60,583 nt of DNA from Polyangiaceae bacterium (GTDB lineage: Bacteria; Myxococcota_A; Polyangia; Polyangiales; Polyangiaceae), in the NCBI GenBank assembly GCA_029261965.1, contig JAJDAH010000240.1, forward strand, positions 1 to 60,583. The letters run 5' to 3'. This document shows positions 1-60,583 of this stretch, one piece after another (the stretch's first letter is position 1; every line of letters starts with the position of its first letter). The notes beneath the pieces are model-generated. The model made no database searches and was not told the origin of the DNA. It saw only the letters and a list, made by a program, of their open reading frames with translations. The translations under genes were made by a program, and so were the position numbers.

Positions 1-2
1 CT

Positions 3-2069
3 GCCAACGTCGGAACGGGTACGGCCGCGGTCGCCGGCCTGATGGCGCTCGCTCGCATCGCACCGCCCGGAGGGATCCTCGAGCCACACCCATCGACGAG
101 ATCCGTCGATGCCGCAGCGTTTGCCGGTTTGCTCTGGGGCATCGCGGTGGCGATCCCAGCGGCCCGAGTGCTGCTGCCTTCGCGGTCGATCGTGCTCGAT
201 CCGTTGGCGGTGGACTACGCCACCACTACGGCAGGAATCGGCAGCCTGCTCGTGCTCATCGCAGCCGCGTGGCGACTCCGTTCGGTGCGGCGGCTCGAGC
301 TCGGCGTCGGAGACCGTGCGTCGGGCGCGCTGGCGCTCGGACTGACCGCGTTTGCTGTCGGCGTGCCCGCGGCGGGCCTGGACGTCGCGCCACCGGACCG
401 GGTTCTGCCGGTTGCGGTCATCGCCGCATCGATGAGCTCGGCCTGGACGGCCACCACCCGCGAGCCGACCACCGTTTCGATTGCGCTTCGAGGAATTCTC
501 GCGGTGATGATTCTGGGTGCGCCGGTCGCGCTTTTTTCTGGCGTGCTTGCTCGGGAAGCTCCAGCACACGCCGGCACCGTCACCCTCGCCGGCTGTTGCC
601 TGGCGATCATCGTGGGTCTGATTGCTCGCGCGGTGGCTCGCCCCCTCGGCCCGGAGCAATCTCGCTGGCTCGACGCCATCGACAGTGCCAGCCGCGGAGC
701 TCTGCAGCCCGAGCCAGACGCTGCGATTCGCGCAGCACTGATGGAGCTCAGCGGAACGACGTCACTTCCGGGAGCGCGCCCCGAGCTATGGCGCAGCAAC
801 CCCGAGGAGGTGCTCAGCGTCGACCTCGCGGGTTACCTGCACACCGCGCAATCGAAAGCTCCCGAACGATTGTACCAGCTCGCGCTCAACGAGCCCGAGC
901 GCACACTTCGCGCGGAAGCGCTTCGGCACGTGCAGGTTCGCAAACCCGAGGTGCGTCCGTTGTTGGCCTGGTTCGACCATCGTCGGGCGTTCTCGGCGAC
1001 CATCGTGCTCGACGAGGATGGACCCATTGGATTCATCTTGTTGCCGCGTGGTGCGCGGACCGCGCCCATGACGCTCGAAGAGGCGCGCGCGGTACGCGTG
1101 CTGGCGGATCGAATCAGCGCGCTCTTGGCTGTCTCGTCGGCCCTGGCCCGCTCGCGCAGCCGCGAGCTCGCAGCGATCGCTCACGCGGACGAGGTGGATG
1201 ACGAGCGAGAACGGCTCGAGCACATCATTCATGGCGAGGCCGGGCGACACACGGCGCGCGCCGAGATGCTCGCGCGCGGTGTGCGAGTCGCTCTGTACAG
1301 CCCAGCCGCGCGCCAGACAGTCGAGCACATCGAGAAGCTCGGGCGCGTCAACGCGCCGGCCACCCTCGAAGTGCCCCATGGCGTGGACGCCAAAGGGTGG
1401 GCTGCGGTCCTTCACCTCGCCAGCCCGCGTAAAGGAGGCCCCTTCGTCGTCGTGGATGGGGCATCGAGCATCGAGCACAGTCTCGCGAGGTGGGACGACG
1501 CTGACATTTCACCCTTGTTGCTCGCGGATGGCGGAACCTTGCTGCTGCTGGACGTCGCGGCGCTGCCTCTCGAAGTGCAGGAGTCGATCGCTCGGACGCT
1601 AGCAAAAAAGGCTGCACTCCCTCCTCGTTCGAGCGTGCAGCGTCAGCAATTGATCGCGACGACGAGAGAGCCCGTCGATGGCCTCGTCCAAGCCGGTCGC
1701 CTGAGTAAAAGCCTCAGGCCGTGGCTCGGGGATTCGGTGGCGACTCTGCCCACGCTGGCGGACCGCGCGGAGGACATTCGCGCTCTGGTCCTGGATGGCC
1801 TCGCTCGGACGGGCGTGCGAGTTCGACGCGGAGAACCGCTCGGCATCGATGCCAAAGCCCTCAAGCTCTTGACCGAGCACACGTGGCCCGGCAATGAGGC
1901 GGAGCTCGAGGGCCTGCTCGCACGTGTCGCCGGCGTGGCCAACGGTCGAGTCGTGACTGCGGGTGACCTGTCGGCCATCGGATTCCGGCCCATCGTCGAG
2001 CCCGTCTCGGGGGACACCTTGGCACCGAAACGACGTCGAACCCGCCGATCGCGCGCCCCGCGGCGTTGA
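3..2069 (+). CDS. Membrane-anchored protein with degenerate sigma-54-activator-type AAA+ domain (5' end outside window)
   Basis: The frame is open to the left edge with no stop before the first ATG (position 42), so the true start probably lies upstream. Counting from that ATG, about six hydrophobic segments occupy the first 200 residues. A GAF-like region (roughly 270-370) and a charged helix follow. The last 250 residues resemble the bacterial enhancer-binding AAA+ fold: a [17 protein letters not shown] segment where activators have GGTLFLDEIxxLPxxxQ, [11 protein letters not shown], and a WPGNEAEL box near the end. The Walker A loop and the sigma-54-contacting GAFTGA loop are not recognisable, and the Walker B Glu is replaced. 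The C-terminus is an Arg-rich tail rather than an HTH. I infer a non-hydrolysing regulatory or scaffold derivative. The target is unknown. Confidence 0.72.
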
Positions 2070-2239
2070 CGCCGGCCTCAGCGACAGGCGCCGTAGCTCA
2101 CGCCACCGACCGGCGCTTTCACGGTGACCGCGGCGGCCGGTGTTGGGGGCATAGCCAGGTCAACGGACGCCGCTCGAGATCCGTCGAACACCCGACCCCT
2201 GAAGCCAGGTACTCTCTAGCGCGAAGCGCGAGATTCCCG

Positions 2240-4081
2240 GTGTCATATCAACCAATCGAAAACTACGGAGTCATCGGCGACCTTCACACGGTCGCGCTGG
2301 TTGGGTTGAACGGATCCATCGACTGGCACTGCCCGCCGCGCTTCGATTCGCCCAGCGTTTTCGCGAAGATTCTGGACGACGAGAAGGGCGGTCACTTTCG
2401 CATCAGCCCGACCATCGACGGAGTACGTCACAAGCAGCTCTACTGGCCGGATACGAACGTGCTCATCACTCGTTTCCTCTCGCCCGACGGCGTGGGGGAG
2501 GTCATCGACTTCATGCCCGTGGGTCTCGAGGCGGGCGCTCCAGGGCGACATCAAATCATCCGCATCGTCCGGGTGGTCCGCGGTGCGATGACTTTTCGAA
2601 TGCAGTGCTCACCGGCCTTCGACTACGCGCGGGGAGAGCACGAAACCGAGATCATAGAGGGCGGCGCCGTGTTTCATACGGTGGACATCGACCTCGCGCT
2701 CAGCTCGAGTCACCCGACAAGACTCGATGGCTCCGGCGTCGTGAGCGAGCTCACCCTCACAGCCGATTCGAACGAAACTGCCGTGTTCACGTTCGGACGC
2801 GTCTCTGGCGCTGATCTCACGCACTTCGCCGTCGACGGGAAACGCGCTCAGGAGCTACTCGAGCATACCGTCTCGTACTGGCGGACGTGGTTGAGTCAAT
2901 GCACCTACCGTGGGCGTTGGCGCGAAATGGTTCACCGCTCGGCGCTCGTGCTCAAGCTCCTCACCTACGAGCCGACGGGCGCCATCGTGGCGTCTCCGAC
3001 GACGAGTCTGCCGGAAGGCATCGGCGGAGAGCGAAACTGGGACTATCGGTACACTTGGATCCGCGATGCGGCGTTCACCCTGTATGGGCTGTTGCGAGTG
3101 GGCTTCACCGAAGAAGCCGCTCAATTCATGAATTGGCTCGACGCTCGCTGCCACGAGCCCAACCCGGACGGCTCGCTTCAGATCATGTACGGCATCGACG
3201 GCGCCCACGAGCTCACGGAGGAGACTCTGGACCATCTCGATGGCTACCGTTCGTCTCGCCCGGTGCGCATCGGCAACGGAGCGTTCGGCCAACTCCAGCT
3301 CGACATCTACGGAGAGCTGTTGGATTCGGTGTACCTCTACAACAAGTACGGGTCGCCGATTTCGTACGACCTCTGGCAGCACCTTCGCCGGCTGGTCAAC
3401 TGGGTGTGCGACCACTGGAAACTCACGGACGAGGGCATTTGGGAGGTCCGAGGGGGGCAGCGACATTTCGTGTACTCGAAGCTCATGTGCTGGGTAGCGC
3501 TCGACCGAGGTCTGCGCCTCGCCGACAAACGTTCGTTCCCCGCCGAGCGCGACCGGTGGATGAAAGTACGCGACGAAATCTACGAAGAGATCATGCAAAA
3601 CGGCTGGAGCGAAGATCGACAGGCGTTCGTGCAGAGCTACGGCAGCGACGCTCTCGACGCCTCGAACCTGATGATGCCGCTCGTGTTTTTCCTTTCCCCG
3701 ACGGATCCCCGGGCACTCAGCACTCTCGACGCCACCCTTCGCGGGCCTGCCGAAGGCGGCTTGGTATCGAACAGTCTCGTCTACCGCTACAACACGAGAG
3801 AAACCGACGACGGGTTGAGCGGCGAAGAAGGCACGTTCAACATCTGCACGTTTTGGCTGGTGGAAGCGCTCACGAGGGCGGGTCGGACCGATCGGCGGCG
3901 CCTCGAGCAAGCCCGGATGATGTTCGAGCAGATGCTGGGCTACGCCAACCACCTCGGCCTCTATGCTGAAGAGACCGGCAACAGCGGAGAAGCTCTCGGC
4001 AACTTCCCGCAAGCGTTCACCCACTTGGGGATCATCAGCGCGGCGTTCAACCTCGATCGAGCGCTCGGCGCCCGAGACTAG
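2240..4081 (+). CDS. Glycoside hydrolase family 15 protein (glucoamylase/trehalase-type)
   Basis: Predicted 613-residue cytosolic GH15 enzyme hydrolysing alpha-glucosidic bonds; bacterial members of this length are glucoamylases or mycobacterial-type trehalases. The N-terminal beta domain opens with the family-typical [19 protein letters not shown] and a GSIDW motif. The (alpha/alpha)6 barrel shows [18 protein letters not shown] (about residue 262), [33 protein letters not shown] (acidic pair 529-530, likely general acid region) and a C-terminal YAEE followed by FPQAFTHLG. The GTG start is chosen because the family signature begins two codons later. A longer in-frame reading to 2066 has no family similarity. 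No signal peptide is seen. An imperfect hairpin (TCTC-ta-GCGC gaa GCGC-GAGA) lies just upstream of the start. The choice between trehalose and starch or dextrin as substrate cannot be made from sequence alone. Confidence 0.9.
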
Positions 4082-4116
4082 TCCCCGGGACTGTGATCAC
4101 TCGAAAAGTCGTGCTG

Positions 4117-5520
4117 TCACGCCTGGGCGTGGCTCGGCGGGGGCTCTGTGACGCGGGAGTCCGCGGGGTAGCTCGCGGGCGCGACGTCGAGAAGCTCCGC
4201 CACGCACGGCTCGATGACGTCGCGCCACGTGGACTCTCGCACTCTCATCTGTTCGCGGTCAGTCAGGCGGCCATTGGCATGCCACGACGCGACCTGCACG
4301 CCGCCCGGGCGGTCCGGCAGAGTGATGTTGTCGGCGCTGCGAGCGCGTAGGAACGCGTTGGCCACTTCGCGGCGCACTGTGTGGCCACCCTTCCCTACTG
4401 CCCAGCGGACGAACCGCCATGCGAGCTCGGAGTGCTTCGCCTCGTCGTCGGCTATCTTGCTCAAGGCGTCGCGGACTCGAGAGTCCGTGGCGCGGCGCGC
4501 CTGTTCGCCGGCCATCACGGCGGCAATGGTCTCCCCGATGCAGCCTTCGATCACGGCAGCCACGGCACACTGCTCCATGGTTGTCGCCGGCGACGCACCG
4601 GTCATGTCCAGTGGGCCCGGGCCCAGGTCTTCACCCGCAAACCTCGAAGCGAGGGCGAAGCAGAGCTTGGCGTGCTCGACCTCGTCGAGAGCGGCCTGCT
4701 GAGCGTCTTCGACGAGATCCGCCGGCGCGCCAAGCGACAGCAGCTCGATCGTGAAGCGCGCAAATGACGCGATCGACGCATGCTCCATTTGGGCGTCCTC
4801 TTGCCACGCGCGGGCCAGTCGACTCCTGGTCACCGCGTCGATGGCATCGGCATTGGCATCGGAGGGCGCTACGAGCCGACGGTCGGCGCCGAGCCAGTCC
4901 GACCGCTCGGCGATCGGGGCCACGCGGGCTTCGTCACCCACCAGGAACGGTCGGCCGCAGCACGCGGACGAACAGAACCGGTAGCAGCAGTTCTCACCCT
5001 CTCGCCACGGCCCATAGCTGGCGGGGTTGCAACACCCGTCGTCGAGCCGACTCGCGACGGGACATCCGTTGGGAGCCACTTCGCCTGAACCCGGATCCGG
5101 AGCCGGGGCGTCGCCACCGAATGGACCCTGAATGTCGACCCAGCTGCCGAGCTCGTCCGGAGGAATGCAGACGTCGTTCGGCGAGCCGAACTCACATGGC
5201 CCGATGGGCGGCTCGGGCGGCGGAGGCTCGGGTGGCTGCGAGGTCGGTGGGGGCGGCGCGGGTGGCTGCGACGTGGGAGGCGGGGGCCCAGGCGGCGTCG
5301 CGGTCGGCGGCGGCGTCGCCGTAGGCGTCGAGGGAGGCGGATTCTGTGGCGGATTGCTCGTAGCCGGTGGCTCTGGGCCGGGCCCTCCGGGAGGGCCAGC
5401 GGTGCCCGGACCGTCTCCTTCCGCTCGTCCCCCGCAGCCGGCGAGCGCCGTGGTCGCCACCACGCCGCCGGTGACGAGCGTCGCCAGCAACCTCAGTCGA
5501 AGTGAATGTGTCGAGATCAT
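4117..5520 (-). CDS. Lipoprotein with Pro-rich linker, Cys-rich segment and C-terminal ferritin-like domain
   Basis: The ATG is preceded by a good Shine-Dalgarno (GGAGGG, 7 nt away). The 467-residue product has a signal peptide ending in the lipobox LAGC. A Pro/Thr/Pro-Pro linker (about residues 30-115) follows, then a Cys-containing segment with several CC pairs. The C-terminal domain (about 235-385) is a four-helix ferritin-like fold with regularly spaced carboxylates and histidines: EDAQMEHASI, DEVEHAKLC, CIGETIAA and DDEAKHSELAWRF. These E/H pairs are the pattern of a diiron site. Secreted ferritin-like lipoproteins of this layout recur in myxobacteria without an assigned role. Oxidative stress defence or metal sequestration at the envelope is an inference. 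The GH15 gene converges on it with 35 bp between stops. Confidence 0.8.
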   Translation of the reverse strand: MISTHSLRLRLLATLVTGGVVATTALAGCGGRAEGDGPGTAGPPGGPGPEPPATSNPPQNPPPSTPTATPPPTATPPGPPPPTSQPPAPPPPTSQPPEPPPPEPPIGPCEFGSPNDVCIPPDELGSWVDIQGPFGGDAPAPDPGSGEVAPNGCPVASRLDDGCCNPASYGPWREGENCCYRFCSSACCGRPFLVGDEARVAPIAERSDWLGADRRLVAPSDANADAIDAVTRSRLARAWQEDAQMEHASIASFARFTIELLSLGAPADLVEDAQQAALDEVEHAKLCFALASRFAGEDLGPGPLDMTGASPATTMEQCAVAAVIEGCIGETIAAVMAGEQARRATDSRVRDALSKIADDEAKHSELAWRFVRWAVGKGGHTVRREVANAFLRARSADNITLPDRPGGVQVASWHANGRLTDREQMRVRESTWRDVIEPCVAELLDVAPASYPADSRVTEPPPSHAQA

Positions 5521-5652
5521 GTTTCCCTCCGCCGGAGCACGCGATTCGGATCGACACGCACGATGCACGCCTCGTGCCGCCGGATTCAAGGTGAAAACGG
5601 CCTGGCCAGAAGGCCGGAGTGTGCCACCAGCGGCACACCCGGGGCGAGGCGA

Positions 5653-6153
5653 TCATTCGACGTCGACCAGGTGGTCGAGCATCTCGTCGCCGTCGAAGAC
5701 GAAGCGGCCAGAGAACCTCCGCCCATTCAACAACAGCGGGAGCCACAGCTCGTCGTCTGCCCACATTTCGGCGTACGGAATTCGGTCGATCGGAGTCCAA
5801 AGAGGCACGGCCTCATCCGTCTCCTCGGGCTCGCCGTCGACGTCGGATCCATCGAAGACGACCACATGAATCGAATAGCCGTCGACGAACTGGAAGCTCA
5901 ACTCGCCACGCTCGACGACCCCGATCGGCGTCACCCCGAGCTCCTCTTGTACTTCGCGAATCGCAGCGGCGCGCGCCGATTCATGCTCGTCGATCTTCCC
6001 GCCCGGACCGTTGATCTTCCCCGCGCCGAGACCTCGCTTCTTTCGGATGAGGAGAATCCGCCCATCGCGAACCACGAACAACAGCGTCGCTCGATGAGTC
6101 GGAGCCCACGCCGACCAGTCGATGGCGGCGACGGTTCGAAAAACGGAGACCAT
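5653..6153 (-). CDS. Nudix hydrolase, MTH1/NUDT1-like (oxidised purine nucleotide sanitiser)
   Basis: A 166-residue protein with a canonical Nudix box (GX5EX7REUXEEXGU at residues 52-74, Gly52 to Val74), which binds Mg and the diphosphate. It resembles human MTH1 (8-oxo-dGTP/2-OH-dATP diphosphatase) more than typical bacterial MutT: the segment after the box reads [15 protein letters not shown], and the C-terminal half carries [20 protein letters not shown] followed by F-x-G-x-F, which parallels the MTH1 [20 protein letters not shown] segment that forms its base pocket. Family knowledge therefore suggests hydrolysis of oxidised purine dNTPs in the cytosol. The start is set at the ATG just before [12 protein letters not shown]; longer readings run back into the neighbouring gene's Gly/Val repeat in another frame. 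It lies 37 bp downstream of the Cys-rich protein gene on the same strand. Confidence 0.88.
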
Positions 6154-6190
6154 ACGGCGAATCTGCTCCGACGGGAGCGTCGTCTGTCGT

Positions 6191-7819
6191 TCAGCCGCTT
6201 CCGCCGTTGGCGCCCACACCACCGGCAGAGGCCCCGGATCCCGACCCGCCCAGCCCGGCCGTGCCGCCGACGCCACCGACACCACCGACGCCACCGACGC
6301 CACCGACACCACCGACACCACCGACACCGGGCACGCCACCCCCACCATCAACTCCACCGGTGCCGCCAGCGCCACCCGATCCGACCGGGTCGCACTGTTG
6401 TCGGCATCCCTGAGCGCCCGGACAGCAGACAAAACCCGACGGGCAACCCGATCGCTGCTCGCAAGAGCCTTCGGTCGTACACGAGCCGATCAAACACGCG
6501 CCGAGATCCACCTGACCGGAGCAATCGAGATCCGAGCAACATTCTCTGCAACCGACTCCGGAACAACATCTCTCGGTCGCATCGCACGCCCCGACGTGAC
6601 TGCACACGTTTCCGATACAAGCGTCGCTCGTGCACGGATTGCCGTCATTGCACTCGCTTGCGGTTTGACACTCGATGCACCCCAAAACCGGATGGCAGCT
6701 CTTGCCCAACGGACAGCGACTGTTGTTCGGGGTCGACGTGCAGCCGCCACCCGCACAGGAGTCGTCGGTGCACTGGACGCCGTCGTCGCAGTCGAGGTTG
6801 TCGCAACACTGCGCACACCCGGTGGAGCAGCAGAGCTGAGGCGACCCGCAAATTTGGAACTGGCACTGCTGCCCGGCACACGACTCCGTCGTGCAGGGGT
6901 TCTGGTCGTCGCAATCGCTCGCATTGCTGCACGCGGGAATCACCGTGCACCCGTTGACCGGGTCGCAGTACTCGTTCGCCGCGCACCGATCGTCGTCGGG
7001 GGGGTTGTTGCACCCTCCGTCGACGCAGAGGTCGAGGGTGCAGGCTACGGAATCGTTGCACTCGGACGCCGAGCAACACTGCCCGCAGGTACCGTTGGAT
7101 GAACAGCACTGCTGGCCCGGAGCACACGACGGCCCAGTTGCGCATTGACCGTCGAGGCATTCGTCTGCGGTGCACGGGTCGCCGTCTTCGCATTGCGAAT
7201 TCGAGCAACACTGCCCGCATCCGACGCCGGGGCAGCAGATTTCGCCACCGTCGCAACGATTGTGCTCGCACTCGCCGCTGACGCATACGTCGTCACTGCA
7301 CGGGTCGCCATCGTCACACTCGTCGGCGACACCGCCCGCGCACGTTTCGATCAGGCGGCATCCGACGCTCGTCGAGCAGTATTCGGTGGCATCGCACTGA
7401 TCGTCGTCGGGGTTGAAGACGCAGAAACCCGCGAAGCACGAGTCGTTGGTGCAAGCGAGTTGGTCGTCACAATCCGCATCGCTACAGCATTCTCCGCACG
7501 CGCCGTCGCAGCATTCCTGGTCGCCTCCGCACTTCGGTTTGCTCGTGCAGGTCGAATCGACACCGCAATCGTCATTCGTACACGGGTCCCCGTCGTCGCA
7601 ATCCGACGGCCCCGTGCACGTCGTCGGCGCGCCGCCGCCGCCGCCGCCACCGCCACCTGCGGTGCCTCCGGTACCCGTGCTCGCGTCGCCCGTCGCGCCG
7701 GCCTCGCTGTCACCGGCGGTGGAGAACCCGCTGCCTCCGCACGCCCGGAGGGCCAAGAGCACGCCCAACATGACCAGAACACGCGCGCCACGGCGCGCTC
7801 GCGACCCTACCCAAGCCAT
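6191..7819 (-). CDS. Secreted Cys-rich repeat protein with Gly-Gly-Val C-terminal tail
   Basis: The ATG is placed after in-frame junk codons. The 542-residue product begins with Arg residues and a hydrophobic segment, [16 protein letters not shown], an imperfect lipobox (LRAC). A Gly-rich spacer leads into about nine repeats of a C-x5-C-D-D-G-x-x-C-T-x-D-x-C module separated by CCSxxxCGxCC-type links, giving many Cys spaced for disulfides. The acidic DDG/DxD positions could bind Ca, by analogy with Dickkopf-like or metal-binding repeats. The last 60 residues are a GGVGGV run encoded by a 9-bp tandem DNA repeat. Such secreted Cys-rich repeat proteins are common in Polyangiales and have no established function; an adhesive or matrix role is inferred. 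It follows the ILVBL-like gene by 37 bp. Confidence 0.8.
6263..6325. repeat. 9-bp tandem repeat, seven copies
   Basis: Seven consecutive copies of (g/a)cc(a/g)ccgac on the plus strand, coding Val-Gly-Gly on the minus strand inside the tail of the Cys-rich protein. Because the unit is three codons, changes in copy number would alter tail length without breaking the frame. Confidence 0.9.
6390..7621 (-). repeat. Protein-level repeat: eight to nine CxxxxxCDDGxxCTxDxC modules
   Basis: Eight clear copies (for example [57 protein letters not shown]) plus one degenerate C-terminal copy ([13 protein letters not shown]). Consecutive units are about 45-55 residues apart, with Cys positions conserved. 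Confidence 0.85.
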
Positions 7820-7856
7820 CCTTCCGGAGTATACGGCTTTCAGGCTCGGACGCGAG

Positions 7857-9614
7857 CTACATGGAGATGGACCCTTTTCGAAAGTCCGTGGCGGCGATGT
7901 GCACGTTGACGACCACGGGCTTGCCCGACGCCGAGATTCTTTTTGCTTCGTCGAGCGTGGAGTCGATCTTCGAAGGATCGTCGAGCAACAGGCCCACGCC
8001 GCCGTACCCCTCGGCGACTTTCTCGTAGGGCGACCGACGCAGCACCGTGCCGACATCGTCGCCCAGCATTTCGACTTGCTCCCGCGCGATCTGCGCCCAC
8101 GCGCCGTCGCTCCCGATGAGCGCGATGGGGGCGAGACCGTGTCGAACGCAAGTGTCGATTTCGCTCAAACTGTACGCGCTGCTGCCGTCGCCGTAGACGA
8201 GCCAGACCTCGGCATTCGGGCGGACGAGTGACGCCCCGACTGCGAATCCGCCTCCGACCCCGAGGGTACCGAACGCGCCGGGATCCAACCACGAGAGCGG
8301 CGCGCGCGGCCGTAGAATGTAGGACGCCGTGGCGACGAAGTCTCCGCCATCGACGACGAGAACGGCGTCGTTCGACATTTTTCGGTCGAGCCGCTGAAAG
8401 AAGTCGAGCGAGTTGACGAGCTCAGTGGGTTCAGCCGCCTGCGAAGCGATCTGCTCGTCGCGCGCCGACTCGCGCGCCCGGAGCTTCTCGAACCAAGCGC
8501 TCTTCGATGTTGCGTTCCAGCCCGACCGCATCTGCTTCGACAACTCGACGAGGAAATCGCCCGCGTGCATCTGCGCGGCGATCTGGGGGCGGCGATTCTT
8601 CCTCAGCTCCGTCGGGCTCAGGTTCGCAGCGATGACCTTCGCCTTCGAGTTGATGCTTCGGCCGTAGCCGAGGCGAAAATCGAACGGGAAACCCGCTACG
8701 AGCACGACGTCCGCCTCTCGAAGCGCATTGCCACGCTTGTGTCGAAACTGGATGTCGGAGTCGCGACCTAGAAGCCCCCGGGCCATCCCGGCCAGGAACG
8801 TCGGCACGCCCAGGGCGCGCGCCGCATCGGCAACCCGCTCGGCATCGTCACAGTTCACGAGTGCTTGGCTTCCCACGACCAGCGCGGGCCGCTCGGCTTT
8901 TCGCAGCGCCTCGGCGGCGGCACGAACCTCGGCGACCGCGGTCTTCTTGCCGTCGGTCGCCTTCGGAAACGGCAGCTCGAGATTGATGCGCGGCGCGTGA
9001 AACTGGCGGTAGAGGTACCCGCGGATGACGAGCTCGAGCGCCTTCGCACCGATGCTGTCGGTGTTTCGGACTCCGCTCTCTTTCATGAAAATCTCTCGAA
9101 CCATGTGTTCCGGATAGAGCAAGTCGACCGGTACCTCGACGAACACCGGACCAGGAAGTCCGGAGCGCGCTACGGAAAACGCTTTCTCGACGGTGGGCCC
9201 GAGGTTCGCCACGGACTTGACCGTCGTCGACCACTTCGTGATCGGAGCCATGATCGACAACTGGTCGATGTCTTGAAGCGAGCCGCGACCTTTGAGCAGC
9301 GTGGCCGTGGCGCCTCCGAGGATCACCAGGGGCGACTGGGCCATCTGGGCGTTCTTGACCGCGGTGATGGTATTGGTAACCCCCGGCCCCGCCGTCACGG
9401 CCGCCACACCGGGAATGCCCGTCATCCGAGCCACCGCGTCTGCGGCGAACACGGCGTTCTTCTCGTCCCGCACATCGACGACGGTCACGCCATGGGCCTT
9501 TGCGCCGACGAGAATCGGCGAGATGTGCCCACCGCACAGCGTGAATAGGAAGCGAACCCCTTGCTCTCGAAGGATCTTGCCGACGGTGGCGCCCCCGTTT
9601 CGCGAATCGCTCAT
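7857..9614 (-). CDS. Thiamine-diphosphate-dependent enzyme, ILVBL/HACL2-like (acetolactate synthase superfamily)
   Basis: A 585-residue ThDP enzyme of the acetolactate synthase fold. The N-terminal PYR domain shows [14 protein letters not shown] and the catalytic Glu in [18 protein letters not shown], then [40 protein letters not shown] and [14 protein letters not shown]. These strings closely parallel the animal ILVBL protein (HACL2, a 2-hydroxyacyl-CoA lyase), more than IlvB. The C-terminal PP domain has [14 protein letters not shown]; the usual Asn about 26 residues after GDG is Ser here (GSDGAW), whereas ILVBL has Asn there. A 2-hydroxyacyl-CoA lyase or related carboligase activity is inferred. 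There is no IlvN-type small subunit nearby, which argues against branched-chain synthesis. The ATG overlaps the upstream stop by 4 nt (ATGA), so translation is probably coupled. Confidence 0.86.
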
Positions 9615-10531
9615 TCGGCCTCGTGTTTCTTTCCGAAGATTATCGTGGCGGTCAGCGAGAGCCGCCACGGAAGCGCGTTCCCCTCATCGCCGGGTGGATT
9701 GCTGCAAATCTCGTCGGATCCGCTCACGCTCTCGCAGATCTCGTTGGTCTTTTGCAAATAGGCGAGCGCCTGTGGTCCCAAGCGAAAGTGCTCCCCGATC
9801 GTCCACTCGACGCCGATGCCGAGCGGGATGGTGATGCCGCGGGCAGTAAAACGATAGGTTTCCGTCGGCGTGTCCCCCTCGACGCTGAATGCGCCGATGC
9901 CCAGCCCGAACTGCAAGAAGGGATCAATCTTCTTGTCGTCGAACCAATACCAACGCAGATACGGGCCGAAGTAGACCGAAGAAACCTTGGTGTCCTGCGC
10001 CGGGTTGCTGAGCTGGCCCTGCCAGGCGTCGCGCACGCGGTAGGACCAAAACGCGACTTCGGCGCCGAGAGAAAGGTGTCCTTTGGCTCGCCACCCTCCG
10101 CCCAAGAAGAAGGTGGCGGCCCCGTCGACCGGACAGCTGCTCGTCGGCTCTTCGTCGTCGCAAACGGCGTCGCCGTAACCCAGGCCCAAAAAGACTTCCG
10201 CGCGCCGCTTCCTCGGCTTGGCGAGCGGTGCCTCGGCGAGGTGAGGCGCGGGACCCGGATAGGCGCCGGTGGGCGGCGCCTGGCCCGCTGGTGCTGGCTG
10301 GCCGTGCGGCGGGGCTTGGCCCGGCGGCGGGGCTTGCCCGTATGGCGGGGGTTGGCCCGCTGGTGGTGGTGGCGGCGGAGGGGGGGTTGGTCCGACGGGA
10401 ACGGTGCCTGCCGTCGCTCCCGGCGGCGGAGGGGGGATCGGCGAGGGTTGCGCCGGAGAATCCACCGCCACGAGCCCGATCACGAAGAGCAACGCCCCGG
10501 GGAGCACATATTTCCGCGCGCTTCTCGTCAT
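9611..10531 (-). CDS. Secreted Pro/Gly-rich protein with C-terminal outer-membrane beta-barrel
   Basis: A 306-residue protein with a Sec signal (basic start, then [15 protein letters not shown]). A long Pro-Gln-Gly-Ala low-complexity linker (about residues 28-100) follows, then a region of alternating hydrophobic and polar beta-strands: [49 protein letters not shown] and [15 protein letters not shown]. It ends [12 protein letters not shown], as small 8-strand OmpW/OmpA-like barrels do. A single [10 protein letters not shown] segment may form a disulfide loop. The Shine-Dalgarno GGAGGAG precedes the ATG. The start overlaps the upstream stop by 4 nt and the stop overlaps the next start by 4 nt. 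The substrate or partner is unknown. Confidence 0.8.
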
Positions 10532-11430
10532 GCGCTCAACTCCTCCATTTGTCGACTCCTCTCTTCTACCTGATCGGCGAACCGGAGCACGACACCGGCG
10601 GCATCATCGTCGACGCGAGCGACGGCTTCCGCGGCCTGACGCAGCAACTCCGGGGCTCGGCCTCGGAAACGGCCCCGCTCGATCGCTCGCGCGGCGACGG
10701 CGCGTCCCGCATGGGTCTGCAGGAGACCGAGCGTGCTACCCGTCATGGAGAACGGCGGGGAGCGTCGTCCGAGCGATTGCAAGTCGGTCAGCGGCGAAGC
10801 GGCGACCACGCGGGCGAGCGCTCGAATCCAAACGTCTGCCCAGGGCTGCTCGCCCGGCATTTCCGCGAGACCGACCTTCGTCTGCTCGGTACGAACGCGG
10901 CGAAGCGACGGCCAGGAGACTAGCCGCGCCGGCGGCTCGATCCCGCGTACGGTCTCACTGCCCACCCACCACGAGACTTCGGTATCGACCCTCACGAGCT
11001 CGAGCAGACGCGACAGCAGCGAGTGCCGCATCAGCGCGCGCGCTAGGGTCTTTGGCTCGGTCACCCGGTCCAGCGTGCCTTCAACCATCTCGACCATTCG
11101 GCGGGGCCTATTTTTGCCAAATGTACCGACGAGAAAGGGGCTCGTCGCCTGAAGCAGATCGTTGACGGCGCACGCAATCAGCCACTCGCAGGAGTCGAAA
11201 TCCATGACGTCGTCCACGGGGCACAAACGCCGGATGACCGCCAGGCGCGCCCGCTCGAGCCCCGGGCCCGACTCACCGACGACATTGGGTGGCATCTCGG
11301 AGATCACGACGGCTCGCGCCTCGCCGATGGGCGGCAGCGGCTCGAGTCGCCCACCGACGACGAGCGGCAGAAGCAAGCGCTCCGCCAGATCTTCGGCAAA
11401 TTGTTGAACGTGCACGTCCGCCACGCTCAC
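10528..11430 (-). CDS. Unknown helical protein, second gene of a four-gene overlapping operon
   Basis: A 300-residue protein with no family I recognise. The start is the GTG that overlaps the upstream stop (GTGA); an in-frame extension far upstream is an out-of-frame shadow of the preceding gene. The sequence is soluble, without signal peptide or membrane helix, and mostly alpha-helical with charged amphipathic stretches. Visible strings include EMPPNVVGESGPGLERARLA, CPVDDVMDFDSCEWLIACAV and LLGTFGKNRP-like basic turns, and it ends in a heptad-like helix ([18 protein letters not shown]). Its stop overlaps the outer-membrane protein start by 4 nt. The tight coupling implies it acts with the 490-residue upstream protein. 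Confidence 0.72.
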   Translation of the reverse strand: MSVADVHVQQFAEDLAERLLLPLVVGGRLEPLPPIGEARAVVISEMPPNVVGESGPGLERARLAVIRRLCPVDDVMDFDSCEWLIACAVNDLLQATSPFLVGTFGKNRPRRMVEMVEGTLDRVTEPKTLARALMRHSLLSRLLELVRVDTEVSWWVGSETVRGIEPPARLVSWPSLRRVRTEQTKVGLAEMPGEQPWADVWIRALARVVAASPLTDLQSLGRRSPPFSMTGSTLGLLQTHAGRAVAARAIERGRFRGRAPELLRQAAEAVARVDDDAAGVVLRFADQVEERSRQMEELSA

Positions 11431-12899
11431 GCCTTGTCTGCGCCTTTCAGTGGCCGCAGGCCGAGCGGGGAAAACCACGCGGTAGGAGTCTCGGTCGTGA
11501 GAAGAGGCTCGATGGCCGTGGCATCGAGCGGTGCCCACGCGGTGGCATCGAGTATCGCGTTCTCCAACGGCACGAAGGCGGCTTCGTCCACCGCCAACGC
11601 ATTCGAGTCGGGGCGAAAGAACACGATTTTTCCCGAAGGACTGCCCAAGGCGGAGAACAGGACGTCGGAGTCGACCGAAGGCACGAGCTCGAGACCACTC
11701 GGCACGTAGACTGCGGGATGAACGCGGCGATAGAAATGCCCGAGCGGTACCGCCTCGATCCCGCGGTCCCGAATCAAGAACGCACCGATTTCGGTCACCG
11801 CAAAGCGCGTGGTCCGCACCGCATCCGCACCCAGGGCGTAGACCAGCCGTCGCAGTAGTCCGAGCTCGTGTTTCGGAACCAAGGTCGCAGCGACGGCGCT
11901 CGGAGGCGCGCGCCCCGGCAACAATCGCAGCGGAACGCGAATTTCCGGGGCGGCACCGCCACCTGGAGCGACGAGCGCAGCCGAAGAGCCCTCGTCGGCG
12001 AGGGCGACCCGTGCCAGCGACCGGACGTCGCCCAACACCGGAACACGGCCGAGCTCGAGGGGAGGTGCGGTTCCCCGCATGAACAATAGCCCCGCTTCGT
12101 CGAACACCGGACAGGCGCGCAACGAGACCGGATGCCGATAGCCCTGCTCGACTGCAACGCCTCGGGCCACCGGGCGATAGACGGTGACACCAGGCAAAGA
12201 AGCGAAGAGCGGCCATGTTCGCCGCGGCAGGTCCTCGACCTCGAACAGCCAGCGCCGAACCGGTGCGTCGTCGAAACTCGTCGCCGGCGGCCACTCGGCC
12301 ACCGCCGCGCTCGCGCGGACGCCGGACCGGACGAAGTAGCTGAGCACGCTCGGCCCGAGCCCCGGCTCGGCGAGGATCCAGAGCGGCCCGTCGAGCGCCT
12401 CGGTCCCGGGATCGGGATTTGGCGACATTCTGAGCAACAACGCTTTCAGGTCGACTTGCTTCTCCACGTCGTAGGTCTGGGTGAAGGTCGCGTGATAGAG
12501 CGCAAGCGCGGCGTCGGTCGCCGCAATCTCGCTCGCGTCGTAGCCGAACGGTGCCGCCGCATCGCGGTACTGAACGAAGTGCCGCGTCGTACCAGTGAAA
12601 GAAAAACCACCGGCGAGTCGTGCGACTTCCCCGATCCTGTCGAGCCGGTCGCTCGAACCGGCATCGAACGACAACGCGATTTCGCGCGTTCCGAGCTTCG
12701 ACCGGACGACCTCGATCTTCAGTCCCCCGATGACCCCGTCGAGACCGTGGTCGGCGGTGTATATCGCCAAAAAGGCGACCAGACGATCCAGCGATGGCAA
12801 GAGGACGAGCCCTCGGGCGCCGAGCGCGACGCCTCGGGCATCCAGGCCTACCCCGGGGACCCGCAGGCGCGTCTGGTGCAGTGCAACCCGTTCCAGCAT
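11427..12899 (-). CDS. Unknown 490-residue protein, first gene of overlapping operon
   Basis: I do not recognise a family. The protein is cytosolic (no signal or membrane segment) and beta-rich, with many short hydrophobic strands ending in Gly or Pro: PLWILAEPGLG, RRWLFEVEDLPRRTWPLF, LPGVTVYRPVARGVAVEQGYRHP, GAFLIRDRGIEAVPLGHFYRRVHPAVYVP and DVLFSALGSPSGKIVFF. This is compatible with a repeated beta-sheet or propeller-like fold, but that is only an impression. It starts with ATG 109 bp from the divergently transcribed kinase/ATPase gene, so a shared control region lies at 12900-13008. It heads the run of 4-nt overlaps that leads to the ILVBL-like enzyme. Confidence 0.75.
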   Translation of the reverse strand: MLERVALHQTRLRVPGVGLDARGVALGARGLVLLPSLDRLVAFLAIYTADHGLDGVIGGLKIEVVRSKLGTREIALSFDAGSSDRLDRIGEVARLAGGFSFTGTTRHFVQYRDAAAPFGYDASEIAATDAALALYHATFTQTYDVEKQVDLKALLLRMSPNPDPGTEALDGPLWILAEPGLGPSVLSYFVRSGVRASAAVAEWPPATSFDDAPVRRWLFEVEDLPRRTWPLFASLPGVTVYRPVARGVAVEQGYRHPVSLRACPVFDEAGLLFMRGTAPPLELGRVPVLGDVRSLARVALADEGSSAALVAPGGGAAPEIRVPLRLLPGRAPPSAVAATLVPKHELGLLRRLVYALGADAVRTTRFAVTEIGAFLIRDRGIEAVPLGHFYRRVHPAVYVPSGLELVPSVDSDVLFSALGSPSGKIVFFRPDSNALAVDEAAFVPLENAILDATAWAPLDATAIEPLLTTETPTAWFSPLGLRPLKGADKA

Positions 12900-13008
12900 G
12901 GGGTGTTCCGGCTCTCAGCCGCCAACGGCGTGGTCTGTAGCGCCCAAGAGATACCACATTCGAGGACGGTCGACGGGCGGCTCTCTCGCGACTACCCTGG
13001 TTGGTCCG

Positions 13009-16000
13009 GTGATCAGCCCCGCGGACGAGAGTCGCCGCATCGGCGGGCGCTTCGTGGTCGAACGCGAGGTCGGCCGCGGTGGCGTCGGGATCGTGTATCG
13101 GGCGTACGACCTGGTCACCGAGCGGTACGTGGCGCTCAAGGTCATCGCTGCGGACGCAGGTGTGGCGCCGAAAGAAGAGGTGCGCCTCCGCCGCGAGGGA
13201 GAGCTGCTCGCGGGCCTCGACCATCCGGGCATCGTCAAGATCGTCAGCTCGGGGATGCTCGAGGACTCGACCCTTCCCTACGTCGCGATGGAGTGGCTCG
13301 ACGGCGAAGACGTGGCGGCGCGCCAGCGACGGGATCCGCTCAGCCTACCCCAAGTCGTCGAGCTCGCTCGCCTCGTCACCACCGCGCTCGCCGCGGCTCA
13401 CGACGGCGGCGTCGTGCACCGCGACATCAAACCCGGCAACATCTTTTTGGTCAGCTCTCCGCATCCCGACGCGACCGAGCTCGATGTGTCCCCCAAGCTC
13501 GTCGACTTCGGCGTCGCAATGACCGAGGACATCCACATCACGGTCACCAACACCGGAGACGTGGTCGGAACTCCGGCGTACATGGCGCCGGAACAGGCCC
13601 GCGGTGACGCGCCGGTCGACGCCCGCTCGGACATCTACTCTCTCGGCGCGACGTTGTTCGAGCTCGTCGCCGGTCGACCGCCCCACGTCGGTCCAACGGC
13701 GATCGCGACACTCGCTCGTCTGGTGACGACCCCCCCACCTCGGCTGAGCGATCTGCGGCCGGATTGTCCGCCGGCACTCGACGCACTGATCAACGGGATG
13801 CTCGCCACGAACCCCAGCGAACGACCTCAGAGCGCCGACGAGTTGCTCGAGACCCTGTCGGAGCTCGAGCTGTCCCGGGTGAGTTGGTCGCAAGTTCCCC
13901 CGGGAGACATCATGTCCACCCGGCTCGGATCCGGCGCCTCACGCCTCGTCACGACGATCGTCGCCATCCACTTCGCCACCGAGGCGCTACGGGAACGAGC
14001 CCTCGACGGCCTCCGGCAACGCGGTGCGGACGCCGTACCGCTCGGTCAGGACGCCATCGTGGCGCATTTCGGTGCCCGCCATGCCGTGGGCACCGAAGCG
14101 GTCGCCGCCCTCGACGTGGGCAGGCGCTTGGCGCGGTCGGGGGCGCAAGTCGGCATCGCGAGTGGGCGGGCGCGGGTCAACATGCTCGCCCCCCAGGGAG
14201 AGGTGAAACCTGTTGGCGAAGTGGTCGACCGCGCGTCGTCGCTCGCCCGAGACGCCGCTCCGAGCACGGTTCTCGCCGACTCGACGACGAGCGAGCTGGG
14301 ACGCGGTCGCTACGAGTTCCGTGCTCGGTCCGACGGGTCTTCGATCGTCGGAGATCAACTTCGCGCGGTGAAAGGCGACCTGGCCGGCGGTGCGCCGTTC
14401 GTCGGACGAGAACCCGAGCTCGCTCAGGTCATGAGCGCCTTCGAACGCTCGCGTAGCGACTCGACGCCGATCGTCGTCAGCGTGACCGGGCCACCCGGTA
14501 TCGGGAAGAGTCGGCTGTGCCGCGAAGTGCTCGCCCGAGTCTCGGGGCAATCGGATCCTCCGCACGTCGTCTTTCAAAGAAGCGACGCCTATGGTCGCCG
14601 ACACGCGCTCGGTGCGGCTGCGGACGTGCTCCGCGCGATCATCGAGCTGCCCAAGGGGACCTCGAGCAAGGAGGCGGAAATCGCCATCGTCAATCGCTTG
14701 GGACCAGCCACGCGAAGCGACCTCGACACCGACAACCGCGCGCTCTTGGCGAGCCTCTTGGCGAACGAGCCGCTTCCCCGCGGTCTCGATCCCCGAGGTG
14801 CCCGCGACGTGCTCTGGTTGACGATGACCGATCTCGTGATGCAGGTCGTGGCGCAACAAGCCACCGCCATCATCATGGAGGATCTGCAATGGGCGGACCC
14901 TGAAAGCGTCGGCTGGCTCGACCACGTCATGGGACGAGGCACGGGTCAGCCGCTCGTCTTCTTGACCGCCGTCCGTCCCGGGTTCTGGAGAGAACACGAC
15001 GAGGTTTTTGCCGGCCGCGACCACGTCCGACTCGACCTGCGACCGGTCTCCAAGCGCGCGACCCGCACGATCGCCAAATCGCTACTCGGCGAAGACACTC
15101 CCGACGACATCGTCGACCGAATCGCCGATCAAGCCGGTGGTCTTCCGCTCTTCGCCGAGGAGCTCGCACGGATGACGGCCTCGGGTCACATCACCGACCA
15201 CGCGCCGACCATCGAATCGGCAATTCAGGCCAGCCTCGACGGCCTCGATGACGAATGCCGCGACGCCGTCGGTCGGCTGAGCGTGCTCGGCATGACGGTG
15301 TGGGACTCGGCGCTCGAAACGCTCGGCATGGACGACGCCGAGGCGATGATGAAAGAGCTCGCCGCTCGTGAGGTGCTCGTCGAGCAACACACGGCGCGTT
15401 TCAGCGACGCACGGGAGTGGGTCTTCAAACACGCGCTGGTTCGAGAAGTGGCCTACGACGCGCTCGGCGAACGAGAGCGTAAAGAGCTGCACGCTCTCGC
15501 CGCCAAGTGGCTCTCGGACATGGGAGAAGATTCCGCGACCGTTGCGGGCCACTTCGACATGGGCGACGAGCACGAGGCCGCGGCAGAGCACTGGGCCCTC
15601 GCTGCTCAGCGCGCACTCGCCACCAACGCACTGACCGACGCGCTCGAGATGGCGGACCGCGCCCTCGCGTTCGCCACGGAAAAGGTCTCGGGTTTCCAAC
15701 GCGCGAGCTTCCTGGACGAAGCGTGGAGCCGCCTGGACCCGCGGGCGAGCGATCGTGAAACGGCGATCGTCGCGATGGAAGAGAACGTGCACGACGAAGC
15801 GAGCAGCGTGCGTGCCCGCGGCGCTCGAGCTCGCCATGACGATGCGCGCGGCGCGGGCGAAGACATCAACGAAAGGCTCGCTGAAGCTCGAGATGCCGCA
15901 CAAAGGCTCGAGCTGGCCGACGAAGAGTGGCGCAACTCTGCTGCGCTAGCGTACCGACTGGCCTACGAGGGAGCACTCGGGCCGGCCGAAGCCGAAGCCC

Positions 16001-16917
16001 AACGCCTGCTCAGGCTCGACCAAGAGCGCGGCGTTCGTGGTGCGGCGGTGGATGGCTGGCAAACACTCGCCATTCTCCGCCAGACACGAGGCGCCGTGGG
16101 CCCGGCGCTCGACGCGCGCCGCAACGCGGCAGCTGCCGCCCGTGCCGCAGGTCTGAAAGAGCGCGAAGCCATGCTGACGACCAACTTGGGGTTCGCGCTC
16201 ACGACGTTGGGCGCGCGACAAGAGGCTCGCGCCTCGCTCGAAGCGGGATTGGCACTCGGCGACGCCATCGGCAGCAAGGGCGCCGTCCGATGGACGCAAA
16301 TGAACCTGCTCGGCTGGGGAGCCACCTTCGGCAACGACAAGCGCCTCGAATCGAGTGTGGGCGAAGCCCGCGGCGAAGCCGACGCCGCGGCCACGGGCAT
16401 GTGGACGTCCCCGGACCGCGCCAACCTCGGAATGTTGTTCTACCGAGGATGGGAGCTGTTGCGGGGGACCCAGGAAGTAGCGCTTCGTCGCGCTCGCTCG
16501 CTTCTAGAGCGGACTGCCGAAGCCTATCGGGAGACGGGAAACCGTGACGTGCTCCCGGTCGCCCTCGGCGTCTGGGCGGAGGCCGAGCGGCGCTCGGGCA
16601 ACCACGCACGCTCGGCCGAGCTGGCAGAGGAGGCCGCAAATCTCCTCGAAAGCGGCGCGCCAAGCCTGCTGAACGAGTCGACGGTGTTCGTCGCGTTGCA
16701 CCGCGCTCATCTCGACGTGGGTGAAGAAGCTCAGGCGCGCGATGCGCTGTCGCGCGGGATGGCGCCTTTGTTGCGGCGGATTTCCGGGCTCGCAGGCACG
16801 CCCTACGAGCGCAACTTCCTCACGGACATCCCGGACAACGCGGCACTGTTGGCGGCGGCCGAGGGACACGGCCTCGTCCCCGAGAAGATCCACCGAATCC
16901 TCGAACGAGCGCGCTGA
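13009..16917 (+). CDS. Ser/Thr protein kinase - cyclase-like domain - AAA ATPase - TPR fusion
   Basis: A 1302-residue cytosolic signalling protein, starting at a GTG twenty codons before the glycine loop. Kinase domain (about 14-285): GRGGVGIVY loop at 22-30, Lys44, HRD Asp139, DFG Asp166 and a YMAPEQARGD activation segment, so all key residues are present. Residues about 300-455 resemble a class III nucleotide cyclase fold (GIASGRARV, ASSLARDAAPSTVLAD) but without the metal-binding Asp pair, so probably catalytically dead. The ATPase follows with FVGREPELAQ, Walker A GPPGIGKS (494-501) and Walker B IIMEDLQW (Asp625). The C-terminal half is TPR-like helices. The layout matches myxobacterial kinase/ATPase/TPR regulators related to AfsR/MalT-type STAND proteins. 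It may sense or regulate the divergent operon. Confidence 0.9.
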   Translation: MISPADESRRIGGRFVVEREVGRGGVGIVYRAYDLVTERYVALKVIAADAGVAPKEEVRLRREGELLAGLDHPGIVKIVSSGMLEDSTLPYVAMEWLDGEDVAARQRRDPLSLPQVVELARLVTTALAAAHDGGVVHRDIKPGNIFLVSSPHPDATELDVSPKLVDFGVAMTEDIHITVTNTGDVVGTPAYMAPEQARGDAPVDARSDIYSLGATLFELVAGRPPHVGPTAIATLARLVTTPPPRLSDLRPDCPPALDALINGMLATNPSERPQSADELLETLSELELSRVSWSQVPPGDIMSTRLGSGASRLVTTIVAIHFATEALRERALDGLRQRGADAVPLGQDAIVAHFGARHAVGTEAVAALDVGRRLARSGAQVGIASGRARVNMLAPQGEVKPVGEVVDRASSLARDAAPSTVLADSTTSELGRGRYEFRARSDGSSIVGDQLRAVKGDLAGGAPFVGREPELAQVMSAFERSRSDSTPIVVSVTGPPGIGKSRLCREVLARVSGQSDPPHVVFQRSDAYGRRHALGAAADVLRAIIELPKGTSSKEAEIAIVNRLGPATRSDLDTDNRALLASLLANEPLPRGLDPRGARDVLWLTMTDLVMQVVAQQATAIIMEDLQWADPESVGWLDHVMGRGTGQPLVFLTAVRPGFWREHDEVFAGRDHVRLDLRPVSKRATRTIAKSLLGEDTPDDIVDRIADQAGGLPLFAEELARMTASGHITDHAPTIESAIQASLDGLDDECRDAVGRLSVLGMTVWDSALETLGMDDAEAMMKELAAREVLVEQHTARFSDAREWVFKHALVREVAYDALGERERKELHALAAKWLSDMGEDSATVAGHFDMGDEHEAAAEHWALAAQRALATNALTDALEMADRALAFATEKVSGFQRASFLDEAWSRLDPRASDRETAIVAMEENVHDEASSVRARGARARHDDARGAGEDINERLAEARDAAQRLELADEEWRNSAALAYRLAYEGALGPAEAEAQRLLRLDQERGVRGAAVDGWQTLAILRQTRGAVGPALDARRNAAAAARAAGLKEREAMLTTNLGFALTTLGARQEARASLEAGLALGDAIGSKGAVRWTQMNLLGWGATFGNDKRLESSVGEARGEADAAATGMWTSPDRANLGMLFYRGWELLRGTQEVALRRARSLLERTAEAYRETGNRDVLPVALGVWAEAERRSGNHARSAELAEEAANLLESGAPSLLNESTVFVALHRAHLDVGEEAQARDALSRGMAPLLRRISGLAGTPYERNFLTDIPDNAALLAAAEGHGLVPEKIHRILERAR

Positions 16918-17080
16918 AGGCCAGAGACGACACCTCCCGCGGCGGCGGGCACGAGGTCACCGTGTTAGCGTCGATCGACGCCGCGGGCGTCATCGGGGGA
17001 GCGACCTGCACACTGCGATCGCTGCGCACCGGTGAGCGCGGACGCGGCTGAACCGTGAAACCCCACTAGGAGGCTCTCAA

Positions 17081-18769
17081 ATGCCCGAATGGCTAAATTC
17101 GGAATGGGCGAAGCAACTTTGGCAAACCGTGTATCCACACCTGCCCACGCTCGGCGCGGCGCTCGGCGTGCTGATTTTCGGCTGGCTCGCTGCGTTCGTC
17201 GTCCAACGGATCGTGTTCGCCGCTCTCAAGAGAACTACGATCGACGACAAGGTCGCTGACCTCATCGGTTTCGAAAGCGGCGGCGACGACGACGAAAGAG
17301 TCGAGACCGCCATTTCCAAGACCGTCTACTACGTGATGCTCGCGTTCGTCTTCGTCGCGTTCTTCGACCAGCTAAAAATCGAAGCCGTGACCCGTCCCGT
17401 GCTGACCGCACTCGACGGTTTGACTGGCGCGATCCCGAACGTCCTGAAGGCGGTAGTGATCGGCGTCATAGGCTTCCTTTTGGCGACGCTCGTTCGTCGC
17501 GGGATCATCTTGTTGCTCGACAAAACCGGCATCGTCGCGAAAATGGAAAAGCTCGCCGGCAGCGAAGCGCCGCCCGAAGCAAAGACCGACGGAAAGAAGA
17601 AGAAAAAGAAGAAACGCGCCGAAGAACCTCTCGGCCAGACCCTCGGCGACGTGGCGTACTGGTTCGTCATCATCGTCACGGCGATCCCCGTGCTCGAGGC
17701 GCTCAAGGTCGGCGCGCTCGCCGCACCGCTCTCCGCTGCGTTTGCGATGGTCACGACGTATCTGCCGAAGATCGTCGCGGCAGCGGTTCTCATACTCGTC
17801 GGCTACGTGCTCGCGCGCGTCGCGCGAGGGGTCATCACGGGAATTTTCGACAAGGTCGGCCTGGACCGCGCGGTTTCTCGGCTCGGTTTCGGCGCCGTGC
17901 TTCGGGGACAATCCCTCGGGGCGATATTCGGCACTCTCGCAATGGCGTTCATCCTCCTGCACTTCGCCATCAGCGCCGTCGGCAGGCTCGACATCGCTGA
18001 AATCAGTGTGCCGCTAGGCATGATGCTGACGCAGATCTACTCGTATCTCCCGAAGCTTCTAGTTGGCGGGCTGCTTTTGGCCATCGGCGTCGTGCTCGCT
18101 CGCATCGCAGGAAACGTAGCGGCTCGTCTCCTTGCGGCCGTGGGCTTCAACACGATGATGGTGCACATCGGGCTCTTCAAAGAGGTGTCCGAGGCCGCCA
18201 AGAAACAAGAAAAAGACAGCAAGAAGATCGTCGACGACCGAGTACACGGCGACAATCGCACGAAGGATGGCGACGAGCCCGACGACTTGCTGGCCCAAAG
18301 CGGCACCGACGGCCTCAGCACACCGGCGGACGTCGCGGGACTGGTGGTGGCGAGCATCGTCGTGCTGTTGTTCTTGCGCCAAGCGTTGGCCACGATGCAA
18401 CTCGAGGGGCTCGCGGGCATGCTGGATACGCTCATCGCGTTCCTTCCGAACGTCATGGTCGCTGCGGTCGTGCTCGGTGCGGGAATGTGGGCTGGCGCAT
18501 GGGCGCACCAGCGGGTCGACCAGCTCACTCGGAGCTCCCAAGATCGACTACTCAAAGCACTAGGATCCGTCGCCCACGTGTCGATCGTGAGCTTCGCCGC
18601 CATGATCGCGTTGCAGCAACTCGGCGTGGGGAGGCAGCTCATCGCGATCGCCTTCGCCCTGCTACTCGGTGCGATTTGCCTCGCGCTAGCTCTCGCCTTC
18701 GGCCTCGGTGGTCGTGAGGTCGCCGGACGCATCGTTCAAAAAGAGTACGATCGACGCCAACGGCGGTAG
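17081..18769 (+). CDS. Membrane protein with repeated TM helices, CmpX/mechanosensitive-channel-associated type
   Basis: A 562-residue inner-membrane protein with about ten to twelve hydrophobic segments, several of which begin with repeated YLPKIVAAAVLILVGYVLARVARG-like helices (shown here in part). The pattern LPxxxxAxxxLxxGxxxAxxxRxxxxxxLxxxGF occurs at least four times, the hallmark of the conserved TM-helix repeat of MscS-associated/CmpX proteins. A very basic cytosolic loop (GKKKKKKKRAEE, about residues 170-182) and a Lys/Asp-rich loop (about 370-400) separate the repeats. A strong Shine-Dalgarno (TAGGAGG) sits 7 nt before the ATG. I do not see the MscS beta domain, so conductance is inferred only from the family. 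It is monocistronic and convergent with the HAD gene. Confidence 0.85.
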   Translation: MPEWLNSEWAKQLWQTVYPHLPTLGAALGVLIFGWLAAFVVQRIVFAALKRTTIDDKVADLIGFESGGDDDERVETAISKTVYYVMLAFVFVAFFDQLKIEAVTRPVLTALDGLTGAIPNVLKAVVIGVIGFLLATLVRRGIILLLDKTGIVAKMEKLAGSEAPPEAKTDGKKKKKKKRAEEPLGQTLGDVAYWFVIIVTAIPVLEALKVGALAAPLSAAFAMVTTYLPKIVAAAVLILVGYVLARVARGVITGIFDKVGLDRAVSRLGFGAVLRGQSLGAIFGTLAMAFILLHFAISAVGRLDIAEISVPLGMMLTQIYSYLPKLLVGGLLLAIGVVLARIAGNVAARLLAAVGFNTMMVHIGLFKEVSEAAKKQEKDSKKIVDDRVHGDNRTKDGDEPDDLLAQSGTDGLSTPADVAGLVVASIVVLLFLRQALATMQLEGLAGMLDTLIAFLPNVMVAAVVLGAGMWAGAWAHQRVDQLTRSSQDRLLKALGSVAHVSIVSFAAMIALQQLGVGRQLIAIAFALLLGAICLALALAFGLGGREVAGRIVQKEYDRRQRR

Positions 18770-18789
18770 AGGCTCGCCTCTTCAGCCTC
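18769..18789. terminator. Candidate bidirectional terminator hairpin
   Basis: A 6-bp perfect inverted repeat GAGGCT/AGCCTC with a 9-nt loop spans the 12-bp gap between two converging genes. There is no T-tract, so factor-independent function is uncertain. Confidence 0.3.
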
Positions 18790-19489
18790 GATCCACGAGC
18801 AACCGGATCACGTCGGCGGCCTCGCTCGCGTTCGTCAAGATTTGATGGGCGCGGGAGAGGTCGCCGCCACGGCTGAGCTCGTTGGGGATAGCCAAGCAGA
18901 TCATGCCCGCGGTGGTCGCTGAATTCACTCCGCGCTCGGAATCCTCGACGGCCACACAGTCACGGGGTTCGACGCCGAGTCTCTCGGCAGCGGTGAGATA
19001 CGGCTCCGGATGGGGCTTGTGCGATCCGTAGTCGTCAGGCGTCAATACGAAGTCGAAAAAACCTAGCAATCGGGTGTGGTGGTGGATTTCCTCGAAATGA
19101 TCGCGTTTGGAGCTAGTGACAATCGCCATCGGCACGCGCCCGTAGAGACTCTCTAGAGCATCTTGCACGCCGGGCATGACTTGGACCCCCTCGCGGAGAA
19201 TCTCGGTGTAGCGCTGGTCACGCTCGGCACGCAGCTCTGCCAGCGCCTCGTCGTCGAACCCGTGGTCGCGAGCGAGGTCGAACAGGCTCCGACCTTGACC
19301 GAGTGAGATCCTCGCGAACGATTGCGGATCGAGCGCTACGCCGACTCGGTCCAGAGTTTCACGAGTCGCCCGAAAGTAGAGCGCTTCCGTGTCGACGAGG
19401 ACCCCGTCGTTGTCCCACAGGACGGCGCGAGCCACGACGAACGCCGGACGCGCCTCACCACTGCCGTGAGCGGCCAGACTTGGCTTCAC
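18782..19489 (-). CDS. HAD-superfamily phosphatase (beta-phosphoglucomutase/phosphoglycolate phosphatase-like)
   Basis: A 235-residue HAD subfamily I enzyme. Motif I is DNDGVLVDTEA, with the catalytic Asp nucleophile and the second Asp as acid/base. The alpha-helical cap lies between motifs. Motif II is the Thr/Ser of AIVTSSKRDHF, motif III is KPHPEPYLTAAERLG, and motif IV is CVAVEDSERGVNSATTAGM. These fit phosphoglycolate phosphatase or beta-phosphoglucomutase-type sugar-phosphate enzymes; the substrate is not readable. The first GTG overlaps the upstream MoxR gene by 35 bp. An internal GTG 18 codons later (just before ARAVLWDNDG) would remove the overlap and is a real alternative start. Confidence 0.88.
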   Translation of the reverse strand: MKPSLAAHGSGEARPAFVVARAVLWDNDGVLVDTEALYFRATRETLDRVGVALDPQSFARISLGQGRSLFDLARDHGFDDEALAELRAERDQRYTEILREGVQVMPGVQDALESLYGRVPMAIVTSSKRDHFEEIHHHTRLLGFFDFVLTPDDYGSHKPHPEPYLTAAERLGVEPRDCVAVEDSERGVNSATTAGMICLAIPNELSRGGDLSRAHQILTNASEAADVIRLLVDRG

Positions 19490-20300
19490 TCATCGTTTGC
19501 TGGTCCTGCTCCTTCTTGACCAGCACGCCGGCAAATGGCAGCTCGTTTCGAATACGCTCGGCGCCAACGCCGGCCTTGGCCAGCACGGCAATCCAGTCGA
19601 TGAGCTCGCTGGTGCTCGGTCGTTTGCGCATTCGTGGCACCGAACGCACGTCGAAAAACGCGCCGATCGCCTGATCCACCAACTCGCTGTCGGTCTCCGG
19701 GTGGTGGACTCGGACGATTCGTTTCATCAAGTCGGGCTCCGGGAAATCGATGAAATGGAAGATGCAACGGCGCAGGAACGCATCCGGGAGCTCCTTCTCG
19801 TTGTTGCTCGTGATGATGACGACCGGACGGTGCTTCGCGACGACCTCTTCGTTGGTTTCGTTGATGAAAAACCGCATTTGGTCGAGCTCGTGCAGCAAGT
19901 CGTTCGGGAACTCGATGTCGGCCTTGTCCACCTCGTCGATGAGTAGAACCACGCGTTTGTCCGAAGCGAGCGCGCGTCCGAGCGCGCCCTTGCGAATGTA
20001 GCGTCGAATGTCCCGCACCCCGTCCGGACCAGCGTCGCCGAAGCGCGCATCGTAGAGTCGCTGAACCGTATCGTAGACGTACAGCCCGTCTTGCGCGCGC
20101 GTGGTCGACTTGACTGGCCACATGATGAGCTCGAGACCGAGCGCATCCGAGACGGCCCTGGCGAGAAGCGTCTTGCCGGTGCCGGGCTCACCCTTGACGA
20201 GCAAGGGCCGCTCCAACGCGATCGCCGCGTTCACGGCTGCTTCGAGAGCGGGGTCAGTCAGGTACTCCTTAGTGCCCGTAAAATGTACGAAGTCAGTCAC
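19455..20300 (-). CDS. MoxR-family AAA+ ATPase (CoxD-like)
   Basis: A 281-residue AAA+ protein: Walker A GEPGTGKT (37-44), Walker B LLIDEVDKAD (Asp122, Glu123), sensor-1 region IITSNNEKELPDAFLRRC with the sensor Asn and arginine finger, and a C-terminal lid helix bundle. MoxR proteins act as chaperone-like ATPases that mature metalloenzymes or assemble complexes, usually with a von Willebrand factor A (vWA) partner encoded next door. No vWA gene is visible here; the next co-directional gene is the HAD phosphatase, which overlaps it. It starts with GTG (ACTGACTTCG follows), close to the divergent AstA-like gene, so the two probably share a short promoter region. Confidence 0.9.
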   Translation of the reverse strand: MTDFVHFTGTKEYLTDPALEAAVNAAIALERPLLVKGEPGTGKTLLARAVSDALGLELIMWPVKSTTRAQDGLYVYDTVQRLYDARFGDAGPDGVRDIRRYIRKGALGRALASDKRVVLLIDEVDKADIEFPNDLLHELDQMRFFINETNEEVVAKHRPVVIITSNNEKELPDAFLRRCIFHFIDFPEPDLMKRIVRVHHPETDSELVDQAIGAFFDVRSVPRMRKRPSTSELIDWIAVLAKAGVGAERIRNELPFAGVLVKKEQDQQTMSEAKSGRSRQW

Positions 20301-20365
20301 GGCGCGTTCGTAGCATGGACCCGGAGCCGAACCCAGTCCGTGATAGATTGATTAGCGAAATCGCG

Positions 20366-21415
20366 ATGAGCAACACCGCCGGGAAGCAGCAAATTCGCTA
20401 CGAGATTCGCAGCGCGCTACCCGACGACGAGAACGAGTTGTTCGACATCGCCGGCCACCTCGACACGGTCAACCTGCCGGAAGAGCGCAAGGCGATCCGC
20501 CAACTCCTCGGCGACAGCATCTCGAGCTTCGAAGGACAAACGGAACGGGCACTTCGGCGATACACCTTCGTGCTCGTCGACCTCGACAAGAACCGTCTGG
20601 CGGGCACGTCGATGGTGGTCGCTAAGCTCGGGCGCCGCGACGCGCCTTACATCTACTTGGACGTGCAGAAAGAGGAGAAGTATTCGAGCACGCAAGACAA
20701 ACACTTCGAGCACACGGTGCTTCGGGTGGGGTACTCCTACAATGGGCCGACCGAGATTGGTGGCCTCATCGTGCGGCCGGAATACCGACGCTCTCCGGAG
20801 CGATTGGGAATGCTGCTCTCCTACGTTCGCTTCCTGTACATCGCGGCCCACCGGGCGAGCTTCGAGGACGAGCTGCTCGCGGAGCTCTTGCCGCCTCTCG
20901 AACCAGATGGCACGAGCCACCTGTGGAACGCTTTCGGCCGACGCTTTACCGACATGAGCTACCGAGACGCCGACAGACTCTCGAGTCGGAGCAAAGACTT
21001 CATTCGAGACCTCTTCCCGAGTGGCGCCGTCTACGCGACGTTGCTCGACCCCCTCGCACAAGCAGTGATCGGCGAAGTGGGCGAAAAAACCAAGGGCGTG
21101 GAGAAAATGCTCCGCCGCATCGGCTTTCGCTACGCCGAGCGGGTCGATCCTTTCGACGGTGGCCCGCACTTCGTCGCAAGAACCAACGACGTCTCACTCG
21201 TGCGCAGCACCGTGCGCGCCACGCTCGGTGGCTACACTGTGAACGGCCGGCAAAACGCGCTCATCGCACGCGACATCGAGGGGGCGCCGTTCTTCCGTGC
21301 CCTTCTGGCCCCCGTGGAACTGAATGAAGAGCAGGTGCAACTCCCCGAAGCGGTCGCCGAACGGCTCGGGGTGGAAGTCGGAAGCGAGCTGAACTGCCTC
21401 CCGCTACCGGGTTGA
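20366..21415 (+). CDS. Arginine N-succinyltransferase-like acyltransferase (AstA family)
   Basis: A 349-residue protein. The ATG is chosen because it gives the usual AstA length (about 344 in E. coli); an upstream in-frame ATG at 20315 would add 17 residues of no family character. Recognisable AstA blocks are EIGGLIVRPEYRRSPERLGMLL, FLYIAAHRASFEDELLAELL, WNAFGRRFTDMSYRDADRLS, FPSGAVYATLLDPLAQAVIG and GFRYAERVDPFDGGPHFVA. AstA transfers succinyl from succinyl-CoA to arginine in the first step of the ammonia-producing arginine catabolic pathway. No astBCDE neighbours are present, so a different substrate or a scattered pathway is possible. No strong Shine-Dalgarno is seen. Confidence 0.87.
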   Translation: MSNTAGKQQIRYEIRSALPDDENELFDIAGHLDTVNLPEERKAIRQLLGDSISSFEGQTERALRRYTFVLVDLDKNRLAGTSMVVAKLGRRDAPYIYLDVQKEEKYSSTQDKHFEHTVLRVGYSYNGPTEIGGLIVRPEYRRSPERLGMLLSYVRFLYIAAHRASFEDELLAELLPPLEPDGTSHLWNAFGRRFTDMSYRDADRLSSRSKDFIRDLFPSGAVYATLLDPLAQAVIGEVGEKTKGVEKMLRRIGFRYAERVDPFDGGPHFVARTNDVSLVRSTVRATLGGYTVNGRQNALIARDIEGAPFFRALLAPVELNEEQVQLPEAVAERLGVEVGSELNCLPLPG

Positions 21416-21450
21416 GCTCACCGTTTCTTCGTGGCGCGCCGCCGGAGCTA

Positions 21451-23745
21451 TTACTTCGCCGAGGGCTCCATCGCCACGCTCGTGCCCTCCTGGCACTCGA
21501 TGGTCACCGTCCTGCCCTCGCTGATCCATTTGGGGCCTGGCAGCGCCAAGCGAACCCACCGGGTGCCGCACTTCAACTCGTGCCAACGATTCGTCGGCCC
21601 CGCCTCGATGCCCTGAACGTAGACGATGGCCTTGGTGGACGAAGACTGCACGTAAATGAGTCCGAGATCCCAGCGCATGCCCGACGTGTCGGGTTTCGCC
21701 GCGACCGGTGGGACGGTCGCCGAGGCGATCTCCGTCGCGGGCGCCGATTCCGCGGACGGCTCCGGCGGCGTCACGGCCGAGCTAGTGGAGGGCTCGGCCA
21801 ACGGAGGCACGGCCGAGCTCGTCGTCACGGCAGTCGAAGCCGGCGCCGTGGCAATCGGCTTGGACTCTTGGGGCACCAACGCGGCCCGCGGTCCCACGGC
21901 CTCGGCCGCGCGGGCCGCTACCGGTGCCGGCGGCTCGGGTGGCTTCTGACTCTTTTTTCCGAGGGCGGAGAACACGGCGAAACCGCCGCCCACAACCACA
22001 CCGAGCACGATGAGAAAGAAGATGCCGCTCGACATCTTCGACTCGTCGTCGTTTTTGGTGGCCGCCACTGCCGGTGGGCGTTGCTCGCCGGGTGGAATCG
22101 ACTTTTGCTTGGGCGGTGCGCGCACGACCAGCTTTGGCAACTCCTCGCTTCGAGGAGCAGTCCCGAGCACCTGGTCGAAATCTGACTCGGTGAGCGAATC
22201 GTGAGGCGCTTCCTTCGCGGTAACGGGGCGCGGAACGATGCTCTCCGGAGCACGGTCGGAGTGGCTCTTCTTCTTTGGTTTCGGCGGCGGCATCGACGAC
22301 AACCGAGGTGACCGGCCGTCGGGACGAGCCGGTGGGCCTGCCGGAGAAGACGAACGCTTTGCCGGGTGGGGTGGTGGCCGCGACGAGTGGGCGCCCCTCT
22401 TCGGTAGTGGCGGAGCCGTCAGACTGGACGGCGGGTTGCTCGGGACGGTGGAGCCGTGCGAATCGGATGAACGCGTTGGCTTCGGAGGCGCGCTACGGGA
22501 AAGCGTGCCCTTCGCTTGGGGTGTCGGGTCCAAAAGTACCGTCGAAGATCCAGGCGACACCGGCGGCGCGCCGAGCGACGGCGCGGTGCTTTGGGCCGGT
22601 GGCGGTGAGCTCGGTTGGTACGCATGCGGCGGCGCGGTGGACCGCTTGACCGACAACTGGCCGCGCTGGCAAGCGTTGTCGTAGATGTCCTGCCAGGTCC
22701 GGTCCCGCGTAGTCAGGCTGGCTTGGATCTCGACGCCAAACCCCGGTGGCACGGTGGCAGTGCCAGACTGCGAAAAGGGGCGGTTCCACGCTGGCCGAGC
22801 TTCGACGCGTACGAAGCGGCCGTCGAGCGGGGACTGGAGCTCGAGCCAGAGTGTGTCTTCAGGCGGCTTGGCGAGCGTGCGAATGTACAAGCCGCTTCGA
22901 CTCACGTTGTAGCTGTAGCCAAAGTCGTCCTCGGTATCGCCCGCCCGCCGAAAGGCCACCGTAGTTCCGAAGAGCACCCGATCACTGCCGCGGCCGTGCT
23001 CGGCGCTGCTACCGAGCTCGTTCGAGCGAAACAGCACGTTGGAGGGGGGATCGCCCTCGCTGACCACGGCGACCTGACTCATGCCCTCGAACGACCTTTC
23101 GAGACCGTCGAGCTCCGCCGGATCCGCGACGAATACCCAGTGGGCTTCTCCACCCGATTCCCGAGCGTTTGCGATTTGGCGACGCGGAGCACCGAACTTG
23201 GGCGTCGAGACGACGAGAGCCACGCCGCCGAGGCCCGAGAACTGCCGCGCCGAACTCTCATCGATGGCGTATTTGACGGTGTAGCCGGCGCTACGCAGAA
23301 CACGACCAACCACGTTGCACCGATCCACGTCCGGGTGCGCCACGAGCGCTTCGCCGCGATGGGATGGCGGCTCGGACGGTCGTGCATCGGGAAGTGAAGC
23401 CAGCCGGGCGGAGATGACGTCCGCCCGCACGGCGATCAAGTCATCTGCACCCCACAAGAACGCGCGAGCGAATCCATCGTCGGTCGGCCGGTCGGTGAAC
23501 ACGATGATGGGCACATTCGGCAACCCCGACTTGCTTCGAAGCTTCTGGCAGACGCGCTGGGAGAAATCCGAAGCCAAGTCGAGCAGCAGTGCCGCCGGCG
23601 TTTGCTTGGCGAGCCATTTCTCCGCCTCTTCGAGGCTGGGAACCTGACGAAATCCGAGACCAGCTGCCGCAACCGTGTCCGTTACCGTGCGGTAGCGCTC
23701 CCCCTCGAGGCTCGCCACCGCGAGCACGGTGCGCTCGCTGGCCAT
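21451..23745 (-). CDS. Tandem receiver-like / PilZ / membrane protein
   Basis: A 764-residue protein. Two receiver-like folds (about 5-115 and 120-235) precede a PilZ-like domain (about 255-365: RVLFGTTVAFRRAG, SRSGLYIRT, GFGVEIQ). A Pro/Ser/Lys-rich linker (about 385-570), one transmembrane helix (IFFLIVLGVVVGGGFAVF, about 575-592) and an Ala/Pro/Ser-rich stretch lead to a C-terminal beta domain (about 695-764) of PEGA-like appearance with two Cys. The first receiver keeps a phospho-acceptor-like Asp (LLLDLAS) but lacks the N-terminal acidic pair; the second is more degenerate. PilZ domains bind cyclic di-GMP in many bacteria, but here the RxxxR motif is only partly visible. I infer a signal-integrating membrane protein. 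The ATG start excludes a long unrelated extension. Confidence 0.78.
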   Translation of the reverse strand: MASERTVLAVASLEGERYRTVTDTVAAAGLGFRQVPSLEEAEKWLAKQTPAALLLDLASDFSQRVCQKLRSKSGLPNVPIIVFTDRPTDDGFARAFLWGADDLIAVRADVISARLASLPDARPSEPPSHRGEALVAHPDVDRCNVVGRVLRSAGYTVKYAIDESSARQFSGLGGVALVVSTPKFGAPRRQIANARESGGEAHWVFVADPAELDGLERSFEGMSQVAVVSEGDPPSNVLFRSNELGSSAEHGRGSDRVLFGTTVAFRRAGDTEDDFGYSYNVSRSGLYIRTLAKPPEDTLWLELQSPLDGRFVRVEARPAWNRPFSQSGTATVPPGFGVEIQASLTTRDRTWQDIYDNACQRGQLSVKRSTAPPHAYQPSSPPPAQSTAPSLGAPPVSPGSSTVLLDPTPQAKGTLSRSAPPKPTRSSDSHGSTVPSNPPSSLTAPPLPKRGAHSSRPPPHPAKRSSSPAGPPARPDGRSPRLSSMPPPKPKKKSHSDRAPESIVPRPVTAKEAPHDSLTESDFDQVLGTAPRSEELPKLVVRAPPKQKSIPPGEQRPPAVAATKNDDESKMSSGIFFLIVLGVVVGGGFAVFSALGKKSQKPPEPPAPVAARAAEAVGPRAALVPQESKPIATAPASTAVTTSSAVPPLAEPSTSSAVTPPEPSAESAPATEIASATVPPVAAKPDTSGMRWDLGLIYVQSSSTKAIVYVQGIEAGPTNRWHELKCGTRWVRLALPGPKWISEGRTVTIECQEGTSVAMEPSAK

Positions 23746-23936
23746 CGAAAAATCGTAACACGGGCGCGCGCCAGCGATGCGCGGTCGGCGCACTTCGGTA
23801 ACCTGGAGCTCGCTCGACGACTCGCATCTTCGCGGATGGCTGCCTTCTGTGATTCGACTCGGCACGGAAGCACCGGCCCCGATCCCCCGCTGTCCGCAGC
23901 CGTTCGGCGGTGGGCCATTTCGTCCTTGATAGTGCA

Positions 23937-23965
23937 TTGTTCTATTGGTACAGAATTTTTAGAAT
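23937..23965 (+). promoter_or_regulatory. Candidate sigma-70-type promoter in AT-rich island
   Basis: TTGTTC (23937-23942), a 17-nt spacer, then TAGAAT (23960-23965) sit 24 bp before the GMC oxidoreductase start. The surrounding 45 bp are strikingly AT-rich for this genome and hold a 9-bp direct repeat (agaattttt/agaattttc, 23952-23969) that could be an operator. The opposite-strand receiver/PilZ gene starts 190 bp away. Confidence 0.45.
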
Positions 23966-23989
23966 TTTCTTGAGCGCCACTGAAGCACC

Positions 23990-25954
23990 GTGATTTCGAC
24001 GACTTCCATCCAAGACGCCGTTCCGACGCGGGTCGAGGCGGACTCGACGAGCCCCCGCCGATTCTCACACCGAGAGCTGCTGATCGCGGAAGCACTCGCA
24101 AGCGCCGCCATACCGGAGGGCGCGAAGCTCGAAGGAGGCAACGCCAGAACAGCGAAACGGCTCGAGCGGTTCGCCAACCGGTCGGGCGCGGGATTCGTTG
24201 CCGCGGTCAAGAGCGGGCTGTGGACCGTCGAGCTCAGCACAGTCATCCGGCACGGTCGCCGATTCTCTTCACTTCCGCTCGCCCAAAGAATCTCATCTCT
24301 ACGAAAGTGGAACGAGAGCCGGTCGCGTCATCTTCGCTGGTTGCTGAAGGCCATTTTGGTCCCGGTCAAGTTCGCCCATTTCGACGACGACGAATTTTTT
24401 CGGAACGTCGGATGTTCGGCTGGAACGCAGGCGCCGAAAACCGCCGAGCCAGCACGCTGGAAGCAACAGATGCTCGACGGCAAGCAACTCGAAGAAGACA
24501 CCGATCTCGAATGCGAAGTCGTCGTCATCGGGACGGGCGCTGGCGGCGCCGCCGCTGCCTACGAGCTGGCGCGCCGCGGACGCGCCGTGCTCCTCCTCGA
24601 GGCTGGCGACTACCACGACCGCACACGCTTCGATGGGCGATCGCATCACTCGTTCAACCACATGTACCTCGCGAAGGGCGCGACGGTGGCGCTCGGCAAC
24701 ATCGGTGCGCCCGTGTGGGCCGGCGCAGCCGTCGGCGGCAGCACGATCATCAATTCGGGGACCTGCTACCGCGCGCCGGAATGGGTGCTCGAAGATTGGG
24801 CGGAAAAGTTCGGGCTCACGATGCTGTCCGCGCCCGCCCTCGCCCCCTACTACGAACGCGTCGAGGCCATGCTTCAGGTGGAAGAGGCTCCGCGCGCACA
24901 CTTGGGCGGGCCTGCACGGGTCGTCGCTCGAGGCGCTACCGCGCTCAAATTGAGCCACAAGCCGCTCCGGCGGAACGCACCGGGCTGCGACGGTCAGGGG
25001 GTGTGCTGTTTTGGTTGCCCGACCGGAGCGAAGCGGTCGACAGACGTCAGCTACGTTCCGGCGGCCCTCGACCGCGGCGCGCAGCTCGTCACCGCCGCCA
25101 ACGTCGAGCGAGTCGACGTCGTTGCTGGTCGCGCGCGCGGCGTCACCGCCCGGCTCGGGTCAGGGCGGATCCTCCGGGTGCACGCCGAGGTCGTCGTCGT
25201 CGCCGGGGGCAGCCTGCTCACACCAGGGTTGCTGGGTAGAAGCCAAGTCGCGACTCGTTCTGGGTGGCTCGGCAAGAACCTCAGCGTGCACCCCGCAAGC
25301 CGGGTGATGGCGATGTTCGACGAAGAAATCGACATGTCCCGCGGGATCCCCCAGAGCTACACCATCGACGAGTTCCGCCGGCAAGGCTTGATGTTCGAGG
25401 GAGCGTCCACTCCGCTCGACGTGACAGCGGCGGCGATTCCCTACGTCGGCGAGAAATTCACACGCACCATCGAGCGGTACCCGAACCTCGCGCAATTCGG
25501 TTTCATGATTCGAGACACGAGCCGAGGTGAGATCCGCTCGGGTCCTAAAGGGTTCCCCATCATTCGCTACGATCTCAATCGACGCGACACGGCTCGAATG
25601 CAGCACGCCATCGAAATCCTCAGCGAGGTATTTCTTCGCGCCGGTGCCACGCGAGTCATGCCCATGGTGCACGGGTTCGGAGAAATCAAAGCCGACCGAG
25701 ACCTCGAGGCGTTCCGTCGGCGGCGGCTCGAACCGGGGGACTTCGAAGTCACCGCGTATCACCCGCTCGGCACGTGCCGAATGGGGACCGATCCGGAGAA
25801 ATCCTGCGTGGGGCCCGATGGAGAGGCCCACGACACGGCCAATCTCCATGTCGCCGACGGGAGCGTGATTCCGTCGAGCCTCGGAGTGAACCCCCAGATG
25901 ACAATCATGGCGATGGCGCTGCGCACGGCGGAAGCCATCGACTCGCGACTCTAG
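23990..25954 (+). CDS. GMC-family FAD-dependent alcohol oxidase/dehydrogenase (long-chain alcohol oxidase-like)
   Basis: A 654-residue flavoprotein. An N-terminal helical extension (about 1-170) precedes the FAD-binding motif VIGTGAGGAAAAYELARRG (about residue 180). The GMC signature WAGAAVGGSTIINSGTCYRAP follows, then a Cys-rich segment (CDGQGVCCFGCPTGAK) also typical of plant and yeast long-chain fatty alcohol oxidases, and the C-terminal block TAYHPLGTCRMGTDP with its active-site His and HVADGSVIPSSLGVNPQMTI. The family oxidises primary alcohols, sterols or sugars using FAD. The N-terminal extension and Cys motif favour a long-chain alcohol or lipid substrate. It starts at GTG behind the candidate promoter. 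No signal peptide is seen. Confidence 0.88.
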   Translation: MISTTSIQDAVPTRVEADSTSPRRFSHRELLIAEALASAAIPEGAKLEGGNARTAKRLERFANRSGAGFVAAVKSGLWTVELSTVIRHGRRFSSLPLAQRISSLRKWNESRSRHLRWLLKAILVPVKFAHFDDDEFFRNVGCSAGTQAPKTAEPARWKQQMLDGKQLEEDTDLECEVVVIGTGAGGAAAAYELARRGRAVLLLEAGDYHDRTRFDGRSHHSFNHMYLAKGATVALGNIGAPVWAGAAVGGSTIINSGTCYRAPEWVLEDWAEKFGLTMLSAPALAPYYERVEAMLQVEEAPRAHLGGPARVVARGATALKLSHKPLRRNAPGCDGQGVCCFGCPTGAKRSTDVSYVPAALDRGAQLVTAANVERVDVVAGRARGVTARLGSGRILRVHAEVVVVAGGSLLTPGLLGRSQVATRSGWLGKNLSVHPASRVMAMFDEEIDMSRGIPQSYTIDEFRRQGLMFEGASTPLDVTAAAIPYVGEKFTRTIERYPNLAQFGFMIRDTSRGEIRSGPKGFPIIRYDLNRRDTARMQHAIEILSEVFLRAGATRVMPMVHGFGEIKADRDLEAFRRRRLEPGDFEVTAYHPLGTCRMGTDPEKSCVGPDGEAHDTANLHVADGSVIPSSLGVNPQMTIMAMALRTAEAIDSRL

Positions 25955-25987
25955 TCCCCTGATCCGTGGTCACTTGCAAACACCTGC

Positions 25988-26716
25988 TCATCCTGCGACG
26001 AGCTTCAAGAACCGTCTCAGTAGTTCCGACGCTTCGGGGCTCTCACCGAATCGCATTTTGGTCTCGACGCGTTCCGATTCGGTGAGGTGCGCGGCGTAGC
26101 TTTCGAGATAGCGTTCGAACCTACTGAGATTGGAAGTGCGATCGAGCTCGGGGTGAAACTGCGTCGCCCAGATCGGCTTGCCCGGCACCCGCAGAGCCTG
26201 CAGCGGGCTTTGCGGCGAGCTGGCCAGGTTCGGGATCCCGGTGGGGTGCCGGGTGGCTCGATCCTTGTGCCCCATTTGGGCGCAGAAAGTAGCCGGCAGC
26301 TCACCGAACAGAGGATCCTGTCGACTCTCCGCTGTCAGGCTGAGCTCGTAGGTGCCGACCTCGGTGTTTGCCGGGTCGTGAGCAACCTCGCCCCCCATGG
26401 CTTCGACGAGCAACTGATAGCCGAAACACGAGCCGAACATGGGATGTGAGGCTTCGGCGACACCACGAAGCAAGGCGAGGACTTCGTCGTGAAACGGGAG
26501 ATCACGTTTCGAAACGTAAAAGTCTCCGCTACCGCCGATGAACAACGCATCGTACTTTCCGACCTCCTCGAGCGTCGGCGGACCATCCAGCAGATTTCGG
26601 CACTCGAGATGCTCGTGTTCTACTGCCGCGGTTCGAACGAAACACTCCCGCTCGTGCTCCTTCGCCGGATCTTCGGGGTAGCGCGCTTGCAGGAGAAGGA
26701 CTTTTCCGCTCTTCAT
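25988..26716 (-). CDS. Class I glutamine amidotransferase-like protein
   Basis: A 242-residue stand-alone GATase1 domain: oxyanion region DALFIGGSGDFY, nucleophile elbow FGSCFGYQ (Cys97), and catalytic His188/Glu190 in ATQFHPELD. The layout matches the GuaA-N-like GATase1 proteins that release ammonia from glutamine or hydrolyse gamma-glutamyl bonds; no synthetase partner is fused or adjacent. The ATG precedes KSGKVLLLQARYP, with GAGGG upstream. An N-terminal extension in frame is antisense to the divergent LMF gene and is rejected. The stop faces the GMC gene stop across 33 bp. Confidence 0.88.
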   Translation of the reverse strand: MKSGKVLLLQARYPEDPAKEHERECFVRTAAVEHEHLECRNLLDGPPTLEEVGKYDALFIGGSGDFYVSKRDLPFHDEVLALLRGVAEASHPMFGSCFGYQLLVEAMGGEVAHDPANTEVGTYELSLTAESRQDPLFGELPATFCAQMGHKDRATRHPTGIPNLASSPQSPLQALRVPGKPIWATQFHPELDRTSNLSRFERYLESYAAHLTESERVETKMRFGESPEASELLRRFLKLVAG

Positions 26717-26777
26717 TTCGACCCTCGTGCAACCGCCCGCGAGCGGGCAGAATGCCGAGCCTAGCACGCGGTATCGT

Positions 26778-29141
26778 ATGACTTCAGCGCTTGCCGAGCT
26801 CGGTCGCATCGACCCCCTTTTGGTTTGGGGTCTGTTCCCTCGCCTGCTCGGTGTCGTCTTCTTGATCTCCTTCGTCTCGCTGCTGCCGCAGATCGTGCCG
26901 ATGGCTGGGCGCGACGGCATCGTACCGGTGTCGCTTCGCCTCGGCCGCGTGAAGAAACATTTCGGGTGGCGACGCGTTTTCTACTTTCCGACGCTGTTGT
27001 GGATCGACTCACGCGACTTCACGCTCCGGCTCTTCACCCTGCTCGGCATCGCCGCGAGCCTGCTCGCGATTCATGGCGGCCCGTGGGCAGTCGTCGCGCT
27101 GCCTTGCTGCTACGTTTTGTACCTTTCGCTCGACCCCGCAGTCGGACTCGTCTTCCCGTGGGACGCGATGCTCTTCGAAGCGGGCTTCTTCAGCTTCCTT
27201 CTTCCGGCAACGCTCGGGCTGCCCGACATTCACGCGGTCGAAGCGCCGGAACCCGCCGTGGCTTGGGTCTACCGACTGCTGGTGTTCCGCGTGATTTTCG
27301 GCTTCGGCAAGCTCAAGTTCATGGGCAGCCAAAAGGACGACCTCGACTACCTCAAAGGCTTCCTCGTCAACCAACCGCTGCCTTCGCCGCTCGGCTGGTA
27401 CGCCCATGGTTTGCCCGTCACCGTCCTGAAGGGGGCGATGATCGTCATGTTCGTCACGGAGATGATCGTGCCGTTCTTCGTGTTCTTCCCCGGACCGCTG
27501 AGCGTGCTCGCGGCAGTGCTCATCGCGGGGCTGATGGTCGGCATCCAGCTGACAGGGAACTTCGGGTACTTCAACATCGGGATGGCCGTGCTGTGCGTCA
27601 CCCTCCTCGACTCACAAACCCCGACCGAGCTCGATGTCGCGACGCTGTTCTCACCCGGCGCTCCCGTGCTCACCAACGCGATCGTGCTGCTGCACACCAT
27701 CGGCGCGTTGCTGGTTCTCCCGTTCAACAGCTTCATCGCCAACTCGTGGATGTACTGGCCGTCTTTGTACCGAGCCCCGCGGTGGCTGCTTCTTCCGGTC
27801 GACCTGATCCGCGTCCTCCACCCGCTGCGCTGGTTGCATTCGTACGGCGTTTTCCCGCCAAAAACGCCGGCGGGTGTGAAGTGTGTCTTGGCGATGGAAG
27901 TGAGCTGGGACGGCAAAGAGTGGGTCGAATGCCGTCACCCCATCGCGCCCACGGCGCCCGAGTCCCCACCCCGGTTCGTAGCGCCGTACCACCACCGGGC
28001 GGACCAAGCGATGATCTACGAGACCTTCGGTTTGAACGACACGCACGTGTTCACCGGGGTCACCGCGGCCGGGTTTCCGTACATCATGGCGTACGCGTCG
28101 CCGCTCCAGGCTTTTGTGCAGCGAATGCTCGAGGGGCGGGGCAAAGCTGACTTTTTCTTCAAGAAGGGCACGTTTCCCGTCGACCGGGGCGCGCCCAAGA
28201 TGGCGCGGGTTCGAACCTACATGCTCGAGCGGACAGGCCACTCCGAGCGGAAAAAGACGGGCAAGTGGTGGCGGCGCACGTACCTCGGTCCGCATCTGCC
28301 ACCAACGGGACTTCAAGAGGGTTTCTGGGACGACGTTTGCCCTCCACCGGAGGTCTGGCACTTCGACACCTGGATCTGGAAACGGCGCTCCTCTCTTCGC
28401 CCGCTGATTCGGAGCGCGAGAAACGGAGAAAACGCCCTCGCTGCGGTCATCGCCGATACTGACGAAATCACTCACGATGACGTCGATCGGTTCTGGAATG
28501 AATTCGTGCCAGCGGTCGGAGCTGGTCGCGACGCCGACTGGTCGAAGCTGCCGGACGTCGTCGAGCAGGCACGCGCGCGCTACACACGCGCCGACATGCG
28601 GATCTTCGAGCGCATTTTGGGCAGATTCAGCGTGATGCTCTGCACCCGTCTGGAGCCGTTGGTGTTGGGGCGAATGCGAAAGCCTGTGCTCCCGATCAGC
28701 TCGTACTTCCGCTTGGGGATGCTGACGCATCAGATCATCGGCGAAGGTCGGGAAGCGTTCGAGAATGCATACGCGGACCCGGCTTCGACGGTCTCGGACG
28801 CCAAAGCACTCAGCATGCCTTCCGGCGGATACTTCATGGCACTGTTTCGATTCGAATCGTTCGTCTTCCAGGCACGCAAGCAGCGGCTGCTCGACGCCGT
28901 GCTCAACATGACGCGCGAGGGGAAACCCAACGAGATCCCGCCAATCATCGTCAAGCTCCAGGGATGGGCTCGGAGTCTGTTCGGCTGCATCGAAATGAGC
29001 GAATTTCTGCAGACGCAATTCACCGAGAGCCGCTACCAAGAACCGGACGCTCCCGAAGAAAGGCCCGTCTTCACGATGTTGCGCGACAGCACGACGCGGG
29101 TGACGTTCGAGCGCGACCCCACACCGGAGGCCGAGGCCTAA
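26778..29141 (+). CDS. Lipase maturation factor (LMF1)-family membrane protein
   Basis: A 787-residue protein with eight to ten transmembrane helices in the first 400 residues and a large soluble C-terminal part. The LMF blocks are seen in order: a WAMLFEAGF-like segment (here FPWDAMLFEAGFFSFLLPA), RLLVFRVIFGFGKLKFMG, GNFGYFNIGMAVLCVTLLD and the C-terminal MEVSWDGKEW followed by APYHHRADQAMIYE. In animals LMF1 is an ER protein needed for folding of homodimeric lipases. Bacterial family members are uncharacterised. The last 350 residues (from about 440) have no animal counterpart that I recognise. The stop overlaps the stop region of the convergent lipoprotein gene by 4 bp. Confidence 0.85.
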   Translation: MTSALAELGRIDPLLVWGLFPRLLGVVFLISFVSLLPQIVPMAGRDGIVPVSLRLGRVKKHFGWRRVFYFPTLLWIDSRDFTLRLFTLLGIAASLLAIHGGPWAVVALPCCYVLYLSLDPAVGLVFPWDAMLFEAGFFSFLLPATLGLPDIHAVEAPEPAVAWVYRLLVFRVIFGFGKLKFMGSQKDDLDYLKGFLVNQPLPSPLGWYAHGLPVTVLKGAMIVMFVTEMIVPFFVFFPGPLSVLAAVLIAGLMVGIQLTGNFGYFNIGMAVLCVTLLDSQTPTELDVATLFSPGAPVLTNAIVLLHTIGALLVLPFNSFIANSWMYWPSLYRAPRWLLLPVDLIRVLHPLRWLHSYGVFPPKTPAGVKCVLAMEVSWDGKEWVECRHPIAPTAPESPPRFVAPYHHRADQAMIYETFGLNDTHVFTGVTAAGFPYIMAYASPLQAFVQRMLEGRGKADFFFKKGTFPVDRGAPKMARVRTYMLERTGHSERKKTGKWWRRTYLGPHLPPTGLQEGFWDDVCPPPEVWHFDTWIWKRRSSLRPLIRSARNGENALAAVIADTDEITHDDVDRFWNEFVPAVGAGRDADWSKLPDVVEQARARYTRADMRIFERILGRFSVMLCTRLEPLVLGRMRKPVLPISSYFRLGMLTHQIIGEGREAFENAYADPASTVSDAKALSMPSGGYFMALFRFESFVFQARKQRLLDAVLNMTREGKPNEIPPIIVKLQGWARSLFGCIEMSEFLQTQFTESRYQEPDAPEERPVFTMLRDSTTRVTFERDPTPEAEA

Positions 29142-30787
29142 CGCGGAGGCGGAGGAGGCGGAGGCTCCATCATCGGAGGCGGGGGCGGCGGTACTTCGAG
29201 GATGCCCGCCCCAGCGAAAGTCTGATGCTCCCACTGCCCGGCAGGAGCCGAGTCGGCGGCGAGTGGCACGGGCTGCGCGACGAGCTGAGTGCCATCCCAC
29301 TGGAGCCGGAAGAGGCCACTCGTGCCCGCCGCGACAGACTCCTGGTTGAGCAGGATGTCCCCGACCATCGGCCGGAACTGCGCCGCGTCCGCTCCCAAGA
29401 GCTTGCTCGTGCCGTAGTTGACACCGAAGTAGTTCTCGTTCGGGAAGATGAGGTCGATGTCTTCGACCGCGACGCCGACGCTGTAGACCTCGTGGCTGCC
29501 GTTGGCGCCGAAGGCATGCAATTGCGTCTGCTCCTCCGCACCCGCGATGATCTTGCCCGCGATCGGGCCGTAGCGCACCGGCGCGTCGGGAACGACGACT
29601 GCCCCCTCGAGGTGGACGCCGATCGCGGCGAGCATCGTCGGTGTTCCGTTGACGTCGACTCGCCAGACTTGGCCGACCGTGGTGACGACGATGAGGTCGC
29701 CATTGAACACGCCGGTCGTGTCGACGAAGAGTGAGCCCCGCATGAGACCGTTACCGCCTCCTGGCAAGTCGACCCACGGATTGATGATGGTGTTGCCATC
29801 GTCTGTGACCCGGACGATCTGACCGTCGATGCCGTTGCCCACGAACATATCGCCCGCAATGAAGCCGCCACGATTGCCCGCCCGCGCGGTGGCGATTTTG
29901 ACCTCGTTGGTGAGCCCGCTGTAGGTCGAGAACGGTTGGTGAGTTCCGTCGTTCTCGATACGCTCGAAGTTGAGCGGAGCGCCGTTCGAATAGTTCACGC
30001 TCATGACCACAGTGTTCGTGGGCTCGTGAAAGTCGATCCCGATCGGATTGTTGAAGGTCGTCGATATCTGGGTGAGTGAGATCGCAGGCGGCGGGCCGTC
30101 GTTGAAGGTGTCCTTCGAGTTGATGATCCCGTCGGCGTCCCAATCGTCCGGCCCCTCTTCCAAGTCCGTGAGGCCGTCCGCGTCACTGTCTTCGTCGAGA
30201 AAATCGAGCGTGCCGTCGCCATCAGTGTCGACAGCGCCTTCGATCATGTCCGAAATGCCGTCCTGATCGCTGTCCTCGTCCAAGAAGTTCGGCCACTGGT
30301 CGCCGTCCACGTCCGTGTTGCCGTCCGCGCCATCTGGGATCCCATCGCCATCGGAGTCGGTGTCGCGGAAGTTCCAGATCCCGTCGCCGTCGAAATCGTC
30401 GCCACCGAGTTGCTCGTCAGCATCGAGAATGCCGTCGCCGTCGCTGTCGGTGTCCTGAAAGTCAGGGGTCCCGTCGCCATCCGTGTCCGGTGGCCCGCCG
30501 GGAGCGAGCTTGCCTTCGTCCCCGTCGCTGATGCCGTCGCCGTCTTCGTCGCCGTTCGGGTTGATGAAGCCACCGCCGCCGCCGCCGCTTCCGATCAAGC
30601 CGCCGCTTCCCGAGGCCCCTCCGGACGCGCTCGCGTCCAGGTTGCTGCCGCCCGATCCGCCGCCGGATCCGGGACTACCGCCGAACGCGCCGCCGCGGGT
30701 GTCCTCGCCGGTGCCGGAGCAGGAGAAAATCGCGCCGGCTCCGAGAACGGCCACGGCGGCGTGAAAGATCATTCGGTTGCGCGGCAT
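29138..30787 (-). CDS. Lipoprotein with thrombospondin-type-3-like Ca-binding repeats and beta-propeller-like domain
   Basis: A 549-residue lipoprotein (GAIFSC lipobox at about residue 23) with a good Shine-Dalgarno (GGGAGG). A Gly/Ser-rich spacer leads to about eight Asp-rich repeats (residues 76-232: DTDGDGTPDFQDTDSDGDGI-type), which bind Ca in thrombospondin 3 and OmpA-linked proteins. The rest is a beta-rich domain of repeating strands (NNPIGIDFHEPTNTVVMSV, GGFIAGDMFVGNG, NGDLIVVTTVGQVWRVDV) like NHL or SMP-type propellers, and a Pro-rich tail ends the protein. Location is the outer membrane or cell surface; the ligand is unknown. Confidence 0.82.
   Translation of the reverse strand: MPRNRMIFHAAVAVLGAGAIFSCSGTGEDTRGGAFGGSPGSGGGSGGSNLDASASGGASGSGGLIGSGGGGGGFINPNGDEDGDGISDGDEGKLAPGGPPDTDGDGTPDFQDTDSDGDGILDADEQLGGDDFDGDGIWNFRDTDSDGDGIPDGADGNTDVDGDQWPNFLDEDSDQDGISDMIEGAVDTDGDGTLDFLDEDSDADGLTDLEEGPDDWDADGIINSKDTFNDGPPPAISLTQISTTFNNPIGIDFHEPTNTVVMSVNYSNGAPLNFERIENDGTHQPFSTYSGLTNEVKIATARAGNRGGFIAGDMFVGNGIDGQIVRVTDDGNTIINPWVDLPGGGNGLMRGSLFVDTTGVFNGDLIVVTTVGQVWRVDVNGTPTMLAAIGVHLEGAVVVPDAPVRYGPIAGKIIAGAEEQTQLHAFGANGSHEVYSVGVAVEDIDLIFPNENYFGVNYGTSKLLGADAAQFRPMVGDILLNQESVAAGTSGLFRLQWDGTQLVAQPVPLAADSAPAGQWEHQTFAGAGILEVPPPPPPMMEPPPPPPPR
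30092..30562 (-). repeat. Asp-rich TSP3-like repeat block
   Basis: DNA coding about eight D-x-D-x-D-G-x-x-D repeats. The codon use is repetitive (gacggcgacggc-type), making short direct repeats visible across 470 bp. Confidence 0.85.
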
Positions 30788-30921
30788 GGGCTACCTCCCG
30801 GGGGTGGTCATCGAAGCGTGCTGCTTAGCCTACACTGCTATCGGCGGTGTGCACCGATTTCCCGCCAGAATGCCGTGCTATCGCGAAGCACCAGCGCAAA
30901 CTTTCGACACGATTGGATCGT

Positions 30922-31455
30922 TCAGGGCGGCGCCAACCAGGCTGCCACCCGCTCGTCGCTCTCAGTGATGTCGGCGACCCGCCAGCCGTTCGGGCCATTC
31001 TCGAGCAGCAAATGCACTTCGTCACAGCGCCGGGCACCGCACATGACATCGACCGCCAAAGCGGCGCGCTTCCCCGCGGCGCGCACCTCGCCCGCGATGA
31101 CCGCCTGAAACTTTCTGCCCGCCTGGGCGATGAAACCGGGACACTCTCCGCAGTCGGGCGTCGAGAGGGCGCCGGCGGCGGCGGCGTCGTCACCGTTGGC
31201 CGCTTTGATGAACGACGCCGCGACCGCGTTGGGGCTTGGCGCCGGCGCGGCGACGACCGGCTCCTCGACGCGCTTTGGCGGGTTGGCCGAGACGGGTTCG
31301 TCCTTTCGGGCCTCGACTTCGATCACGGGTTCGGGGGAGACCGACGACTCCGGCACCGAAGGATCCGCCGCCGGGGACCGGCTCTCGCAGGCTGCGATCA
31401 TCGCGAGCAGCGCTGCCATCGCGCCTGCACCAACAAACCGCTCGGTCACCCTCAT
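30922..31455 (-). CDS. Small lipoprotein with acidic/Pro linker and Cys-containing globular domain
   Basis: A 177-residue lipoprotein: signal with lipobox IAAC at residue 24, then an acidic Glu/Pro/Val linker (about 25-75) and a compact domain. The domain has a helix AVAASFIKAANGDD, the motif CGECPGF, and strands AALAVDVMCGARRCDEVHLLLENG, with four Cys likely forming two disulfides. This resembles the NTF2/SnoaL-like or DUF4878-type lipoprotein domains that bind small ligands; that match is weak. The Shine-Dalgarno GGAGG sits before the ATG. It is divergent from the SLC12 fusion gene across 201 bp that contain no gene. Confidence 0.75.
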   Translation of the reverse strand: MRVTERFVGAGAMAALLAMIAACESRSPAADPSVPESSVSPEPVIEVEARKDEPVSANPPKRVEEPVVAAPAPSPNAVAASFIKAANGDDAAAAGALSTPDCGECPGFIAQAGRKFQAVIAGEVRAAGKRAALAVDVMCGARRCDEVHLLLENGPNGWRVADITESDERVAAWLAPP

Positions 31456-31656
31456 CGTTATGTCCTCCAATAGGTCCTGCTGCCCCGTCGGGAAAACTCG
31501 GCACAAAGACGCTAGCACCGGGCGTGTTGAGCGCAGAACCGACACTTCCCACCGGATATAGAAGCCGAACGGTCGGTCGCCGAGGCCACGTGCCTTCCGG
31601 CGGTTCGTCGCGATCCTGTACTCTGAGCGTTCGGCGTCCACCCGCCGCTCGCACCC

Positions 31657-34600
31657 GTGGCCAAGGACAGCAAGTTCGGGACCTTTGGAGGGGTCTTCAC
31701 GCCGTCGATCCTGACGATCCTCGGGGTGATCATGTACCTGCGGTTGCCGTGGGTCATCGGCAACGCCGGACTTCACGCCGCGCTCGGAATCATCCTCGTC
31801 GCCCACGTGATCAGCGTGTCGACCGGGCTGAGCATCTCGTCGATCGCCACCGACAAGAACGTGGGCGCCGGCGGCCCTTACTACATCGTTTCCCGGAGCC
31901 TCGGTCTCCCCATCGGCGGGACGCTCGGCGTCGCCTTGTTCATCGGCCTGTGCTTCAGCACGAGTCTGTACGTCATCGGTTTCTCGGAGAGCTTCCTTTC
32001 GGTCCTCGAGATCGAAGCGACGCCAACAGCCATTCGCATCTGCGGCACCGTGACGCTGGTGTTGCTCACGGCGGTCACGCTCATCAGCACGGCATTCGCC
32101 ATCAAGACTCAGTACATCATTCTGGTCTTGATCGCGCTTTCGCTAGTGTCGATCTTCATGGGGTCTTCCGGACCGGCCCCGGCACCCACGACTCCCGCGC
32201 CGTCCGGCGACGGACCGAGCATCGACCTGATGTTCGGGATCTTCTTCCCAGCGGTGACCGGCTTCACTGCTGGCGTCAACATGTCCGGGGATCTTCGAAA
32301 CCCCAAGCAGTCGATCCCGCGCGGGACGATGCTGGCCATCGTCGTCGGATTGGCGGTGTACGTGAGCCTGACCGTGTTCTTGGCGCTCCGGGTGCCAGCG
32401 GCGATGCTCGAAGACGAAGGCGTGCTCATCCAAATCGCCTGGATCCCCGCCCTCGTCGTCGCGGGGATCTGGGGAGCGACACTCTCTTCCGGACTCGGGA
32501 GCATCCTCGGCGCGCCGAGAATACTCCAGGCGCTTTCGAGCGACGCGATCATGCCTCGCGTTTTCGCCCGCGGTCACGGCAAGACCAACGAGCCCCGAAA
32601 CGCGCTCGTGCTCGCTTTCGCCCTCGCGGAGGGCGGAATCCTCATCGCCGAGCTGAACGCCATCGCGCGGATCGTTTCCATGGTGTTCCTGGCGATGTAC
32701 GGCTTTCTGAACATCAGCTGCGCGATCGAAAGCTGGGCCAGTCCCGACTTCCGCCCGGCGTTCCGGATCCCTCGCATGGTGAGTGTGGTTGGGGCGGTGA
32801 CGTGCGTCGTCATCATGATCCAGCTCGACCTGCCGGCCATGTTGGGCGCGATCACCTTGATGGTGGGACTGTTCTTGTGGTTGCAGCGCAAGCAACTCCA
32901 GCTCGACGCCGGCGATGCCTGGGAGGGGATCTGGTCCTCGCTCATCCGCGCGGGGCTCTACCGCCTGACCCACGAGCGGAAGCAGCAACGCAACTGGCGC
33001 CCGAACATACTGCTCTTTCGCGCCGAGGGCTCGGCGACAAGACCTCTGGCCAGGTTCGGTGAGGCGCTGATCACAGGAAACGGCATCTTGACCGACTTCG
33101 AGCTTCAAGAAGGCCGGAGGCGAAAAAAAGAGGACCCCGATCCAACGCCCGAATCACGCGAAACCGAAGACGAACGCCCGATGGGAATCTTCCGGCGCAC
33201 ACTCTCCGCCAACGACCCCTTCGAGGTGATTGGCGGCGTCTGCAAACACTACGGTTTCGCCGGACTCGAGCCGAACACGCTGCTCCTGAGCTGGTCCATG
33301 CGAGCGAACGGACACGAGTCCTTCGCACGCCTGCTCGACGAAGTCTCTGGGCTCGATTTCAACGTGTTGGTCCACTCGCACGGCGAGCCGAAGCCAGGGG
33401 CAGAGGGCGTCGACGTCTGGTGGCGGGCCGACGCTGGCAACATCGGATTCGCCCTCGCGCTGTTGCGCTTCATGACGCAGTCGAGTGAGTGGGAGGACGC
33501 GCCGCTCAGGTTTCTTGTCGTCAGCAGTGACACGTCGAACAACGACAACCTGCGCACCACGATGCGCCGGATCCTCAAAGAGTCGCGAGTCGAAGCGACG
33601 TTGAAAATCCTCAACGACACTTTCGCGGACCGGAGCTTCGAAGATCGCGTCCGTGACCTCTCGGAGAGCTCGAGCCTGACGATCATGGGCCTGCCGAACG
33701 AAACCGGCGGGTTCGACGAGGAAGAGCAAGAGCGCACAGACAAGCTCGTTCGACAGCTCGGCAGCGTCCTGCTCGTTCGGGGTTCCTCGTCGTTCGAGGA
33801 ATTGTTGCCGACCGGGAGAGAGGCGGCGGTGTCGTTTCTGCCTCCTTTCGCGGAAGACGGAGACGCCCCGGAGAAGTTGCCGGAGCTACGCGTCTCGGAC
33901 ACGCCAGACCTCGCCAGAGCCGCCGGTGAGCTCGCCGCCGCGTATCAGCATCTGGTGAGCAGCTTCCACGAGCTGTGCATCAAAAAACTCTATGGCCGCA
34001 ACGTCGAAGTCGTGCGCTCCATCCAGGCGGCGGCTCGCAAACATCTCAAGGTCGACAAGGCACTCTCCGCGGCCAACCCACGGCGCCAACGCACGGCATT
34101 CAATCGGCTGCAGAGCTCTTTCCTGCTGGATTGCAGGAATCTGCTCGACGAGTTCGAAGAAAAACAACTCCCGGACCTGCGGTCGGTGCTCGAAGGCGGC
34201 ATCGACGCCTTCGTGTCGGACGAAAACGTCGTCGACCGGAGCGACGACCCGGAGGAGCTCGTCGTGCAGAGAGACCAGTCTGCGTTCGAGCCGGAGGAAG
34301 GGGACTCGGCGTACGTACGCAGTTTCAAACGTCGGCGCCGCCTCTTGGGTTGGTTCCGCCGCGAGCCGCCCAGCTACCGAATCCCCGTCGCGAAGCTCAG
34401 GGCCTACTACTTCGACCGGGCGATCCGCAGCATGGTGCAACCGACCGCTCGTCAGTTCGTCACCGACAGCCAACAGATCGCGATTCATCTCGGCAAGATC
34501 CTCAACTCCACCCGTGCTGCCCCGCCAGACGAAGAGGCCGGTGTGAGCCTCGCCGACGTGCTGGACGAGCAACGACGGCAGCTCGACGAGCACCTCGAAG

Positions 34601-36789
34601 AGCTCGCCGGCCGCGGCAAGACGCTGGTCAATCGCCACCAGTGGCAAATGCTCGTTGGCGCACTCGAGCTGGCCCAGGCCTACGCCGACGACATCGAGCG
34701 GCTCGACGTGCTCCCGCTGATTCGCTCGGATAGGAAAGTCGAAAACCGCGACGCATTGTCCGCCGAGCTCGACGAGCTGAGCGAGCAGTGGCTGGTGAAT
34801 CAGCGGCACCTGTTGGGTCGCGCGAAACTCGCGCTCTCCCTGTCGGGCTTTCAGCACCGACTCGCGACGATCGCAGGACGAGAACGCGAAGCCATCGCAC
34901 TCGGAATCAAGAACGGCGCGTTGAGCGAGTGCGTACAGCTGATGGAAACCCTGCGAACGTTCCGCAGCGAGCTCGAAAAGGGTGCGGACGCGACCCGGGT
35001 CCAGATCCACATCGACTTCAAGAACCAGTTCGACCCCAAACCCATCATCGACGACCTGGTGCGAGAATGCAGCGACAGCACCGACGAGCTTCCCGAATCC
35101 ATCCACACTCTGACCGACGAGGGGATTCTCGCGCTCGAAGAGGGGCGCACCGATGGCCTCGGCACGATGGATTTGCCGGTTCGACGGCTCGTGCAGTTCC
35201 TCGTCGAAACCGAGCTCATAGGTGGCGTGCAGGAAGCCCTGGCGAGCGTGCCCCAGCTCGAGCAGCAAGCCACCGGGGTCGCACAGGACGTCATCCGACT
35301 GGTGACGTTTCAGATCAGCGAGCTCGACGGAGGCAGTGATCTCTCGCCGGCAGAGTTCGCCGAGCACATGGTGCCCGTCGTGGACAACGGCATCGAGCGA
35401 TTGCGGGGACAGATAGAGAAACTGTCGGCGATTACCCCAACGCTACAGGAAACCGTCGACGAAAAGCTCCACCTCGTCGTGGACGGCTCGAATGCCTACG
35501 ACCTCTCCACCGCGAGTGACAAGCTCGAACAGCACATCCGTGTGCACCAAGGGAAAAGAGCAGTTTCCGGAGCGCGGGGTTTCCTTCGCCGCGGCGCCAA
35601 GACGGTGCGGAGCGCGATGGTGCGCGCGCTCTACGGTCGAAGTGCTGGCGTGCTGCTGGCTCGCGAACGCCAAGCCGCAGCACGGACTGGCGACGACAGA
35701 GTCGTCGACCGCGTGTCGTCCTTGGTGCAAAACAACAGTCCGCGCCCCGAGGTCCTCGAGCACCTGCCGTTCTACTATCGGCAGTTGTTTTTCGGACAAT
35801 CTGCCATCAACGACACTTTCTGGGTCGACCGCGAAGCACAGCTCGCCAAGGCAAAACGTGCGATCGCGAGCTTCCGCCGTGGGGCGAGCGGTGCCGTCTT
35901 CGTCATCGGCGAGAGACTGAGCGGAAAGAGCGTGCTCGTTCAAAGGGTGACGACCGAGCTCCTGGAGAAACGTCCCGTGTACCGGGTTCATGCTCCACCC
36001 GGTGGCTCCATCGACCTGACGGCGTTCCATCGAGCGCTCCGCAAGGCGCTCGAGCTCGACGGCGAGATACCCGAGCTGTTCAGCGCGCTCCCCGAAGGTG
36101 CCGTCATCGTGCTCGACGACCTCCAGATGTGGTGGGAACGAAGCCCCGCGGGCCTCGAAGTGATTCAGCAGGTGCTGAATCTGATTGAAAGATACGGCAA
36201 ACGGACGCTCTTCGTCATGGCGCTGGGGACTCAGCCGTTTCACTTCATCAGTCGCCTCCTGCCGCTTGCGGACAGTGCATTGGCCATCTTGGACTGCACA
36301 CCGATGCCGGCAGAGGCGCTGAAGTCGATCGTCACGCTGCGCCACGCCTCGACTGGGCTGAAGTTCGAGTTCGAATCGAAGAGCGAAGACGAGCTCGGCG
36401 ATTGGCGGCTCGCCCGTCTCTTCTCTGACTATTTCGAGTATTCCGGTGGCGTAGTCGGTGTCGCCCTGCGCGCTTGGATCCACCGCATCCGCCGTCTGCG
36501 CGACGACTCGCTCGAAATCGAGCGACCGGATGCTGCGGGTTGGGAAGCCATCGACGCGCTGGGGACCGAGCGCGTCGCCATGTTGCTCGAGCTCGTCCTG
36601 CACAAGCAGCTCAGTCTGACGCGCCTCCGACGCATCACTGGATTCGAGAACCGCGACCTGAGGCGAGAAATCGACGCACTCATTCGCATGGGTTTGGTCG
36701 TGGAAAGCCGACAGCGGGTCGTCGAGATCAACCCCGACATCTGTCACATCGTGCACAGTCGTTTCTCGAAGCGGGGGTTGATCGCATGA
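31657..36789 (+). CDS. SLC12-type cation-chloride cotransporter fused to helical region and P-loop ATPase
   Basis: A 1710-residue protein. The first 425 residues are an APC-superfamily transporter of the SLC12 (Na-K-Cl cotransporter) type: FGTFGGVFTPSILTILGVIMYLRLPW at the first helix (quoted in part), GAGGPYYIVSRSLG, FPAVTGFTAGVNMSGDLRNP and GSILGAPRILQALSSD. A cytosolic SLC12 C-domain follows (about 435-740: WRPNILLFR, DNLRTTMRRILKESRVEATL). Residues about 750-1390 are long helices of no known family. A P-loop ATPase (Walker A GERLSGKS 1418-1425, Walker B IVLDDLQ with Asp1487-1488) and a winged-helix-like end (LTRLRRITGFENRDLRREID) complete it. It starts with GTG. It is inferred to be an NTP-regulated ion cotransporter; its stop overlaps the mscS-like start. 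Confidence 0.88.
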   Translation: MAKDSKFGTFGGVFTPSILTILGVIMYLRLPWVIGNAGLHAALGIILVAHVISVSTGLSISSIATDKNVGAGGPYYIVSRSLGLPIGGTLGVALFIGLCFSTSLYVIGFSESFLSVLEIEATPTAIRICGTVTLVLLTAVTLISTAFAIKTQYIILVLIALSLVSIFMGSSGPAPAPTTPAPSGDGPSIDLMFGIFFPAVTGFTAGVNMSGDLRNPKQSIPRGTMLAIVVGLAVYVSLTVFLALRVPAAMLEDEGVLIQIAWIPALVVAGIWGATLSSGLGSILGAPRILQALSSDAIMPRVFARGHGKTNEPRNALVLAFALAEGGILIAELNAIARIVSMVFLAMYGFLNISCAIESWASPDFRPAFRIPRMVSVVGAVTCVVIMIQLDLPAMLGAITLMVGLFLWLQRKQLQLDAGDAWEGIWSSLIRAGLYRLTHERKQQRNWRPNILLFRAEGSATRPLARFGEALITGNGILTDFELQEGRRRKKEDPDPTPESRETEDERPMGIFRRTLSANDPFEVIGGVCKHYGFAGLEPNTLLLSWSMRANGHESFARLLDEVSGLDFNVLVHSHGEPKPGAEGVDVWWRADAGNIGFALALLRFMTQSSEWEDAPLRFLVVSSDTSNNDNLRTTMRRILKESRVEATLKILNDTFADRSFEDRVRDLSESSSLTIMGLPNETGGFDEEEQERTDKLVRQLGSVLLVRGSSSFEELLPTGREAAVSFLPPFAEDGDAPEKLPELRVSDTPDLARAAGELAAAYQHLVSSFHELCIKKLYGRNVEVVRSIQAAARKHLKVDKALSAANPRRQRTAFNRLQSSFLLDCRNLLDEFEEKQLPDLRSVLEGGIDAFVSDENVVDRSDDPEELVVQRDQSAFEPEEGDSAYVRSFKRRRRLLGWFRREPPSYRIPVAKLRAYYFDRAIRSMVQPTARQFVTDSQQIAIHLGKILNSTRAAPPDEEAGVSLADVLDEQRRQLDEHLEELAGRGKTLVNRHQWQMLVGALELAQAYADDIERLDVLPLIRSDRKVENRDALSAELDELSEQWLVNQRHLLGRAKLALSLSGFQHRLATIAGREREAIALGIKNGALSECVQLMETLRTFRSELEKGADATRVQIHIDFKNQFDPKPIIDDLVRECSDSTDELPESIHTLTDEGILALEEGRTDGLGTMDLPVRRLVQFLVETELIGGVQEALASVPQLEQQATGVAQDVIRLVTFQISELDGGSDLSPAEFAEHMVPVVDNGIERLRGQIEKLSAITPTLQETVDEKLHLVVDGSNAYDLSTASDKLEQHIRVHQGKRAVSGARGFLRRGAKTVRSAMVRALYGRSAGVLLARERQAAARTGDDRVVDRVSSLVQNNSPRPEVLEHLPFYYRQLFFGQSAINDTFWVDREAQLAKAKRAIASFRRGASGAVFVIGERLSGKSVLVQRVTTELLEKRPVYRVHAPPGGSIDLTAFHRALRKALELDGEIPELFSALPEGAVIVLDDLQMWWERSPAGLEVIQQVLNLIERYGKRTLFVMALGTQPFHFISRLLPLADSALAILDCTPMPAEALKSIVTLRHASTGLKFEFESKSEDELGDWRLARLFSDYFEYSGGVVGVALRAWIHRIRRLRDDSLEIERPDAAGWEAIDALGTERVAMLLELVLHKQLSLTRLRRITGFENRDLRREIDALIRMGLVVESRQRVVEINPDICHIVHSRFSKRGLIA

Positions 36790-37505
36790 ACCCGAGCTTC
36801 ATTTCGCTCGGTTTCGGCGTCGTTTGGGTTCTGGCCTGGGGGGTCGCCCTGTACGTCGCCCTACGAGGCGCGCGTTGGGCCGTCGAGCTGCTCCCGTTCA
36901 GTCGCGACCGTCGAGACGCCATCGCGCGCTCGAGCCCCGTCATCGCCACCATTGTGATTTTTCTCTTTGCGATCTTCGCGGCCAGAACGCTCTTCGACGG
37001 TGACGCGCTACCTTTCGCGATGGTGTTGTTGTTCGTCGGCTTCGCCGCCGCTTCCTGGGGTGCGATTCGGGACTTCGTCAGTGGCGTGGTGCTCAAAGCC
37101 GAAGACGTGTGCAACGTCGGCGACGATGTGCGAATCGGCGGCGTCGAGGGGCGCATCTCCAAGCTCGGACTTCGCGCTCTGACGCTGCAAACCCACGAGG
37201 GGGAGACAGCCATCGTTCCTTACGCGACGATCGCGCGGGAATCGATCGTCAAGACCGAAACGGTGGCCCGCGGCGCTGCTCACGTCTTCGGCGTGCGAAT
37301 CGCCCCGGCGCACTCACCCGCTGCCGCGCGCGCGCTCGTCCGCCGCGCCGCCCTCGGGTCGCACTGGGCATCCATCGTGCGCGAGCCAGAAGTAGCCGCT
37401 GGGCCGGACGGAGAGCTCAAGGTCACGATCTTCGCCCTCGACCTCGACCACGCGCCCGAAGTCGAAGCGGCTGTTCGGCGAGCCGTCGCCGACATGGACC
37501 AGTAG
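36786..37505 (+). CDS. MscS-family small mechanosensitive channel
   Basis: A 239-residue membrane protein. Three hydrophobic helices come first (LGFGVVWVLAWGVALYVAL, IVIFLFAIFAARTLF, FAMVLLFVGFAAASWGAIRDF). The third passes into the MscS pore-lining helix and beta domain: SGVVLKAEDVCNVGDDVRIGG, then GRISKLGLRALTLQTHEGETA and IVPYATIARESIV, which parallel the RPFRxGDxVxxxGxxGxVxxI and IPNxxI blocks of MscS. A shortened alpha/beta C-terminal domain ends it. MscS channels release small osmolytes under membrane tension. The ATG overlaps the SLC12-ATPase stop by 4 nt (ATGA), so the two are translated together. Confidence 0.88.
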   Translation: MNPSFISLGFGVVWVLAWGVALYVALRGARWAVELLPFSRDRRDAIARSSPVIATIVIFLFAIFAARTLFDGDALPFAMVLLFVGFAAASWGAIRDFVSGVVLKAEDVCNVGDDVRIGGVEGRISKLGLRALTLQTHEGETAIVPYATIARESIVKTETVARGAAHVFGVRIAPAHSPAAARALVRRAALGSHWASIVREPEVAAGPDGELKVTIFALDLDHAPEVEAAVRRAVADMDQ

Positions 37506-37567
37506 CGCCCACCCGCGCCCCGGGCCCGGCATGTTCGGTGAGCGCGGAACCTGCTACGAATCGACGC

Positions 37568-38557
37568 ATGCTCGATCTCGCCAGACTGAAAGCGATCAAG
37601 CTGCACAAGAAACCACTCGGGCAACGTCTCGTCGGGCATGTGCTGACGCTCGACTATCTCCTCCCCCGGAAGACGGAGATCGTGCTCGAAGGGACGGAGA
37701 ACATTCCCGCCAAGGGCGGAGTGTTCCTCGCGATGAACCACACGGATCGCTACAACTACTGGCCGCTGCAGTACAAGATGTGGAAGGACGGGCTGCCGTT
37801 CACGGCGACGTGGGTCAAGGGGAAGTACTACGAGAATCCCATGATCGGGGCGTTCATGGATTCCATGAACAACATCCCGTTACCATCCCGCGGCTACGTC
37901 ATCAGCACCGACTTTCGGAACGTGGTCGAACGAGCACCCAGCGACGACGAATACCGGTTGCTGCGCGACCTGGTCGACGGCAAGCGGGCAGCCACGGAGC
38001 CGCTGCCAGAAATCGCGAGCCCCGATCTGTCCAAGTACCTTCTGTCCGGCGGAGCAGCGACGACGGAGACGTTCCTCGAGCGTTTCGACACGCTGTTCTC
38101 ATCGATGATCGCGCAGGTGGTCGAGCTCAACCGGCGCGCCATCGAGGAGCTCGACTTGTCCGTGCTGGTGTTTCCCGAAGGCACGAGGTCCATTCGGCTC
38201 TCGAAGGGCCACAACGGTCTCGCCCAGATGGCGCAGCACCTCGGCGCCCCCATCATTCCCGTCGGGTGCAATGGCAGCGACCGCCTCTACCCGAAGAACT
38301 CGCCCTTCTCCAAGGGAGGGCGGGTCGTCTACCGGATTGGCAAGCCCCTACACGTCGACGGGCCGGAGCTGGGCGCGCACCGTGTTCCAAAAACGGCGCT
38401 GCCATTCACACAAGAAGCGACGAGGCAGCACGGAGACCAATACACGGCGATCACCAGCGTCGTGATGGAGCGAATCCGAGACCTGCTCGACGCCGAGCAC
38501 CTCCCGACGGACGCGGAAGCCGGCGGCGGCGCGCAGGGCATGCAGCGCTTCCTCTAG
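37568..38557 (+). CDS. 1-acyl-glycerol-3-phosphate acyltransferase-like protein (PlsC family)
   Basis: A 329-residue acyltransferase. The acceptor-site motif is a variant of NHxxxxD (AMNHTDRYNYWP), and the substrate-binding VFPEGTRS lies about 140 residues further, separated by a large insertion (about residues 110-190) not found in PlsC. GAPIIPVGCNG follows, as in the family. No transmembrane helix is strong; membrane association is likely peripheral. Phospholipid or other acyl transfer is inferred. The insertion and the absence of an Asp five residues after His make the exact substrate uncertain. It follows the MscS gene by 62 bp and could be co-transcribed. Confidence 0.82.
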   Translation: MLDLARLKAIKLHKKPLGQRLVGHVLTLDYLLPRKTEIVLEGTENIPAKGGVFLAMNHTDRYNYWPLQYKMWKDGLPFTATWVKGKYYENPMIGAFMDSMNNIPLPSRGYVISTDFRNVVERAPSDDEYRLLRDLVDGKRAATEPLPEIASPDLSKYLLSGGAATTETFLERFDTLFSSMIAQVVELNRRAIEELDLSVLVFPEGTRSIRLSKGHNGLAQMAQHLGAPIIPVGCNGSDRLYPKNSPFSKGGRVVYRIGKPLHVDGPELGAHRVPKTALPFTQEATRQHGDQYTAITSVVMERIRDLLDAEHLPTDAEAGGGAQGMQRFL

Positions 38558-38577
38558 AAATGTATATTCGAGGCACG

Positions 38578-39429
38578 ATGCGACTCAATCTTCATGCGGG
38601 CCTCTTCGGCGCAGCCACGACGCTGCTCGCGGCGAGTCCGGCCGGGGCACAAGGCACCGTTCACCGACAGCCGCCTCCGGCTGTGCCCTATGCCGGCCCA
38701 GCCCCCTGTGTGCCGAATTGTCGCGTCGGATTCATGTGCCACCAAGGCCAATGCGTCTCGGCGTGCAACCCCCCCTGCCCTTCGAACCTCGTCTGCGTGG
38801 GCCCCGGGCAGTGCGTCGTTCCCGGCAGCGAGCCGCCTCCCCCCATCGCGTCAGGCGAAATCCACGAGCCGCCGCCTCCGCCGCGGAAGAATTTCACCAA
38901 GCGCACACACACCGCCCTCGGATTTCACCTCGGCTTTTCGGGGGAAGCCGACATTGCAGGGACGAAGTTCGACCCCGAGCCGACGCTCGGAGCCAACTTT
39001 CGGCAGGACGTCCCGGTACATCGCTACGTGCTCCTTGGACCGCTCTTCAACTTTGGAGCCTGGAGACCCGAAGTGGTCGGGCAAGCGCCGGACCGCAATT
39101 TCTACGTCGACATCGACATCTTCATCCGCGCGCGGATCCCGTTCGAGTTCGAGCCCGAAGGCATGCACTTCTACGCTGGCATGCCGGTTGGTTTTACGCT
39201 GAGCATTCTGGGCACGGACGCCTCCGGCGGTTTGGCCGATATCGGTCCAGGCTGGAACATCGGCGTTCTATTCGGAACGGCGGTCTTCTTCTCCAAGACC
39301 TTCGGTCTGTTCGCCGAAGCGGGCTGGGTCCAACACAAGATCAAGCACAACTTCGATCCGGGCCGGGGCGACATCCACCTCGTGCTCCGGCAAGGCGTGT
39401 TCAATACCGGCTTCGTGTTCGGCGGCTGA
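38578..39429 (+). CDS. Secreted Cys-rich / outer-membrane beta-barrel protein
   Basis: A 283-residue protein with a cleavable signal (LLAASPAGAQG). A short Cys-rich knot follows (about residues 40-80: CVPNCRVGFMCHQGQCVSAC and CPSNLVCVGPGQC), then a Pro-rich linker and a C-terminal barrel-like region of alternating strands (HTALGFHLGFSGEADI, YVLLGPLFNFGAW, FYAGMPVGFTLSIL, GPGWNIGVLFGTAVFF, LRQGVFNTGFVFGG). The barrel could be an outer-membrane anchor carrying the Cys knot to the surface. The ATG before RLNLHAG has GAGG upstream; an ATG six codons earlier is less likely. The role is unknown. Confidence 0.78.
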   Translation: MRLNLHAGLFGAATTLLAASPAGAQGTVHRQPPPAVPYAGPAPCVPNCRVGFMCHQGQCVSACNPPCPSNLVCVGPGQCVVPGSEPPPPIASGEIHEPPPPPRKNFTKRTHTALGFHLGFSGEADIAGTKFDPEPTLGANFRQDVPVHRYVLLGPLFNFGAWRPEVVGQAPDRNFYVDIDIFIRARIPFEFEPEGMHFYAGMPVGFTLSILGTDASGGLADIGPGWNIGVLFGTAVFFSKTFGLFAEAGWVQHKIKHNFDPGRGDIHLVLRQGVFNTGFVFGG

Positions 39430-39449
39430 GGTGCACCCGGGGGGGGTGC

Positions 39450-39469
39450 GTGTGGTGCCTTCACCACAC
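39450..39469 (+). terminator. Candidate terminator hairpin
   Basis: Perfect 8-bp inverted repeat GTGTGGTG-cctt-CACCACAC, 20 bp past the stop of the Cys-rich barrel gene. There is no T-tract. Confidence 0.4.
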
Positions 39470-39610
39470 CCGCCTCCAGTCGAGTGGCGCGAATTTGCCA
39501 CGCGACTCGTCCGTCATGGCCGGCACGAGTCGGCATGTTTGACGCTGTTTTCGCTCGGTGCGGGTGACCCCACGGCTTGGCACGAAGCCTGCTCTTAGCG
39601 GGACACGAAC

Positions 39611-40348
39611 ATGAAAAATCTCAGTCAAATCTCCAGTCTCAGTTTCCTTTTGGCGGCAACCTTCGCGACGACAGGGTGCGGCTTCAACCTGGGCGAGGAC
39701 ACCGACGGCGACCTGAGCCGGCTCGAGTTCAGCTACACCGAAGAGTGCCTTCTGGGTTGCTCGCTGCGGCAGCCGATGATGACGGGCTCGACCGAGGAGG
39801 TGCGCGTCACAGGCCACCGCGTGCGCCAAGGCGAAGTCAGCGTCGAATCGTCAGACCCGTCAATCCTGACATTCACCGTCGAGCGGCACTGCCCCGAGCA
39901 AAAGTGCGAAGCTCTCGTCGACGTCACCGCCCACGCGTCGGGCGCCGCCCAGCTCGTCGTGCGGGACCTCGATGGCGATCTGGTGGACCGCATCACCCTA
40001 GAGGTTCACGACCCGGCCTCCTTCGACGTCGAGGCCCGCATCGTGCCCGAGGACGACTTCGTCGCCGCCCCGGAGTTTTCCGTACCGCTGGGTGAAACGC
40101 TGTTCATGCAGGCCGCCGTGTTCGACGCCGACGGCGAGCGCCTGCGAGTGTCGAGCGGACTGCTTTGGACGATCGAGACCCCGGAGGTCGCGCGCTTCAA
40201 CGAGTGGGAGGCGGATCCCGCCGGCAAGGATTTCGTCAATCCGGACGACGACGACATGTCGCTCGAGGGCATCATCGAAGGCGTGGCCACCGTCGCCGTC
40301 AGCGCCGGCAGCATCGACGAACGATTCACCGTGGAAGTCACCAACTGA
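39611..40348 (+). CDS. Lipoprotein with bacterial Ig-like (BIG2-like) domains
   Basis: A 245-residue lipoprotein; the signal ends TTGC, followed by an acidic DTDGD segment that keeps it out of inner-membrane retention (no Asp directly after Cys). Two beta-sandwich-like units carry the BIG2 pattern: VRVTGHRVRQGEVSVESSDPSILTF, then GAAQLVVRDLDGDLVDRITLEV, and a second half with VSSGLLWTIETPEVARF and GIIEGVATVAVSAG. Four Cys occur in the first unit. A surface or periplasmic adhesion or structural role is inferred. It is followed by the SDR gene at 18 bp. Confidence 0.8.
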   Translation: MKNLSQISSLSFLLAATFATTGCGFNLGEDTDGDLSRLEFSYTEECLLGCSLRQPMMTGSTEEVRVTGHRVRQGEVSVESSDPSILTFTVERHCPEQKCEALVDVTAHASGAAQLVVRDLDGDLVDRITLEVHDPASFDVEARIVPEDDFVAAPEFSVPLGETLFMQAAVFDADGERLRVSSGLLWTIETPEVARFNEWEADPAGKDFVNPDDDDMSLEGIIEGVATVAVSAGSIDERFTVEVTN

Positions 40349-40365
40349 CCTGCTAGGAATCGACC

Positions 40366-41097
40366 ATGAGCGACAAGTCGCAAGTGGTCGTGGTCGGTGT
40401 GGGAGCGAGCCGGGGCCTCGGGGCAGCCCTGGCTCGCCGCTTTGCTCGGGAGGGGCATCCCGTCGTTCTCGCCGGGCGCACGGCGACGCGACTCGAAGAA
40501 ATCGCGGCCGAGGTCAGAGCGATCGGGCCCGCGGCCACCGTGGTGCCCACCGATGTGACCAACGACGAGCAGGTCTCGAATCTGTTCGAGACCGCCGACG
40601 AGAACGGTCCCATCGACGCGGTCCTGCACAACGTCGGCAACAACGCGATCATCCCGTTCGCGGACTTGACCGCGAAGAAGTTCGAGCTGTTCTGGCGTAT
40701 CGGGTGCCTCGGCGCATTCCACGTCGCCAAACAAGCGGTGCCACGCATGCTCGCACGGGGTCACGGTTCGCTCATGTTCACGGGCGCTTCGGCGTCGCTC
40801 AGAGGCAAACCCGCTTTCGCCCACTTCGCGGCGGCCAAAGCCGGTCTGCGGAACCTCGCTCAGTCACTCGCCCGCGAGTACGGGCCACAAGGCGTCCACG
40901 TCGCCCATGTCATCGTGGACGGGGTCATCAATGGCGAAGCCGTTCGAAACATCCTGCCGGAGTACGTCGACCGCCTAGGCGAAGAGGGCACACTCGACCC
41001 GGACGCCATTGCCGAGACCTACCTCGCGATCCACCAGCAGCCGCGAAGCGCCTGGACTCACGAAACCGAGGTCCGGCCGTTCAAAGAGTCCTGGTGA
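40366..41097 (+). CDS. Short-chain dehydrogenase/reductase with Tyr-to-Phe active site
   Basis: A 243-residue classical-length SDR: the dinucleotide motif GVGASRGLG (11-19), a HNVGN variant (89-92) of the NNAG motif, and the catalytic Ser region FTGASASLRG. The YxxxK tetrad is FxxxK (Phe154, Lys158) in AFAHFAAAKAG. The general-acid Tyr is therefore missing, as in a known SDR_c10-type subgroup, and redox activity is doubtful unless another residue substitutes. The Shine-Dalgarno TAGGA lies 8 nt before the ATG. No pathway context. Confidence 0.87.
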   Translation: MSDKSQVVVVGVGASRGLGAALARRFAREGHPVVLAGRTATRLEEIAAEVRAIGPAATVVPTDVTNDEQVSNLFETADENGPIDAVLHNVGNNAIIPFADLTAKKFELFWRIGCLGAFHVAKQAVPRMLARGHGSLMFTGASASLRGKPAFAHFAAAKAGLRNLAQSLAREYGPQGVHVAHVIVDGVINGEAVRNILPEYVDRLGEEGTLDPDAIAETYLAIHQQPRSAWTHETEVRPFKESW

Positions 41098-41112
41098 CGG
41101 ACTACCCGGCGG

Positions 41113-41721
41113 TCAGCCCTGTTTACCTTCGATCGTCATCAGCAGAACGCTCGTCGCCACGGCGAGCCGTCGGTCGACCCACCCCTGAGTATCGCCCGTG
41201 AGGTCCATCGTGTGCTTCACGATGAACGGGTTCCACGTGCCGCGCACGAGCGCGACCGGTTGACCACCGAGGGTCATCGTGTAGTTCTGCGGAATGAAGT
41301 TGGCGAGAAACCTGCGCAGCAGGGCCAACGCCATCGAATCCTCCTGGATGAGGCCGACCACTTGGTCGTTGGCGTCGAGGATCTCCCACTCGTCGCGAAG
41401 GATCGACTTCAGACCCTTGCGCCTCAGCGCTCCGAGCTTTTGGTTCATGGTGACGTCGACGACGTCATATGCGGCGGAGAAATCGAGAATCTGTCGTGCC
41501 TTGATGCTCAGAAGAGGTTGCGTGCGGTTGACGTCGGCGTAGACCGTGATGTCTTCTTTCCACTTGAACGCCTTGAGGTGCACGAACAGAAACGGTTGCC
41601 CCTGCGGCGTCTGGATCTCGCATTTGACACCGAGAAAGTTGAAGAAGTTGCGACGGGCGACGTACTCGTTCTGAACGAGCGCAATCGGGTTCTGTCCCAC
41701 CGGCTGTATCGCTTGAGCCAT
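41113..41721 (-). CDS. LURP-one/scramblase-like protein
   Basis: A 202-residue cytosolic protein with the tubby-like beta-barrel signature of the LURP-one/phospholipid scramblase superfamily: LLSIKARQILDFSAAYDVVD, then GALRRKGLKSILRDEWEILD and VGLIQEDSMALALLRRF. These strings show the repeated strand-turn pattern and a central hydrophobic helix at the end (VATSVLLMTIEG). Family members bind membrane lipids; bacterial functions are unknown. It starts at an ATG with a GGAAGGAA site and lies 32 bp after the IgGFc-binding-like lipoprotein gene, on the same strand. Confidence 0.78.
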   Translation of the reverse strand: MAQAIQPVGQNPIALVQNEYVARRNFFNFLGVKCEIQTPQGQPFLFVHLKAFKWKEDITVYADVNRTQPLLSIKARQILDFSAAYDVVDVTMNQKLGALRRKGLKSILRDEWEILDANDQVVGLIQEDSMALALLRRFLANFIPQNYTMTLGGQPVALVRGTWNPFIVKHTMDLTGDTQGWVDRRLAVATSVLLMTIEGKQG

Positions 41722-41753
41722 TCGACGTTCCTTCCACCTGCTGGGTGGACAGA

Positions 41754-43445
41754 CTAGCGTACCGGGGGCGGGGCGATGGCGCGCAGATCGCTGCCACCCG
41801 GGAACTGGTAGCTCGTGAAGTTGCCGAATCCGACGACCTGGATGCCGACGGGCTCCGTCGAAGTCAGCACGTGAGCCCCGTTGTTCCCCGGGCCGAGGCC
41901 GACGCGAGCTGTCCCGAAGCCGGAACCGCCAATCGGAGTCGGCGGCCCGATGACGTTGCCGTCGAGTGTGACCGTCGCACCCACGGGCTGCACGATGTCT
42001 ACCCAGTTCTGATCGTAGTCGTCGGGTGCGAGGAACACGTACTTGGTTCGGTACTGGTCGACCGCGATCATCTGGCTCTGAGAAGGATCCCCACGACCGG
42101 TGGCACCGGGATCCTGGATCGTACCGCCCAGCATGAACGAGCCCACGGCGAACGAGTTGTCCCCGATGATCTCGAAGTCGTCCAAGACGACGCCGAGGTC
42201 GACGACTTGGCTGGCATTGATGGTGGTCGGGGCGCCAGGCGGCATCCCCGCGGGATACTGCAGCGTCGTGCCGTCGAAGTTCCCGTAGATTCGCACGATG
42301 TGTCCGACCTGCCGGCCATCGACGCCGGTCGGCGACGTCACGAAGTAGTGGTCGCCAAGCGTCTCCGCCGGGAACACCGACTCCTCGATGTGATCGCACG
42401 CGGGCGCGTCCGCGGGTTGCTGGATGCAACGCTGACCGGCCACGACTTGAACCGGCGCGCTCGTATTGATGAGGCTCCCGCTCAGGTCCGCGGGCGTCGG
42501 GCTCAGTATGCTTTGGTTCTCGCTCAGTAGCTGCATGACCTCGCCGCGATTCAGCAAGAACTGGAGCTGTCCGTTGGCTCCCGTGAACGGAGTGTCGGTA
42601 CCTTGCTGGATCCTGCCGCTCGGTCCCGTCGTGACGGTGACCTGCGTATTGTCGACGGTGCCGGTAATCGTCACGAACTCGCCCGCGCCGACGTTGGTCT
42701 GAGACGTGACTCGGTAGTTCGTCGTGAGCGCGGGGGTCGGCAAGAGCAAGGAGGCGTCGTTCGAGAACGAGAAGCACCCGATGCCGGCAGGGATCGGAGG
42801 CTGGAGCGGATCCTGCGGAATGCAGGCAGAAAGACCGGGGCACGAACTCCAGTCCTTGCCCGGGGGGCCTCCCTGCCCTTGGTACTCGAGCGCGTTGAAT
42901 TGGTACACGGTGACCGGCGCGGTCGAGGTCAGGTGATACGCGCCTTGGGGAGACCGCACCGAGCCCGTCGCGAACGGGGTGGCCCCGCACGGATCGGCAG
43001 GCAAACCCTTCAGCTCCGGGACCCAGGGCAAGTAGAACTTCTCGAGCGAGTTCGGCGCCACCGTGCCGTTGGTGACGGGAGTGCCACCTCGGTCGATGGC
43101 GACGTCGACCGGGACGCCGCTCGCGTTGGCGACGATTACGGCAAAGTCGAACACCTCCCAAACTCCGTTGGTGCTCACCGTCGGCCAGAACTCGCACCCG
43201 ACGTACGACGCGGTCAGCGCCGCGTCCTCGCAAGTCACCGGATCGCCGCCGGGGCCGCCGCCGCCAGTCGCCCCGTTGCCGCCGATCCCGATCCCGCCAG
43301 TGTTGCCGACACCGCCGGCACCGACGCCGATTCCGCCGGAGCCACCGACACCGAACATGCTGCCCCGACCGCTGTCGGTGCCGCAACCCATGAGGCCGAC
43401 CGATATCGCGACCAGCCCGGACCCTGTAAGAAAGCGCTTCCCCAT
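41754..43445 (-). CDS. Lipoprotein with IgGFc-binding-protein-like repeats
   Basis: A 563-residue lipoprotein (lipobox LMGC near residue 21) with a Gly-rich linker. It is mostly a beta-rich region like the N-terminal repeats of the IgGFc-binding domain family: AVIVANASGVPVDVAIDRGG, GAYHLTSTAPVTVYQFNALE, DASLLLPTPALTTNYRVTSQ, then LINTSAPVQVVAGQRCIQQP, GDHYFVTSPTG and GAHVLTSTEPVGIQVVGFGN. The family is widespread in myxobacteria and some animals and is thought to be adhesive. It lies 34 bp downstream of lolD, whose product may sort it to the outer membrane. Confidence 0.82.
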   Translation of the reverse strand: MGKRFLTGSGLVAISVGLMGCGTDSGRGSMFGVGGSGGIGVGAGGVGNTGGIGIGGNGATGGGGPGGDPVTCEDAALTASYVGCEFWPTVSTNGVWEVFDFAVIVANASGVPVDVAIDRGGTPVTNGTVAPNSLEKFYLPWVPELKGLPADPCGATPFATGSVRSPQGAYHLTSTAPVTVYQFNALEYQGQGGPPGKDWSSCPGLSACIPQDPLQPPIPAGIGCFSFSNDASLLLPTPALTTNYRVTSQTNVGAGEFVTITGTVDNTQVTVTTGPSGRIQQGTDTPFTGANGQLQFLLNRGEVMQLLSENQSILSPTPADLSGSLINTSAPVQVVAGQRCIQQPADAPACDHIEESVFPAETLGDHYFVTSPTGVDGRQVGHIVRIYGNFDGTTLQYPAGMPPGAPTTINASQVVDLGVVLDDFEIIGDNSFAVGSFMLGGTIQDPGATGRGDPSQSQMIAVDQYRTKYVFLAPDDYDQNWVDIVQPVGATVTLDGNVIGPPTPIGGSGFGTARVGLGPGNNGAHVLTSTEPVGIQVVGFGNFTSYQFPGGSDLRAIAPPPVR

Positions 43446-43479
43446 GACCTGGGGAGTATGGGCGACAAAGCTGTCTCGC

Positions 43480-44289
<810 letters not shown>

Positions 44290-44297
44290 GGGGGCGC

Positions 44298-46031
44298 CTA
44301 CTCGTACCGGATGCCTTCCACGGGCCGCAAGCGACTTGCGGCAACCGCGGGATAAACGGTGGCTAGCGCGGTGATGCCGATGGCCGCGACGGCGATCATG
44401 GCGTACTCGAGCGGATCGATCGATATGGGGAGTCGGTCGACGTAGTACACGTTCGGGTCGAGCCTGAGCCCGGTCGACTTGAGTCCGAAGCAGGCGGCAA
44501 AACCGGTCGCCACGCCGAAAACCGTTCCGATGGTTCCAATGATCAACCCTTCGGACATGAAGACTCGAAGGATGGCGGTGTCGGTGGCTCCCATCGCCTT
44601 GAGAATCGCTATTTCTTTGCTCTTCTCCGTCACCATGAGGAGCAGCGTGCAGATGATGCAGAAACTCGAAACGATGATCGCCAACAAGAGGATGATGAAC
44701 GTCATGATCTTTTCGAGCTTCAGCGCGCTGAACAGATTCTTGTTCAGCTGCTTCCAGTCGCGCACGCGCAGGTCCTCACGTCCCAGGACCTGCTCGACGG
44801 CCGCACCGACTTTCTCGACCTGATCGGCGTTGTCGACCTTGATCTCCAGCGACGTCACGTTGAGCCCCAAGTCGAGAAAGTCTTGGGCGGTGCGGATGTC
44901 CATGTACGCGTGCGACGAGTCGTATTCGTACATCCCGCTGTAGAAGATCGCGGCCACTCGAAAGTTGACGCTTCGTGGCATGACCCCCATGGGCCCGAGA
45001 TCTCCCAACGGAGAGACGAGCGTGACCTCGTCTCCGACATAGAGGTGTAGCGTCCGGGCCAGCTCGCGACCGACGATGATCCCCGGGAACACATCGTCCG
45101 GCTTGACCGCCTTGCGCACGTCCTCGTCGAGCGCGTCGAGCCACGGTGCCGAATCCGGACCCTTGAGATACGTCTCACCGCTCGGGCCCTTGCCGATCGG
45201 CGTGTCCGGTGGCAACCGAGCCAGCTCGATGGGATTTTTCAGGTAGTCGAAGCTTCCGACCTCGATGTTGTCGAGCAGCTCGATGACCGTGCCGATGGTG
45301 TCCGTATCGATGCCGCGAACCAAGAGACCAGCGGTGTTGTTCGAGCTCGACGCCATGGCTTCACCCCCGACGACCGGCGTCGCGGCGTTGACGCCGGGCA
45401 CGAGCCGAACCTCGTTCAGCGGTTTCTCCCAGTCCTCGAAACCCCCATAGTTCTCGAAGTCGACGAGGATGTGGGCGTTGTTGGCGAGAATCTTCCTCTT
45501 GAGGTCCGCGCCAAAGCCACCCATGACCGAAATGACTGCGCAAAGCGCGAACGCGCTGATACCGACTCCCAGAACCGAGAGCACCGAGATGACCGAAAGG
45601 AAGCCGCTCCTTCCACGGCGCACGTGACGAGTCGCGACGAACTGCACGAAGGTACGGTCCTGAACGAGATCCAGCACATACGGTAAAAGCAGCCAAATCA
45701 GCCCTCCGACGAGCGCGGTCCCGGACAACGCGGCACCCAGCCGATAGAGCTGATCAGACAGAACGAAGATGGTGCCGCGGGTCTCGGGTAACCGGATCAC
45801 GAAGAAGACGAAGACCGCAAAACTCGTGAGGGAAAGTCCCGCAAAACCCCAGACGTGACCCCTCGGCATCAGGCGCTTCATCCACCGCAGGAACAGCACC
45901 ATGCCGACGAGGACGAGTAGAACGGCAACGACGACGAGAGCGATCTGCGCCGACTTCGGGAGGCCCATCCAGTGCCTCTCGATGAATCCGGGGGGATCCG
46001 TAAATGGGATCTTCGGGACGAGGAGCGCCAT
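44298..46031 (-). CDS. Lipoprotein-releasing system permease LolC/LolE with N-terminal extension
   Basis: A 577-residue permease: first helix block (GFLSVISVLSVLGVGISAFAL), a large periplasmic domain (VNAATPVVGGEAMAS, then EDVRKAVKPDDVFPGIIVG), and three C-terminal helices (FIILLLAIIVSSFCIICTLL, SEGLIIGTIGTVFGVATGFA, AMIAVAAIGITALATVYPAV) ending RLRPVEGIRYE as LolC/E do. About 140 extra N-terminal residues hold three or four more hydrophobic helices not found in E. coli. With a single permease gene here it probably works as a homodimer (LolF-like). The ATG overlaps the lysS stop (TGATG). Confidence 0.9.
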   Translation of the reverse strand: MALLVPKIPFTDPPGFIERHWMGLPKSAQIALVVVAVLLVLVGMVLFLRWMKRLMPRGHVWGFAGLSLTSFAVFVFFVIRLPETRGTIFVLSDQLYRLGAALSGTALVGGLIWLLLPYVLDLVQDRTFVQFVATRHVRRGRSGFLSVISVLSVLGVGISAFALCAVISVMGGFGADLKRKILANNAHILVDFENYGGFEDWEKPLNEVRLVPGVNAATPVVGGEAMASSSNNTAGLLVRGIDTDTIGTVIELLDNIEVGSFDYLKNPIELARLPPDTPIGKGPSGETYLKGPDSAPWLDALDEDVRKAVKPDDVFPGIIVGRELARTLHLYVGDEVTLVSPLGDLGPMGVMPRSVNFRVAAIFYSGMYEYDSSHAYMDIRTAQDFLDLGLNVTSLEIKVDNADQVEKVGAAVEQVLGREDLRVRDWKQLNKNLFSALKLEKIMTFIILLLAIIVSSFCIICTLLLMVTEKSKEIAILKAMGATDTAILRVFMSEGLIIGTIGTVFGVATGFAACFGLKSTGLRLDPNVYYVDRLPISIDPLEYAMIAVAAIGITALATVYPAVAASRLRPVEGIRYE

Positions 46032-47746
46032 CAACGGGGCGCCTCGGGACGCAGGAGAGGAAACGCGATCACCTCGCGGATCGAAGTCTGCACGCAGAGT
46101 TGCATCACGAGACGATCGACGCCCAGTCCGAATCCAGCCGCGGGCGGCATGCCGTGCTCGAGGGCCCGAATGTAGTCCTCGTCGTAGTCCATCGTCTCTT
46201 CGGCGCCGCGACTCTTCTTGGCCACCTGATCGCGGAACCGCTCGGCTTGGTCGTCCGGGTCGTTGAGCTCACTGAAGGCGTTGCAGAGCTCTTGACCCTC
46301 GACGAAGAGCTCGAACCTGTCGGTGAGGGACGGATCGCTGTCTTTGCGCCGGGCGAGAGGCGAGACCTCGGCCGGATAGTCGATGATGAACACCGGAATG
46401 CTCTTCTCCCCGGAATCCGAGCGGTAGTCGACGGACAAGAACGGCTCGGCAAGATACTCGTAAGCGACGAAGGTTCTCTCCCCCTCGGAATCGCACACGC
46501 CCAAGCCCTTGCGGAAGTTCGTCCAGTCGACTTGGCGCGCGCGTTTGCTCCGCTTCGCCCAGTCGCCGACGAGTGCTCGGCCCTCTTCGGTTCCCCCCGG
46601 CGGGGAGTCCGTTGCGACGGCGACTTCCGCGAACCTCCCGGCGGCGCTCGTCGGAATCTCCGCGACTTCGAGCGCTCGGGAGATCGCCTCGGCCATCGGA
46701 ATCCGTCGGAACGGCTCGTCGAACGTGAACGACCGGCTCGCCTTCCATTCCCGGTAGGCCACCGCCAGTCCGAGCTCCTGCATGCGCCGTTCGAGGAACA
46801 CGTCGACGTGACGAAGCATTCCCTCGGTCATGTTCATCAGGTCCTCGTAGGTCGCGTAGGCCTGGTAAAACTCGAGCATCGTGAACTCGGGATTGTGACG
46901 GGTGCTCAGCCCCTCGTTCCGGTAGCAGCGACCGATTTCGTAGACGCGCTCGACCCCACCGACGACGAGCCGTTTGAGATAGAGCTCGGGCGCGATACGC
47001 ATGAACAAGTCCAAATCGAGAGCGTTGTGGTGCGTCGTGAACGGTTTCGCCGCCGCACCGCCAATGAGTGAATGCAGCGTCGGGGTTTCAACCTCCACGA
47101 ATCGGCGCGCGTCGAGAAAATCCCGCAAGCCCTGAACGATGGCCGAACGGGCGCGAAGGACCGCGGCGGCTCCCGGATTGGCCACGAGGTCGACGTAGCG
47201 TTGCCGATACCGGAGGTCGGTGTCGGTCATCCCGTGCCACTTCTCCGGCAGGGGACGAAACGCTTTGGTCACGAGCTCGAGCACATCGACCTGGATGCTG
47301 AGCTCGCCGGTCTTGGTCACCATGACGACGCCGCGAGCCTGCACGTGGTCTCCGACGTCGAGCTCGTCGAAAACTGCGAAGCCGTCTCCGAGCACGTCCT
47401 TTTTCGCGAACAGCTGAATGTCGCCCGTCGCGTCGCGCAGGTTGAGGAAGCTCACCTTGCCAAAGCCGCGCCGAGCCGTCAGTCGCCCCAGAACCGTCAC
47501 GCGTTCACCCGAGGCAATCTTCTCTACGGCGGCGGGATCGTAGCGCAGCGCTTCGGCGGGCTCGCTCAGCGCCGTTTCGAAGCGAGTCCGAAGCTCGATG
47601 ACCAGGGCACGATCCTGAGCCTCCACCTCGTTGGCAAACGGGTTCCTTCCAGCGTCACGAACGGCGCGCGCCTTTTCACGGCGAGACGCGATGATGCCGT
47701 CTTCGCCCCCGGCTCCCGCGGCTGGTGCGTTGCTTTTCTTCTCCAC
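46031..47746 (-). CDS. lysS: Lysyl-tRNA synthetase (class II)
   Basis: A 571-residue enzyme: N-terminal OB anticodon-binding domain (about 60-170: VTVLGRLTARRGFGKVSFL), then class II motif 1 region (VETPTLHSLIGGAAAKPF), motif 2 (YEIGRCYRNEGLSTRHNPEF, Arg conserved) and motif 3 (GFGLGVDRLVMQL). It charges tRNA-Lys in the cytosol. About 60 residues longer than E. coli LysS, with a segment (about 360-430) rich in basic residues between motifs 2 and 3. It starts with GTG 43 bp after prfB; a prfB-lysS operon also exists in E. coli. Confidence 0.95.
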   Translation of the reverse strand: MEKKSNAPAAGAGGEDGIIASRREKARAVRDAGRNPFANEVEAQDRALVIELRTRFETALSEPAEALRYDPAAVEKIASGERVTVLGRLTARRGFGKVSFLNLRDATGDIQLFAKKDVLGDGFAVFDELDVGDHVQARGVVMVTKTGELSIQVDVLELVTKAFRPLPEKWHGMTDTDLRYRQRYVDLVANPGAAAVLRARSAIVQGLRDFLDARRFVEVETPTLHSLIGGAAAKPFTTHHNALDLDLFMRIAPELYLKRLVVGGVERVYEIGRCYRNEGLSTRHNPEFTMLEFYQAYATYEDLMNMTEGMLRHVDVFLERRMQELGLAVAYREWKASRSFTFDEPFRRIPMAEAISRALEVAEIPTSAAGRFAEVAVATDSPPGGTEEGRALVGDWAKRSKRARQVDWTNFRKGLGVCDSEGERTFVAYEYLAEPFLSVDYRSDSGEKSIPVFIIDYPAEVSPLARRKDSDPSLTDRFELFVEGQELCNAFSELNDPDDQAERFRDQVAKKSRGAEETMDYDEDYIRALEHGMPPAAGFGLGVDRLVMQLCVQTSIREVIAFPLLRPEAPR

Positions 47747-47789
47747 GTCGTGCCCGCCGTCTACCGCGAGCGGGCTAGCGCGTCCACGG

Positions 47790-48942
47790 CTATGACTTCG
47801 CGGCGGAATCGCCTCCGGACCGCTTCTCCTTCGGTCCTGCAGCTCGGTCCGCGTTTTTCATTAGATACGCTTCGATGAAGCTGTCGAGATCCCCATCGAG
47901 GACGCCATCCACGTCGCCGGTCTCGTGGTCCGTTCTCAGATCCTTGACCATGCGGTAGGGCTGCAACACGTAGCTGCGGATCTGATTGCCCCAGGCGATT
48001 TCTCCCTTGGTGGCTTCGTACTCCTTACGCTCGGCGTCACGCTTGGACAGCTCGAGGTCGTAGAGCTTCGCCCGCATCATCTTGTCGGCCAACGCTCGAT
48101 TCTGATGCTGGCTCCGCTCGTTACGACAAACGACGACCAGGCCACTCGGGATGTGCTTCATGCGCACCGCCGTCTCGACCTTGTTGACGTTTTGACCGCC
48201 AGCGCCGCTGGCGCGCATCGTAGTGATCTCGAGCTCGGTCTCCTTGAGCTCGATGGCAATGTCGTCGTCGACGTCCGGGGTCACCTCGACCGCCGCAAAG
48301 GAGGTTTGGCGACGCGCGTTCCCATCGAACGGGCTGATGCGCACCAGGCGATGGACGCCGACTTCCGCGCGCAAGTATCCGTAGGCGTTCGGCCCCTCGA
48401 CGGCAAACGAGGCTCCGTCTATCCCCGCCTCTTCCGCCGCCTGACGGTCGAGGATCTGCGTCTTGTAGCCATGATGCTCCGACCAACGCATGTACATGCG
48501 CAACAGCATCTCCGCCCAGTCCTTCGCGTCGGTCCCGCCGGTGCCGGGATTGATGCTGACGATGGCACTAGCGTGATCCGCTGGGCCGTTGAGCATGCGC
48601 CGAAGCTCGGCAGCGCGCACTCTCTTCTCGAGAGCGATGGCTTGCTGCTCGGCATCGGCGAGCACGCTTTCGTCGTTCTCTTCCGCGCCGAGCTCGAGAT
48701 ATTCGACCGCATCCGTGACGTCGGTCGTCAACGACTCGATCATTTCGAGCTTCTCTTGGGCGGCGGCGCGCTTGCGCGTGACCGCTTGAGCTTTTTCCTG
48801 ATCGTCCCAGAACCCCGGCACCGCCGCGGCTCGATCGAGCTCTTCGACTTCGCGCTTCAGGGAAGCGGCGTCAAAGGTGCCCCCTTAGCGCCTCGACACG
48901 CCGTTGGAGGTCCTGAAGGGTGGAACGCGTTTCAGCGAGCAT
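47790..48942 (-). CDS. prfB: Peptide chain release factor 2, with programmed +1 frameshift
   Basis: RF2 recognises UGA and UAA and triggers peptide release. The ATG (GGAGGG four nt before it) opens a 23-codon frame that ends CTA AGG GGG CAC CTT TGA C. Reading shifts +1 at CTT-T, giving a 383-residue product. The long frame holds the SPF tripeptide ([15 protein letters not shown]) and the GGQ motif ([19 protein letters not shown]). The AGGGGG stimulator and CTTTGA slippery stop match the E. coli arrangement, through which low RF2 raises frameshifting and so RF2 synthesis. The start overlaps the preceding gene's end by 11 bp. Confidence 0.96.
48871..48885 (-). other. RF2 programmed frameshift site
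   Basis: On the minus strand: AGGGGG, CAC, CTT, then TGA (48871-48873) followed by C. The anti-Shine-Dalgarno-like AGGGGG three nt before CTT is the known stimulator. Confidence 0.95.
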
Positions 48943-49936
48943 GATGCCCTCCATTTAGCCGCTGAGGCGCGTCTCCGCTAGGTGTAGCGGCGGCCCGAGC
49001 GTCGCTCCCCGGCGTCGGGGGCGGCACGGGGCGCCGGGAAGCGGGAATATCGTCGTCTGTGGCCTGGGTGTCCGGCGCCGCCACTTCCTCGCCGAACCAG
49101 CCATCGGTCAGCACATCCAGGATAGCCTCGGCCTCGAAAACCTCGATCCAGGCAAGGATTTTCTCCTCTTCCAAAAGACCCGGATCCAAAACCCGGTCGC
49201 GGGCTCGGTACCACGCAAACAGGGTGGCTAGCACCCGTTTGGCGAGCTTTTGCTTTTCGCTCTCTCGCTGCCGCCTGAGTCTCTCGACCGCCAGCTCTTC
49301 GCTCGCAAAAACGAGACGGCTCAACTTCCATGTCAACCGGCCTTCGAAAAAGACGTCGGTGCCGCCGGACTCGGTGTACCGAAACGGGTCGGCCTCGGTC
49401 GGCGTGAGCCTCAAGGACTCGTCCGTCGACCTACCCGCTCGAAGTCGGAGCTCGGGCAAGAGCGCCGACGAGCGAGCGCGCCGAGCAAGCGAGTCGAGGC
49501 GACGACGAGACTGATTGAAGCCGGCCACTCGCCACGCCGCGCGGACCGTTCGACGCGCCACGTTGGAGGAGACGACGCGCACGGGGACCGGTGGTGGCTC
49601 GGGTGGCCGCGCCGCCGGGACGTCCGGCTCCTGCAACGGCGGCTCGCCTGGAGCCCCTTCTTCCGTAGGCGGCGCGGTGTCGTCATCTGGATCTCCGGCG
49701 ACCAGAGCACGGGGCGCGAAGAGGCGATCGAACGGAACCACGAGTTGAATGAGGCCGAATGCGTGCCGCTGTCCTTCGGTGCTGCTCGAGAGTCCCGCTC
49801 GCAAGCTCAGGAGCACCTCACCACTCGTGGCGCCCAGCGAGGACGGGACGAACGACGGTGGAGCCGCGCGCGCTCCGCCAGCGAGAAACAACACCGCGAA
49901 CAAGCACGCCATCGAACGAGCGGGGAGCTGAGGCAT
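48932..49936 (-). CDS. Secreted protein of unknown function, Pro-rich central region and helical C-terminal half
   Basis: A 334-residue protein; the ATG has an AGGGGGGG site. A Sec signal (MACLFAVLFLAGGARAAPP) is followed by about 50 residues that look barrel-strand-like (GEVLLSLRAGLSSS, HAFGLIQLVVPFDRLF). A Pro/Glu-rich linker (about 75-115) and a helical, Arg-rich C-terminal half come next, with a strand DVFFEGRLTWKLSRLVFASEELAVERLR resembling the TolC-type inner barrel or helix (quoted in part). No family is assigned. It is co-directional with prfB, which starts inside its last codons. Confidence 0.7.
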   Translation of the reverse strand: MPQLPARSMACLFAVLFLAGGARAAPPSFVPSSLGATSGEVLLSLRAGLSSSTEGQRHAFGLIQLVVPFDRLFAPRALVAGDPDDDTAPPTEEGAPGEPPLQEPDVPAARPPEPPPVPVRVVSSNVARRTVRAAWRVAGFNQSRRRLDSLARRARSSALLPELRLRAGRSTDESLRLTPTEADPFRYTESGGTDVFFEGRLTWKLSRLVFASEELAVERLRRQRESEKQKLAKRVLATLFAWYRARDRVLDPGLLEEEKILAWIEVFEAEAILDVLTDGWFGEEVAAPDTQATDDDIPASRRPVPPPTPGSDARAAATPSGDAPQRLNGGHHAR

Positions 49937-49988
49937 GCCCCCCCTTCGGTCCGACCCACGAGTCGGTTGTGTGATTTTTCGCAGCGGC

Positions 49989-51023
49989 TCAGACGGATGC
50001 GCTCGGCGCCGCGCGACGAAGCTCGCGAAGTCGAACCAGCGCTCGGAGAAAATGTTTGTGTTCCGCTCCGTTTGTTCGCCGAAGGGAGCTTCTCGGAACC
50101 CAGAGCACATCGGGCATCGCGTCGTCCCGCGGCTGAGCGAGCTCCGTCGCTACCGCCAGCGCACGAAACTCGCCCCCGAGGTCCCACCCCAGAGCCGCGC
50201 GCACGACCGATTGCGGCCCGAAACCCTCGACGAACGCCCCGCCCTGAAGCGCATCCGCCGAAACGAGCCGCTCGATACGTGCGGGACCCTCCGGGCGCGG
50301 TTGCCGGCTGACGACTTTGACGACGGGTCTCCCTCGCGGCCACCGCGCCCGCGCCTGGGCCAAGGAGTGAGGGGAAACTTCCCAGTAGACGTAAGTGCTG
50401 AGCGCATCGACCCGGATGATCACGACGGAGTCTGCGTCGACCGGCGACACCGTCCCCGGGCGAGCCGCCACCGAGGCCTCCGCGGTGGTGTTCTTCGATG
50501 GGGCATTGGGGATGGGTGCCGGGGCCTTCGGTTTTGGTGCCGGGGCGACTGGCGCCGCGGCCTTCGGTGCCTTGTCCGTGCGAGGTTTCTCCCGATCGTC
50601 GCTCTCGAGCAACCGGTCTCGCAAGGCACGCGCGAACGCGTGGTCGGGCTCGTTCGAAAGCACGTTGTCGAGCATTTCCAACGATCGATCCTGATGACCT
50701 TGCGCCGCGTAGATCTCGGCGAGAGTGACCGTCGCCACCGGTGGCTGCGCCACTGGTGGCTCGGCGAGACTCGCATCGCCTCGAATCAACTTCGCGGCTT
50801 CGGGCATGTCCAGTCCGACCTCCACCGCGCTCGCCACTAGATCCCTCGCGACACCGAGCCACCCTCGCAACTGACGTCGCCGAGGCTCGTCGGCGACGCC
50901 GAGGCGAAGGATCTCGTCGAGCAACTCCACGCGAGTGAGCAATTCGGCTCGCTGAACGCCAGCGCTTCTTGCGTGCGCGATCAGCTCGTCACGAGACATT
51001 CGCTCGAGCGCCTTCTTGTCCAC
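49989..51023 (-). CDS. DUF4912-containing protein with N-terminal Rho/SAP-like helix pair
   Basis: A 344-residue cytosolic protein. The GTG start precedes ERMSRDELIAHARSAGV, a SAP/Rho-N-like two-helix motif (about 5-45). A TPR-like stretch (about 100-145: TLAEIYAAQGHQDRSLEML) and an Ala/Pro/Lys linker lead to a DUF4912 domain (about 195-310: VDALSTYVYWEVSP, GGAFVEGFGPQSVVRAALGW, then LRALAVATELAQPRD-like strands). DUF4912 is a beta-sandwich of unknown function. The combination suggests a nucleic-acid-associated scaffold, an inference. The ribF gene lies 94 bp upstream on the same strand. Confidence 0.76.
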   Translation of the reverse strand: MDKKALERMSRDELIAHARSAGVQRAELLTRVELLDEILRLGVADEPRRRQLRGWLGVARDLVASAVEVGLDMPEAAKLIRGDASLAEPPVAQPPVATVTLAEIYAAQGHQDRSLEMLDNVLSNEPDHAFARALRDRLLESDDREKPRTDKAPKAAAPVAPAPKPKAPAPIPNAPSKNTTAEASVAARPGTVSPVDADSVVIIRVDALSTYVYWEVSPHSLAQARARWPRGRPVVKVVSRQPRPEGPARIERLVSADALQGGAFVEGFGPQSVVRAALGWDLGGEFRALAVATELAQPRDDAMPDVLWVPRSSLRRTNGAEHKHFLRALVRLRELRRAAPSASV

Positions 51024-51117
51024 CGCCAGAGCGTAACACCCGATCGTAGGACGTTGGTATCTCGACGGGTTCGAGTCCCCTACCCGTGGACGAGCGAAAC
51101 ACTTTGCTCGTGTTTGC

Positions 51118-52095
51118 TCAGTGCCAGGCGCCCGCAGCCGCCGGATCGCGCACCAGAGACTCGAGGATCCGCCGGGCTGCCTCGGCATCTCGCGCGATTT
51201 GCGCTCGAAGCTCCTCGAGGCCCGGGAACTTCACTTCGCCACGCAAGCGGGAAACGAAGTGTACGCGGAGTCGCTGACCGTATAGGTCCTCCTCGAAGTC
51301 GAACAGATGCGCTTCTACGCTGTGTCCCGCGGCGACGGTTGGGCGCACGCCCACGTTCACCACGCCAGTGGCCAACGCGCTCGCTCCGTCGGCGCCGACA
51401 CGGTCCACCAAGCAAGCGTAGACGCCGTGAGCCGGGAGCGCCTCTTCGACGTCTCCGAGATTGGCGGTAGGAAACCCGATGGTTCGACCCCGCTTGTCGC
51501 CCTCGATGACCGTGCCCGCGACCGAATGAGGTCTGCCCAAGAGGGAGGCCGCTTTTTCGATCGAGCCGCTGGAAACGAGCTCCCGAATTCGGCTGCTCGA
51601 AAACGCGCCGTCGTCGTCACCGCAAAGCGATTCGGCGCGGGCGACGAAACCAAGCTCGACACCGAGCGTTTGAAGCGCTGTGAGATCCCCCGCGCGTTTG
51701 TGCCCGAAACGAAAATTCTGGCCGACGATGACGACCTTCGCGCCGAGCGCATCGCACAAGAGCTCGACGACGAACCCCCGCGGCTGTTTTCTGGCGAGCT
51801 CGAGCGTGAAGGGCTCGACCACGACTCCGACGCTCGACCCCACCCGCCCGACGAGCTCGATTTTTCGCTCGACCGTCGTCAAGAGCGGCCTTGCACCGCG
51901 ACCTAGGACCACCGACGGGTGTGGGTGAAAAGTCAGCACCAGTGGCAGCAAGCCGCTTTCGGTCGCCTCGGCGAGCGCGGCTCCGAGCACGGCTTGGTGG
52001 CCGCGGTGGACTCCATCGAAGTTGCCGATCGCCACCAACGTCCCCTTCGGGGGTACGCTGATCGACGCCACGCCTTCGAATCGACGAGCACTCAC
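51118..52095 (-). CDS. ribF: Bifunctional riboflavin kinase/FAD synthetase
   Basis: A 325-residue RibF. The N-terminal FMN adenylyltransferase has GNFDGVHRGHQ (nucleotidyl-transferase HxGH-like), FHPHPSVVL and FRFGHKRAGD, and a SSSRIRELVSSG block. The C-terminal kinase has GDKRGRTIGFPTANL and NVGVRPTV. It converts riboflavin to FMN and FAD in the cytosol. It starts with GTG, divergent from holA across 96 bp. The nearby ribA gives a partial riboflavin context. Confidence 0.95.
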   Translation of the reverse strand: MSARRFEGVASISVPPKGTLVAIGNFDGVHRGHQAVLGAALAEATESGLLPLVLTFHPHPSVVLGRGARPLLTTVERKIELVGRVGSSVGVVVEPFTLELARKQPRGFVVELLCDALGAKVVIVGQNFRFGHKRAGDLTALQTLGVELGFVARAESLCGDDDGAFSSSRIRELVSSGSIEKAASLLGRPHSVAGTVIEGDKRGRTIGFPTANLGDVEEALPAHGVYACLVDRVGADGASALATGVVNVGVRPTVAAGHSVEAHLFDFEEDLYGQRLRVHFVSRLRGEVKFPGLEELRAQIARDAEAARRILESLVRDPAAAGAWH

Positions 52096-52191
52096 GATCG
52101 GCGGCTCTTACTACAGGCGTGAAGATCGGCCAAGCCGGTGGCGACGGCGGGCATTGCGAGCGGCGCCCGTCCTCAGTACTAGAAAGGCGCG

Positions 52192-53241
52192 TTGTCCCCA
52201 GAGCAAGCCATCGCGGACGCCAAGGCCGGTAAGCTGGCGCCGGTCTACTTGTTGCTCGGCGAGGAGCATCACCAGCAGCACCAAGTGCTGACGGCAATCC
52301 GCGACGCGACGCTCGAGGGTGGCATCGCTGGCCTCAACGACGACCAGTTCGTCGCGGGGGAGGCAGATGTCGACGCGGTGATCAGCACCGCGAAGACCGT
52401 GCCCATGATGGCCAAGCGACGCCTCGTCGTCGTACGCAGCGTCGAGCGTTGGGACAGCAAAGGGGGCAAGAAGGGGGCCGCCGAGGCGCTCGACAAGCTC
52501 ACAGCCTACGTGTCGGCCCCAGCGGATGACGCAACGCTCGTGCTCTTGGCCGGCAAGCTCGACAAACGTCGAAAGCTCGTCACGGTGAGCAAGAAGGCTG
52601 GGTTCGTAGTCGATTGCCAGCCGCTGTCCCGCGACGAGCTGCCACGCTGGATTCAAGCGAGCGCCCGACTGAAGGGAAATCCCCTGGCTCCTGGCGTCGC
52701 TGACCTGTTGGCCGAGCTGGCGGGACCCGAGCTCGGCAACGTAGACGACGCGCTGGAACGGGTGTGCCTCTATGCTGGCGCCGACGTCGAGGTCACCGAG
52801 GACGCCGTAGCCGAGTGCATCGTCCGGGTCCGACCGGCGACGGTGTGGGAGCTCGTCGACGCGATTGGGCAACGAGACGCGGGCGCAGCACTCGACGCTC
52901 TGTCAAAAGTCTACGACCCTCAAGACCGTGGCTTGCGATTGCTCGGAGTGCTGGGGTGGTCGGCGCGTCAGCTACTCAAGTTCGAATCCGCGGCGCGCGA
53001 AGGCCTCGCCCCCGCCGATGCCGCGAAAAAAGCTGGAGCGCCGCCGTTCAAAGCTCGTCAACTGAATCAACAGATTCGCCGCTTCCCTCGACAGGACCTC
53101 GAACGCTGGCTCGAGACACTTGCCGGGGTCGACCTGGCGCTAAAGGGGGGCTCGAAGCGCCCTCCGCGCGCTGTGCTCGAGAATGCGATTATCGGGATGT
53201 GCACGGGCGGGAGGCGGCGACGTGCCACCGCGCACGCGTGA
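52192..53241 (+). CDS. holA: DNA polymerase III subunit delta
   Basis: A 349-residue clamp-loader delta subunit: PVYLLLGEEHHQQHQV (degenerate P-loop position, as expected for delta), VLLAGKLDKRRKLV, PELGNVDDALERV and the C-terminal helical PFKARQLNQQIRRFPRQDLERWL block that packs against the other loader subunits. It opens the beta clamp. TTG is the start codon (AAAGG five nt before); no ATG or GTG lies closer to the family start. Confidence 0.92.
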   Translation: MSPEQAIADAKAGKLAPVYLLLGEEHHQQHQVLTAIRDATLEGGIAGLNDDQFVAGEADVDAVISTAKTVPMMAKRRLVVVRSVERWDSKGGKKGAAEALDKLTAYVSAPADDATLVLLAGKLDKRRKLVTVSKKAGFVVDCQPLSRDELPRWIQASARLKGNPLAPGVADLLAELAGPELGNVDDALERVCLYAGADVEVTEDAVAECIVRVRPATVWELVDAIGQRDAGAALDALSKVYDPQDRGLRLLGVLGWSARQLLKFESAAREGLAPADAAKKAGAPPFKARQLNQQIRRFPRQDLERWLETLAGVDLALKGGSKRPPRAVLENAIIGMCTGGRRRRATAHA

Positions 53242-53327
53242 GCTGCGAGCGGGAGCTTGACCCCGCGGCCCCGAGGTCGCATGTTTCGGGTGCGCATCGA
53301 CGGCAACCGCCGAATATTACCCAAGAA

Positions 53328-54008
53328 ATGAAAGCCAAGACGCTTCATCAGGTTGCCGAAGCCACGTTGCCGACTGAGCATGGCAGCTTCGATCTCGTGC
53401 TCTTTCGCTCCGACGAGCCGGCGGCGCACCCGGGGCTCTCGAACGAGCATCTCGCCCTCGTGATGGGCGATGTCGCCCAAAAGCGGGGAGTGCCGGTGCG
53501 GGTACACTCGGAATGCCTCACGAGCGAGGTCTTCGGCTCGCTCAAATGCGATTGTAAGCAGCAGCTCGAACAGGCCCAGTTGGCGATTGCCGAGCGGGGC
53601 GCCGGGGTGATCATCTACCTCCGGCAGGAAGGGCGCGGCATCGGATTGGCGAACAAGCTGCGTGCCTACGCCCTTCAAGAACAGGGCGCCGATACCGTCG
53701 AAGCCAACGAAATGCTGCATCTACCTGTCGACGCGCGCGAATACGACGTTGCAGCCGCCATGCTTCGTCAACTCGGCGTCGAATCTGTCGAGCTGATGAC
53801 CAACAACCCGGACAAAATCGAAGGATTGCGAAAGAACGGGGTCGTCATCGAGAAGCGCATACCGGTGCTCGTTCAAGCCAATCGTCATTCGAAGCAGTAC
53901 CTCGACGTCAAACGCCGTCGCATGCGGCACGAGATCCCGAGCAGTCCGCGGAGCGAGCCGATTCCGGATCCCGATTCCGTCGAGCCACCTCAAGCAGTCA
54001 ACGATTAA
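53328..54008 (+). CDS. ribA: GTP cyclohydrolase II
   Basis: A 226-residue stand-alone RibA. Zn-binding Cys in SECLTSEVFGSLKCDC, the catalytic RQEGRGIGL motif (with Arg and the preceding Tyr in YLRQEGRG), HLPVDAREYDVAAAML and TNNPDKIEGL are all present. It opens GTP to the diaminopyrimidine precursor of riboflavin. The DHBP-synthase domain fused in some bacteria is absent. An upstream in-frame reading of about 190 codons is antisense or shadow sequence. It lies 86 bp after holA. Confidence 0.94.
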   Translation: MKAKTLHQVAEATLPTEHGSFDLVLFRSDEPAAHPGLSNEHLALVMGDVAQKRGVPVRVHSECLTSEVFGSLKCDCKQQLEQAQLAIAERGAGVIIYLRQEGRGIGLANKLRAYALQEQGADTVEANEMLHLPVDAREYDVAAAMLRQLGVESVELMTNNPDKIEGLRKNGVVIEKRIPVLVQANRHSKQYLDVKRRRMRHEIPSSPRSEPIPDPDSVEPPQAVND

Positions 54009-54057
54009 CCGGGCCCTCGCGGCCGACGAGTCACCCGAGCTAACGAGAAGGGGTACC

Positions 54058-54834
54058 GTGGCGAAAGAAACAAGGCTGTTCTGCGTGGGTGCCCTCCTTC
54101 TTCTGGGCGCCTGCGAGGAACCGAAGAAAGAAGAGCCCAAAAAAGCTGCAAGTGCGACGTCGGCGACCGCCACCGCCCCCGTGGCCACGACGGCTCCCTC
54201 GGCGGAGGAACCACCCAAGAAGAAAAAGACGCTCGCCGACTGCCCCGAGGGCAGCACCATCGAATTCGAGCACGAAGCCCTCGAGACCGAAGTTCGCCGA
54301 AAGCTCCAAAAGGAAAAGGGCAACATCACCAAAGCGGACCTCGGCAAGATCAAGTCGATCAACATCTCGCAGTCGAGGACGGATTCGCTCGACATTTGTG
54401 TTTATCCGCACTTCAAGAACATGCGGTCGTTGTTTCTCGGCCGCGGTGGGCTCGATGATCTCTCACCGATTTCCGGTTTGAAAAAGCTCGACGCGCTTCG
54501 CGCCTCGCTCAACCTGGTCACCGACGCCTCTCCCCTCGCGGAGCTCATGAACATGGATCGTCTCGATCTCGGTCACACCAAGATCACCGACGTCGCCCCG
54601 CTCGCGAACCTCACGAAGCTCACCGATCTCCAGCTCGACGACACACCGGTCGAGGACATCAAGCCGCTAGCGAAGCTCGAGAACCTCGAAAAGCTCAGCA
54701 TTCAGCGCACGAACGTCAAGGACATCTCACCGCTCAAGGCCCTGAAGAACCTCAAGTTCCTCTACATCAAGGGCACTCCGGTCGACGACCCCTTCGCCGC
54801 CAGCCGACCCGGCCTGAAGGTCATCGACGGGTAG
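54058..54834 (+). CDS. Leucine-rich-repeat lipoprotein
   Basis: A 258-residue lipoprotein (LLGAC lipobox, then a Lys/Glu/Ala-rich linker). From about residue 105 there are five to six internalin-like 22-residue LRRs: DLSPISGLKKLDALRAS, TDVAPLANLTKLTDLQLDDT, EDIKPLAKLENLEKLSIQRT and KDISPLKALKNLKFLYIKGT. LRRs of this type bind proteins. It is probably on the cell surface. It starts with GTG; the stop faces the glmU stop across 4 bp. Confidence 0.85.
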   Translation: MAKETRLFCVGALLLLGACEEPKKEEPKKAASATSATATAPVATTAPSAEEPPKKKKTLADCPEGSTIEFEHEALETEVRRKLQKEKGNITKADLGKIKSINISQSRTDSLDICVYPHFKNMRSLFLGRGGLDDLSPISGLKKLDALRASLNLVTDASPLAELMNMDRLDLGHTKITDVAPLANLTKLTDLQLDDTPVEDIKPLAKLENLEKLSIQRTNVKDISPLKALKNLKFLYIKGTPVDDPFAASRPGLKVIDG

Positions 54835-54838
54835 ACGG

Positions 54839-56263
54839 TCACTTCGGCGGATTGTCCTCTTTCGCGCGCCGCGCCGCGGACTCGAGGCGCGACTTCAGTC
54901 GCCGCGCATACCCTTCCTTGTTGTCCTGCTTGGCGCGGCCGATGGCCAACGCTCCGTCCGGAACGTCCTTGGTGACCGTCGTTCCAGTGCCTACGTAGGC
55001 GCCCTTGCCAACCGTGATGGGAGCGACGAGCTGCGAGTCGCTGCCGATGAACGCCCCCTCCCCGATGGTGGTCTGGTGTTTTTGGAACCCGTCGTAGTTG
55101 CAGAAAATCGTCCCAGCGCCGACGTTGGCGCCCTCCCCGATGTCCCCGTCGCCGAGATACGCGAGATGGTTCGCCTTGGCGCCCTTGCGCACTCGGGTCT
55201 TCTTCGTCTCGACGAAGTTGCCGATGTGAGCATCCTGTTCGATTTCGCTTTGGGGTCGAAGGTGCGCAAACGGACCGATCTGAGCGGACGGGCCTACTCG
55301 GCTCGACGTCACGACGCAGTAGGGCTTGAGGTATGCGTCTTCCTGAATCTCGGAGTCCGTGACCACGGAGCCTACGTCGATTCGCGCACGGGCGCCCACC
55401 TTGCTGCCTCCACGCAACGTCACGCCGGCTTCAATCGTCGCGTCGGGAGCGATCTCGACAGTGTCGTCGATTCGCGCGTCTCCGCGCACCGTGACACCGC
55501 GAATGCGGTGTCCATCTGCGATCCGAGAAAACAACATCCGCTCGACGGCGTCGAGTTGGGCTCGGTCGTTGATTCCATGCATCGCGTCGGGATTGCTTTC
55601 GATGGCGACCGCTCCGCGGGCCTTGCCGAGCGTTTCGACCACATCGGTCAGATAGTATTCGCCCTGCGCGTTGTCGGGCCGAACCTCCGCGAGCGCGGCG
55701 TCGAGCTCGCGACGCTTGGCGGCGTAGATTCCGGCGTTCATCTCGCGCACCGCGTGCTCGGCGTCGGTCTGGAGATCTCGTTGCTCGCGCACTTCTCGAA
55801 CCCGACCATCTTCGTCACGCAGCACGCGCCCGTACCCCCGAGGGTCGTCGAGCTGGCAGCTGAGGAGCGCCAACGTGACGTCATCCGAGCCGAGCGCGTC
55901 TACCGCTCGGCGAAGGTCCTTTGCCCCCAAAAGCGGCACGTCACCGTTGACGATGAGGACCCGGGCCGACGCGCCGGCGGCCTCGAGCCCGACACGGGCG
56001 GCGTCCCCCGTTCCGCGGGGTGGGTCCTGGACGACGCACCGGATGAGAATGTCGTCGAACTCGACCTCCAAATAGGCTCGAATCGCGTCGAGGGTGGCGG
56101 GACTCGCTACGACGACGACCTCGTCGGCCCCGGCGTCGGTGGCCGCGCGCACGGCGTAGTGGACCAGCGGGCGGCCGGCGAGCGGCTGCAGCATCTTGGG
56201 GAGCGCGCTCTTCATGCGCTTTCCCTCGCCTGCCGCCATCACGATTGCAGTCAGGTCGCTCAC
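54839..56263 (-). CDS. glmU: Bifunctional GlcNAc-1-phosphate uridyltransferase/GlcN-1-P acetyltransferase
   Basis: A 474-residue GlmU. The pyrophosphorylase half has MAAGEGKRMKSALPKML and NGDVPLL, and the C-terminal left-handed beta-helix has hexapeptide repeats with the acetyltransferase catalytic region NFVETKKTRV and KANHLAYLGD. It makes UDP-GlcNAc for peptidoglycan and LPS in the cytosol. It starts with GTG, 35 bp from the LysM transglycosylase stop on the same strand. Confidence 0.95.
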   Translation of the reverse strand: MSDLTAIVMAAGEGKRMKSALPKMLQPLAGRPLVHYAVRAATDAGADEVVVVASPATLDAIRAYLEVEFDDILIRCVVQDPPRGTGDAARVGLEAAGASARVLIVNGDVPLLGAKDLRRAVDALGSDDVTLALLSCQLDDPRGYGRVLRDEDGRVREVREQRDLQTDAEHAVREMNAGIYAAKRRELDAALAEVRPDNAQGEYYLTDVVETLGKARGAVAIESNPDAMHGINDRAQLDAVERMLFSRIADGHRIRGVTVRGDARIDDTVEIAPDATIEAGVTLRGGSKVGARARIDVGSVVTDSEIQEDAYLKPYCVVTSSRVGPSAQIGPFAHLRPQSEIEQDAHIGNFVETKKTRVRKGAKANHLAYLGDGDIGEGANVGAGTIFCNYDGFQKHQTTIGEGAFIGSDSQLVAPITVGKGAYVGTGTTVTKDVPDGALAIGRAKQDNKEGYARRLKSRLESAARRAKEDNPPK

Positions 56264-56298
56264 GGTGACCGTTTCTTAGTCGCGCTGCGCTGAAAACT

Positions 56299-58479
56299 CT
56301 ATGGATTCTTCGCGACGGCTGGGAGCGCATCCGGCTTTGGTGGTGTGACCGGGGGCAGTGGTCGCCCGGAAACCGCGCCGACGCTCGGCGCATCTTTGGC
56401 CGCCGCGATTCGAGCGTAGACGATGACCTTCGTGCCGGGTTCGAGCTTGGTGTAGCGGGAGACGCGGTTGATGCGTTCCATGCTTCCAGCCGTCAACCCG
56501 TACCGCTTGCCGATCGTTCGCAGAGTGTCGCCTTCTTTGGCGACGATTCGGATCCGCCGTCGGCCCTTGAGTCCTTCGAAGTGGTCGAAAAACTCATCGG
56601 TTCCGGCGACGAGCACGTTCGCGTCCTTGGCATCGGTGTAACGAGTCTGGGACAGATTCGCGTCCGCTGGAACGTACATCTGAAGCACCATGCCGCCGAC
56701 GAGCTTGGCCGACCGGTCGATGCTGTTCCACAGCGCGAGCTGAGCCACGGTGACGTCGAAAGCCTGGCCCACGTCGCCGGTCGTATCGCCGCTTCGCACC
56801 TCGTAGAAAATTCGGCGGCGGTTCGGATACTGGAACTGCCGCGCGGGAACGATGACAACTTCCTTCTCGGGAGGTGTTGGAGCCGCAGCGGTTTTCGCTC
56901 GAGGAACCAACAGCACCGTGCCGGCGATCAGGCGTTCGCGTCGAGTCAAGGCGTTGATGCGTCGTAGGCGACCGACGGACGTTCCGTGCTCGCTGGCCAC
57001 GACATTCGCCGAGTCTCCGAAACGCACGACATACGGGACGTAGTCGCCGTTCGATCTCGCGGTTGCCAGCTTGCGCTCCGCCGTCACGCCCTTGCCGCGG
57101 GGCACGTATACCCGAAACTTGGAGGGAGTCTTGCCCACCTGGGGCGGCGTGCGCTTGGAGAGCAAATGGGCGTTGGCGCGGACAATCACCTCGATGGGTG
57201 TTTCCGACGCCTGAGCGACCTGCGCGAGAGTGACACCGGCTGGGGCGCGCACCGTATCGAAGCTCTCCGGGGCGTCCTGGACGACGTCACTGATGCCGAA
57301 TGCTTTCTTGTTGTTCATCACGATCGCGATCGCCAGGATCTTCGGGACGTAGAGCGTGGTTTCCCAAGGGATCCCCGCTTCGTGACGCGACAGCTCCCAG
57401 AAGTCGTTGGTGTTGAACTTGCGGATCGCACGGCCCATGCCGCCGTAGCCCATGTTGTAGGCAGCCATCGCCAAGTCCCAGCTGCCGAAGCGCTTGTGCA
57501 GATCGCCGAGGTAACCGATGGCGGCTCCCGTCGCGCGCTGGGGATCGAGTCGCTCGTCCACCCATCGGTCGACGGTGAGGCCGTAGAGCTGACCGGCCTC
57601 CGGGATGAACTGCCAGAGCCCTGCCGCCCCAGCGTGCGAATGGATTGACGGGTTGTGACCGCTCTCGATGAGCGACAGCCACACGAGATCGGTCGGAAGG
57701 CCGGCGCGCGCGAGTTCCGCCTGAATCGTAGCAACGAATCGGCCGCTCTTTTTTGCCCAGACTCGGGCAATCGCCTTTCCGCGGCGCGTGTCGCGGTAGA
57801 ACTCGAGATACTTGACGACGCGCGCATCCATGCGGACCGGCAGGTTCGGCATGGTGAGGCTGCGGAGCCACTCGGCTTTCTCGAGCAGCGCGCCACGGTC
57901 CTTCGGTGTGACATCCGTACCGGTCGGTGGAAGGCCGGAGGCGACGACGGTCGTGCGCTTCTTTCTCGGCTTGGGCAGGTCCCAAGACCAACCGACGCTC
58001 GCACCGAACAGAGGCTTCGGAAAGAGGACTCGATCGGCTTCGTTGAGAGCTCGGAGCTCGGGGTCGTCTTTGCCCGCGCGGATATCGTCGGCAGTCGCCC
58101 CCCCAGCGACCTGGCGCCGGGCGGCATGATTCGGCGTGGACCTGGCCGCCCCCTTCGGGAGCGTCGACGAGGGCTTCTTCGGGGCGCGACCCACCTTGTG
58201 CGAGGGCTTATCCGCCTTCGCCGGTTTCGGCGGGTCGGTCTTACTCCCGTTTGCCGCGGGCGCTTCGGGCTCGGCCGCCCGCGCCACGTTGGTGACTTTG
58301 CGCGAACCAGCGCCAGACCGCGGTCCAACACTGGACTTAGGCGATGTTGGAGCCTTTTCCGGCTTCGCAACGTCCGAACCTTTCGGATTCACGGGTTTTT
58401 CGGCCAGAACAGGCGAAGCCTGCGTGCCAAACGTCAACGCGAGGGCGGCCCCGAAGGCCGTCGCTGAGATGCGACGCAT
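56299..58479 (-). CDS. Membrane-bound lytic transglycosylase with LysM domains (MltD-like)
   Basis: A 726-residue envelope protein with a Sec signal (LALTFGTQASPVLA). An Ala/Lys/Pro-rich linker (about 25-190) is followed by the lytic transglycosylase domain (about 255-400): VWLSLIESGHNPSIHSHAGA with the catalytic Glu, GLWQFIPEAG, and AMAAYNMGYGGM. Three or four LysM domains follow (about 430-700: RFGDSANVVASEHGTSVGRL, RSGDTTGDVGQAFDVTVAQL and KEGDTLRTIGKRYGLTAGSM), which bind peptidoglycan. It cleaves glycan strands during wall turnover. There is no lipobox, unlike E. coli MltD. Confidence 0.93.
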   Translation of the reverse strand: MRRISATAFGAALALTFGTQASPVLAEKPVNPKGSDVAKPEKAPTSPKSSVGPRSGAGSRKVTNVARAAEPEAPAANGSKTDPPKPAKADKPSHKVGRAPKKPSSTLPKGAARSTPNHAARRQVAGGATADDIRAGKDDPELRALNEADRVLFPKPLFGASVGWSWDLPKPRKKRTTVVASGLPPTGTDVTPKDRGALLEKAEWLRSLTMPNLPVRMDARVVKYLEFYRDTRRGKAIARVWAKKSGRFVATIQAELARAGLPTDLVWLSLIESGHNPSIHSHAGAAGLWQFIPEAGQLYGLTVDRWVDERLDPQRATGAAIGYLGDLHKRFGSWDLAMAAYNMGYGGMGRAIRKFNTNDFWELSRHEAGIPWETTLYVPKILAIAIVMNNKKAFGISDVVQDAPESFDTVRAPAGVTLAQVAQASETPIEVIVRANAHLLSKRTPPQVGKTPSKFRVYVPRGKGVTAERKLATARSNGDYVPYVVRFGDSANVVASEHGTSVGRLRRINALTRRERLIAGTVLLVPRAKTAAAPTPPEKEVVIVPARQFQYPNRRRIFYEVRSGDTTGDVGQAFDVTVAQLALWNSIDRSAKLVGGMVLQMYVPADANLSQTRYTDAKDANVLVAGTDEFFDHFEGLKGRRRIRIVAKEGDTLRTIGKRYGLTAGSMERINRVSRYTKLEPGTKVIVYARIAAAKDAPSVGAVSGRPLPPVTPPKPDALPAVAKNP

Positions 58480-58617
58480 CCTTGGTGTGGTACCGAGGGC
58501 CACGACGACGGTCAAATCCCCTGAAGAAGTCACCGAGATCTTGATCCTTCACCCCAACCCGTGCCGGGCCCGGCAAACAGGCGTTCTGGGCCCTGCCCGG
58601 ACGGAATGTGCTCACCC

Positions 58618-60009
<1,392 letters not shown>

Positions 60010-60024
60010 CCGCGCTTAGCGTCG

Positions 60025-60583
60025 TCAGCGACGGTTCAACACGATGAAGCGCGCGCGGCCGTCTCGGTGAATGAGCAGAAGCAGCCGGCCCTGGGAACGC
60101 GAATAGAGCTGCCGAAAACTCGCGATACTCGTGATCCGCTGTCGGTTGATCTCGAGCACGACGTCTCCCGGTCGAAGCAGTGCCGCTGGACTGCCACTGT
60201 CCACCTTGACGACGACCACGCCGTTCTTGATGTTGGCTGGAACCGAATACTTCCGTCGATTCTCCGATGACAAGCTCTCGAGGGTGAGCCCGTCGAGCAC
60301 GCCGGTGCCGGCTTTCGGTGCGCCGCGGCGCGCGACTCTGGCTGCGTCGGACGGCATCTCAGCCAAACGAACCTTGACGCTCTTGGGTTTTCCATCACGC
60401 AAGAGATGCATCGTGACCACGGCATCCGCGCCCTTGGCGGCGACGATGTTGCGGAGACGGCCGGTCGAGTCGACCTTTTTTTCGTCGATTTTGACGACCA
60501 CGTCGCCTCGCCGGATTCCCGCGACCTGGGCCGGGCTGCCCGGACCCACGTCGGATATCAACACGCCGTCGGTCGTCGTCAGG
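60025..60583 (-). CDS. DegP/HtrA-type protein, C-terminal PDZ pair (5' end outside window)
   Basis: The open frame continues off the right edge. What remains holds two PDZ domains: the end of the first (GVLISDVGPGSPAQVAGIRRG, then GDVVVKIDEKKV) and a second (GVVVVKVDSGSPAALLRPGD, VVLEINRQRI) that ends in RFIVLNRR as DegP proteases do. Linker LTLESLSSENRRKY fits the DegP interdomain pattern. HtrA proteases act in the periplasm on misfolded proteins; the protease domain itself is not in the window, so a proteolytically inactive PDZ protein cannot be excluded. Confidence 0.85.
   Translation of the reverse strand, partial: LTTTDGVLISDVGPGSPAQVAGIRRGDVVVKIDEKKVDSTGRLRNIVAAKGADAVVTMHLLRDGKPKSVKVRLAEMPSDAARVARRGAPKAGTGVLDGLTLESLSSENRRKYSVPANIKNGVVVVKVDSGSPAALLRPGDVVLEINRQRITSIASFRQLYSRSQGRLLLLIHRDGRARFIVLNRR

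Follow-up and report, generated by a model that had tools for sequence, protein, structure and literature searches.

Mechanosensitive channels of the MscS type are usually regarded as safety valves that act passively, and SLC12 proteins are seen as simple secondary transporters, set by kinases in animals; both MscS channels and the cation–chloride cotransporters (CCCs) of the SLC12 family are active in osmotic or volume control. The bCNG channels are MscS proteins with a cyclic-nucleotide domain, and the Kef-type proteins described so far have RCK/TrkA-N or Usp domains and are not known to bear a helical-AAA+ module. ATPases of the ORC/Cdc6, TnsC and ExeA-like kinds act on DNA or in secretion, and the ORC/Cdc6/TnsC type serve as loaders and scaffolds more than as gates. 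Among the CCCs, the best points of comparison for this work are NKCC1, KCC and the CCC of Methanosarcina acetivorans. Animal CCCs have a role in cell volume, and the sections of the source used here describe known CCCs as binding ATP in a USP-like C-domain (PMC8280820). According to passages from two further sources, the K+ and Cl− site residues of CCCs can be listed (PMC11994965), and the motif ATLSS marks Na+-binding CCCs while KCCs carry STLGA (PMC11641049). In the sections of a 2013 transporter survey used here, no CCC is entered for Myxococcus xanthus (PMC3924187).

Here, we describe a gene from a Polyangiaceae bacterium in which an SLC12 transporter is fused to a helical region and an AAA+ ATPase, followed directly by an MscS-type channel gene. 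The window, that is, the whole stretch of DNA analysed, comprises 60,583 nucleotides (contig JAJDAH010000240.1 of assembly GCA_029261965.1), and the draft genome of the host totals 9.6 Mb over 480 contigs. The membrane domain aligns to those of NKCC1 and KCC4 and keeps most of the ion-site residues as well as ATLSS, but the fusion adds to the CCC plan about 970 residues, which make up a helical array and the AAA+ ATPase, together with a partner of the MscS type. The bCNG channels are alike as an idea, an MscS-type pore under nucleotide control, although their ligand domain sits on the channel, whereas here the ATPase sits on a transporter encoded beside the channel. To our knowledge, no system of this kind has been described, and its single parts are of known kinds. 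A sequence-only reading of this DNA had picked this gene as its best candidate for an undescribed system; no account of such a fusion or pairing was found in the literature searched, a scope outside which most subscription papers and all bioRxiv preprints fell, and no model in PADLOC, Pfam or NCBIfam covers the whole fusion.

Results

One open frame spans transporter, helical region and ATPase

The uninterrupted 1710-codon frame described in the sequence-only reading was recovered free of internal stops (Table 1), with an even GC level along the gene (0.61–0.65). Pfam AA_permease (PF00324) matched residues 13–410 at 2e-48 (165.6 bits against a cut-off of 24.6), and the best PDB sequences for the membrane domain in phmmer were KCC4 and NKCC1 chains (best 1e-78). 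The K-Cl cotransporter model TIGR00930 of NCBIfam reached 387.7 bits, under its curated cut-off of 953.4. The overall domain order given in that reading held; its C-domain is the less secure element, as the SLC12 C-domain model PF03522 matched residues 581–654 weakly (21.7–23.4 bits, below the cut-off of 27), and phmmer stretches to KCC chains extended to residue 707. A promoter scan, which is uninformative for this phylum, found none at the locus.

Table 1. Features of the fusion gene and of the channel gene that follows it, in window positions.
Feature	Position	Strand	Description
SLC12-helical-AAA+ fusion protein	31657..36789	+	1710 aa; start GTG, stop TGA; no internal stops
SLC12 (cation-chloride cotransporter) membrane domain	31672..32931	+	residues 6-425; Pfam AA_permease, phmmer
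TM1 ion-site segment LTILGVI	31711..31731	+	Cl site 1 G23 V24 I25 kept; K+ site I21 kept, Asn replaced by T20
TM3 Tyr105, K+ site	31969..31971	+	Tyr in 73/75 fusions
TM6 FFPAVTG	32242..32262	+	K+ site P198, T201 kept; Cl site 2 G202 kept; F203, T204 replace I, M
TM8 segment with ATLSS (residues 274-278)	32473..32493	+	Na+-site signature of NKCC-type and bacterial CCCs
TM10 FLAMYGF, Tyr348, Cl site 2	32686..32706	+	Tyr in 74/75 fusions
SLC12-type cytosolic C-domain (putative)	32974..33876	+	about residues 440-740; weak PF03522 and phmmer stretches
Helical region	33874..35811	+	residues 740-1385; without family match; model pLDDT 89
AAA+ ATPase domain, ORC/Cdc6/TnsC-like (predicted)	35749..36543	+	about residues 1365-1629
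Walker A GERLSGKS	35908..35931	+	residues 1418-1425; K1424 in 73/74, S/T1425 in 74/74 SLC12 fusions
Walker B region IVLDDLQMWW	36106..36135	+	D1488 in 73/74 SLC12 fusions
LRHASTG	36337..36357	+	R1562 in 74/74 SLC12 fusions
Winged-helix end (predicted)	36544..36786	+	about residues 1630-1710; model secondary structure and ORC/TnsC alignments
ATGA overlap, MscS start / fusion stop	36786..36789	+	channel gene begins inside fusion stop codon
Partner MscS-type channel gene	36786..37505	+	239 aa; PF00924 2.2e-12, 47.3 bits against cut-off 20.2
MscS beta-domain	37065..37247	+	Pfam PF00924

The fusion recurs in several phyla

The fusion is real and old. The full domain order, for which the sequence-only reading had advised a search of other genomes, stood in one open frame in 16 of 192 class genomes, the host included; the 15 relatives were about 40–54% identical, one of them aligning in two pieces (47 and 38%), and three more of the 192 genomes held the fusion in pieces at contig ends. 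A pattern scan of 84,980 species genomes, run with an alignment as the query, returned 124 relatives of the module, of which 80 loci were kept for the tally. The ATPase was present in 80/80, and in 69/80 its frame also contained the SLC12 membrane domain, the other 11 being mostly cut by contig ends. Carriers belong to the Myxococcota, Bacteroidota, Calditrichota, Latescibacterota, Neomarinimicrobiota and Delongbacteria, and close relatives are carried, among others, by Plesiocystis, Enhygromyxa and Paraliomyxa. Across the phylum, matches to the SLC12-type module with an E of 1e-30 or better were present in 20 of 377 genomes, and these matches were typed in part.

Since the identical order recurs in independent assemblies of several phyla, a frameshift or assembly join was rejected; the sequence-only reading had named such a break near residue 745, together with homologues that as a rule lack the ATPase, as the ways in which its proposal could fail. 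Within its own clade the fusion is the rule, and stand-alone SLC12 genes form a separate, shorter kind.

Most ion-site residues of the transporter are conserved

Compared with the published site residues, the window's protein keeps 4/5 at the K+ site, 3/3 at Cl site 1 and 2/4 at Cl site 2. Across 75 fusions, the Ile, Tyr, Pro and Thr of the K+ site were found in 73–75 and its Asn was replaced by Thr in 73; Cl site 1 was kept. At Cl site 2, Gly and Tyr were kept, Ile was changed to Phe in 74, and Met to Thr (48) or Glu (23). The K+-site replacement and the two changed residues of Cl site 2 count against the mechanism proposed in the Discussion. The Ser pair of TM8 was nearly invariant in the same set (S277 in 74, S278 in 73). 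Because TM8 carries ATLSS, the SLC12 part is probably a Na+-coupled chloride importer, perhaps also taking K+.

A helical region leads to a predicted ORC/Cdc6/TnsC-like ATPase

The middle 640–660 or so residues had no match in Pfam or NCBIfam. Modelled alone (59 rows), the region gave a pLDDT of 89 and a pTM of 0.79, so that the roughly 640 unclassified helical residues of the sequence-only reading are confidently predicted as helices. Foldseek against the PDB returned no match at 1e-3 (best 0.035, probability 0.20), and the top VIA hit had a Z of 10.3 with an rmsd of 49, its rows being common helix bundles; none of these is a clear match to a known fold. The two halves of the region aligned to each other in hhalign (probability 89, E 2e-6, 100 columns), which is suggestive of an internal duplication.

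A model of residues 740–1710 (16 rows; pLDDT 84, pTM 0.53) showed an AAA+ domain followed by a winged helix, in agreement with the P-loop ATPase and winged-helix end read earlier from the sequence; the predicted C-terminal fold is an NTPase fold, where a non-NTPase match would have spoken against that reading. AAA_16 (cut-off 32.6 bits) scored 37.4 bits on the last 329 residues alone and 25.8, below the cut-off, inside the whole protein. Foldseek on the predicted ATPase retrieved 1w5t_A (8.9e-07) and 2qby_A (1.2e-06). The best 50 VIA rows had Z values of 13.4–15.1 and comprised ORC/Cdc6 and TnsC, also NSF and RFC, the top row being the Drosophila chain 7jgr_G (Z 15.1, rmsd 3.5, 233 residues). 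As modelled, the C-terminal domain is closest to the ORC/Cdc6/TnsC AAA+ ATPases. It resembles these, and probably ExeA-like ATPases, in the predicted fold of residues 1365–1710 and in its Walker motifs; the differences are its fusion to a transporter and a non-standard Walker B of the form xDLE.

The ATP site is conserved among the SLC12 fusions (Table 1). Residue 1490 is Glu in 73/74 of them and Gln in the window's copy, which counts against the proposed mechanism. R1562 may belong to a possible sensor/arginine motif. In exchanger-type relatives, Walker A is eroded (K to R in 5/23, S/T to A in 9/23), so that ATP hydrolysis cannot be required in every module, a further point against the proposed mechanism.

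The helical-ATPase module is fused to other N-terminal parts

The same module also occurs in fusions with Na+/H+ exchanger-type transporters (PF00999), comparable to CPA2/Kef-type exchangers and with an MscS gene downstream, and with a periplasmic/TM protein. In profile comparisons, the exchanger-type and SLC12-type modules matched with a probability of 97 over 581 columns in the helical part and of 99.4 in the ATPase. The exchanger-type tally holds 23 proteins, of which 13 were Pfam-scanned (PF00999 in 12/13) and the others typed by a profile built for this analysis; L100, with PF00999 absent in the Pfam scan, was assigned to this type by that profile alone. The TM type (n = 14) has a periplasmic-looking part and a few membrane spans ahead of the ATPase, and no Pfam family exceeded the cut-off at its N-terminus in the nine of 14 scanned.

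In one genus the ATPase is unfused (about 692 residues). In L105, 24 bases separate its end from the first exchanger gene of a following pair with Usp domains (Pfam), which speaks for the proposed mechanism; BLAST placed the same first exchanger next to the unfused ATPase in L107 and L108 and, in L106, the best-matching exchanger frame about 1.9 kb away. Two soluble modules (L200, L216) have neither a fused transporter nor an MscS gene, which speaks against the proposed mechanism. Three genomes (G171, G141, G069) each hold all three module kinds, and the host genome has a further set whose MscS (C387) is of the TM-partner type, so that the kinds would do separate jobs under one principle. Judged by these sequence relationships, the module is portable and not special to SLC12.

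In the ATPase tree (89 rows; truncated and short rows left out), the N-terminal kinds need 5 changes, compared with 39.9 when labels are shuffled. The SLC12 fusions fall into one cluster, which also takes in three soluble Bacteroidota proteins; the exchangers fall into two, the TM group into one and the unfused group into one. This tree and the MscS tree described below are both of a quick kind without bootstrap, with the Bacteroidota-range SLC12 rows represented by a random 18 and a random 16, respectively.

The fusion is paired with one clade of MscS channels

A gene absent from the sequence-only reading follows the fusion and encodes an MscS-type channel (Table 1). Like other MscS channels, it exceeds the PF00924 cut-off and shows, by eye, three hydrophobic segments with a beta domain after them; it differs in belonging to a clade of its own that is tied to an ATPase-transporter and in the TM3 region, where an Asp is invariant and a Trp near-invariant among 13 aligned partners. 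That reading had suggested an NTP-dependent gate, which may apply, a filament-forming sensor or a DNA- or partner-binding output. The partner side now has a strong candidate in this channel, and the DNA side comes down to the fold resemblance to ORC and TnsC. The next gene is an acyltransferase (37568–38557); neither it nor the other window neighbours tried had a comparably conserved counterpart in the set of related loci used for this comparison.

Pairing was counted when an MscS domain started at most 1.3 kb downstream on the same strand, over distinct proteins and with the window's own excluded. By this measure, MscS followed 66/72 SLC12 fusions, 22/22 exchanger-type and 14/14 TM-type proteins and 6/7 5′-truncated pieces, and 0/7 soluble or unfused modules; two more contig fragments with SLC12-fusion pieces also have a downstream MscS, and six further rows had too little downstream DNA to judge. 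The lack of an adjoining MscS in the unfused genus (0/5) counts against the proposed mechanism. The four-base stop/start overlap recurred in 34/66 SLC12, 21/22 exchanger and 5/14 TM-type loci. Among loci added later, MscS was present in 4/4 exchanger types (L236, L239, L240, L241); a 5′-truncated untyped module (L243) had none in the 1.4 kb before its contig end, again a point against. Of the other later regions, L237 and L238 repeat known loci, L242 has fewer than 200 bases downstream and L235 is the fusion piece of genome G276.

Stand-alone SLC12 genes served as controls. Their 20 loci represent 19 distinct genes (L029 equals L066), five of which (L025, L028, L030, L032, L065) have less than 1.2 kb downstream; no MscS lay beside any of the 19, giving 0/14 for those with at least 1.2 kb. 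The 9.6-Mb host genome has nine MscS-domain genes, one being the window's and one (C387) the partner of the second system. With these controls and only nine MscS genes per genome, a chance neighbour was rejected.

In the MscS tree (103 rows; L132 was labelled exchanger type and the C387 channel TM type beforehand), the SLC12 partners form one clade (46 rows), the TM partners one (15) and the exchanger partners two (8 and 15), and 19 background channels fall outside all partner clades. Both trees, that of the ATPase and that of the channels, show this same division into four clades. The six SLC12 fusions without a neighbouring MscS occur in five Bacteroidales genomes, which contain six unlinked MscS genes (open frames 245–262) inside the SLC12-partner clade (starred 99); the genome with two neighbourless fusions has two of these. 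No ATPase module lies within 1.5 kb on either side of these unlinked genes; one of them has a further MscS next to it, which groups with the background channels. Because the unlinked channels keep to the SLC12-partner clade, these exceptions support the pairing.

Furthermore, a partner-alignment search of 317 class genomes, considering the best 8 candidates per genome (best 6 in the fusion search, so that absences are not absolute), found at least 25 genomes with one match each (E ≤1e-25), always at the fusion locus; this set is identical to the 25 genomes that hold a typed fusion together with its downstream DNA. The fusion search over the class genomes missed the second system of the host genome, and its weaker matches were typed in part. 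In G276 and G151, the fusion pieces run off contig ends and the partner MscS was not found in their assemblies. Our confidence in the pairing of the fusion with one MscS clade is high.

Discussion

The locus looks like a self-contained, undescribed device for salt and cell-volume control. We give roughly even weight to the reading that the ATPase module links the ion transporter to its dedicated channel within a membrane complex, an ATP-dependent regulator of ions and volume, and our confidence in the mechanism as a whole is moderate. The two genes would yield one membrane complex. Its SLC12 part would import chloride with Na+, perhaps with K+, while the helical-AAA+ module would lie in the cytosol, bind ATP through its ORC/TnsC-like domain and contact the MscS channel encoded alongside. 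The ATPase and its helical lever may read the ATP state and/or crowding (or tension). Transporter and channel would be controlled in opposite directions: for loading salt, the transporter would be on and the channel shut, and for venting, the transporter off and the channel open. The parallel with volume regulation by animal CCCs is, as an analogy, apt.

Somewhat below an even chance, we place a wider proposal, that of a hitherto unrecognised class of modular ion-homeostasis machines. An ORC/TnsC-like AAA+ module and a new helical lever, set on an SLC12 transporter, a CPA2 exchanger or a periplasmic sensor, would gate a dedicated MscS using ATP, joining uptake and emergency release in a single complex that would be the bacterial equivalent of volume regulation in animals.

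Alternatively, the module could serve in assembly, clustering or turnover, its AAA+ part loading transporter and channel into the membrane or positioning them there without gating either. This view would draw on the match to the ORC/Cdc6/TnsC fold and the loader and scaffold role familiar in that family. Long helices would fit a scaffold, and the module is swapped among unrelated transporters. We nevertheless consider this reading unlikely, as the permanent fusion to a transporter and the pairing with a single channel clade point to continuous control.

A plain co-regulated operon, with the transporter-ATPase and the MscS channel acting separately in osmotic stress and sharing only expression, appears improbable to much the same degree. 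Both families are at home in osmotic or volume control, and in the six Bacteroidales fusions the partner is unlinked. However, those unlinked channels retain the SLC12-partner clade, the channels sort into one clade for SLC12, one for TM and two for exchanger modules with the two trees splitting alike, and the stand-alone SLC12 genes lack an MscS neighbour (0/14).

Far less probable is a sensor-effector alarm or defence device, whose ATPase would sense damage or infection and halt growth or cause cell death by opening the MscS pore. The combination of P-loop ATPase, winged helix and neighbouring pore does recall sensor-effector pairs, and the N-terminal parts vary among the groups; however, the N-terminal kind changes only five times on the ATPase tree, and the SLC12 and exchanger parts are transporter, not recognition, domains, the SLC12 ion-site residues being mostly kept. 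PADLOC 2.0.0 models gave no match at E 0.01 or better for 5/5 proteins, and a known anti-phage system was rejected. Equally remote is a membrane-tethered DNA binder that couples ion state to replication or transcription through its ORC-like domain and winged helix, for although the best fold matches are to ORC/Cdc6 and TnsC, some of them solved with DNA, fold likeness is not proof of function and the conserved neighbour is a channel.

If the ATPase-coupled transporter and channel complex is correct, such a unit, widespread in bacteria, would mean that turgor control can be ATP-gated or ATP-powered, and the locus would offer a genetically tractable, kinase-free system for the study of CCC switching. 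The other partners of this portable module predict further ion systems that would be controlled in the same way.

A second system and an SLC12 paralogue in the same genome

The genome that holds the window encodes a second system (locus L228), in which a helical/AAA+ protein is followed by an MscS gene; this MscS falls in the TM-partner clade, the channels encoded beside TM-type module proteins. The search across the class genomes had overlooked this system, as it scored a small number of candidates per genome. The same genome also encodes a stand-alone SLC12 paralogue of 738 aa (L052), approximately 40% identical, which has neither the ATPase module nor an MscS neighbour.

Coordinates of the features described in this part
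Feature	Location	Strand	Remarks
Secreted lipoprotein-like protein	29138-30787	-	many Asp-rich DxDxDG repeats; no Pfam match
Small lipoprotein-like gene	30922-31455	-	divergent to the fusion gene; no Pfam match
Residue 204 codon of the fusion	32266-32268		TM6, chloride site
Residue 1490 codon of the fusion	36124-36126		directly after Walker B
Second system	G000:C387:3545-7929 (L228)
SLC12 paralogue	G000:C69:61855-63987 (L052:6326-8542)
Unfused ATPase locus	L105:4095-10899

Upstream of the fusion gene, the larger lipoprotein-like protein appears to bind calcium, judging from its repeats.

Variant forms of the module

In eight exchanger-type fusions (L119, L120, L121, L122, L124, L126, L134, and L135), an extra N-terminal part of ~400-1000 residues precedes the membrane domain, and no family over the cut-off was found in the extensions scanned (L119, L121, L124, L134, and L135). 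In one genus (L105-L108), the ATPase is unfused and adjoined by Na+/H+ exchanger + Usp genes, with no MscS beside it; its Walker A motif ends in KR rather than K-S/T. Soluble, transporter-free module forms of Bacteroidota (L198, L200, and L216) are nested within the SLC12 cluster, with the transporter apparently lost. Separately, a fusion piece on a 4680-base contig (L235, G276:C230) has its reading frame broken 3' of the membrane domain and runs off the contig.

Residue peculiarities of the fusion

Residue 1490 is Gln in the window fusion, in contrast to Glu in 73 of 74 SLC12 fusions, and from this substitution the ATPase may be slow or inactive. At residue 204, Thr (48) or Glu (23) occurs among 75 fusions, whereas Met is carried by 7 of 7 stand-alone SLC12 proteins compared, a replacement that may alter anion handling by the fusions.
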